IMG/VR virus record: IMGVR_UViG_3300008217_000025
Location: 1-34,989 of that record
Length of the DNA stretch: 34,989 nucleotides
Reading direction: 5' to 3' (one strand)
Origin: a virus
Notes under the pieces: generated by a model
What the model saw: the letters and a program-made list of their open reading frames with translations, nothing else
Databases searched by the model: none
Told to the model about the DNA's origin: nothing
Shown: positions 1-34,989 of the stretch, piece by piece
Layout of the letters: the number at the start of each line of letters is the position of its first letter
Position numbering within the stretch: position 1 is the first letter of the stretch
Position numbers and translations under genes: made by a program

Positions 1-16
1 ATGAGGGAGGTGATCC

Positions 17-121
17 ATGCCAAGGGTTGGGAAGAGGAAGTTCCCATACACGGCCAGGGGGAAGAAGGCCGCGGCGGCCTACTCTAAGCGCAGGAAAAAG
101 GCCGTTAAGTACAACAAGTAG
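17..121 (+). CDS. small basic phage protein (34 aa)
   Basis: The ORF starts at an ATG preceded by a GGGAGGTGATCC Shine-Dalgarno region and encodes 34 residues, about half Lys, Arg or Ala. The N-terminus reads MPRVGKRKFPYTARGK. Tiny proteins with an M-P-x-V-G-x-x-F-P-Y-T-x-x-G-K opening are, from memory, common near packaging genes of environmental phages. The role is unknown; the charge suggests nucleic-acid binding. It lies just outside the left inverted repeat of the methyltransferase unit. A TGA at 2-4 may be the stop codon of an upstream gene outside the window. Confidence 0.75.
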   Translation: MPRVGKRKFPYTARGKKAAAAYSKRRKKAVKYNK

Positions 122-140
122 ACACTGGGTCCGATGGGGT

Positions 141-177
141 CTTAATTCGTTAGATTCGTTAAATTCTTACTTCGTAA
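141..177. repeat. left inverted repeat with 9-bp periodic AT-rich units
   Basis: This AT-rich patch in otherwise GC-rich DNA is built of consecutive 9-nt units: TAATTCGTT, AGATTCGTT, AAATTCTTA, CTTCGTAA (143-177). Positions 144-176 match the reverse complement of 1941-1973 at 29 of 33 positions by hand alignment. The pair bounds a unit holding the excisionase-like remnant and the cytosine methyltransferase. It could be the ends of a mobile cassette, or paired operator or iteron arrays. Confidence 0.75.
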
Positions 178-193
178 GGGCATAAGGGGGAGT

Positions 194-356
194 ATGGAGA
201 ACTACCTGGACATAGCGAAGGAGGCACTGCCTGGCGAATCGCGGTGAGTTGCCCGGAGCGCATCGCCTGGGTAAAAGGATCATCGTCAGCCGCAAGGCCC
301 TCGAAGCGTTCCTCGAAGAGGGGTCAGAAAATTTGTACCACGCTGAGGCCGAATAA
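194..356 (+). pseudogene. broken excisionase-like (HTH_17/MerR-like) DNA-binding protein
   Basis: An ATG at 194 opens MENYLDIAKEALPGESR and stops at 247. In another frame, running to a TAA at 354-356, the DNA encodes RGELPGAHRLGKRIIVS followed by RKALEAFLEEG. That is the second half of the excisionase-type helix-turn-helix fold (R-G-E-L-P-x-x-x-x-G-K-R-x-x-x-S-x-x-x-L-x-x-F). The second frame has no ATG or GTG start after its upstream stop, and the expected first helix of about 25 residues is missing. The simplest reading is an internal deletion with a frame change. It lies inside the inverted-repeat unit, directly upstream of the methyltransferase, where a regulator or recombination-directionality factor would be expected. 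Confidence 0.5.
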
Positions 357-535
357 CGATGACCCCCGTTGTATCTGACGGCTTACGGCAAGTCCCTACG
401 CCATCTAAATACGGGGCAACTCAGCATGATGGCCGAGTTAGATGGACAGGAGGAGGCAGAGTGCGAGGGAACCTGTTTTGTTTAACTTTTGAACAAGCTC
501 TTTAGCACAGACGCGATCGAGGAGACGGGGGCCCG

Positions 536-1930
536 GTGGTGAGACCCACTGTTGGTAGCCTGTTCAGCGGCATCGGGGGTATGGACAAGGGGCTACACGA
601 TGCCGGGTGGGAGCTTAAATGGCAAGTTGAGATAGACGAGTACCGGCGGCGCGTTTTGTCGCGTCACTGGCCAGAGGTGCCGAAGTATGACGACATCACG
701 ACAGTTGACCCTCAAGAGCTTGAACGGGTGGACCTCATCTGCGGAGGATTCCCCTGTCAGGACATCTCAGTGGCTGGAAAGCGTGCAGGCTTGGCTGGAG
801 ATCGGAGCTCCCTGTTCTGGGAGTTCATACGGATCGCAGATGCTCTTCGGCCTCGCTGGCTGCTTATCGAGAATGTCCCAGGACTCTTTAGTTCTCGATC
901 TGGCCGAGACTTTCGGGCAATCATCGGTGCGCTGGATGAACGGGGGTATGGCGTGGCGTGGCGGGTGCTTGACTCTCAGTTCTTTGGAGTTCCCCAGCGA
1001 CGCCGCCGAGTCTACATTGTCGGACATCTTGGAGCCCCATGCCCACCCGAAATACTATTTGAGTCCGAAAGCCTGCGCGGTAATACTGCGGCGCGCGGCG
1101 AAGCGGGCGCGGACATTGCCCCAGCCCTTAGAAGACGCGCTGACAGCAGTGGGCGGGACGGACAGGACATCGGATACGCCCTTACAGGCCACCATCCGCG
1201 GGACAGCCACGAAGACAACTACGTCGTCGGCCCCCTCATGGCCAATCGGGGAACAGAGCGAAAGCACGGAGACGGCGGAATCTCTGCCCTTGACCAATAC
1301 TTCGCCGGCCACATCATCCCCACAGGAGACCAAGAAGCTACCTACGTCATCTCTAACGCCCAGGGCGACCCCAACTGGGACAGAGAGCGGAGCTTCGCCC
1401 TTGATACCAAACAGCCTCCAGCCATCACGGGAACCGTCACAGGGGCCGAAGCCCACAACGACAACTCCAGCCCCATTGCAGAGAACTATGTCGTCAACGC
1501 CCGACAAAACCCCATCGTCGGAAAGCCAACCCTTGATACGCACGGATACAGCCACGCCATCGCCGTCCGAACCGCCCAACGGGGAGCCAACGGCATCGGA
1601 GTCACCGAAGACGGGACGACGCACACTCTGGACGGAACTGGGGGAGAGGCCGTCGCCTACCGCAAGCGAACAATGGAACATGGAAAGGGAGTCGGAGACG
1701 AGACCTGGGAGCGAACCGAACGAGCAAATGTCCTCACCGTTGACCAACGACCCACTGTTGCCATTACTGGTACGCCGGCTGACCCCGACGGAGTGCGAGC
1801 GATTGCAAGGACTGCCCGACGGGTGGACTCTGACGGAAGGCGATACGCTGGTCTCGGAGACGCCGTCACAGCGCCCGTAGCCCGGTGGATTGGCGAAAGG
1901 ATCATCGGCAACATAGAGCCGGTGCTGTAG
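536..1930 (+). CDS. dcm: DNA (cytosine-5-)-methyltransferase, motif IX out of frame
   Basis: The product would transfer a methyl group from S-adenosylmethionine to C5 of cytosine, typically to protect phage DNA from host restriction. Motif I (VGSLFSGIGG, residues 6-15), motif IV with the catalytic Cys (GGFPCQ, Cys74), motif VI (IENV, 111-114) and motif VIII (VPQRRRRVYIVG, 152-163) are all present. A long variable target-recognition region follows. The end of motif X, RYAGLGDAVTAPVARWIGER, is also in this frame. Motif IX (RRLTPTECERLQGLPDGWT) is not: it is encoded one frame away at about 1773-1829, so the annotated frame reads unrelated residues from about 1770 to 1840. Two compensating indels explain this. 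The start is the first of tandem GTG codons after GGAGAC; the second at 539 is equally possible. Activity is doubtful unless the frame is an assembly error. Confidence 0.88.
   Translation: MVRPTVGSLFSGIGGMDKGLHDAGWELKWQVEIDEYRRRVLSRHWPEVPKYDDITTVDPQELERVDLICGGFPCQDISVAGKRAGLAGDRSSLFWEFIRIADALRPRWLLIENVPGLFSSRSGRDFRAIIGALDERGYGVAWRVLDSQFFGVPQRRRRVYIVGHLGAPCPPEILFESESLRGNTAARGEAGADIAPALRRRADSSGRDGQDIGYALTGHHPRDSHEDNYVVGPLMANRGTERKHGDGGISALDQYFAGHIIPTGDQEATYVISNAQGDPNWDRERSFALDTKQPPAITGTVTGAEAHNDNSSPIAENYVVNARQNPIVGKPTLDTHGYSHAIAVRTAQRGANGIGVTEDGTTHTLDGTGGEAVAYRKRTMEHGKGVGDETWERTERANVLTVDQRPTVAITGTPADPDGVRAIARTARRVDSDGRRYAGLGDAVTAPVARWIGERIIGNIEPVL
687..1880 (+). other. out-of-frame ORF nested in dcm (397 codons)
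   Basis: This frame stays open for 397 codons across the methyltransferase gene. Residues about 20-155 carry motifs I recall from a family of phage proteins annotated as hypothetical: GGMAWRGGCLTLSS, FPSDAA..STLSDILE and YYLSPKACAVILRRAAKR. These words are the frame-shifted reading of Dcm motif VIII, so SDAAxxxLSDILE overprints QRRRRVYIVGHLG. From about residue 155 to 360 the sequence is Ser/Thr/Pro-rich and looks like a frame shadow. The last 35 residues contain the true Dcm motif IX. No good ribosome binding site precedes the ATG at 687. It could be a real overprinted gene or a systematic shadow of conserved Dcm DNA. Confidence 0.35.
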
Positions 1931-2118
1931 AGCCGGGGGTTAAGAATTACGAATTTAACGAAACTAACGAATTTACTCAGGTGTGCCACGCATGTCTCTG
2001 TGACGGGTGGGATGTGGCCCTGGAACGGTGTGGGACATGCCGCTGTAACCTATGTGTCAACTGCGACAACTGCCTCAGGGCTAGCCTAGTATGGAGGGGG
2101 ATTGAGTTATGGCTGTAA
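1885..2118 (+). CDS. small cysteine-rich (zinc-ribbon-like) protein
   Basis: The C-terminal half is packed with cysteines, CHACLCDGW followed by CGTCRCNLCVNCDNC, consistent with one or two bound zinc ions. The function is unknown. The ATG at 1885 overlaps the end of dcm by 46 nt and makes the right inverted repeat coding. A GTG at 1981, just after the repeat, would give a 45-residue protein starting at the first cysteine motif. Neither start has a clear Shine-Dalgarno. The stop codon overlaps the next gene, which suggests translational coupling. Confidence 0.55.
   Translation: MDWRKDHRQHRAGAVEPGVKNYEFNETNEFTQVCHACLCDGWDVALERCGTCRCNLCVNCDNCLRASLVWRGIELWL
1941..1973. repeat. right inverted repeat of the dcm unit
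   Basis: This is an AT-rich array with units ending in ACGA (AATTACGA, ATTTAACGA, AACTAACGA). Its reverse complement matches 144-176 at 29 of 33 positions. It starts 11 nt after the dcm stop codon, so the repeat pair brackets the methyltransferase exactly. Confidence 0.75.
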
Positions 2119-2357
2119 TAAAGAGGAAGGCAACCGCCAAGAAGCGCCTTACCCCCACACAGAGGGGGACATGGGGTGGGGACCGCCCCGCTACTCCACG
2201 CCGTAAGGCACCCAGTGGTACCAAGAGACAGTCCTTGCTAAAGATTCTGGGTGCTCTCGAGAAGCTAATAGCGGAGGGACGACGCGGCCGTCGTCCCTCC
2301 GCTAGCAGGCCGGCGCGCGAGTCAAACTATACGTCGGCCACACGGCGCAGGCCGTAG
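2109..2357 (+). CDS. small highly basic protein (82 aa)
   Basis: An ATG within the TAA overlap of the previous gene, preceded by GGAGGGGG, opens MAVIKRKATAKKRLTPTQR. About 30% of residues are Lys or Arg. No family is recognised. The position immediately upstream of the terminase large subunit would suit a small DNA-binding packaging partner, but there is no terminase small-subunit helix-turn-helix to see. The codons for residues about 54-65 form a very strong hairpin. The protein could be a head- or DNA-associated basic protein. Confidence 0.6.
   Translation: MAVIKRKATAKKRLTPTQRGTWGGDRPATPRRKAPSGTKRQSLLKILGALEKLIAEGRRGRRPSASRPARESNYTSATRRRP
2269..2304. repeat. perfect 16-bp hairpin (CGGC loop) before terL
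   Basis: TAGCGGAGGGACGACG is followed by a 4-nt loop and its exact reverse complement. No T-tract follows, so it is not a classical intrinsic terminator. It lies inside the 3' part of the basic-protein gene, 77 nt before the terminase start. It could be an RNA processing or stability element, or a DNA site linked to packaging. These functions are inference. Confidence 0.7.
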
Positions 2358-2380
2358 GCGGGCCGGCCTCTAGGAGTCCC

Positions 2381-3862
2381 ATGACTAATACGGTTGCGCT
2401 AGACGACCAGAGGGTGATGGACCTGGGACGATCGGCCGAGTTCCAGTTGGCCGCGCAGTCCTTCCCCCACTTCCTGAATCACGTCTATATAATGGAGCCC
2501 CCACCGGGCAGGGGGCGGATACGGTTCGAGAAGTGGCCGCACCTAATCGAGTTGGCAGCGGCCATGGAGGATCACAGGTGGATCGCCTATCTCAAGGCGC
2601 GGCAGTTGGGGTTCTCCTGGCTGGTGGCGGCACGGGCCGCGTGGGTGATGAGGTTCCAGCCCGGATCGCTGAGCCTCATGCTCTCACGGGGCGAGAACGA
2701 GTCCAATGCCCTTCTGTCCAAGTCCAAGTTCATACTCAAGGAGCTCCCCCCGTCCTGGCAGCTCCCCTTTGGTACGGACTCACGCAGGGAGCTTACCTAC
2801 CCGGACGCACAAAACGCGTCCATTCTCGCCCTCCCCGCCACTGAGGACGCGGGCCGGGGCCTCACGGCCACTCTTGTGATACAGGACGAGGCGGACTTCC
2901 ACGAGTACGACGCGGCATCGGTGGCGGCCATCGAGCCATCGGTCAACGCGGGCGGGCAGGTCATACGCGGGTCCACCATAAACAAGCGCAAGGCCGCGTC
3001 CGTGTTCCGGGAGACCTTCGTTGGCTCCCCCGCGAACGGGTGGCACCGGCTCTTCGCGGGATGGACCGCACGGCCGGACCGTGACGAGGAGTGGTACGCC
3101 AGAACCAAGGCATCCATTCCCGTGCTCGATCTTACCGGGCTCACACCGGACCTGTTCATGGAGCAGGAGTACCCACACTCCATCGATGAGGCCCTCAAGC
3201 CAGCACGTGCCTCCTCCGCATTCGACCCGGACGCGCTGGAGGACCTCAAGATGTACACCAGGAACCCCGTCATCACCCGTGGGCCCGTGAGGATATTCCA
3301 GAAGTGGGTTCCCGGGCGCCGGTACATGGCGGCCACGGACCCATCCGCGGGCGTTGGGGGGGACTACGGTGTCACGGTGATCCTCGATCAGGCATCCGGG
3401 TACGTCGTGGCGTCCATAATGAGCAAGCACCTCACGGCGTCCGACCTGGCCTGGCACTCGGTGGAGATGCTGAGGCTCTACCAGTCCCCGATATGGGGGA
3501 TTGAGGACAACGGGATCGGGCGTGCCTGCATCGACACCGCCCTGGCACTGGACTATGGCAATCTGTACAAGCGGACCGCGGGCCGCAGTGTCAAGAAGAC
3601 CGGGTGGCACACCGATACCCGGTCGCACTATGTGCTGTGGGACGACCTGAAGGAGGCCTTTAAGGCGCGGCTGATTACGATTCCCGACGCGGATGGGCTC
3701 GCGCAGTTCGCCACCATGATAACCGACGAGAACGGGTGGACTCAGGCCCAGCGCGGCGCACACGACGACTACCCCACCGCGGTCGCCATCGCGTGGCAGA
3801 TGCGTAAGCACGCATCCAGTGGCATGAACCAGGTGGTGGTGCTGAAGTCCAGGTGGGGGTAA
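2381..3862 (+). CDS. terL: terminase large subunit (packaging ATPase-nuclease)
   Basis: This is the motor that drives DNA into the prohead through the portal and cuts concatemers. The N-terminal ATPase has an adenine-binding-like segment near FEKWPHL, a Walker A-like KARQLGFSW (about residues 68-76) and Walker B with catalytic acids LVIQDEADF (about 165-173). The C-terminal RNase H-like nuclease shows AATDPSAGVGGDYG (about 316-329), IEDNGIG and the late acidic motif AHDDYP. Its length of 493 residues fits the family. The start follows TAGGAG. It lies directly before the portal, in standard order. Confidence 0.95.
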   Translation: MTNTVALDDQRVMDLGRSAEFQLAAQSFPHFLNHVYIMEPPPGRGRIRFEKWPHLIELAAAMEDHRWIAYLKARQLGFSWLVAARAAWVMRFQPGSLSLMLSRGENESNALLSKSKFILKELPPSWQLPFGTDSRRELTYPDAQNASILALPATEDAGRGLTATLVIQDEADFHEYDAASVAAIEPSVNAGGQVIRGSTINKRKAASVFRETFVGSPANGWHRLFAGWTARPDRDEEWYARTKASIPVLDLTGLTPDLFMEQEYPHSIDEALKPARASSAFDPDALEDLKMYTRNPVITRGPVRIFQKWVPGRRYMAATDPSAGVGGDYGVTVILDQASGYVVASIMSKHLTASDLAWHSVEMLRLYQSPIWGIEDNGIGRACIDTALALDYGNLYKRTAGRSVKKTGWHTDTRSHYVLWDDLKEAFKARLITIPDADGLAQFATMITDENGWTQAQRGAHDDYPTAVAIAWQMRKHASSGMNQVVVLKSRWG

Positions 3863-3885
3863 GACCCAGGAGCAGGTGATGCACA

Positions 3886-5739
3886 ATGCCGGATGAAGCA
3901 CGGCCATCAGGGGACGAGGTACAGAGGGAGTACGATCACCTCCGTGAGGTGTGGTCGGCCGCCCACAGGAACTGGGCCACATACGACTCCTACCGGGAGA
4001 GGACATACGAGGTCTGGCCCCGTGTGGACGGGGAGGAGAGGTCAGGGCGCCCCTCCTACCGCCCATCCACCCCCACATCCACGGTGGACGCGGCCATAAA
4101 CAACTTCATGTCCTTCCACCCCAAGATTCACCGTGACCCGATCGGCACCGGCGAGGCCCATCAGAGGAGATCGGACGCGGTCGAACTGGGGCTACAGGCG
4201 ATCATGGAGGACTCGGCCCTCCGCGAGGACTACATACCCGCACGGGAGGGCGCGGGGAACCTGATCTACCTCGGGTATGTGGTGTACAAGGGACCGGTCC
4301 TCGTTGATCCCTATCTCCGTCCTCCTAGGAGGTACAAGGGAGAGACCGATGAGGAGTATGATACCCGGGAGATGGCCTTCCAGGCCCACAAGAACAACTG
4401 GAACCCCATACGGTATCGCACACCCCACCCGGCACAGGTCCTGCTTAATCCGTTTGAGGGGAAGCAGCCCACCCGCGCCGTGGAGATACAGACCATGTGC
4501 GCCCGGGACGTCCAGGACCTCACGGCAAGGAAGTCCAAGTCCCGGAAGTACGCGGAGGAGTACCACGTCGGGTCCCGGCAGGACCCCTATGATACCCTCA
4601 CGCTTCTGCACTACTGGACGGAGTCCTGGCACCACGTAAAGCTGCTGGACGGGGAGGACCTATACACGGAGAGGAACCCTCTCGGGTACGTGCCATTCAT
4701 TCAGGCCTATGCGGGCTTCGGGAGGCAGTCCACCTCATCCGACAAGGTGGACCCCTCGTCAATGGCGGTTGGGATACTCCACTCCACGATGGACACCATC
4801 CGGCTCCAGGCACAGCGATCCATAGCGCGGCACCAGCTGCTCATGTCGAACGCCTTCGCTCAGATACGCTCCTCCCGTGAGCCGACCGAGGTGGCACAGC
4901 AGCTACAGCGGGGGGACATCATCCACGGGGACGAGGGGGACTTCGGCATCATGCCCACCCCCCAGATACAGTCCGGGCTGGCCGACCTGGGGTCCGAGTA
5001 CGAGGCCGACATCGAGCTGGGAACATCGGTACGTGACCTCATGGGCCGTCGCCAGCCGGGGGTGATAACGGTGGGCCAGCAGGGGATGATAAACGCCCAG
5101 GCACAGAAGAAGTACACGGCGCCGTCCATCCAGAACGAGCACCTGTGGTCGATCATGGGGACCAGGACCCTACAGGTGGTGGACTCGGTGCTCAAGCAGA
5201 CGATAGGGACAAAGGGGAAGCTTCTGCGCCCCACCGATATAGAGCACTTCTACCCCGTTCGGGTCTCCTTCGGGCAAATCGATGTCATCATGGAGATGGA
5301 GCTGAAGAGGATCGGGATGGCGGAGGCGGACCGGCGCATTATCTCCAAGGCGGACTACCGACAGAACTACGCACGGATCGAGAACGAGACCGAGGCGGAC
5401 CTGAGGCTCCTACAGGAGCTGTACGAGGAGGATCCCTTCCTCGTGCAGGTCAAGGCCAGGAAGTTCGCCCAGGCGATCGGTGATGAGGAGGACTACGAGG
5501 AGTCAGTTAGGCTCAGGGACGAGATGACGCGTGCCAAGCAGCAGCGCCCATCCTCTGAGCGACTGCAACCCCAGGGCCCACCGCAAGGCCCACTACCGGG
5601 CCCGCCCCAGGGACAACCACCGGGACAACCACCGGGACAACCACCGGGACAACCACCGGGACAGGCACCAGGAGAGGTGCCAGGACTGCCCACTAATGGT
5701 GCCTTGGGCCCTGAGATGGGCATGCCGGGAGGTTTCTGA
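3886..5739 (+). CDS. portal protein
   Basis: Dodecameric portals form the DNA entry channel at one capsid vertex and dock the terminase and tail. The 617-residue length, the position right after terL, and the charged helical body with sequence such as STMDTIRLQAQRSIARHQLL and a conserved-looking AQKKYTAPS segment fit a portal of the larger podovirus type. Identification rests mainly on synteny and general character. The C-terminal 60 residues are Pro/Gly/Gln-rich, with PPGQ repeats that are probably a flexible tail. The stop overlaps the next start (TGATG). Confidence 0.8.
   Translation: MPDEARPSGDEVQREYDHLREVWSAAHRNWATYDSYRERTYEVWPRVDGEERSGRPSYRPSTPTSTVDAAINNFMSFHPKIHRDPIGTGEAHQRRSDAVELGLQAIMEDSALREDYIPAREGAGNLIYLGYVVYKGPVLVDPYLRPPRRYKGETDEEYDTREMAFQAHKNNWNPIRYRTPHPAQVLLNPFEGKQPTRAVEIQTMCARDVQDLTARKSKSRKYAEEYHVGSRQDPYDTLTLLHYWTESWHHVKLLDGEDLYTERNPLGYVPFIQAYAGFGRQSTSSDKVDPSSMAVGILHSTMDTIRLQAQRSIARHQLLMSNAFAQIRSSREPTEVAQQLQRGDIIHGDEGDFGIMPTPQIQSGLADLGSEYEADIELGTSVRDLMGRRQPGVITVGQQGMINAQAQKKYTAPSIQNEHLWSIMGTRTLQVVDSVLKQTIGTKGKLLRPTDIEHFYPVRVSFGQIDVIMEMELKRIGMAEADRRIISKADYRQNYARIENETEADLRLLQELYEEDPFLVQVKARKFAQAIGDEEDYEESVRLRDEMTRAKQQRPSSERLQPQGPPQGPLPGPPQGQPPGQPPGQPPGQPPGQAPGEVPGLPTNGALGPEMGMPGGF
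5610..5669 (+). repeat. 12-bp tandem repeat encoding GQPP units
   Basis: GGGACAACCACC occurs four times in perfect tandem from 5610 to 5657, followed by a variant copy to 5669. It encodes Gly-Gln-Pro-Pro units in the portal C-terminal tail. The unit length is a multiple of three, so copy-number change keeps the frame. Confidence 0.9.
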
Positions 5740-5921
5740 TGCCACTATCCAAGGAGGCCATGATCCTGGCCCGTATCAGGGCCAAGCTAAAGACAATTGA
5801 GGACAGCGCCTCTAAGAAAGAGGAGCAAGGCATTCGGAACGAACGTAATGACCCCCTCCTTCGCCAGATCAAGTCGATGGGTATCAACGCAAAGGACTTG
5901 AAGAGAAATGTCTCACAATAA
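5739..5921 (+). CDS. small charged protein of the head cluster (60 aa)
   Basis: The ATG overlaps the portal stop codon (TGATG), and GGGAGG lies 7 nt upstream. The product is a predicted helical, strongly charged protein (MPLSKEAMILARIRAKL onwards) with no recognised family. Its 3' end overlaps the next gene by 14 nt, so it is probably co-translated with the head genes. Confidence 0.75.
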   Translation: MPLSKEAMILARIRAKLKTIEDSASKKEEQGIRNERNDPLLRQIKSMGINAKDLKRNVSQ

Positions 5922-7917
5922 ATTTCATAGCGACGACCGAGACCTTCAGAGAATAATCGACGGGCTGAACAGAGAGCCCGTTAAGAAGTGGACTATTCGT
6001 GAACTTAAAGAGGCGAGATTGAAATATCATTACGAGGGTGCAACCAAGCTAATGGTGGACCCTCGAACGGGAGAGCCCATAACGGGCGAATATGTAATCT
6101 CTGATGAAGAGCTCATCAAAGGCTATCTGCTACCGGCCCTTGGGGTAGATGCAGACCTTAGATACGGCGAGAAGGAGGCGATAGAGGTACTCTACGACGT
6201 GGTCCAGCGTGGGATATATAGCGGCATTATCCCTCCACAAACTACGTTGATGATGCCTTCGGCAGGAGCGGAGAGGGAACCTCGTCTCGAGATGACTGAA
6301 TATGGCCGAATGTCGTTAAATGTATATCATGCCGCTAAGAAAAATCTGTTTAAGCCCTCAGAACTCAAAGTAAAAGCTGATCCGGACAACCCGGAGTTAA
6401 TCGAGATTGGTCTCCTGGTCGATAGGGCCCAGAGCATTATAGACCGATTCCCTGGCTCTGCCCTTCATAGAGAACGGACAAAGGACTATACGCGTGCGTT
6501 AATAGACTCTGAACTCATGGGTGACGCAGAGCGGGCGATAATATCCGATTCGGGGAAGGGAACACCTAAAGAACGTGCTGACATCGCTTTATTTCTCGCT
6601 CGTGCTCAGGCAGTACAATTTGACGTAGAAGATCGGTCATTGCATCCCAGCTTCGGCGCCGGCAATTTTTACAGCCAGTCCGTAAAAGTCATCGAGGAGA
6701 ATCTAGAATTATATAAGCAAGGCGTGTCTTATATGGAGGGAGACCGCGGTCATACTGGCCTGCAAACCATTTGGGAGGCCACAGGAGAGACTGAGGCAGG
6801 AACTAGAAGGCAGGCAAACATACAGCGGATTATCGAAGAGGCCATTAGTGACCCTAAGGGCGCAGTCGCAGATGCGTTCGCGCGCTATAATCAGCCGCGA
6901 ACGGTAGCGGGGGTAACCGGTACCGTTCAAAAGGATGCTTATAAAGTATATCTAGCTAATACCATAGGAGCGATTGAAGACCTCATACAAAAGGGCCAAA
7001 TAGAGGAGGGCTGGGACGACGAGAAAATTGCCGAGGAGATATTTCGTATTGCCGATGCCGCCGGTAGCCAACTTGAATACGTTATGAAACAGGCGGTGAC
7101 CGATCAGGCATTGCAGACAAGGCAAGATGAGCAGGCCGCGCTCGCAACGGATAAAGGAAAGGCCGAAACGCTCCTCACCAACCTCCTGTATCAGGCGGGA
7201 ATCCCCCCGGGCAGCATCACCAAGGATCACAAGCAGGAAGTTCTCCGTAACATTCAGGCCGGGGTGAGCCAGAAGGAAATCCTGGATTTCCTGGACAGTA
7301 AAAAGAAGCTGTGGCAGGAGGAGAAGATAAGCAGGGCCCTGGTTGCCAGAAAGCCAGGGACTGACACCGGTCCCTTCGCGCTTGAGGTCCTGAACAGCCT
7401 CGGCATCGTCAGCCCCTTCGCCACTGAGCGGGAGAGGGCCTTCTACGCACCGGCCGAGGAGCAGATCAGGACACTCTTCCAAATTGCGGGCGAGGGGGAC
7501 CCCTCAATATACCAGGCGGGGGCAGAGGCATTCGCAGAGGATGTGTTCGCCTCTCCCGACCCCTTTACCCCCGGTTATGGCATCACCTCGGAGGGACTAG
7601 CACAAAGGCCCTGGGCCGCAAACACTGTACTTCCTGGCCGAGAGCATGAAATCTTTGTCCCGATTGAAGACCTTAGGACTGGGATTTATAGGGCCCCTCG
7701 GATGCCCTCCCAGGCCGAACTCGATGTGTTTGCCATGACTGATCCCAAGACCAAACTGGGACAAGAGGCGGCCTTGCAACAACTCGATCCGACCGCGCCA
7801 CCCAGTATCCTGGGCGCTGAGCCTGTGTGGGAGATGATGGACGGCAGGGAGGTTAATATTGCCGCACCGCCATCATTCCCAAGCCCGAGGCGCAATCAGA
7901 AGAGGGGGGTATTATGA
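5908..7917 (+). CDS. unassigned head-cluster protein (669 aa)
   Basis: No family is recognised. The protein is largely helical and charged, with no signal peptide or membrane segment. It lies between the portal and two further unassigned proteins, all overlapping or nearly so, which suggests a virion or internal (ejection) protein. The first 1.3 kb is noticeably AT-richer than the flanking genes (26 of 60 bases G or C at 6001-6060), while the last third returns to GC-rich codons. That is a possible recombination joint near 7.19 kb within the gene. Confidence 0.8.
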   Translation: MSHNKFHSDDRDLQRIIDGLNREPVKKWTIRELKEARLKYHYEGATKLMVDPRTGEPITGEYVISDEELIKGYLLPALGVDADLRYGEKEAIEVLYDVVQRGIYSGIIPPQTTLMMPSAGAEREPRLEMTEYGRMSLNVYHAAKKNLFKPSELKVKADPDNPELIEIGLLVDRAQSIIDRFPGSALHRERTKDYTRALIDSELMGDAERAIISDSGKGTPKERADIALFLARAQAVQFDVEDRSLHPSFGAGNFYSQSVKVIEENLELYKQGVSYMEGDRGHTGLQTIWEATGETEAGTRRQANIQRIIEEAISDPKGAVADAFARYNQPRTVAGVTGTVQKDAYKVYLANTIGAIEDLIQKGQIEEGWDDEKIAEEIFRIADAAGSQLEYVMKQAVTDQALQTRQDEQAALATDKGKAETLLTNLLYQAGIPPGSITKDHKQEVLRNIQAGVSQKEILDFLDSKKKLWQEEKISRALVARKPGTDTGPFALEVLNSLGIVSPFATERERAFYAPAEEQIRTLFQIAGEGDPSIYQAGAEAFAEDVFASPDPFTPGYGITSEGLAQRPWAANTVLPGREHEIFVPIEDLRTGIYRAPRMPSQAELDVFAMTDPKTKLGQEAALQQLDPTAPPSILGAEPVWEMMDGREVNIAAPPSFPSPRRNQKRGVL

Positions 7918-8636
7918 ATTCAAAGGCACTTGACCCATGGATGGCTAAAGCTCGTGCGTTAGAGGCGGCCGCAGAGGCCAGTGCGGCTAAGGAGCTGGCC
8001 CAAATGGGGATTGATCTGCGGCAATTCCCGGGGCGTACTGCCGTAGACGTTCTTGAGTCCTACCGATCCGTTCCCTCAGACGTGTTCCAGGAGGCCGCCT
8101 TCGGTGCTGCGGGCGATCGGCCTGAGTTCTTGCAGTACCTGCTCGGGGCGGATGTCCAGCGTCGGCTCAGGCAGGGCTTTGCTGCGGCGAAGGCCGCGTA
8201 TCGTGCCCGTCCTGAGTTCACCATTCTGCCTAAAGGCTTCACCGAAGGCCGTCGAGCACTAGAGAAGCGCAGGCGCGAGCTTGAGGAACTGCGCAAGGGG
8301 CTCCCGGTCATGTCGCCGGGGACACGCTTCGCTGAGGAGGTTCCCCAGCCCCCCTCAATTCCCCTAGAGCTTAACCCGCTTGCTGATCCCTTCCAAGCGG
8401 CCCAGGCAGAGTTTTCTCGCCTAGAGGCACGCCAGAGATCCAGAGAAAAACGCATGGCAAGGCAGGCCGCTCCAGACAGGCGTCGTCCCACCTTTGGGTC
8501 CTTCCTTGAGGAGGAGCTCCCCGAGCTGCGTCGCCAGTACGAGATGACCCCCGGCGGAGTGGTTGCCGGAGAGGCCCGGAGGAGACGAACGCTACAGGGG
8601 AGGCCAACGGTGTTCAGGAGCTCGGTCTTTGACTAG
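7914..8636 (+). CDS. unassigned Ala/Arg/Glu-rich helical protein (240 aa)
   Basis: The ATGA overlaps the previous stop codon. The product is helical with long charged runs such as EKRRRELEELRKGLPVM, and is probably coiled-coil in the middle. There is no enzymatic motif. As part of the portal-to-capsid cluster it is probably a virion or assembly protein. Its function is not known. Confidence 0.78.
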   Translation: MNSKALDPWMAKARALEAAAEASAAKELAQMGIDLRQFPGRTAVDVLESYRSVPSDVFQEAAFGAAGDRPEFLQYLLGADVQRRLRQGFAAAKAAYRARPEFTILPKGFTEGRRALEKRRRELEELRKGLPVMSPGTRFAEEVPQPPSIPLELNPLADPFQAAQAEFSRLEARQRSREKRMARQAAPDRRRPTFGSFLEEELPELRRQYEMTPGGVVAGEARRRRTLQGRPTVFRSSVFD

Positions 8637-8651
8637 TCTAGGTGTAGTGTA

Positions 8652-11600
8652 ATGCCACACATACCAGGTCACCTTTTTATTGATAGGAATCAGCTAAAGA
8701 AAGATCTCGACCGCCTCCTCGAAGAGACCAATGGCGATCCTACAGATCGCTTGCTACGCAGGCCTGACCTGACGACTCCTTCTACAAAGCCCTTTAGATA
8801 CGGGCCTCTGAGCGCATTCTATGTCCAGGGTTCTACCCCTGCCCCTCCGGAAGCTGCCCCTCCGGAAGCTGCCCCTGGGCCAGATATCTTAGATCAACCC
8901 GCGTACCTCCCTGACCAGGCACTCCCGGACTCGGACCTCTCAGACATCGTGCCCCCAGGATCTCTTGGAACTATTGCCATGCTCCCACAAGATGAAGATA
9001 GCCTCGGACTTATTGCCCAGATTCAGGACAAGGCCTATGAAGTCATTGGAGAACTAGGAGATATATTGCCCCATTACCCAACCGAGGTGCCGAGGCAAGC
9101 TGTAGGGGATCAGCTCAAGAGGCTCATACAACATGAAATTGAATCGGTCAAGACAAACCTTCAAACCCTCCAGAAGGTAGCGGAGGTGAGCGGTGCGGTA
9201 GGCATTAATACTATCGCCGATATGATTGCTAAGCGGCTACGGGTGAAGCAAGGATCAATTCTCCCAACTGCCATCACGGCCAGAGAAGGGGTTTGGGGAG
9301 AATTAATACAAGAAATTCAAGCGTATAAAACGGAACACGGCAGCCTCCCCAACCTCGACCAAATACTTGAAATGTCAAAGAAGATTACCCCTCTTCCCAA
9401 GTACGTGCGCGGTCTCGCAGAAGTGTTCTTTGACATTACTAACCTAATAGGGATTGGGCCGGTGACCAAGGGCCACAAAGTACTTCGCTCCTTCTATGCG
9501 GGAGGGGAGAAGGCCATCCCCAGAGTTGCGACTGTGAAGGCAACTGAGGAAGCCGTCCCTCCCATCATCACACGGGAGGCGGTACAAGAAGCTGCCTCCC
9601 CGCCCATAGGTAAGCCTGTGACCGCGGCATCGGACATAACTGCGCTGGTAGGGGATATTCCTACTGCGGGTGAGGTGATGGGAGCCCATTTTGTCAAAGA
9701 TAGAATCCAGCAGATGATTGATAGCCTAGAATCCATCCCTGGTTTCAAGGTGACTGTCGGCAAGGTTATCAATCTAGCTAACCCCATCGCTCATATTGAG
9801 AATGTAGGCCATAAGGCCATGGCGATCCGCTTTTTATTGCGTGATATGGGCAAGCAGAAGGTCCAGAGTATCACAGCATCATGGATGCAGTTTAGAAATG
9901 TGCGGGCTACATTCGGCAAGATGGATGATACCGGTACCTTCATCGACGGACCCTTCAAGGGCAAGTTCTTCAACGATATTCGTAACCGTCCCAACGCATA
10001 TGTCGATGAACTAACGCTTGAGCAACGCAAGTATATAGATCTCCTTAACCAAATCGATGAGGCCCTAACTGATTACGCCATCGCCAATGGCATAGATATA
10101 GTCAAGATGCACATCGATGAAGGAGCGTTTTTTGCGGGCCGGAGGGTATGGGGCAAGGTGGTTGAGACCATTGATGGGCCGGTTGTCCAAAGGCCCAAAT
10201 ATATGGCAGGGGCCCGGAACCCCCGATTGTCCGCTCAGAAGCATAGGCAGCAAACTGGAACAATGGAGGAGGCTGTCGCTGATGGGCTTCGTTATCTTCC
10301 TGACGAAGAGGCGCTGATGCTTAAAGCGCAAGCCATCTTCAACCGAGTATCTGACGAAAGGGCCTTTGGTTGGCTTCTCGACAATACTCCCTGGATGCCC
10401 AGCCCGGCCTCTATACAAAAGGCACTCAGTGTGGCTAGGTTAGGCGCAGCGAAGTGGGTTGAGAAAGCCCGGAAGCTCGACATTGAATGGAGGGCGCTCA
10501 ATGATCGGCCGGTATCCATTCCGGTAGACTCCCTAGATGACGCCCTGAGATCCCTTAACCTGGGCGATATCCTTCGGCCGAAGAGACCTAAGGCCGACAT
10601 CCTCGGTAAAGATATTGGGAAAATGCAGGGCGGCATTAGAACAACCCTGCGAAGGATGGAGGTACTCAAGCGAAAAGCCGCGAAGGCCAAAGACGTAGAG
10701 GCCTTACGGCTACTAAAAGCCGTGACAGCTGCGGAGAAAAAGCTAAATAAGTACAGCGACGATCTAGACGAGGTGCGTCCTCTGTGGCAGGAGGCTGTAA
10801 GGCAAAGCTCGAAAAAGGATCTTCTTGAAGCCACCGTAGACGCCCCTGGAATGGCCGGCAAAATCCTTACTGGTCCTGACGCCCAGGATATAGCTGAGAC
10901 CATTCGTAAGACCCTCGATCGAAAAGAATCGGAAATACTCCGTAAGATCAATAAGCCCCTTGCGTTCGCTAGGTTCATAAAGCTTGGCGGCGATGCTTCC
11001 CTGTTTTTGATCCAGGGTATATGGCTCTTAGGGCAGCCTATAACCATGTCAAAAATGGTGAGAGCATTTGTCCGGGGGATGCTTGACCCTGAGGCTCATG
11101 CTGCATACATCGCCCGGAATCAAGATATCCTGGCGTCATCTCCTGGTTTGAAACTGGCCTATGGTGGGGGGAACCAAATCACCGAGGCAATCATAGCTAA
11201 TACCGGGTATGCCCACACGGGGGCTAAGATCCTGAAGGCCCCCATGAAGGTGATAGAGCCATTCGCAAGGGGCTGGGAGTTTGGGATGGACATGGCTGGC
11301 ATTGAGCTAAAGAAGTCCCTTAGGCATATGGCAACGGATGCCGCCTCTAACGCACAGGTAGACGCCTTTGTAAACGAGTTCAGGGGGCTCTTCTCGGCAT
11401 CCAGGATTGGAGTATCTCCGCTACAGCAGCAAATTGAGGGCGCGACGTTGCTAGCTTCTCAGTACAATCGTGCGATAGCAGCCCTGGCGTTAGATTTGTT
11501 CCGGGGAAACATCAGGGGGCGCCTGGCACGTAGGGGTCTAGCGCGGGGGGCTGGGGCGATTTCCCTGATGATGGGTGCTCTCTATTATGCAAAGTATACC

Positions 11601-13163
11601 AACGAAGGGGTGCCCCAGAAGGATATCCCCGGGAAGATGTATAAACACTGGTTGCCCGTAATACCTAAAAAGGTTACAGTCCGGGGCCCTGATGGAGAGT
11701 TTATCGAGCGCACGGACTGGGTGTATAACCCAGACTTTCAGATGATCGAGATAGCAGGCCAGAGGGTAGGCCCGGGCTCTAAGATGTATTCCATCCTGAA
11801 CATCCTGGCCAAGTCTGCTGCTGATCCCGATACATTACTTGAGGTATTCACCGAGGACTGGATGTCTAATCCCGCCCTGAGATTTATAAGGAGCAATCTC
11901 AGTATTGGGCTTGGTAAAGGCCTGGACTTGCTTACAGGGGAGGACTTCATGGGAGACCTGACCCGTGAGGGGGGATGGAGCCTGGAGGGAGCTGTAAACG
12001 CAGGCAAGACTGTAGGAGAGAGCTTTGTCCCACTCTGGATTAGCTCTGCCCTTTGGGAGGGGCGAGAGTTGGGAAGAGGAAGCTTAGCGAGAGGCGCGGC
12101 GGACTTCTGGGGGCTTAAAGGCTTTGAGCAGTCCCGTTATGCTGAATGGCTACAGTATGCAGAAGAGGCGGAGCGTAACCTTTATGAGACAGACCCAGCT
12201 AAATTCCAGGAGATCTATCCAGGCTTGAGCCCCCAGGATATAACCGCAGATGCGATGCCCGGACATCGCATGAGGTATTACCAGAAAAGGGACCCTCAGG
12301 GCAAGACCATGTATCAAGCACATAAGGAGAACTCTGCAAGAAGAGGCCGCGCTAATGAGGCCGGCCTACAGATAGAGGTCTGGAATAAAGAGCGTATGGT
12401 CGAGCTAGAAGAGGCAGAGACCCAGTTCGCTGCCGGTCAGATCAATGCAAAGAGATTCAGGGAGATTTATAAGGAGTCTGGCTCCGGCCTGGGGAGTAAG
12501 ATTGACGGACTCAAGACATTACCGAAGTACAAGAAAGCGTGGGAGGAACTAGAGGACCCACCCCGATCGACAAAGCCGGATGTGGTTGCCTATTGGCGCC
12601 TCATGCGGATTCTTACTGATAACGCAGATGATGCCTTCCCAAGGCAAAAGGGGGAAGATCCAATCCCCTTGTTTGACACGATTTTTGGATATGACTATAG
12701 GGCGCAAAGGGATGTGATAAAGAGGCTAGAGAATGAGGTGGGTCCTGAGGTATGGAAAGACGTTCTGGAGATACGGTCATATAGGGAGGATAGCCTTCCA
12801 CAGATGGCCAAAGACCTAATACAGGCTCGTAAGGATCTCGAGCCCTATTGGGATGTCTTTGAAAAAGTCTTTGATGTAGAAGCGGAGAGATTGAATGTGG
12901 TCCCTGAGGTCATAAGGGCGCATATTGACAGCTATCTCAGGCAGTCGTTAATAGAGCAAAAGAGAACCCCTTTGATGCACATGGAATTCGACGTCGGCAC
13001 CGAAGGTGCTAAACTTCAGGGCGTAGTGCATAGTTCGATAATAACGGCAGCGAAGGATGCTCAGGAGATGTTCTTGTTGCAGCCGCAATACGCGCACCTA
13101 AAAGCCCTTGCTGTGCTGTGGGACTATGAAACGGGTCTTCCTCTCCACCTTCTCACTGATTAG
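8652..13163 (+). CDS. giant virion protein (1503 aa), candidate internal/ejection protein
   Basis: This is the largest gene in the window. The N-terminal 100 residues are Pro/Ala-rich, with a duplicated PPEAA unit near 66-77. Long helical charged stretches dominate. The block around residues 770-980 contains FIKLGGDASLFLIQGIWLLG, a downstream GISPLQQQIEGA-like segment (here IGVSPLQQQIEGA) and a hydrophobic stretch AGAISLMMGALYYAKY. From memory this block resembles very large proteins of uncultured phages that carry a large-polyvalent-protein-associated region. No lysozyme or peptidase active site is seen. Its size and position between portal and scaffold suggest an internal protein ejected with the genome, or a tape-measure substitute. 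That role is inferred. Confidence 0.75.
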   Translation: MPHIPGHLFIDRNQLKKDLDRLLEETNGDPTDRLLRRPDLTTPSTKPFRYGPLSAFYVQGSTPAPPEAAPPEAAPGPDILDQPAYLPDQALPDSDLSDIVPPGSLGTIAMLPQDEDSLGLIAQIQDKAYEVIGELGDILPHYPTEVPRQAVGDQLKRLIQHEIESVKTNLQTLQKVAEVSGAVGINTIADMIAKRLRVKQGSILPTAITAREGVWGELIQEIQAYKTEHGSLPNLDQILEMSKKITPLPKYVRGLAEVFFDITNLIGIGPVTKGHKVLRSFYAGGEKAIPRVATVKATEEAVPPIITREAVQEAASPPIGKPVTAASDITALVGDIPTAGEVMGAHFVKDRIQQMIDSLESIPGFKVTVGKVINLANPIAHIENVGHKAMAIRFLLRDMGKQKVQSITASWMQFRNVRATFGKMDDTGTFIDGPFKGKFFNDIRNRPNAYVDELTLEQRKYIDLLNQIDEALTDYAIANGIDIVKMHIDEGAFFAGRRVWGKVVETIDGPVVQRPKYMAGARNPRLSAQKHRQQTGTMEEAVADGLRYLPDEEALMLKAQAIFNRVSDERAFGWLLDNTPWMPSPASIQKALSVARLGAAKWVEKARKLDIEWRALNDRPVSIPVDSLDDALRSLNLGDILRPKRPKADILGKDIGKMQGGIRTTLRRMEVLKRKAAKAKDVEALRLLKAVTAAEKKLNKYSDDLDEVRPLWQEAVRQSSKKDLLEATVDAPGMAGKILTGPDAQDIAETIRKTLDRKESEILRKINKPLAFARFIKLGGDASLFLIQGIWLLGQPITMSKMVRAFVRGMLDPEAHAAYIARNQDILASSPGLKLAYGGGNQITEAIIANTGYAHTGAKILKAPMKVIEPFARGWEFGMDMAGIELKKSLRHMATDAASNAQVDAFVNEFRGLFSASRIGVSPLQQQIEGATLLASQYNRAIAALALDLFRGNIRGRLARRGLARGAGAISLMMGALYYAKYTNEGVPQKDIPGKMYKHWLPVIPKKVTVRGPDGEFIERTDWVYNPDFQMIEIAGQRVGPGSKMYSILNILAKSAADPDTLLEVFTEDWMSNPALRFIRSNLSIGLGKGLDLLTGEDFMGDLTREGGWSLEGAVNAGKTVGESFVPLWISSALWEGRELGRGSLARGAADFWGLKGFEQSRYAEWLQYAEEAERNLYETDPAKFQEIYPGLSPQDITADAMPGHRMRYYQKRDPQGKTMYQAHKENSARRGRANEAGLQIEVWNKERMVELEEAETQFAAGQINAKRFREIYKESGSGLGSKIDGLKTLPKYKKAWEELEDPPRSTKPDVVAYWRLMRILTDNADDAFPRQKGEDPIPLFDTIFGYDYRAQRDVIKRLENEVGPEVWKDVLEIRSYREDSLPQMAKDLIQARKDLEPYWDVFEKVFDVEAERLNVVPEVIRAHIDSYLRQSLIEQKRTPLMHMEFDVGTEGAKLQGVVHSSIITAAKDAQEMFLLQPQYAHLKALAVLWDYETGLPLHLLTD

Positions 13164-13199
13164 GGGTAGGGCCTAGCAAGGCTTAGGGCAGGAGCTTAT

Positions 13200-13361
13200 A
13201 TGGTTACTAGACCCAAGGACGCCCCGGTATACTGCGACTGCTGCGGAATAGATAGGCGTGTGAAGATGGCCGACATCCGCGATGGTCGCCTGACCATTCT
13301 CGACAAGAGGCACGGGCGTAGGCACGTGGCGGTGGTTGTACTTGACAAGTTCACACAATAG
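13200..13361 (+). CDS. small CxCC-containing protein (53 aa)
   Basis: The ATG follows GGAGCTTAT. The product begins MVTRPKDAPVYCDCCG and ends in a beta-strand-like VAVVVLDKF, like a half zinc ribbon. No family is recognised. It is the last gene before the terminator at 13407, which separates it from the scaffold-capsid operon. Confidence 0.65.
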   Translation: MVTRPKDAPVYCDCCGIDRRVKMADIRDGRLTILDKRHGRRHVAVVVLDKFTQ

Positions 13362-13406
13362 GAACAATAATAAAAAATAAGGTGGCTTAGGTCGCCCAGG
13401 CTGAGA

Positions 13407-13447
13407 AGGCCCTCGTAGGTAGCTCGACTACCAGGGGGTCTTTTTTA
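13407..13447 (+). terminator. rho-independent terminator
   Basis: AGGCCCTC and GGTAG on the 5' side pair with CTACC and GGGGGTCT on the 3' side, with a small bulge and a CTCGA loop, and TTTTTTATT follows directly. It separates upstream head genes from the scaffold and capsid genes, whose high expression may need an independent level of transcription. Confidence 0.75.
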
Positions 13448-13501
13448 TTCTCCCGGGCCCCATACAGGGGCTGGGGGAAAGGGCCCAGGCAAGGAGGTCA
13501 T

Positions 13502-14239
13502 ATGGCAGACGATCAAGCATCAGGCCCCCCGGAGCAGTTACCCATGCCTGACTCCGCGCAGAGTGAGGGTGGGGAGACGGGCCAACCGGAGGTTGAGATT
13601 GATTGGCAGGCCAGGAACGGGGAGTCCCAGCAGCGTATCGTGCAGTTGGAGAAGGACAATAAGTCCCTCCGAGGGAACCTCCGTAAGGGGGAGGCCCAGG
13701 AGCGCATCATTCAGGATAATACCCACAAGATCGACGCCATCCTGGAGACCATGGGTGCTGTAGTTAAGGCCATAGGCTCTGACAACAGTGAATCCCTGGG
13801 CGAGGAGGTGGACCAAATCCAGGCCAAGTTCGCGCAGACCGCGGCCTCTGGTCGATATGAGGCATCTCACCAGTCCCTACTGGATCGGTTTGGGGAGCTG
13901 GTAGGCGAGGCCGGATTGGATCTTCAGGGCGCCCCTGAGTTGAAGAAGGTACGCAACGACTGGAATAAAGCCAACGAAAATCGTGACATCGCTGGTGTCT
14001 CCTCGGCCTTCGCAGAGGGTGTGATGCTGGTAAGCAAGTTCAAGGAAGGAAAGCAAGATAAGGCGGTCGCAGAGACAAGGGAGTCAGCCCTGGAGCAGGC
14101 CGCCGTTTTAGACACAGACACTGGGCCTAGCCCGGGCGCTGCCACCGGTCTACGGGGCGAGGAGCTATGGAAAGCCTACGGACGCGGTGAGGTACCCTGG
14201 AGTCAGAAGGTTAAGGAAGCAGGCCGAACTCTAGCTTAA
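13502..14239 (+). CDS. capsid scaffolding protein
   Basis: Scaffolds direct prohead assembly and leave before DNA fills the head. The evidence is the position immediately before the major capsid gene, an acidic disordered N-terminus, a predicted coiled coil (about residues 38-60, QQRIVQLEKDNKSLRGNLRK), a generally helical charged body and a length of 245 residues. The start has a textbook AAGGAGG six bases upstream. There is no protease domain, so it is not a fused protease-scaffold. Confidence 0.8.
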   Translation: MADDQASGPPEQLPMPDSAQSEGGETGQPEVEIDWQARNGESQQRIVQLEKDNKSLRGNLRKGEAQERIIQDNTHKIDAILETMGAVVKAIGSDNSESLGEEVDQIQAKFAQTAASGRYEASHQSLLDRFGELVGEAGLDLQGAPELKKVRNDWNKANENRDIAGVSSAFAEGVMLVSKFKEGKQDKAVAETRESALEQAAVLDTDTGPSPGAATGLRGEELWKAYGRGEVPWSQKVKEAGRTLA

Positions 14240-14254
14240 AAGGAGTAGCGAGAA

Positions 14255-15127
14255 ATGGCAGCAGGAAACACAACCACCGGATCAGTATCGGACTCATTAG
14301 ATGTGGTCGCGGCCTCTGCTCGATCGCGCCGTGAGTATGACGCGGTAGTCCCACAATTGGTGGACCGTGTTGACCTCGACGCCAACTCGGGCACGGGATG
14401 GCGGGAGATTCTCTTTGAGCAGCTCGCCGCACAGGCCGTCACTGAGACCACGGTGCTGGACAACCCCCAGCAGTACGATGACTCGGCCATTACGATCACC
14501 CCGCAGATGGTGCAGATTCAGACCTTCATCTCCGACAAGGTGGACAGGAACCTCAACGCCAAGGCCCTGGCCCAGATGGGTGCCCTTGGGGGAGAGGCCA
14601 TGATGCGGAAGAAGGACGAGGACGGCCTCACGGCGATGGACGGGTCAACAACGCAGTTGGGTACGGCAAACACCCCCCTTCAGGTGGGGGACATTGCCAG
14701 CGCACGGTATCGCATTACCTCCAATGCCACGGAGCCGGGCCCCATGCCCATCAGCGGTGTGTTCCACGGCTTCTGCATCAAGGACTTCTTTGATGAGCTC
14801 GTGGCGGGCATCGGAACCTACCCCATACCGGAGGGCTCGACCGCCACGGTGTTCCAGGGCGGGTTCAACCTGCCCATAGCGAGTGTCTCGATTCTCGAGG
14901 ACGGCAACATCGCCATTGATGGCGCTGGCGATGCCAAGAACTTTGTCTTCGCCAAGTCAGCATGGGTGCTGGTGAGCGAGATGGCGCTCCGTACCGAGAC
15001 CCGCAGGGAGCCCCACATCGCAGGCGGGGGGAACAGCCTCTTCCTAACCGACTCATACGCCTATGGGGAGAGAAGCGCGGGAAACTGGTCGTTTGAGCTC
15101 ATAGGGGACGCCACAGCACCCGCATAG
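14255..15127 (+). CDS. major capsid protein (HK97 fold)
   Basis: This is the main shell protein. The 290-residue product follows the scaffold at 16 nt, with AAGGAGTAGCG upstream. Features fit an HK97-type capsid: a helical N-arm (SRREYDAVVPQLVDRV), a central helix (FISDKVDRNLNAKALAQMG) and a beta-rich C-terminal half with MALRTETRREPHIAG. Strong codon bias and position support the call; the sequence family itself was not checked by search. Confidence 0.85.
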   Translation: MAAGNTTTGSVSDSLDVVAASARSRREYDAVVPQLVDRVDLDANSGTGWREILFEQLAAQAVTETTVLDNPQQYDDSAITITPQMVQIQTFISDKVDRNLNAKALAQMGALGGEAMMRKKDEDGLTAMDGSTTQLGTANTPLQVGDIASARYRITSNATEPGPMPISGVFHGFCIKDFFDELVAGIGTYPIPEGSTATVFQGGFNLPIASVSILEDGNIAIDGAGDAKNFVFAKSAWVLVSEMALRTETRREPHIAGGGNSLFLTDSYAYGERSAGNWSFELIGDATAPA

Positions 15128-15215
15128 TCCTGTACGTAACCCTAATCGACGGTCCTGAAACGTGTGCAGACGAGAAGTCTGTCAGTAACAACTTTCAGCG
15201 GCAAGGAGAAGTAAA

Positions 15216-15953
15216 ATGCCTCAGAGTTCTCAGGGACAGATCGAACTTTTTAACGACTTTTTTGGGGTGAGCAACGTACTGACCTTGACTGCCGACACCG
15301 CCCAGTTGGGAGATTTCTACGCTGGGGGCGAGGGCTTCGAGGACAATGACGCTGGGATTGCAGGGAAGGACGCCCTGTCTGGCGTTATCACGATTACATC
15401 TGCCAACGACGACGCAGACACGACCTTCATCGGAACACACATCGGGCTTGACGTTGCCCTGATGGGGCCGATTGTGCTGGAGGCCAGGGTGCAACTCCCA
15501 GACCTCGACACCAAGGAGATATTCTTTGGGCTGACGAGCATCCTCTCGGTTGACGAGCAGCTCCAAGACATTGTGATAAACGCATCGGCCACCACCATTA
15601 CTATGCCAGCAGACCTTGTTGGGTTTTACCTGAGTGACGAACTTACAACCGTCGCCGGGGACTGGCACGGTATCTATAGCGGCGGGACTACTACTGCCTC
15701 GACCACCACTACTGACGGTCAATTAAACAATGTCGCAGTAGCCGGCGAGTGGCAGGTTCTTCGTCTGGAGGTTGATAGTAACGGAACGGCCCGTTGGTAC
15801 ATAGATGGCAATCTCAAGCAGACCGTTGCTGGAGCCGCCTCGACCACTACTAACATGGCTGTGTGCCTGGCCGCCGCCGCCAACACTACTCAGCTTGCCA
15901 TCTTCGACGTAGACTACCTATTGGTGAGGGCGAATCGTGACTGGACGGCTTAA
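15216..15953 (+). CDS. concanavalin/LamG-like jelly-roll virion protein, candidate capsid decoration
   Basis: This 245-residue, beta-rich protein starts after AAGGAGAAG. Its C-terminal part, with WQVLRLEVDSNGTARWYIDG and then DVDYLLVRANRDW, is the signature of concanavalin A-like lectin domains found in phage structural proteins. Lying directly after the capsid gene it is probably a head decoration or surface-binding protein. An 88-nt leader upstream contains a short CAGAC-GAGAA-GTCTG hairpin without a T-tract. Confidence 0.7.
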   Translation: MPQSSQGQIELFNDFFGVSNVLTLTADTAQLGDFYAGGEGFEDNDAGIAGKDALSGVITITSANDDADTTFIGTHIGLDVALMGPIVLEARVQLPDLDTKEIFFGLTSILSVDEQLQDIVINASATTITMPADLVGFYLSDELTTVAGDWHGIYSGGTTTASTTTTDGQLNNVAVAGEWQVLRLEVDSNGTARWYIDGNLKQTVAGAASTTTNMAVCLAAAANTTQLAIFDVDYLLVRANRDWTA

Positions 15954-15956
15954 GTC

Positions 15957-16406
15957 TTGACCCTCGGCCCCAGGGGGGCGTTTAAGGCGGAGCAGGGCGC
16001 CGAGGCCACGACCGTGGTCGTCAGTGCTGATGAGCCTTGCTTCTACCTGGCTGAGGCCAATTTACCGGCCCAGGACGGTAGGGGCAAGGACCGCTTTCAA
16101 GTCCTCAAGGTCGTCAGGAGGGACCGGCTCGTCACCGCGTATGTGCGCCTCGGGCCGGCCAAGGGCTTCCACGCCGACCTGTTCAACATGCTGGGCGGCG
16201 TGGTGGGGGATAACGGGAAGGGGCAGGCCTACCACACCGTTGCGGAGCTACAGGAGGCAGCGGAGGAGTTGCGGTCCCGGCCCCCGCACCGCGTGCAGGA
16301 ATTGGGAGACCTACAGGGCCTGTACCGGAATAGCATTGAGGAAACGAAAAAGCTGGCACGACACGCATCGACGTTCGCCGCCGGCGGAAACCTGGTGAGG
16401 CCATGA
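15957..16406 (+). CDS. unassigned structural-cluster protein (149 aa), TTG start
   Basis: The TTG start is 4 nt after the previous stop codon. The ribosome binding site is weak, so an in-frame GTG at about 16014 is an alternative. The product has a beta-strand-rich N-terminal half (ATTVVVSADEPCFYLAEANL) and a helical C-terminal half. It overlaps the next gene (ATGA). Position between capsid and zinc-finger proteins suggests a head-associated role. The family is not recognised. Confidence 0.7.
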   Translation: MTLGPRGAFKAEQGAEATTVVVSADEPCFYLAEANLPAQDGRGKDRFQVLKVVRRDRLVTAYVRLGPAKGFHADLFNMLGGVVGDNGKGQAYHTVAELQEAAEELRSRPPHRVQELGDLQGLYRNSIEETKKLARHASTFAAGGNLVRP

Positions 16407-17308
16407 CGACAGAGACAGCGGCCCAATGGGATGCCCTGGTAGCGGGGGAGGCAGATGCCGCTCCTGAAAGTCCGGAGGGCGTGACCCCGGACTCCTTCAT
16501 GCAGGAGGGCGACATCATCAACGCGCCCTCCACAGAGGCCCCCCTGGCCATGAGGCTCAGTGAGCTGCGCTACAAGGGCTACGTGCGGGTCTGGAATACC
16601 AAAACGGGGGACACCTCCCTACAGCCATGGTGGCTGCTGTGGCAGACCTTTCGGAAGAAGCACCCGGACGGGTCACTGGCCTTCACCCGCACTGACCCCA
16701 AGATCCCCCCTAATCACGGGGAGGACTGGCACTGCCCAATGAACCCCAATGCCCCGGATGACCCGCGGTTTGCTGCCGTCAAGACAATGGGGTTTAAGGA
16801 GTGTAAAAAGCAGCACATCCCTCACCTAGACGCCCTGTACCAGCACCTTCGCAAGTCACACAAGCGTGCGTGGGATGCCATGGAGAGGGACGAGGAGGAG
16901 CGAGCGAGGGAGGAGGGGCTTAGTCTTCAGAGGGAGAGCATTGCGACCCAGCAGGCCTTCATGAAGGAGCTCATGGCCCAGAGGGTGGAGGCCGGGACTG
17001 CCCGGTCTCAGGCGGCGCCACCGGTTCAGGCGACGCCACGGATTGAACAGCACATCCCCGCCCCTCAGGACGACCTGGTTGAGGAGACTCCCCAACCCCC
17101 ATCTCAGGGTGACCTGGCTGAGATGGCCCTTGTTTCCCTGGAGCAGCGGGCAGGAATACAGCCGGTCCCGACGAGCGAGGCCGACCTTGTCTGTACCCGG
17201 TGTGAGCCCAGCCGGATGTTTGTGGGCAAGGGCAAAACTAAGCAGCATAATCTAGCACGGCACATGGAGGCAAAGCACCCAGAGGCGGACCCTGTTAGCA
17301 ACCCCTAA
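16403..17308 (+). CDS. virion-cluster protein with two C2H2-like zinc motifs (301 aa)
   Basis: The ATGA overlaps the previous stop codon. Residues about 107-155 hold HCPMNP then CKKQHIPHLDALYQHLRKSH, and residues about 263-293 hold CTRCEPSRMF then NLARHMEAKH. The second matches the C-x2-C ... H-x4-H spacing of classical C2H2 fingers, with the usual hydrophobic residue before the first His. Between them lies a charged coiled coil and a Pro/Gln-rich linker. Such fingers in a virion operon suggest DNA or protein binding in the head, or a moonlighting regulator. The function is inferred only. Confidence 0.7.
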   Translation: MTTETAAQWDALVAGEADAAPESPEGVTPDSFMQEGDIINAPSTEAPLAMRLSELRYKGYVRVWNTKTGDTSLQPWWLLWQTFRKKHPDGSLAFTRTDPKIPPNHGEDWHCPMNPNAPDDPRFAAVKTMGFKECKKQHIPHLDALYQHLRKSHKRAWDAMERDEEERAREEGLSLQRESIATQQAFMKELMAQRVEAGTARSQAAPPVQATPRIEQHIPAPQDDLVEETPQPPSQGDLAEMALVSLEQRAGIQPVPTSEADLVCTRCEPSRMFVGKGKTKQHNLARHMEAKHPEADPVSNP

Positions 17309-17343
17309 TTCAAGTGCAGACTTTCTGCATTAGGAGGTAGACA

Positions 17344-18036
17344 ATGACCGACCCAGTAAGCTCATCCTACCGCGGCTGGTACTTCGACCGAGAGGACAAC
17401 ACTCTTGAAGTGTGGATGGGGATTGGCGGGGCCTCTGATCCTATCGAGCTGCTGAGACTCAGCACCTCTTCTCCCCTAGTAACTGCTTACCGCAATGACA
17501 CTGAGACCACTGCTGGCCTTCGGGTAGAGCAGGACGGCGCGGGCGATGCGGTCCTGGAGTTTCTCTTAACAGATGGCGCTGAGTGGGCCATGGGTATCGA
17601 CAATGGTTCCTCGGATACCTTTGTCATAAGCGCGGGCGGTGATCTTGGTACTGGGGACGAGGACGCCATTCGCATCACTGATGCCGCACCCCCGGTCATA
17701 ACCTACAACGCCACTCACCCGACAGGCACCTTCGACTATATCTGCGAGACCTGCGGCGAGAACAGGAGCGACCCCTTTGAATGCCATGGTACTCAGGCCC
17801 CGTGGCACGACGACGCGCAGGCATTGGACCTGGCTCTTCAGGCCCTGCCGCACAACCTACAGGAGAGCCCTGCCATGCGGCACCTGGCCGACATTGGTGT
17901 CCTTTCCATGACACAGGACGCTGAGGGCTCCCCCTGGACTGGAATCAACATGGCCTCGGCCCAGTGGTTCACCTGGTCTGCCATGAGGCAGATGTACAGG
18001 AAGATCGAGACCCTGGAGGCAAGGCTGGCTGCGTAA
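17344..18036 (+). CDS. fibre-like structural protein with C-terminal zinc-knuckle-like insert (230 aa)
   Basis: The start follows TAGGAGGTAGACA. Residues about 45-105 (GLRVEQDGAGDAVLEF, then MGIDNGSSDTFVISAG) match the repeat type seen in phage tail fibres and in proteins ending in an S74 peptidase chaperone. No S74 catalytic domain follows. Instead there is CETCGENRSDPFECHG, a Cys/His cluster, and a helical C-terminus ending in a coiled coil. It is probably a fibre or spike component. Confidence 0.7.
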   Translation: MTDPVSSSYRGWYFDREDNTLEVWMGIGGASDPIELLRLSTSSPLVTAYRNDTETTAGLRVEQDGAGDAVLEFLLTDGAEWAMGIDNGSSDTFVISAGGDLGTGDEDAIRITDAAPPVITYNATHPTGTFDYICETCGENRSDPFECHGTQAPWHDDAQALDLALQALPHNLQESPAMRHLADIGVLSMTQDAEGSPWTGINMASAQWFTWSAMRQMYRKIETLEARLAA

Positions 18037-18086
18037 TGGCGATGGGAATGGCGGTCTTTTCTTACAGTTAAAACAAGGAGGTCTCC

Positions 18087-18467
18087 GTGGGCAGGATCAC
18101 CCTCCAAAACCTCGGATCTATGGTCAGGGAACGGAGGGGCACGAGGGGGCTGAGGGAGGTGGCAAGGGAGATCGGCACGAGCCCCGCCACGCTCTCCCGC
18201 ATTGAGGCCGGAAAGCTGCCGGACCTGACAACCTTCGGAAAGATCTGTCGCTGGTTGGAGATAGACCCGTCGGAACTGCTCGGACTACCCAAGGTAGAGG
18301 CGACCCCACGGTCAGAGCCGATCGTCGCCGTAGCTCACTTGCGGGCCAAGCGTGAGATCGGTCCAGACACTGCCAGCGCCCTGGCCAACGTGATTATCCA
18401 CGCTCAGAAAATGCTAGCAGACCTTCCTGCTCTGACGCGACAGGCCCAGGGCCCCACCGGGAGTTGA
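18087..18467 (+). CDS. XRE/HTH_3-family transcriptional regulator
   Basis: The GTG start follows AAGGAGGTCTCC. Residues about 8-60 form a helix-turn-helix: LREVAREIGTSPATLSRIEA followed by GKLPDLTTFGKICRWLEID, which matches the Xre/Cro pattern. The C-terminal 60 residues are helical and may dimerise. The gene lies alone among virion genes in the same orientation, with no divergent partner. It could be a late-gene regulator or a moron, and lysogeny control is less likely because no integrase is visible. Confidence 0.88.
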   Translation: MGRITLQNLGSMVRERRGTRGLREVAREIGTSPATLSRIEAGKLPDLTTFGKICRWLEIDPSELLGLPKVEATPRSEPIVAVAHLRAKREIGPDTASALANVIIHAQKMLADLPALTRQAQGPTGS

Positions 18468-18488
18468 GTACGGCGGCGAGGTGACGGA

Positions 18489-18647
18489 GTGCAGATCGGA
18501 CTAGACCAAGTCCTGTTGCTTTACGGGAAGGCCCAGGTGGAGATTGAGATCCTGCGCTCAGAGGTGGCACGCTTGCAGGCGCTGGTGGAGGCCTCTGAGG
18601 TCATTAAAGAGCCCGACACGCAGCCTGTAGGGGTATCTAAAGCGTAA
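18489..18647 (+). CDS. short coiled-coil protein (52 aa)
   Basis: The GTG start is preceded by GGCGAGGTGACG. The product (QIGLDQVLLLYGKAQVEIEI, then LRSEVARLQALVEA) is a leucine-rich coiled coil with a short disordered tail. Similar tiny proteins are, from memory, frequent in phages with unknown roles. It is followed by a structural operon with its own GAGAGGAGG site. Confidence 0.6.
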   Translation: MQIGLDQVLLLYGKAQVEIEILRSEVARLQALVEASEVIKEPDTQPVGVSKA

Positions 18648-18709
18648 GCCTAAGAAGTAAATGCACGATTGAGGCCAGGAAGGCCTAATCGGAGAGGAGG
18701 TATCTCGCA

Positions 18710-19144
18710 TTGCGTATTTGGAAATCACCATTCGTTGACCTGGGTGTTGAGACCGGTGCCTATGCCGCCGGTGACGCCCTGGGATCTAAGGGCTCCTTCA
18801 GCAGCGTGCCCGAGCACGGGTACGTCGTTGGGATCGTCGTGCAGGACCGCGACAAGGAGTACCCTGTGTTTGATCTGGTGCTCTTCGACAACAACGACAT
18901 CGGGGGCACCACAGACAACGCGGCCCTCGATCCCACAGACGCAGAGCTGGCCTATGCGATGGGCGCGGTGCGTGTCAGTGACTACTTTGCGTTCAATGAT
19001 AACGCCCTTGGCACGGTGAGCGGCGTCCGTCTGCCATTCTGGGCCCGTGAGGGCTCCCTGTACTTCCAGTGTGTCATTCGGGCCGCCCACACCTTCACTG
19101 CCATAACTGATTTGCAAGTAGCCATTTACGTGGAGGTGCCATAA
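18710..19144 (+). CDS. phage structural protein (144 aa), head-tail region
   Basis: The TTG start has GAGAGGAGG about 10 nt upstream. The product is beta-rich with GAYAAGDALGSKGSF, VGIVVQDRDKEYPVFDLVLF and then DNAALDPTDAEL. This pattern, an opening Y-x-A-G-D-x-x-G followed by F-D-x-V-x-F, is one I know from a common phage virion family that co-occurs with the next gene. Its exact role is unassigned. The stop codon overlaps the next start. Confidence 0.75.
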   Translation: MRIWKSPFVDLGVETGAYAAGDALGSKGSFSSVPEHGYVVGIVVQDRDKEYPVFDLVLFDNNDIGGTTDNAALDPTDAELAYAMGAVRVSDYFAFNDNALGTVSGVRLPFWAREGSLYFQCVIRAAHTFTAITDLQVAIYVEVP

Positions 19145-19497
19145 TGCCCGGTACGATTATGAATCGAGCCGATCGCCTAGTCGATACGCCCGCCTCGGTG
19201 GACGTAAACGCTAATGTGACAGGCGATGTTGAGCCAGCCGTTGCTGCAACGGCGCACCTGGTGCTAATGGGGTTCAGTGCCCGTGAGACAGCGGGAACCC
19301 CGGCCGTGGCCGCCTTCCGTATCATGCACGGAGCGAACGTGTCCGGCGGCACCGAGCTGGTCTCGGTCGAGCTGAACGGCAATGAGTCCGCCAGGGAGTG
19401 GTTCGGCCCCGGGGGGATAGATGCCAGTAGCGGCATCACCCTTGACCGTATCACTGGCACCTTCGACTGCTCAATCTTCTACAAGGCGGTAATATAA
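19144..19497 (+). CDS. phage structural protein (117 aa)
   Basis: The product is beta-rich with LVLMGFSARETAGTPAVAAF, then NGNESAREWFGPGGI and ITLDRITGTF. The same architecture is common downstream of the preceding family in environmental phages, usually as a small trimeric or decoration-like virion protein. The ATG overlaps the upstream stop codon, and its own stop overlaps the following ATG, so it lies in a coupled triplet. Confidence 0.75.
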   Translation: MPGTIMNRADRLVDTPASVDVNANVTGDVEPAVAATAHLVLMGFSARETAGTPAVAAFRIMHGANVSGGTELVSVELNGNESAREWFGPGGIDASSGITLDRITGTFDCSIFYKAVI

Positions 19498-19910
19498 TGG
19501 GATCAAGCGGTGGGCTTAGTTCCACCATTCTAATGAACACTGCAACAGGCCCCGCTATCATCGATGATGCGGCCGACGCCACCACTCCTACGCTCCGACC
19601 CGACAGGGCTCAGGTTGGCCTAGGTATTGGGAGCGGGGGTTCAGCAGACAGGCTAGGCCTCATTGCAGACGGGAATGAGATCATTAGCGTCCGCCCGGCC
19701 GTAGTGAGCGTCAATCAGAATGTTTCAGTGACAAATAGCTCAAATCTCCTGGTTCTTGACGGATACTTGGAACTTACTGAAATAGCAGCCCCTGGCGCTC
19801 CCGCTGGTGACAAAGTACGTGTCTACGCCGTGGTGGGCGGCGGTAGCCTCACCGATCTGGCTGCGGTTTTTCAGGACGGTACTGTCGATATCTTCGCCCA
19901 GGAGGTATAG
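19497..19910 (+). CDS. tail-fibre-like structural protein (137 aa)
   Basis: The segment LELTEIAAPGAPAGDKVRVY followed by a short Gly-rich strand and a closing GTVDIFAQEV is the collar-like unit typical of phage fibre or spike C-termini. The N-terminal part (VGLGIGSGGSADRLGL) looks like a fibre shaft. It is probably a trimeric virion appendage. Confidence 0.7.
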   Translation: MGSSGGLSSTILMNTATGPAIIDDAADATTPTLRPDRAQVGLGIGSGGSADRLGLIADGNEIISVRPAVVSVNQNVSVTNSSNLLVLDGYLELTEIAAPGAPAGDKVRVYAVVGGGSLTDLAAVFQDGTVDIFAQEV

Positions 19911-19912
19911 GG

Positions 19913-20356
19913 ATGTCTCATGTTTCGCCTAGAACTAAAGCTCATGGCACCGCCCTGACCTGGGAGATGCGTAAGCCCCACGCTGGGTTAATGCAGTTCT
20001 GTGTCGTTTTTCCTGATGCCGATTACTATGTCTGGCGTGAGGTGGAGTTCCACGCACAGGCGAAAATAGACAGTAATCAGACTGCTGGAGTTAGCGCAGT
20101 ACCTACGGGCTGGATCATCCAGGAACAGGGCTCTACGACCATTGCATCTGGAAGTAGTCAAAAGACTGTGGCCCATACACTCGGCGTGAGGCCAGTTAAA
20201 GTCGAACTCTTCCTGTCTGCTGAGGCTACTACCGACGGCGTCGTGGCCTCGTCCACAGACACAAATACAAATATCACCATTACTCTGGAGCGTCCTGGGG
20301 GTGTTTCCCCCAAAGCTGTGGAAGTATCCTTTACAGTAAATCGACAGGCTCCATAA
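19913..20356 (+). CDS. beta-rich virion protein (147 aa), fibre-like
   Basis: The start follows a GGAGG at the end of the previous gene. A segment SSQKTVAHTLGVRPVKVELF matches the V-x-H-x-L-G-x-x-P motif repeatedly seen in tail-fibre and host-recognition proteins. Cysteine is nearly absent and there is no membrane segment. Its role is probably appendage or adhesion, from context. Confidence 0.65.
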   Translation: MSHVSPRTKAHGTALTWEMRKPHAGLMQFCVVFPDADYYVWREVEFHAQAKIDSNQTAGVSAVPTGWIIQEQGSTTIASGSSQKTVAHTLGVRPVKVELFLSAEATTDGVVASSTDTNTNITITLERPGGVSPKAVEVSFTVNRQAP

Positions 20357-20470
20357 TTGGCTGACCGGAAGCGCCTCCAGCGTGTGTATGAACTGACCAC
20401 TAATAGTTGCTAGCCATACTCCGTAGGCTTGGGGAGAGGTAGGGCATGCCCCGGTCGCACCGACGTTAGT

Positions 20471-20713
20471 ATGTGGGGTCCTCGTGAATATTTTATGCGC
20501 CCTGCCGTATGTTCCCTGTTGTATGGTCTCTGGCGTATGCTGAGGAAGGCTCAGCAGTATGAAGTGTTGACCTTCGAGCAAGATGATGAAGTTGAATCGA
20601 TCAGGAAGAGCTTTTTCGCCGACAAAGCCTTTGTAGAGCGAACCAGGGCGGCACTCACTTCCTCCGAGGACTGGATTACCTTGGAAGAACTGAGGGCAGA
20701 AGTTGGCGAATGA
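20471..20713 (+). CDS. small hypothetical protein (80 aa)
   Basis: An open frame from a TTG at 20429; an ATG at 20471 or 20495 is a more natural start. The C-terminal 50 residues are acidic and helical (VLTFEQDDEVESIRKSFF), with no family recognised. The upstream 115 nt hold only an 18-codon TTG ORF and no promoter I trust. Confidence 0.5.
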   Translation: MWGPREYFMRPAVCSLLYGLWRMLRKAQQYEVLTFEQDDEVESIRKSFFADKAFVERTRAALTSSEDWITLEELRAEVGE

Positions 20714-20823
20714 ATTAATATTCGACCGAGGTTGTGCTGAGTAATTGGTGGGGTGGTATATACTGGTGCTGTTGTTAGTGGGGTCTGGCGTTTTTCATAA
20801 TGGTTAGGGGAGGGGTGTACTCA

Positions 20824-20997
20824 GTGGGCATTAGTAGGTATTTGGGTAAAATACGACCCCAGGTGATGGTAGCGATTCTGGCATTACTCGCTTTGGGTTT
20901 AGTTGGGCTGAAGTTGTCGCATCTTGAGATAGCGTCTTTGGCTGGGGCGGGCATCATCGCGTTGGCGAAGGATGTGTTGGCTTCTGACAATGACTAG
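20824..20997 (+). CDS. small membrane protein, holin candidate
   Basis: A GTG at 20824 follows GGGGAGGGG; an ATG at 20800 gives 8 more residues. The product has a hydrophobic segment VMVAILALLALGLVGL and a second moderately hydrophobic helix LAGAGIIALAKDVL. One to two membrane passes in under 65 residues would suit a pinholin or class II/III holin, but no endolysin lies nearby, so this is context-free inference. It overlaps the next gene. Confidence 0.55.
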   Translation: MGISRYLGKIRPQVMVAILALLALGLVGLKLSHLEIASLAGAGIIALAKDVLASDND

Positions 20998-21901
20998 GAT
21001 GTACCGTTGGTTGCGGGGCAAGCGTGACTGGGTCCTCGACAAGGTCGCGTATGCACAGGCCGAGTCGGCTAAGTGGCGTCTGGCCTTCACCCTTGCTAAA
21101 TCTCCCTATAGTTTCCTACGGGCTATGGGCCTTAATCCCCAGATGGCGATAGGGCTACTGTTTGCAGGTTCCGTAGCGGGTGGGGGGTATGTGGCCGCGG
21201 AGGTATTGGAGGGCCGTTCGTTCTCTCGTGGTGATGCGGGTGTCTATTCGGCGCCGGGAGATGTGCCCGTCCTATACAGCGATTCTGATAACACGTTGCG
21301 CGTGGATTTAGGGGCTACCAGCGTGGGGGAGATCGTCATTGAGAACGTGACAATCGGCACGGCGTTCAGCGGCTCCACGCTTCCGAGCGGGCAGACTAAT
21401 ACGGTGGTGATCGGTGGCACCGCAGCCTCGTCAGGATTCACTGCGACGTGGCTTGAGGTCGGCCATTTAATCATCGATAGGTGGCGATGCGACACGTTCG
21501 AGATGTCAGACGTGGAATCTCATGTACTCAATATTAGGTATAACGCCTCGGACGGGCAGTCGATAGCCCCAGTGGCGGGGACTCCCAGAGCCAGGGCAAT
21601 CGGCGGCGGAAATAGGGCCGATAGCATGACCACTTCTGGGGGTACTTACGACATGATTCGTATCGGCGCTCCGACTAGTAATGTCAACGGGAAAGTTGAT
21701 GTGATGAGGCTCTCCAACCTATTGACCAAGGGCGGCAAGTGTCTTCTCTCGCGCATTAAGGCGGGTACGATAGACGTCGAGTATCTTGAGGTGGGTCTCG
21801 GGAATGGCTTCGCCTCGAAGGAATTCGTCGTTGCGACCTCGACGATCTACAAGACGGCCAATATCATCGATAACGTCGAGGTGTCCATATCGCCGCCGTA
21901 A
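20990..21901 (+). CDS. structural-like protein with N-terminal membrane segment (303 aa)
   Basis: Possible ATG starts are 20972, 20990 and 20999; 20990 overlaps the upstream stop codon. After a basic N-terminus there is a hydrophobic helix AIGLLFAGSVAGGGYVAAEV (about residues 50-69). A long beta-rich region follows that looks like a beta-helix or fibre (VGEIVIENVTIGTAFSGS, then TWLEVGHLIIDRW). Proteins with this order occur in environmental phages, as I recall. It may be a membrane-anchored or membrane-penetrating virion component. Confidence 0.65.
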   Translation: MTRMYRWLRGKRDWVLDKVAYAQAESAKWRLAFTLAKSPYSFLRAMGLNPQMAIGLLFAGSVAGGGYVAAEVLEGRSFSRGDAGVYSAPGDVPVLYSDSDNTLRVDLGATSVGEIVIENVTIGTAFSGSTLPSGQTNTVVIGGTAASSGFTATWLEVGHLIIDRWRCDTFEMSDVESHVLNIRYNASDGQSIAPVAGTPRARAIGGGNRADSMTTSGGTYDMIRIGAPTSNVNGKVDVMRLSNLLTKGGKCLLSRIKAGTIDVEYLEVGLGNGFASKEFVVATSTIYKTANIIDNVEVSISPP

Positions 21902-21908
21902 TGACTCC

Positions 21909-22145
21909 ATGATCGGCGGGTGCTCACTGTGCGAGTGGATCGTCCGTTACCGCCGGGGAGAGACGGACGCTACCGCACGAGCAGCACTCGTCAAGGCAGA
22001 GATGGGCCATCTCTGGCGTCACCATGGAGAGGCAGTGCCGATTGGGTCGCGTGGCTCTCCCGCGGTTTGTTACGTCAGGTACAGCGAGGGAACGATGGGC
22101 CGGCCGTTTTCCCCGGGTATGGGTTTTATGTGGCCATCAAGTTGA
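21909..22145 (+). CDS. small zinc-finger-like protein (78 aa)
   Basis: The frame encodes MIGGCSLCEWIVRYRRGETD then ALVKAEMGHLWRHHGEAV. The C-x2-C and H-x3-H-H groups about 30 residues apart suggest one zinc site. The start lies 8 nt after the previous stop codon without a strong Shine-Dalgarno. A second overlapping frame (21920-22150) is also open but lacks the Cys-His logic. Its last half is echoed in the next ORF. Confidence 0.5.
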   Translation: MIGGCSLCEWIVRYRRGETDATARAALVKAEMGHLWRHHGEAVPIGSRGSPAVCYVRYSEGTMGRPFSPGMGFMWPSS

Positions 22146-22165
22146 GATAGCATACGGGAGTATCA

Positions 22166-22246
22166 ATGCTGATCGCAGCGATAACCCTGATCAGGGCTGA
22201 GGGGGCTCATCTCTGGCGTTTCCACGGGCAGGCAGTACCGGAATGA
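22166..22246 (+). CDS. 26-residue truncated copy of the zinc-finger C-terminal half
   Basis: The ATG has GGGAG six bases upstream. TLIRAEGAHLWRFHGQAVP aligns with ALVKAEMGHLWRHHGEAVP of the preceding gene at 12 of 19 positions. The Cys pair is missing, so it cannot form the same zinc site. It is a decayed or minimised duplicate; translation is plausible from the ribosome binding site. Confidence 0.45.
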   Translation: MLIAAITLIRAEGAHLWRFHGQAVPE

Positions 22247-22404
22247 GTGGACAAAGGTACTTAGCTACCACCCGCCCGATTTACGTTGCTCTCCGGGGCT
22301 TTGTTATTGTCAAGTTAAGCAAGGATGGGAGGCAGCGGCCCTCGTTGACGCCGATTACGGTAAGCGGATTGCTGCCACGTCGGGCTCACGCGATGGCCGG
22401 ATAG
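22243..22404 (+). CDS. possible small protein (53 aa)
   Basis: The ATGA overlaps the stop codon of the 26-residue ORF. The product (MSGQRYLATTRPIYVALRGF onwards) has no recognised family. It fills the space before the next structural gene and ends 5 nt before its ATG. It may be real by coupling, or a relic of the duplicated unit. Confidence 0.35.
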   Translation: MSGQRYLATTRPIYVALRGFVIVKLSKDGRQRPSLTPITVSGLLPRRAHAMAG

Positions 22405-22409
22405 TCTAA

Positions 22410-23684
22410 ATGGCTACTACCACACGTCAGGTTCTAGAACAGAGACTAAGCGAGAGCGTTGGAGACTACGAAAGCCTCACCTCCTCCGCCTCTGGGTCCG
22501 CCACCCTCACCGATGCGGATCTGGCGTTTTTTACTGAGGACACAGACGGCATACAGGGCTGGGTCGAGATCACGTCCGGGGACGCGGATGGTGACATCAG
22601 GAGGATAGCGTCATCGGGGTACAACGCCTCCACCAAGGTCCTGACCGTCACCAGCAACTTCTCGGTCACGCCCACTTCGGCATCCAGCTATCTGTGGCAC
22701 CAGATCAGCCCCGTCCTGAAGCGCAATGCGATCCAGCGGGCCATAGAGCTTCTGTTCCCGAGCCTGTACCTTCCCATACGGGATGAGACCCTAATCGTTG
22801 ACAACCTCCTCCTCAACCCCTCCTTTGAGACCGGAACATTCACGAGCTGGACGGACAAGGGGTCCCCCTCTAAGTCGGCCTCAACGACCCGGTTCGTGCA
22901 TGGCTCCCAGTCCGCTGGCATCGCCGCAACCGGCGCGGTGGAGGGGCTGGAGCAGGACCTGTTTCTCACCGTCAACATCGATCAGATTGTGGGCAAGACC
23001 CTGAGGGTTCGCGGCTGGGTGTGGGACGACGCATCGGACTCCTCCCGCCTCCGGGTATCCTTTGATGGCTCGTCCTTCACCAGCGGCCCCTATCACAGCG
23101 GGGACGCTGAGTGGGAGGGCCCCTCGGTTCACTACATCGATGCTGGTATCCCCGCAGACGCCACTGAGATCATGATCTCATGCGAGGTGGCATCGGGCGA
23201 GACCGGGTACTTCGACCTCGTCGTGGCCTGGATTGACCCCATTCACCGATACACCCTGCCCACGACGCTGGTGGGGGACCCCGCGTTCATCTCCCAGCAG
23301 GTAGACGCCAGTGCCCCGGACGGTCCCTACCGCCCCATTGGTCACGGGAACCCCCCTAAACCCGGAAGGATTCTCCGGATCGAGGGTCGCGACTACCTCT
23401 CCCGGCCCGCCTCTGACACGGCCACTGTGGAGGTCGATGGGGCGAGGGTGGACCTGATAGTGGCCCGCGCTCTTGAGTGGCTCTACCAGGCGCTCTCGCG
23501 TCAGTCAAGGGGTGAGGAGAGACAGGCATACAGGGAGATGATGCGAGAGGCCCAGGGCGAGCGGCTGGAACTGGAGCAGAGAGCGGGGATACGGATGACC
23601 CCGATGAGTGCCGATATCCTCCGGGAGTCCTACACGGAAGAGGATGCGTCCGGTCGATATCTGGTCCTGAGTACGTGGCGGTAG
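22410..23684 (+). CDS. virion protein with carbohydrate-binding-like jelly-roll domain (424 aa)
   Basis: Residues about 135-275 (NLLLNPSFETGTFTSWTDKG, then DLFLTVNIDQIVGKTLRVRG and later GETGYFDLVVAWID) match the pattern of CBM-type or galactose-binding-like domains. These begin N-P-S-F-E-x-G and end with a conserved strand. The N-terminal 130 residues and helical C-terminus (VARALEWLYQALSRQSRGEE) look like an adaptor or tail body. It is immediately followed by the propeller protein, with no gap. It is probably part of the tail hub or host-binding apparatus. Confidence 0.75.
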   Translation: MATTTRQVLEQRLSESVGDYESLTSSASGSATLTDADLAFFTEDTDGIQGWVEITSGDADGDIRRIASSGYNASTKVLTVTSNFSVTPTSASSYLWHQISPVLKRNAIQRAIELLFPSLYLPIRDETLIVDNLLLNPSFETGTFTSWTDKGSPSKSASTTRFVHGSQSAGIAATGAVEGLEQDLFLTVNIDQIVGKTLRVRGWVWDDASDSSRLRVSFDGSSFTSGPYHSGDAEWEGPSVHYIDAGIPADATEIMISCEVASGETGYFDLVVAWIDPIHRYTLPTTLVGDPAFISQQVDASAPDGPYRPIGHGNPPKPGRILRIEGRDYLSRPASDTATVEVDGARVDLIVARALEWLYQALSRQSRGEERQAYREMMREAQGERLELEQRAGIRMTPMSADILRESYTEEDASGRYLVLSTWR

Positions 23685-25757
23685 ATGGCTAGGGGCGACG
23701 TCGAGCTCAATGCCATTGGCTACAAGGTAGTCACGGGTACCCACCACGGTGTCGAGTTCCAGGTTCAGGAATTCACGACACAGCAATTCCTCACACCATT
23801 CACCACTGCGGGCCGCCTGAGACCAGAGGATTCGCGCACCCACCAGAAATTCCTGTTCCCCAACTTTAGCCTCGGCCTCGGGATTAATCGAATACCCTCC
23901 GACTCCGCGTTCAAGCCCGAGATGTATCGACGCTTCTGGTCCACCACCACCGCTGATACCCGCTTCTCTAGTGGGGTGTATCTTCCACTACTGGCCACGG
24001 CCATGACGGACGGCACATCCTCAGACGAGTTGGAGGTCATTCGGTGCTCGGCTACATTCAAGGGCAACTTCTGGGCCCTGTGGGAGGACGATACCGGCAC
24101 CAACATCATCGCCAGGACCCACGATGCGACCAATGTCCGGTGGGAGGGCGGTGGTGCAGTCAACGAGTCTGGGTCTGCCCAGGTTGCCCTCGATCTAATG
24201 GCCCACAAGACAAAGCTAATCGCACTCACGGCGGTTAACAATGACCACGCGGTGTACATGTCCGCTAACGGGGTGGACTGGGCGGGGGCGGGCACGACTG
24301 TGCTGGACCTGAATCTGCTGACCAATAGTGTCACCGCTCACGAGGACATCGATGCGGGCCTCCTGGCGCAGATTGGTGGGGAGGCGGTCGCTATCCTATG
24401 GGAGGAGGTCAATGGCCAGATCGCCTTTTTCAGCTCCGCGGACATAGGTGAGACCTGGGCAGCCGAGAACGTGGACATCGCCTCGAGCAATGGTCCCCAG
24501 GGCGTGGTGGTCGCAACGGGCATCGACAACGAGCAGAAGATCTATGTCTTCACCCGCGAGGGTGTCTGGGAGATCGATACCGCGGCATCCCAGTGGACCG
24601 CGGACATGGTGTATCCGATGTCACCAAACCCGCACAACGGACGCAGGGCCACTCTTCATGTAGACGGCTCGATATGGTTTGCACAGGGTGTAGACAACGA
24701 CCAACCCCCCTCGGTTTTTCGGATGACCACAACCTCTGGCCAGAGGGTTATATCACAGGTCCCGAACGACTTCTCGATGCACGACGGCCTTGGCTCTGCG
24801 GAGCTGGGACCGATCAACTGGATGATATCCGTTCCCAGCGGTGTGGTGTGCTCCCAGGGGGGCGGCATTGCCTCGAGGAACGCTAGGATCTGGCAGCACA
24901 ACGGGCGCGGATGGCACTCTCTGTATAAGAACACTACCGCCGACGAAAAAATAGAGTGGATAGGTGCGACCGCAGACGACTCCTCGTCCGGGAACGCGCT
25001 ATTCCCGCGGCTGGTCTTTGCGGTGCGGGACTCGACAAGTGATAGTGACACGTACTACCTTGACGAGCCGTGGATTAATCCCTCGTCCGGGGTGACCATA
25101 TCCAGGCAGGCCTCGGGCATAGTGGCCATTCCGTACATGGACGCGGGGCTCCCCTTCGACTCTGGAACGTGGCTGCGAGTCGCCGTCAATGCCGAGGACC
25201 TGTCCGCCAGCACCTCCGGGGAGTACATAAACCTAGACTACGGCATCACCACTGACCTGGGCGCACCGACAGCCCGGAACGCAAGCGATCTTGGGAATAT
25301 ACTGAGCGGGACGACCAGTATCCTATTGCCGTCCACCGCGGGGGGCAGCGATAATGGTACGGGACAGGCGGGCCACACACTGGGCCTGGAGGTGGTTTTA
25401 CACCGGGACGGGGGATCCGCCACGCAGACGCCCGTGCTGAAAGACGTGGAAGTGGCCGTCATTAAGCCCACGGGCACGTTGCGGGGATTCAGGTTCACGA
25501 TTGACATCGCGGAGTCCGGCAAGGTGGGGCCCGGGGGCAAGTCCTCCCCCCCTGAGGCTGTCCGCACCAGGCTCGAGGCGGCTCGGGACCTGGGCTACCT
25601 CCCCGCACTACGGATCGCCGGGGGCGGCATCGTGTACGTGCGGATCATATCCATAGAGTGGTACGTGTCCCTTCAGGATGCAGCAACCCGTTCCGCTCCT
25701 AGCACTCTGGCCCAGAGGGCGGGGTATGCCGTGGTGACATGCGAGGAGGTAATATAA
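23685..25757 (+). CDS. beta-propeller-like virion protein (690 aa)
   Basis: Repeated blades with small, aromatic and Asp-rich ends fit a sialidase/BNR- or WD-type propeller in residues about 90-430: IAFFSSADIGETWAAENVDI, QKIYVFTREGVWEID, SVFRMTTTSGQRVISQVP. A jelly-roll-like C-terminal region with LRGFRFTIDIAESGKVGPGG follows. No catalytic Asp-box set for sialidase activity can be confirmed by eye. Position and size fit a tail or tail-tube-associated protein that contacts the host surface. The start directly abuts the previous stop codon. Confidence 0.7.
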   Translation: MARGDVELNAIGYKVVTGTHHGVEFQVQEFTTQQFLTPFTTAGRLRPEDSRTHQKFLFPNFSLGLGINRIPSDSAFKPEMYRRFWSTTTADTRFSSGVYLPLLATAMTDGTSSDELEVIRCSATFKGNFWALWEDDTGTNIIARTHDATNVRWEGGGAVNESGSAQVALDLMAHKTKLIALTAVNNDHAVYMSANGVDWAGAGTTVLDLNLLTNSVTAHEDIDAGLLAQIGGEAVAILWEEVNGQIAFFSSADIGETWAAENVDIASSNGPQGVVVATGIDNEQKIYVFTREGVWEIDTAASQWTADMVYPMSPNPHNGRRATLHVDGSIWFAQGVDNDQPPSVFRMTTTSGQRVISQVPNDFSMHDGLGSAELGPINWMISVPSGVVCSQGGGIASRNARIWQHNGRGWHSLYKNTTADEKIEWIGATADDSSSGNALFPRLVFAVRDSTSDSDTYYLDEPWINPSSGVTISRQASGIVAIPYMDAGLPFDSGTWLRVAVNAEDLSASTSGEYINLDYGITTDLGAPTARNASDLGNILSGTTSILLPSTAGGSDNGTGQAGHTLGLEVVLHRDGGSATQTPVLKDVEVAVIKPTGTLRGFRFTIDIAESGKVGPGGKSSPPEAVRTRLEAARDLGYLPALRIAGGGIVYVRIISIEWYVSLQDAATRSAPSTLAQRAGYAVVTCEEVI

Positions 25758-25884
25758 TGCCAAGCAGGACGGAGAAACAACGAAAATTCATGGAGGCCGA
25801 TCTGGGCAGGAAGAGGGCCGGGAAAAGACCAAGACAGGCATGTCGGAGAAACAGCTCAAGGACTTTGTCAGGAAGAAGAAGTAA
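25757..25884 (+). pseudogene. small basic phage protein split by a -1 frame change
   Basis: The ATG at 25757 overlaps the previous stop codon and opens MPSRTEKQRKFMEADLGRKR. After GGGAAAAG at 25820-25827 the zero frame turns into low-quality sequence to a stop at 25891. The -1 frame gives KTKTGMSEKQLKDFVRKKK and stops at 25884. The joined product matches a small phage family I recall with M-P-x-K/R-S/T-x-x-Q-R-x-F-M at the start and M-S-E/K-K-Q-L-x-D-F-x-R-K at the end. A one-base deletion in an A-run, a sequencing error, or frameshifting are all possible. Confidence 0.65.
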
Positions 25885-25918
25885 TGAATGACGGGCTGCT
25901 GCCCACCGGGTCCCCGGA

Positions 25919-26158
25919 ATGACTACACCGCAGGAGCAGGAGTTCCACCTTCAGACCGCAAAATCCCTTGGCCGTATCGAGGCAGTCGGGATAGAGACGC
26001 AGCGTCAGGTGACCGCCTTGAACGCCACGGTATCTGTGGATAGTCAGCGCATCTCTAAACTAGAGGGCAGCCTGAAGGCCCTGAAGGCGCTTGGGGCACT
26101 GATCATCGCGGGGGTGGTAGCGGCTACGGGTGTGGTGGCGGCGCTGTGGCGGCACTAG
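25919..26158 (+). CDS. coiled-coil protein with C-terminal membrane segment, holin-like (79 aa)
   Basis: Residues about 1-53 are a coiled coil (ETQRQVTALNATVSVDSQRI, then SKLEGSLKALKAL). A hydrophobic helix LGALIIAGVVAATGVVAALW and a basic end follow. This is the plan of XhlA-type or phage tail-end membrane proteins often annotated as holins. It is the last gene of the + strand block. An 11-codon ORF from an ATG at 25884 overlaps its upstream region. No endolysin is adjacent. Confidence 0.65.
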   Translation: MTTPQEQEFHLQTAKSLGRIEAVGIETQRQVTALNATVSVDSQRISKLEGSLKALKALGALIIAGVVAATGVVAALWRH

Positions 26159-26159
26159 A

Positions 26160-27038
26160 TTAGATAAAGCCCCTGAGTCTCTTGGAGCGGCTTGGGTGCC
26201 TTAGTTTCCTCAGTGCCCGCATCTGTATCTGGCGTATGCGCTCCCGTGTTACACCCAGCTCATGCCCGACTGCCTCAAGGGTCATGTCCGGCTGGCCATT
26301 CAGGCCGAATCGCAACTGGAGCACCCGTTGCTCACGGTCGCTGAGGCCTGCAAGGCTTTGCTGTAGAGCGTCACGCAAGGGGGCGTCTAGTATCGCCGCA
26401 TCCTCCGTTGAGAGGCTGTCCTCATCGGCAATAAACTCCACCTCTGGGGCCTCTCCAGAGAAGAAGCCGTCCTCGTCACGGAAGCGGCGCGTATACCGGA
26501 CTCGCCCCGTGCTGAAGTCCCTTGCGGAGTCCAGCGTCCTCAGGCGTCGGTCAATGCCTTCCTGGCGAGTCCACCACTGGGGCAGCCGCTCACTAGCCCG
26601 TGCCTCTGGATAGGACTCTCTCAGTCTTTCAACGCTCGCAATGATTTGGTTCCTGGCCCTCGCTCGCTCGCCCTCGGTCCGGAGGTATTCCGGAATCCTC
26701 ACGGCGAGGTCCAATTGCCTCAGTTCGGAGATGTGGGTGAGATAGGCATAACGGATGCAGGCAGCGGCATAGGTGCTGAACTTTCCGAGCGAGGGATCCC
26801 AGTTGTAGCAGCAGTGAAACAGCGTTATCGCTAGCTCGCCAACCAGGTCGTCGTACTCTTTCTTTGCTCGCATTGGACGCAAGACCCAGTGGATCAGCGG
26901 CATGTTGAGGCTCACCACCGACCACGCGGCGGAGAGGTAGTCCTTCTGCTTGCGGCAGTCCGCTCCGTTCTGCCCATAAGCCCACTTCAATGCCTGGAGG
27001 TCTTCAAGGGCCTGATCCCGCTCACCGCTGTTAGCCAC
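26160..27038 (-). CDS. phage-encoded sigma-70-family RNA polymerase sigma factor
   Basis: Sigma factors direct host RNA polymerase to promoters. Region 2 is recognisable at about residues 45-105: YDDLVGELAITLFHCCYNWD, then GKFSTYAAACIRYAYL. Region 4 occupies the last 65 residues: LSDREQRVLQLRFGLNGQ and VTRERIRQIQMRALRKLRHP, very close to primary RpoD-type sigmas. In region 2.3/2.4 the usual aromatic melting residues (T-W-W-I-R-Q) are replaced by A-A-C-I-R-Y, so -10 recognition probably differs. A GTG at 27038 overlaps the stop of an upstream zinc-ribbon gene (GGTGGCTAA) and is preferred. A GTG at 27125 gives a longer protein but swallows that gene. It ends 1 nt from the convergent gene. Confidence 0.9.
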   Translation of the reverse strand: MANSGERDQALEDLQALKWAYGQNGADCRKQKDYLSAAWSVVSLNMPLIHWVLRPMRAKKEYDDLVGELAITLFHCCYNWDPSLGKFSTYAAACIRYAYLTHISELRQLDLAVRIPEYLRTEGERARARNQIIASVERLRESYPEARASERLPQWWTRQEGIDRRLRTLDSARDFSTGRVRYTRRFRDEDGFFSGEAPEVEFIADEDSLSTEDAAILDAPLRDALQQSLAGLSDREQRVLQLRFGLNGQPDMTLEAVGHELGVTRERIRQIQMRALRKLRHPSRSKRLRGFI

Positions 27039-27141
27039 CGTCCACCGGCCCCATCCGGGTCCGCGCCGACCGCGTCGCACCCTCCACGCGCGTTTGGCCC
27101 GGAAACTCGTTGCCGCAGGGCTCACACCGCCAGGCTGTCAT
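27031..27141 (-). CDS. tiny zinc-ribbon protein (36 aa)
   Basis: The ATG sits in a TGATG overlap with the upstream stop codon. The product starts MTAWRCEPCGNEFPGQTR, a rubredoxin-like knuckle with a single C-x2-C, and its stop overlaps the sigma gene GTG. Coupled starts and stops on both sides support translation. Its role is unknown, and it could dimerise around a zinc ion. Confidence 0.55.
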   Translation of the reverse strand: MTAWRCEPCGNEFPGQTRVEGATRSARTRMGPVDGG

Positions 27142-27725
27142 CAATATAAGCTTTGGCTCGCCGGGTCTCTAAGCTCCTCGACTATGGCGCCGCTGATTAT
27201 GTCCAGCCTGAAGCTGGCCTTTGTCGTGCCCATCCCGGTCGCGGCTTCTACCGCCGCGCGTATGGCATCGCGTAGCTCCCCGAGTGCGTATCGCCGTGTC
27301 TGCTCGGCCCGCAGCTCACGCTCCACTGATATCCGGTGCGGCACCCAGTGCCTACGCTGCCCGTTCTCGTCCATCGGCACGCGGGGCGAGCCCGACCTCT
27401 GGCGTTTGCCCCACAACCGAAACGTAACCCACTCGGTCCGCGGTTCCTCGCCTCCCCAGGTGGCCCGGAAGGCCCCGCGCCATGGCACCCGGACGGTGAG
27501 TACATCGAGCCGGGAACGCGGGTCTGCACGTTCCCGATCAGGTCCCGGCTCGATCCCTATCTGCGTCTCGTTATCCATCTGCTGTCTATCTCCTAGGCTA
27601 TCTATCGGGCCGGGCTCCCGCGTTGGGCCACGCCAGCCACAGTGGCATACGGTGATGTGATCGAGCCTGTCGAAATACAGCCCCCCGGTCTCGCCGCAAT
27701 GAGCGCACGGTGATGGGGCGATCAC
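27141..27725 (-). CDS. unassigned protein with N-terminal zinc ribbon (194 aa)
   Basis: The GTG overlaps the RusA-like stop codon (GTGA). Residues 7-31 form a ribbon (CAHCGETGGLYFDRLDHI, then CHCGW). After about residue 50 an internal ATG opens MDNETQIGIEPGPDRERA, preceded by TAGGAGAT, which could be a separate gene fused in frame. The remaining 145 residues are rich in Arg and Trp and helical near the end, with no family recognised. Confidence 0.65.
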   Translation of the reverse strand: MIAPSPCAHCGETGGLYFDRLDHITVCHCGWRGPTREPGPIDSLGDRQQMDNETQIGIEPGPDRERADPRSRLDVLTVRVPWRGAFRATWGGEEPRTEWVTFRLWGKRQRSGSPRVPMDENGQRRHWVPHRISVERELRAEQTRRYALGELRDAIRAAVEAATGMGTTKASFRLDIISGAIVEELRDPASQSLY

Positions 27726-28117
27726 GCTTCCACCTCCTCGACCTCAACCACGACCTTGATGTCCTCCCGGTGCTTGACCCGGACGTACTCCACATACGGA
27801 CCGTCCACATACGATGGTCCATCGTCCGGGAGCACCCCGTAATCCACTATCTCGTCCAGTGCTGCCTTCATGCCCTGGGCAAAGCCGTCATGGTCGATGG
27901 GCTTGCCGCACCAGTACGAGGTGTATGTGATGCGGGCCCTGGCCCAGGGCAGGGACTCGATGATCTCAGATCCAACGCCCTCCATGAGGCGCACCCAGAC
28001 GGCTTCCCTCAACTCCTTTACCTTGCGGTGCCGCACGACCCAGTGCGCGGGTCGTGCGTTTCCGCGCAGCTCAGGCGGGGGTTGGAAGGGCAGCTCAAAC
28101 GTGATCTTACGTGGCAT
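27722..28117 (-). CDS. rusA: RusA-like Holliday-junction resolvase
   Basis: RusA-family enzymes cut four-way DNA junctions and help clear recombination intermediates before packaging. The 131-residue product has the family layout: FELPFQPPPELRGNARPAHW at the N-terminus, RARITYTSYW in a central strand, then DHDGFAQGMKAALDEIVDYG and DDGPSYVDGPYVE, with Asp residues in D-x-D and D-D positions. Its length fits RusA-like proteins of actinobacterial and environmental phages. ATG context and overlap with the downstream gene support the ends. Confidence 0.75.
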   Translation of the reverse strand: MPRKITFELPFQPPPELRGNARPAHWVVRHRKVKELREAVWVRLMEGVGSEIIESLPWARARITYTSYWCGKPIDHDGFAQGMKAALDEIVDYGVLPDDGPSYVDGPYVEYVRVKHREDIKVVVEVEEVEA

Positions 28118-28141
28118 GATACCCCTGGTGCTCCTCCGGGC

Positions 28142-28339
28142 CTAGCATGGGCACTGACAGGCCTCTGAGGAGCACCCGTGCTCGTCCACATCCTGGTTGC
28201 GCCCGGTCCAGCAGTCCGCGCAGAAGTACAGCCGCCACAGTCGCCGTCCCTCCTCCCGCTCCGCCTCCTCCTGCTCCGCCTCGTACCGAGTCCGCAGCGC
28301 GAGCCATACATCAGTGTTCTCGTCAGGCGATTGCGTCAT
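28142..28339 (-). CDS. small Cys-rich protein (65 aa)
   Basis: An acidic helical N-terminus (RYEAEQEEAEREEGRRLWRL) is followed by FCADCWTGRNQDVDEHGCSS and a final C-Q-C-P-C, giving six cysteines in 25 residues. That is consistent with a zinc ribbon. The ATG overlaps the previous stop codon (ATGA at 28336-28339). The function is unknown. Confidence 0.65.
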   Translation of the reverse strand: MTQSPDENTDVWLALRTRYEAEQEEAEREEGRRLWRLYFCADCWTGRNQDVDEHGCSSEACQCPC

Positions 28340-28683
28340 CTCTTGCGCTCCATCCGTGCTGACTCTGCATTTCGCGCGGCATCCTCGTACTCGTGCAGCC
28401 GCCCTCCCGACGCAAGGGGGAAGTAACGGTATCGCACACCCCCCTGGTCCCTCTCCTCCGCCTCAGCAACCACAAGTTCGCCGAAGTCCCGGATTTTTGT
28501 CAGGCCGGTGACCACGGCTTGGTACGGCACGCCCGTCTCCTGACTGAGTTCCGACCCAGACAGCCCGGGCCGCTGGGCGATCACGCCCAGTAAATACAGG
28601 CCACGGCAGTAGTTGGCACCCATCCATGAGACGCCCTTGCGGCTGAGGCACTCCCCACACGACGGGCATACAGAGTCGTTCAC
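28336..28683 (-). CDS. zinc-ribbon plus winged-helix DNA-binding protein (115 aa)
   Basis: A GTG start follows GGAGGGGGGC. Residues 6-27 hold CPSCGECLSRKGVSW and a second Cys at about 26. Residues about 28-75 look like a MarR/ArsR-type winged helix (LYLLGVIAQRPGLSGSELSQ, then VPYQAVVTGLTKI), with a wing-like GGVRYRYFPLA. It is probably a transcription regulator of the early region. It is preceded by a 109-nt gap with a TG/CA hairpin. Confidence 0.7.
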   Translation of the reverse strand: MNDSVCPSCGECLSRKGVSWMGANYCRGLYLLGVIAQRPGLSGSELSQETGVPYQAVVTGLTKIRDFGELVVAEAEERDQGGVRYRYFPLASGGRLHEYEDAARNAESARMERKR

Positions 28684-28709
28684 GCCCCCCTCCTATTCCA
28701 AGGATGTGT

Positions 28710-28747
28710 TGTGTGTGTGTATATACAAGTGTGCTTACACACACACA
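28710..28747. repeat. 12-bp TG/CA inverted repeat
   Basis: TGTGTGTGTGTA at 28710-28721 is exactly complementary to TACACACACACA at 28736-28747, with a 14-nt loop. The left arm and TATATAC alternate purine and pyrimidine over about 18 nt, which favours Z-DNA or cruciform structure. It lies in the only long gap between the helicase stop and the regulator start. There is no T-tract for a classical terminator. Confidence 0.7.
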
Positions 28748-28792
28748 TTGTTTGATTGTCATGTGTCTCACTACCCGTGTACCCTACACACA

Positions 28793-30073
28793 TTAGTGGT
28801 GCCTATCGGCCTGGGCTAGGCCGTAGGGCTGTTCCCGCCCCGCCTTGGGCAGCTTAACAAAGGCCGATGAGTTCAGTACCTGGTAGAGATTTGAGCGGTC
28901 TATGTCGAGCGCCTCGGCGATCTCCGTCGCTGAGGCCGCCCCGGTTGGGTGATTTTCCAGGAGGGCCCGGATCAGTTGCAGGCGTGACATCTTCTGTCCC
29001 GAGGTAAGCTCCGGGAACTCCCTCGCCTGAGCCGGCCGTATCTCTGTGAGCCCGGACCCGTCCTCCGCGAACCCCAGCGCGTAATAGGATGTGGCCGGGA
29101 AGGCCATGTCATTGGCCTTAACCACCCTCAGTGCCACCCCACGGGTGAGGTCCTGGCGCTCCGAGAGCAACTGAATGCCAACGTCCTCCCCCGCATCGAA
29201 CATGACGCTCCCGTAAACATGATCCTTATCGCCCCGTGGGGGATGCCCGATTGCCAGCCAGGCACAGCCCAGGCTGTTCATCAGATTAACAAATATGTTA
29301 CCCGTTTCATTGCTCACCAGATCCCCCAGCCCAGTCCGCGAGATGGAGTCCAGGATCACAAGCCCGTCCGGGTTGGCCTGTCCCCATGTCCTGACGCTGG
29401 CAACCACCGCCGCTAGGCCCGTGCCCCTTGCGTGGAGGTAGGACACCCCGGTTGCACCGGTGATCCCAAGCGCCCGCCTGAGCCGGTACTCACGCGCCGC
29501 GAGGCTTTCCTTTGACCTCTCAAGATTGACATACACCACCGGTGCGGGGTACTCGATCTGCCAGAGGTGGTTGAGGCCCAGGCTTAGACACACAGCCATC
29601 GCCTGGCAGAGATAGGACTTGCCCCCGCCCTGCTCCCCGAACAGGATCGTGCCCGCGTTCCTAATAACGTATGGCCTCAGTGTCCATGGGCTGGCCCTCG
29701 GGGGTGTCTCTGCTGGCTCAAAGGTCTCTATCTCAAACTGGCTCTGCTCGTACTCCCGGATAACCCACAGGCAGAGAAGGTCGAGGTCGTGCGCGACACT
29801 CTCTTTGGGGTAGGCGCCCTCCAGCACCGTGCCAAAGGCGGCACTGGCCCGACGAGCGAGGCGGTTACGGTCCTCGGAGCGCCCGATGTTGAAGGTGTCG
29901 TGCCCGAACACACGCCCCTCGGTTGTGAGGGCCACGAATGCGTGCATCCCGGTGCTCGTCCTGCGGATATCGCGCAGGGTGATTGTTACTATGACCCCGG
30001 GCGCGGGCTCACGGGGCCAGTCAACGCCCTGGCTAGAGCGGATTAAGTTCTCGAGGGCCGGTGGTATCGCCAA
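28793..30073 (-). CDS. RecA-fold (RepA/AAA_25-like) replicative helicase-type ATPase
   Basis: This protein probably unwinds or loads at replication forks together with the PrimPol encoded upstream. Walker A is GEQGGGKS (about residues 146-153). Walker B is LVILDS (about 238-243), and a sensor segment GCAWLAIGHPPRGDKDH lies near 269-285. These follow the hexameric RepA-like ATPase plan. The last 80 residues form a winged helix (SATEIAEALDIDRSNLYQVL). The N-terminal 135 residues are a separate beta-rich domain. The TTG start overlaps PrimPol by 41 nt, with AAGGGAG about 12 nt upstream; internal starts are possible. Confidence 0.85.
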   Translation of the reverse strand: MAIPPALENLIRSSQGVDWPREPAPGVIVTITLRDIRRTSTGMHAFVALTTEGRVFGHDTFNIGRSEDRNRLARRASAAFGTVLEGAYPKESVAHDLDLLCLWVIREYEQSQFEIETFEPAETPPRASPWTLRPYVIRNAGTILFGEQGGGKSYLCQAMAVCLSLGLNHLWQIEYPAPVVYVNLERSKESLAAREYRLRRALGITGATGVSYLHARGTGLAAVVASVRTWGQANPDGLVILDSISRTGLGDLVSNETGNIFVNLMNSLGCAWLAIGHPPRGDKDHVYGSVMFDAGEDVGIQLLSERQDLTRGVALRVVKANDMAFPATSYYALGFAEDGSGLTEIRPAQAREFPELTSGQKMSRLQLIRALLENHPTGAASATEIAEALDIDRSNLYQVLNSSAFVKLPKAGREQPYGLAQADRHH

Positions 30074-30872
30074 TTTTGGTCACAACTCCCTTCCGGTACG
30101 CACTGGCAACCGTCTGTTCAACCTCGTGGTTCGTCATGTCGTGGTTGGCCTCGTAGGACTGCCGCGTTCGAGTGATGAGCAACGGCAGCGCCTGCTCGAA
30201 TGGCATCCCAGCCTCTCTCAGCTTATGGGCCTCCACAAACAGTGTGTTGTTGCGATTGCCGTCCGCGACCTCATCCAGCCAGGGCCTTACACCCTCTGCT
30301 GGTGTCCCATCAGCCCGGGTGACGGTGGGCTCATACCTGTCGGGGTGCAGGTATTGCAGGCGTGCGCTGAGTAGCCTCCAGAGGGCCGCCATGCTCTCCC
30401 ACTCCAGGAGGGTATCGCGCACGATAGAGTACCCGGGCGATGGGGGCGCGGCCACCTGTGTGCCCGCGGCCTTGTGCTCGATGTAGAGCCGCTCGCCCTC
30501 CCAGGAGACGGGGAACTTTGAGGAGGGGGACGGCTTGATCTCTGTCAGGTACAGGTGCATGTTGCCCCGCGCGGTTCGTACCGCATAGACCCCCTGGTCG
30601 TGGGTCTTGATGATGTCATACACCGCCCGTGCCAACGACTGGGAGTCGATGTCTATCACGGCGAGGTTGCTTGATGCCGATCCAAGCAGGATGCCCAGCC
30701 CGGCCGCGCCCTCCCAGGGGAGTGCATCGATGGTCGGCATGTGCTGCCGAATGTTGGTCCAGTCGGTGACGATGGGACGCTTGGCGTAGCCCTGCGGATC
30801 GAGCTTCAGGGGCATACACGTCCACCGGTGTTGGTTGTAGTAATCCTCGGCAGCCTGGTGAAACGGAGTCAT
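30033..30872 (-). CDS. bifunctional DNA primase-polymerase (PrimPol, AEP superfamily)
   Basis: PrimPol proteins lay primers and extend them. The archaeo-eukaryotic primase core is visible: KRPIVTDW (about 31-38), the metal-binding AVIDIDS (D74 and D76), the conserved His motif ARGNMHLYL (H106) and the third-motif segment YIEHKAAGTQVAAPPS (about 130-145). The C-terminal 110 residues are helical and resemble a primase C-terminal linker. A good AGGGGACGCG ribosome site precedes the ATG. It heads a convincing replication pair with the ATPase, and transcription passes a hairpin just upstream. Confidence 0.9.
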   Translation of the reverse strand: MTPFHQAAEDYYNQHRWTCMPLKLDPQGYAKRPIVTDWTNIRQHMPTIDALPWEGAAGLGILLGSASSNLAVIDIDSQSLARAVYDIIKTHDQGVYAVRTARGNMHLYLTEIKPSPSSKFPVSWEGERLYIEHKAAGTQVAAPPSPGYSIVRDTLLEWESMAALWRLLSARLQYLHPDRYEPTVTRADGTPAEGVRPWLDEVADGNRNNTLFVEAHKLREAGMPFEQALPLLITRTRQSYEANHDMTNHEVEQTVASAYRKGVVTKIGDTTGPRELNPL

Positions 30873-30884
30873 CGCGTCCCCTTA

Positions 30885-30969
30885 AATAAAAACATAAAAA
30901 CCGCTCATCGCGCTGTGCCTTCGGTTGCCTGCTGGGACACCCGACGATACCTGCGATGAGCGGCTAGGT
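30885..30969 (-). ncRNA. candidate small RNA or attenuated leader upstream of primPol
   Basis: On the - strand, CCGCTCATCGC (30963-30953) pairs perfectly over 11 bp with GCGATGAGCGG (30911-30901), enclosing 41 nt. TTTTTATGTTTTTATTT follows directly. Inside, GTGTC can pair with GGCAC, giving a branched fold. A sigma-70-type promoter (TTGCTG, 17 nt, TACAAT) ends about 7 nt before the expected 5' end near 30969. The unit therefore has promoter, compact structure and T-tract over about 80 nt, immediately before the PrimPol ribosome site. It may be a free sRNA or a conditional terminator in the leader. Confidence 0.5.
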
Positions 30970-31003
30970 TCGCGTATTGTACGGCATCGTTCGTGTCCCA
31001 GCA
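30930..31003. repeat. inverted repeat flanking the promoter, operator candidate
   Basis: TGCTGGGACAC (30930-30940) recurs as its reverse complement GTGTCCCAGCA (30993-31003). Beyond it, the inner flanks share a degenerate ACGAT(A/G)CC on both sides (30944-30951 and 30983-30990). The arms bracket the -10 box, and one overlaps the -35 box. Binding by a dimeric regulator with looping is the inferred role. Confidence 0.55.
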
Positions 31004-31004
31004 A
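30976..31004 (-). promoter_or_regulatory. sigma-70-type promoter for the sRNA/primPol operon
   Basis: On the - strand, -35 is TTGCTG (31004-30999), the spacer is 17 nt, and -10 is TACAAT (30981-30976). The -35 and spacer overlap one arm of an inverted repeat, so a repressor could bind there. The -35 matches consensus at only 3 of 6 positions. Confidence 0.5.
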
Positions 31005-31035
31005 GCCCGAGGGTACTACGAGTCTCGGCGGGGTG

Positions 31036-31296
31036 TCAAGGCATCAGGATCTTGAACTCCCCTGTCCCCGCACATGGCTGACACTTATAATGCCCTTCAT
31101 CTGGGTCCACGCCCTGGCCCGATGGACTCCAGGCATGCTCGCTTCGACCACGGCAGCACTGGCACGTCAGGAACCAATCGGTGCGAGAGCCTACGATCTC
31201 CGGACACGAGAAATTACCGCCATCGAGCGCGTCGTCTAGAGAGCAGCACTCCTCGGCCTTTACGGTGCGTCCGTCGATGAGAATGGTCTGGATCAT
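31036..31296 (-). CDS. zinc-ribbon early protein (86 aa)
   Basis: The ATG follows GGGGGGGGAGAA. The product carries CCSLDD and SCPEI near residues 17-32, then CQCCRGRSEHAW and CQPCAGTGEF, a DnaJ-like double C-x2-C set. It probably folds around one or two zinc ions. No function is assigned. The upstream 143 nt (31297-31439) hold no gene and no clear promoter. Confidence 0.65.
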   Translation of the reverse strand: MIQTILIDGRTVKAEECCSLDDALDGGNFSCPEIVGSRTDWFLTCQCCRGRSEHAWSPSGQGVDPDEGHYKCQPCAGTGEFKILMP

Positions 31297-31439
31297 TTCT
31301 CCCCCCCCATAAAGTTAATTTTATTTCTGTGATCCGCGTTATCCTACCGACGTGGTGGTCGCGGGCCGACCGAGGCAGTAGCCGCTTACGTCCCCGCCGC
31401 GTGGACAAGACGACGGCGGCGAACCCGCGTTGGGGGTAC

Positions 31440-32270
31440 TTAGGCCAGATCCGCAGGGTGCGGCTCACCCGTATCGATCTCGTCACGCAGGGCGGTGGCA
31501 TCGATGGTGGTGGATGCGGCGGCGGGGCCTGATGCCCGCCGGGTGATTGTCTCTTTCGGCTGATTGCAGAATGGCTCACCCTCCGCTGCTGGTGGATGCG
31601 CGTATCCGAATCCGTTAGCTTTCATGGCCTTTGTTAGATACCATGATCTGTTATGCTTTTCGCACCATTCACCCTTCTCAGCGCCCTGGGGGACACCGCC
31701 AGCCCCGGTGCGTGGTACCTGTGGTGAGATAGGCCGCACTGGGCGTGACTCCCCTATCTCTCCAGTCTTGGGATCAACCTCGACGAGCTGAGCGCCTGGG
31801 ATGGTCTCCGTCTCGGTCTCGTCTAGCCAACCCAATCCAACGAGGGCGAGTGTGGCACGGCGGCGGGCCTTGGTTTCGGTCTTCATGATCGCGTTGGCGA
31901 GGTTGTCTCCCTTGAGGCCAGCCACTGAGACCACGCCTGTCGCATCCACATACCGCCCCTCTGGCGTGTGGGCCCGGTACGTCACGATACGGGCATCCTC
32001 ATAGGTCTCCACTGATCTCATCTCTAGGCTGATGCCGTGGATGCGCGTTAGTTGCTCTGCCGCATCTTTTTTGGCGTACAGAGTGAGCTTGCCACTAAGC
32101 CTCAAATACTCAAACGGCCTCGTCAGTGGATTGAGTCCCAGGCTCTCGCACACGGAGTTGTAGTACGAGACCCTCTCAGGAGAGCCCAATTGTGATAGGT
32201 CCCCCTCGATGATGACTCGCTCCATGACACCGTTCGTGGTCCTATTTGCTATAGCGTTTTCGTTAGTCAC
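31440..32270 (-). CDS. single-strand-annealing-protein-like recombination protein (276 aa)
   Basis: Phage annealing proteins pair complementary single strands during recombination-dependent replication. The core (about residues 25-155) reads RVSYYNSVCESLGLNPLTRP, then FEYLRLSGKLTLYAKKDAAE, later LKGDNLANAIMKTETKARRR and LALVGLGWLDE. I associate this with a widespread phage family annotated as recombination, Rad52-like or hypothetical. A C-terminal tail has a Cys/His segment (WCEKHNRSWYLTKAM) followed by disorder, perhaps an SSB-like or zinc-binding tail. A GTG start overlaps the upstream stop codon. Assignment to RecT, Erf or Rad52 type is not certain. Confidence 0.65.
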   Translation of the reverse strand: MTNENAIANRTTNGVMERVIIEGDLSQLGSPERVSYYNSVCESLGLNPLTRPFEYLRLSGKLTLYAKKDAAEQLTRIHGISLEMRSVETYEDARIVTYRAHTPEGRYVDATGVVSVAGLKGDNLANAIMKTETKARRRATLALVGLGWLDETETETIPGAQLVEVDPKTGEIGESRPVRPISPQVPRTGAGGVPQGAEKGEWCEKHNRSWYLTKAMKANGFGYAHPPAAEGEPFCNQPKETITRRASGPAAASTTIDATALRDEIDTGEPHPADLA

Positions 32271-32626
32271 TTACTGCCTCCTTCTTTGCTCGAATAGCTG
32301 TCGCAGGGACACTCGATGTGCCAGCATATCGTTCGTCGGCCCGATGGCCATTGGAAATGGGAGCTTGGGGCATGGCCACACAGGCACGGACTGGCCTCAT
32401 CGGCCTGCACGGCCAGGATATGCTCACAGTGTCCCCGTGATGTTGTCCCCGAGCCGCACGCCTTGCAGTCCCACCAGCCCTCCTCCAGATCGTCAGACCC
32501 GTAATGATGAACGGCTATAGCTTGGTCGGACCAGGATTGGCCGTCCGGGATGTCCATCGTATCATCCAGGCGCACCAGCCACGTCCCGGCCACTGGGCTC
32601 CTGATGCCTTTTCGGGAGGTCATCAT
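32267..32626 (-). CDS. SWIM-like zinc-binding protein (119 aa)
   Basis: The preferred ATG at 32626 overlaps the stop of the gene upstream (TGATGATG). An in-frame ATG at 32668 would overlap it further. Residues about 55-80 (WWDCKACGSGTTSRGHCEHI then LAVQ) match the C-x-C-x(n)-C-x-H SWIM plan, with the typical H-I-L-A-V ending. A second Cys/His group (CLCGHAPSSHF, CWHIECPC) follows. SWIM domains bind DNA or protein. Its role here is unknown. Confidence 0.65.
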   Translation of the reverse strand: MMTSRKGIRSPVAGTWLVRLDDTMDIPDGQSWSDQAIAVHHYGSDDLEEGWWDCKACGSGTTSRGHCEHILAVQADEASPCLCGHAPSSHFQWPSGRRTICWHIECPCDSYSSKEGGSK

Positions 32627-32931
32627 CAGAATCCACCCCCCCAGCCCTGGTACGCACACGGGCCGCACTTCATACGGGCCTCTACCCTAGCATCTCCGGG
32701 GCGCTCCTCGCCACATTCGCCGCAGCGCGGGATATCGGAGTCAGCTATAGCCTCCTCGATCCGTTGGATTCTCGATTGTACCGCATCCCACATGAAGCCC
32801 TGTTTAGATTGATGTCCCGAGGGCCCCACCCCCTTGCTGATGACCTGATCGGCCTCCTCATTGGTTACCGATAATGATAATCGCCTCGGGCGTTGCCTAT
32901 TCCAATCGTCCTTCCAGTGGTATTTCTTCAT
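32626..32931 (-). CDS. zinc-ribbon early protein (101 aa)
   Basis: An ATG after GAGGGGTAA opens MKKYHWKDDW. A helical middle part with IQRIEEAIADSD is followed by RCGECGEERPG and KCGPCAYQG. That gives two C-x2-C knuckles, typical of a zinc ribbon. The overlap of its stop with the next start suggests coupling. No family is recognised. Confidence 0.7.
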   Translation of the reverse strand: MKKYHWKDDWNRQRPRRLSLSVTNEEADQVISKGVGPSGHQSKQGFMWDAVQSRIQRIEEAIADSDIPRCGECGEERPGDARVEARMKCGPCAYQGWGGGF

Positions 32932-32997
32932 TTACCCCTCCTCGTGTTCACCAGTATACATGAGTGTGCACCTAATGGTCAATTGCTCGTCCTGTGC

Positions 32998-33528
32998 CTA
33001 CTCCCCGGCGGCTGGGTAGCGGGCCTCCATCTCTCGGACCAGGGAGTCAGATGCGGCGAGGATCTCGTCCTCGGTGTACCCGGTTCCCTCGACCGTTGTG
33101 TCCCATACTCGCTGGCCTTTGGTGCTGATCGAGACATGCACTCGCCGCCGCAGGCCGCTTCGCGGTTCTGAGGCGATCTGCGCGGGACTGGCTAGTGGAC
33201 CAGGCCCCTGGTCCGCCCGGCACGCCTCGTAGGCGGCATCCACTGGCTCCGTGGCCGCCCGCGCAGCCTCATTCGCGGCGTCCAGGACGGGATCGAATTC
33301 AGCCTCGATCTGTGCGGCCTTTTCTGCGGCATCGTATGCAGCCTCGATCTGTGTATACAGGGTGTCTGGTGTCGCACTGCCTCGTAGTATCATTTGCGCC
33401 TCCCTTTCCATCTGTTTTTGATCTTCGCACTCGCAGGCGTAGGAGCCTGCCGGGGCCGGGTCACTTGGGCGCAGCACGCCTCCGCATGTGCCGCAATACA
33501 CGTCTCCATCGGGCATGTAAATCTTCAA
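32998..33528 (-). CDS. zinc-ribbon plus helical protein (176 aa)
   Basis: A TTG at 33528 with GGGAGGTATAGG just upstream is preferred; an ATG four codons later is an alternative. The N-terminus has YCGTCGGVLRPSDPAPAGSY then CECE, a four-Cys ribbon. A long Ala/Glu-rich helix follows (AAYDAAEKAAQIEAEF), then a beta-rich C-terminal region. The function is unknown. Confidence 0.65.
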   Translation of the reverse strand: MKIYMPDGDVYCGTCGGVLRPSDPAPAGSYACECEDQKQMEREAQMILRGSATPDTLYTQIEAAYDAAEKAAQIEAEFDPVLDAANEAARAATEPVDAAYEACRADQGPGPLASPAQIASEPRSGLRRRVHVSISTKGQRVWDTTVEGTGYTEDEILAASDSLVREMEARYPAAGE

Positions 33529-33605
33529 TGTCCTATACCTCCCTCATGTCGATTCTGGGGCTCTCAGAAGCCACGTAGAGCCACGTTAGTGTTCGGGGCG
33601 TGGCC

Positions 33606-33815
33606 TTACCCCCGTTGCGCCAGTACCTTGAGTGCTTGTCCATACTCCCAATCGAGGTTGCGCTTGAGTGTCTGCCGCATTTTCGCCTGCACCTCGCCGT
33701 GAGTCTCTGGGAATCGGTCAATATCTACGCCGTACAGTGCGGCGAGAATCATCCGCACCTTCAGGACTTTCGGCGGATCCATCAGTAGATCGAAAATTTG
33801 CTCTTGTTTCGTCAT
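33606..33815 (-). CDS. small helical protein (69 aa)
   Basis: The ATG follows GGGAGGCAGGAC. The product MTKQEQIFDLLMDPPKVLKV onwards is helical, with no Cys and no family recognised. It lies in the early block between two other small genes on the same strand. Confidence 0.65.
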   Translation of the reverse strand: MTKQEQIFDLLMDPPKVLKVRMILAALYGVDIDRFPETHGEVQAKMRQTLKRNLDWEYGQALKVLAQRG

Positions 33816-33827
33816 GTCCTGCCTCCC

Positions 33828-34100
33828 TCAGTTCGATTCTGGCATGTCGCCGCGTACACCGATATGTATTGCGCCATCCCCGTCCCGGTATATGTTTACC
33901 GGTGGGTCATAGCATGGGTTAATGCCACGTATTGCAGCCAGTGCAGGTGCGTCATCGATGGCGCATGAGTTCGCGCCGTGCAGGTAGTCATAGGCTGCGA
34001 TTTGCTCGGCCACGTCTCGCAGAGCGGCGAGGAGTTCGGGCGCGGCCTCAAAGACGGTGAGGTCTATCGTCTGTGGCAAACGCTCATCTTGTTGTTCCAT
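33828..34100 (-). CDS. small early protein (90 aa)
   Basis: The ATG follows GGAGAGGTAGGACAC. The middle part, FEAAPELLAALRDVAEQIAA, resembles the E-L-L-A-A-L-R-D segment common in small phage proteins of unknown role. The C-terminal half is Asp/Gly-rich. No catalytic motif is seen. Confidence 0.65.
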   Translation of the reverse strand: MEQQDERLPQTIDLTVFEAAPELLAALRDVAEQIAAYDYLHGANSCAIDDAPALAAIRGINPCYDPPVNIYRDGDGAIHIGVRGDMPESN

Positions 34101-34146
34101 GTGTCCTACCTCTCCTTCACTAAAACGGTGCAGCTCAGCCCTATGC

Positions 34147-34410
34147 TTATCGGGTTACGAGGTAGACGTTATGTTCGGTGCCAAAATGGCATGTGCGAGA
34201 GACGCCCCACGAATCAAACTTATCGGCCCACTCCCCTTGAGCCTCAAAGCCATCCTCAGTGACGATGGCGGGTATATCTAGCCCCTCTGGGTACGAGCCA
34301 TACCGCACGGTATCCCCAACATGCAGGTCTTCACCGTTTGTGTCAATCCAGACGCCATCGCCGTCCATGCGATCATCTGGCGGGTTAACGTAGTCGTAGT
34401 TCATTGGCAC
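34147..34410 (-). CDS. small early protein (about 87 aa)
   Basis: A GTG at 34410 with AAGGAG seven bases upstream is preferred over the ATG at 34428, which has no site. The product begins PMNYDYVNPPDD and contains GDTVRYGSYPEGLDIPAIVT, a beta-barrel-like strand pair. No family is recognised. Confidence 0.65.
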   Translation of the reverse strand: MPMNYDYVNPPDDRMDGDGVWIDTNGEDLHVGDTVRYGSYPEGLDIPAIVTEDGFEAQGEWADKFDSWGVSRTCHFGTEHNVYLVTR

Positions 34411-34428
34411 GATTACACTCCTTCTCAC

Positions 34429-34989
34429 TCAGGCTATGCGTGTTATGGGTTCACACGCCCCGCAGTCGGCCTCAAGCGTGTCCCCGATGGCGGGGGGCGA
34501 CCTGAGCCACTGTCGGAGCCTATCGGACGTGTCCCCCTGTAGCTCCAGCGTATCCAGCGCATTATCAATTAGTGTATGCAGGTACTCGCTACCCTCGCAC
34601 CCGTCCTCACCGATGGCGTATACCTCGTTGTGGCGTTGTTTGAGGCTCATTAGTTGCCCCCCCTGCGCGGCTTGGCGATTGATGCCCTCGATTTGGAATT
34701 TGTAGGCTACCCCGTCGGACAGCCGTTTAGCGGCCACGGGATACTTGGGCCGCCTCTGGTTAAAGCCTGTGACCTCGTACTCTCGTCCTTTTTGGACGAA
34801 CCGGAACCCGATCCCGAACTTGGCACCAAGCATCTCCGCATCCCGATCGGAGGCCGCTTTCGCCGTCGCACCTCCGACGGTAAGGTCAAAGTTGAGCCGG
34901 GCCGTATGCCCACCGTATCGCCCCCCACTATAGGTCGCCGTGATGCCATATTTGTTGACGGCCCGTTGTATGACCGCTGTTAGCTCCTC
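34429..34989 (-). CDS. phage hypothetical protein, 5' end outside the window
   Basis: The frame is open from the window edge through 34989, so the ATG at 34833 is internal and the true start lies outside. The first 115 residues (NKYGITATYSGGRYGG, FDLTVGGATAKAASDR, then YEVTGFNQRRPKYPVAAKRL) fit a common phage family of unknown function with a G-F/L-x-x-R-x-x-K-Y-P motif. A possible second ORF starts at an in-frame ATG (MSLKQRHNEVYAIGED) after GCAGGGGGGGC, suggesting an in-frame fusion or internal start. Confidence 0.65.
   Translation of the reverse strand, partial: EELTAVIQRAVNKYGITATYSGGRYGGHTARLNFDLTVGGATAKAASDRDAEMLGAKFGIGFRFVQKGREYEVTGFNQRRPKYPVAAKRLSDGVAYKFQIEGINRQAAQGGQLMSLKQRHNEVYAIGEDGCEGSEYLHTLIDNALDTLELQGDTSDRLRQWLRSPPAIGDTLEADCGACEPITRIA

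Follow-up and report, generated by a model that had tools for sequence, protein, structure and literature searches.

Tandem promoters and interleaved hairpins in a probable RNA switch ahead of the replication genes of an uncultivated marine phage

The window analysed here is an entire virus record of 34,989 bases (IMGVR_UViG_3300008217_000025) in which the late genes (terminase, structural) are read rightward and the early genes, starting from the right end, leftward. Among the latter are a 276-aa gene, an 86-aa cysteine-rich ORF, a PrimPol, an AAA_25 helicase, a RusA-like resolvase and a phage sigma factor. The 160-base element that is the subject of this study lies on the minus strand at 30872-31042, in the 163-base gap separating the 86-aa ORF from PrimPol. 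The 86-aa ORF, directly upstream (ORF call; 31036-31296, minus strand), belongs to no family that a search could find, and a near-palindrome, ATAAAATTAACTTTAT, is present at 31309-31324 just upstream of its ribosome site. The first gene after the element encodes PrimPol (279 aa; 30033-30872, minus strand; Pfam Prim-Pol 1.9e-11 and PriCT_1 4.7e-06) and is followed by that of the AAA_25 replication helicase, with a C-terminal HTH and an exact start that is uncertain (28793-30073, minus strand; Pfam AAA_25 3.1e-16). The sigma factor (26160-27125, minus strand) has regions 2 and 4, and its only full-length relatives, at about 36%, were on two short contigs (L138/L165 and L164).

Read 5' to 3' on the minus strand the element consists of a promoter P1, an arm A that contains the -35 hexamer of a second promoter P2, the P2 -10 hexamer, an arm B, arms A' and B', a T tract, AAGGGG and ATG. 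P1 has the -35 hexamer TTGACA (31034-31039), overlapping the stop of the 86-aa ORF, and after an 18-nt spacer the -10 hexamer TACCCT (31010-31015); its predicted start at about 31003 is the first base of the arm A core. Arm A, GCTTGCTGGGACACGAACGATGCC, occupies 30983-31006 and the P2 -35 hexamer TTGCTG within it (31004-30999) is separated by 17 nt from TACAAT (30981-30976), which is the promoter described in an earlier note on this DNA made from its letters and open reading frames; P1, 35 nt before P2, had escaped that note. P2 is predicted to start at about 30969, just before arm B (AGCCGCTCATCGC, 30953-30965), both predicted starts assuming the usual 7-nt distance from the -10 hexamer. Arm A' (GGTATCGTCGGGTGTCCCAGCAGGC, 30927-30951) and arm B' (GCGATGAGCGGTT, 30899-30911) follow, then a T-rich tract of 17 nt (TTTTTATGTTTTTATTT, 30884-30900), the PrimPol ribosome-binding site AAGGGG (30878-30883) and the PrimPol ATG at 30872.

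The core of the B-B' stem is formed by CCGCTCATCGC (30963-30953) and GCGATGAGCGG (30911-30901) and encloses exactly 41 nt, so that the 11-bp closing stem, its 41-nt loop, the T tract and the ribosome site before PrimPol are all as the earlier note had them. That note had also seen a repeat shared with the promoter, and the repeat is indeed there, but its inverted nature and its interleaving with B-B' had been missed. The core of this A-A' repeat pairs TGCTGGGACAC (31003-30993), which overlaps the P2 -35 hexamer, with GTGTCCCAGCA (30940-30930), and with imperfections the pairing reaches about 22 bp. In the resulting order A-B-A'-B' the two stems could coexist solely as a pseudoknot. As a terminator, B-B' offers a GC-rich stem directly before a tract in which 14 of the 17 bases are T, with a loop of 41 nt that exceeds the usual intrinsic-terminator size. 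P2, B-B' and the T tract together predict a short RNA of about 84-85 nt (30886-30969).

A terminase search gave 80 loci. If a near-identical partial contig (L002, G001) without the element region is set aside, the top-ranking long record of these was G003 (IMGVR_UViG_2811995110_000251, 38,508 bases), whose terminase is 53% identical to that of the window. A single-sequence covariance model (R2), for which only the window's A-A' was used, matched G003 at L087 15439-15519 with 23.7 bits and an E value of 0.047 over 900 kb. The covariance search in related phages that the earlier note had proposed thus produced one homologue, and in it both stems are kept. The arrangement in G003 is TTGACA (15407)-18-TAGCAT, TTGCGG (15442)-17-TATACT, arms A, B, A' and B', TTTCCATTT and ATG. 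The P1 -35 hexamer (L087 15407-15412) is identical to that of the window, both promoters retain their 18- and 17-nt spacings, the distance between the two -35 hexamers is 35 nt in both phages, no core pair is broken, and the predicted starts (15443 for P1, 15477 for P2) fall at the corresponding arm positions. The T tract is weaker, since in G003 it is short and interrupted and only TTTCCATTT remains.

In the A-A' core, scored on an alignment made without structure (A6), all nine of nine pairs form in both phages, seven of them unchanged and two through double compensatory changes (T-A to G-C and A-T to T-A), and when the partners were shifted by 1-3 columns as a slide control only 24-44% of cells paired. 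Compensatory changes in the 11-bp stem, which had been put forward as a sign of function, are found as well: all 11 consecutive B-B' pairs form in both phages, with three double changes (G-C to C-G, A-T to G-C and C-G to G-C), two one-sided changes (T-A to T-G and G-T to G-C) and none broken. A shuffle control of the pair counter (142 of 500) has little power with two sequences, and for this reason the weight of the covariation lies in the five double changes, the lack of any broken core pair and the slide control. The same substitutions in A affect the P2 -35 hexamer and spacer, so part of the conservation of A could be promoter conservation.

The alignment of the element (74 of 109 positions identical) has a z of 7.4, compared with values between -1.0 and 2.7 in eight equally sized flanking blocks, and the early genes around it are without recognisable homology between the window and G003 except for the helicase, which is distant; a noncoding element is thus better conserved than the genes that surround it. 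Downstream of the element G003 has a 229-aa ORF without known family and then an AAA_25 helicase whose gene (L087 16158-18383) is split by an inserted LAGLIDADG-type intein (Pfam LAGLIDADG_3, 3.8e-09). Because a different gene follows the element in G003 it is conserved independently of PrimPol, a lack of connection that the earlier note had overlooked, and since it is kept better than its neighbours while the next gene differs, it may move between replication modules as a cassette for their control.

A variety of other searches for relatives were made. Among about 130 related records, most of them without the early region or with other replication modules, no third carrier of the element was found, and a search across all loci for interleaved repeats with T-rich tails gave no further leader like that of the window. 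The exact A/A' pattern had one match in viral contigs, inside a coding gene and attributable to chance, as was a plasmid blastn match of 31 bases; weak matches to a two-sequence covariance model of the window and G003 (R3) or to tandem promoters in L015, L092 and L143 lacked the architecture on reading. Relatives of PrimPol were sought with single-sequence patterns in phages, plasmids, viral contigs and genome contigs, and none were found; no record with a related PrimPol came from similarity searches that used PrimPol, the helicase, the sigma factor or the 86-aa protein as query, and among the named phages searched there was no relative usable for host assignment. Pfam Prim-Pol was found in 0 of 49 helicase-sharing records and in 1 of 40 other records, as a distant fused protein of 656 aa. 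Helicase relatives (L142, L123, L119, L099, L095 and others) have other genes in the place that PrimPol (30033-30872) takes in the window, L142 having a fused primase-like N-terminus there, and the primase module appears to be exchanged among them.

B-B' and A-A' are among the six distinct perfect inverted repeats of at least 11 bp in the window. In 300 dinucleotide shuffles of its full sequence an interleaved pair with two 11-bp stems never arose, and when A and B were held fixed and the remaining leader was shuffled 2000 times the energy of A was never reached, that of B was reached twice and both together were never reached. Compared with shuffles, the folding energy of the strand with A-A' was 4.5 SD lower and that of the P2 RNA with B-B' 3.1 SD lower. 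Only one other run like the T tract exists within the window. The P2 hexamers match the consensus at only 8 of 12 positions, a weak match in the window and in G003 alike which a consensus scan cannot tell from chance; the support for P2 comes, for that reason, from its conservation in G003, where the hexamer spacing is kept despite an altered spacer sequence. The window's best promoter match is elsewhere, a plus-strand TTGACA-18-AATAAT (11 of 12, 13342-13380), and the gap at 13163-13502 that holds it also holds a minus-strand T-rich run at 13380. The phage sigma factor could serve P1, P2 or the late genes.

Folds were computed along transcription, the last 10 nt of each growing RNA being treated as covered by the polymerase (one long-RNA fold for the window began at 31011). 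In both phages the growing P1 RNA has its core A-A' pairs complete by the time B' emerges, and B-B' is at no point formed in it, and the growing P2 RNA has 8 to 11 B-B' pairs with the polymerase in the T tract. The long RNA of the window, taken from 31003, folds to -43.1 kcal/mol with A-A' and to -38.0 kcal/mol with B-B', a preference for A-A' of 5.1 kcal/mol, and the corresponding values for G003 are -49.2 and -42.2, a preference of 7.0 kcal/mol. When arm A was made unavailable B-B' regained 11 of 11 pairs in both phages. The folding programs used forbid pseudoknots, and the mutual exclusion of A-A' and B-B' is therefore a topological argument. The predicted P2 short RNA folds to -35.2 kcal/mol and presents an apical hexaloop, CCAGCA (30930-30935, unpaired probability 0.9-1.0) in the window and UGACCC in G003, which in both cases is inside A' and nearly always unpaired, such exposure being a requirement for loop-to-linear contact with arm A. 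Cofolding of the A leader with the short RNA gave -44.5 kcal/mol for the window (-2.5 and -35.2 separately, a gain of about 7) and -50.6 kcal/mol for G003 (-4.2 and -34.2 separately, a gain of about 12). Outside its own hairpin the window short RNA has a complement of at least 11 nt in arm A only. The predicted short RNA of G003 has complements of 11 to 13 nt at G003 31223, 34530 and about 11004-11016, which may be chance or targets.

Since the layout is shared by a distant relative in which paired bases have changed together, the element is probably a real switch that sets the amount of replication machinery made. From the promoter motifs and spacings, the two stems and their covariation, the exposed loop and the fold energies, all of them computed, we infer a scheme of promoter activity, termination, topological exclusion, trans pairing and copy-number feedback. 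Transcription from P1, and any read-through from upstream genes, would produce an RNA that carries arm A, and A would pair with freshly made A' before B' exists, trapping B inside a closed loop. With B so enclosed and the 3' end held by the polymerase the full 11-bp B-B' stem would be blocked, and with it the terminator, and transcription would run on into PrimPol and the helicase. P2 would start downstream of A, so that its RNA begins at arm B, B-B' would form at the T tract and transcription would stop to give the short RNA of about 85 nt. The hexaloop of this RNA, from the middle of A', is complementary to arm A at the 5' end of the nascent P1 RNA, and pairing between the two RNAs could tie up A, leave B-B' free to form and end the P1 transcript early. 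The supply of short RNA would grow with the number of genome copies, so that a rising copy number would hold down the expression of the replication genes. No observation speaks directly for trans pairing over a cis switch alone; an A' able to pair with A within one RNA can equally pair with it between two.

Our leading interpretation, to which we give a probability of roughly 0.45, is a phage attenuator, conserved and placed before the replication module, with two exclusive RNA folds chosen by promoter use and a short RNA that would be able to pair with arm A of the long RNA and bring termination back. The earlier note had offered a small RNA or a conditional terminator ahead of the replication genes; the compensatory changes in G003 support this suggestion, both activities being predicted, and the anatomy suggests that both readings apply at once, with a short RNA from P2 and a P1 leader that has a conditional terminator. 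The more ambitious proposal, which we hold only tentatively, is of a new class of phage RNA regulator in which tandem promoters start at the 5' arms of interlocked hairpins so that the promoter used would by itself decide between read-through and termination, the terminated product inhibits the read-through product in trans to give copy-number feedback, and the phage encodes its own sigma factor.

An attenuator has to be weighed against several other explanations. P2 and B-B' might instead make a stand-alone RNA with host or phage targets, A-A' being only an insulator that lets transcripts from P1 or the upstream operon pass the small-RNA terminator. This would draw on the same promoter, fold and covariation evidence as the attenuator, an arm A that overlaps P2 is exactly the antiterminator it would need, and the short RNA of G003 does have its 11-13-nt complements elsewhere in that genome, at a few positions. 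However, in both phages the exposed hexaloop is inside A' and complementary to A, and a search of the window's genome found no other complement of at least 11 nt, so that a stand-alone role seems unlikely, though it deserves serious consideration. It is still harder to favour a leader that acts in cis only, its fold responding to a protein or metabolite or to how fast the polymerase or ribosomes move, with no functional short RNA and a spurious P2. The preferences of 5.1 kcal/mol in the window and 7.0 kcal/mol in G003 are of a size at which a ligand or protein could shift the balance, but the P2 hexamers hold their spacing in G003 while the spacer has changed, neither locus has an Rfam match, and the 7-codon leader ORF MPYNTRT is absent from G003. 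A trp-type leader peptide was considered and rejected on the same ground, this ORF (30987-30964) overlapping the switch without a counterpart in G003.

That the site works as DNA, as a replication origin, a cruciform or paired regulator operators with the RNA folding incidental, is improbable. The element does adjoin the primase and helicase genes and A-A' is an inverted repeat at the DNA level too, but the site has no direct repeats or iterons and no GC-skew turn, and the A-B-A'-B' order, the RNA starts at the 5' arms and the terminal T tract would be left unexplained. A better candidate for an origin or operator is an inverted-repeat cluster that follows the helicase directly, in the window as in many relatives, and an origin at the element was rejected on account of that cluster and the lack of iterons. 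The noncoding stretch in question (window 28684-28792, minus strand) carries a dense set of inverted repeats built on a short word, and similar stretches follow the AAA_25 helicase in L142 (6200-6415), L122 (6220-6400), L109 (6185-6310), L119 (6190-6400) and L123 (6140-6215), the word varying by phage (TGTGTG/CACACA, GTGTTGCC/GGCAACAC, CGTGAC/GTCACG, GTGTAACA/TGTTACAC). In 43 relatives the 300 bases after the helicase gene have a mean of 5.3 inverted 8-mers compared with 0.6 elsewhere, and the locus maximum is there in 15; the cluster is a candidate replication origin or set of sites for the helicase C-terminal HTH. Finally, a promoter and an unrelated terminator-like hairpin might stand side by side by ordinary chance, and consensus promoter and terminator scans alone do find no excess at the site. 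The shuffle tests and a covarying homologue with identical spacings make this scarcely credible, and chance is refuted as far as computation allows.

The conserved attenuator proposed here can be compared with a number of known systems. In the satellite phage P4 the CI RNA comes from the leader of the replication operon and pairs with sequences upstream (seqA) and downstream (seqC) of itself to cause premature termination (PMC4825925). Similarly, the predicted short RNA sits in the leader of phage replication genes, preceding PrimPol and the AAA_25 helicase in the window and the 229-aa ORF and AAA_25 helicase in G003, and it has an upstream target in the same leader, arm A, which covaries with A'. 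A downstream target like seqC was not found, there being no second exact CTGGGACAC and no 11-nt complement downstream, and CI RNA differs in being processed from a longer transcript, whereas the short RNA of the window has its own predicted promoter and terminator. For these reasons the element would work like P4 CI RNA without being counted as a member, and P4 CI has no sequence or Rfam match to it. Termination in P4 is largely Rho-dependent. No Rfam family (C4 and isrK included) matched the window or G003 at the gathering score, and at E values up to 5 the window gave only an irrelevant microRNA below the cut-off and G003 gave none.

The c4 antisense RNA of phages P1 and P7 is a short RNA from the same strand with target-complementary sequence in its loops (PMC12197685). 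The short RNA predicted here, with its complementary loop, resembles it, but c4 blocks translation of the ant mRNA whereas the anatomy of the element points to transcription termination before replication genes. In the IsrK system of the Gifsy-1 prophage a short terminated RNA and a long read-through RNA share a leader and the short one acts on the long one (PMC4825925); IsrK, however, has one promoter and activates translation, and the element has two promoters and predicted repression. GraL, the greA leader small RNA of E. coli, is produced by a leader terminator from two overlapping promoters (PMC6829880), but it belongs to a host gene and A-B-A'-B' interleaving is not established for it. 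In the pT181-type attenuators a small RNA switches the leader between read-through and termination (PMC3753616). They likewise govern replication genes through a leader switch, but in pT181 the regulator comes from the opposite strand, and over the leader described here consensus scans, which are weak evidence, gave no convincing plus-strand promoter-like site. To our knowledge few systems are known in which a leader RNA from the same strand controls phage replication genes, P4 being an example. If the attenuator is as proposed, uncultivated marine phages would provide another, and its logic would be compact, with the choice of promoter picking the fold and the terminated RNA inhibiting the read-through RNA.
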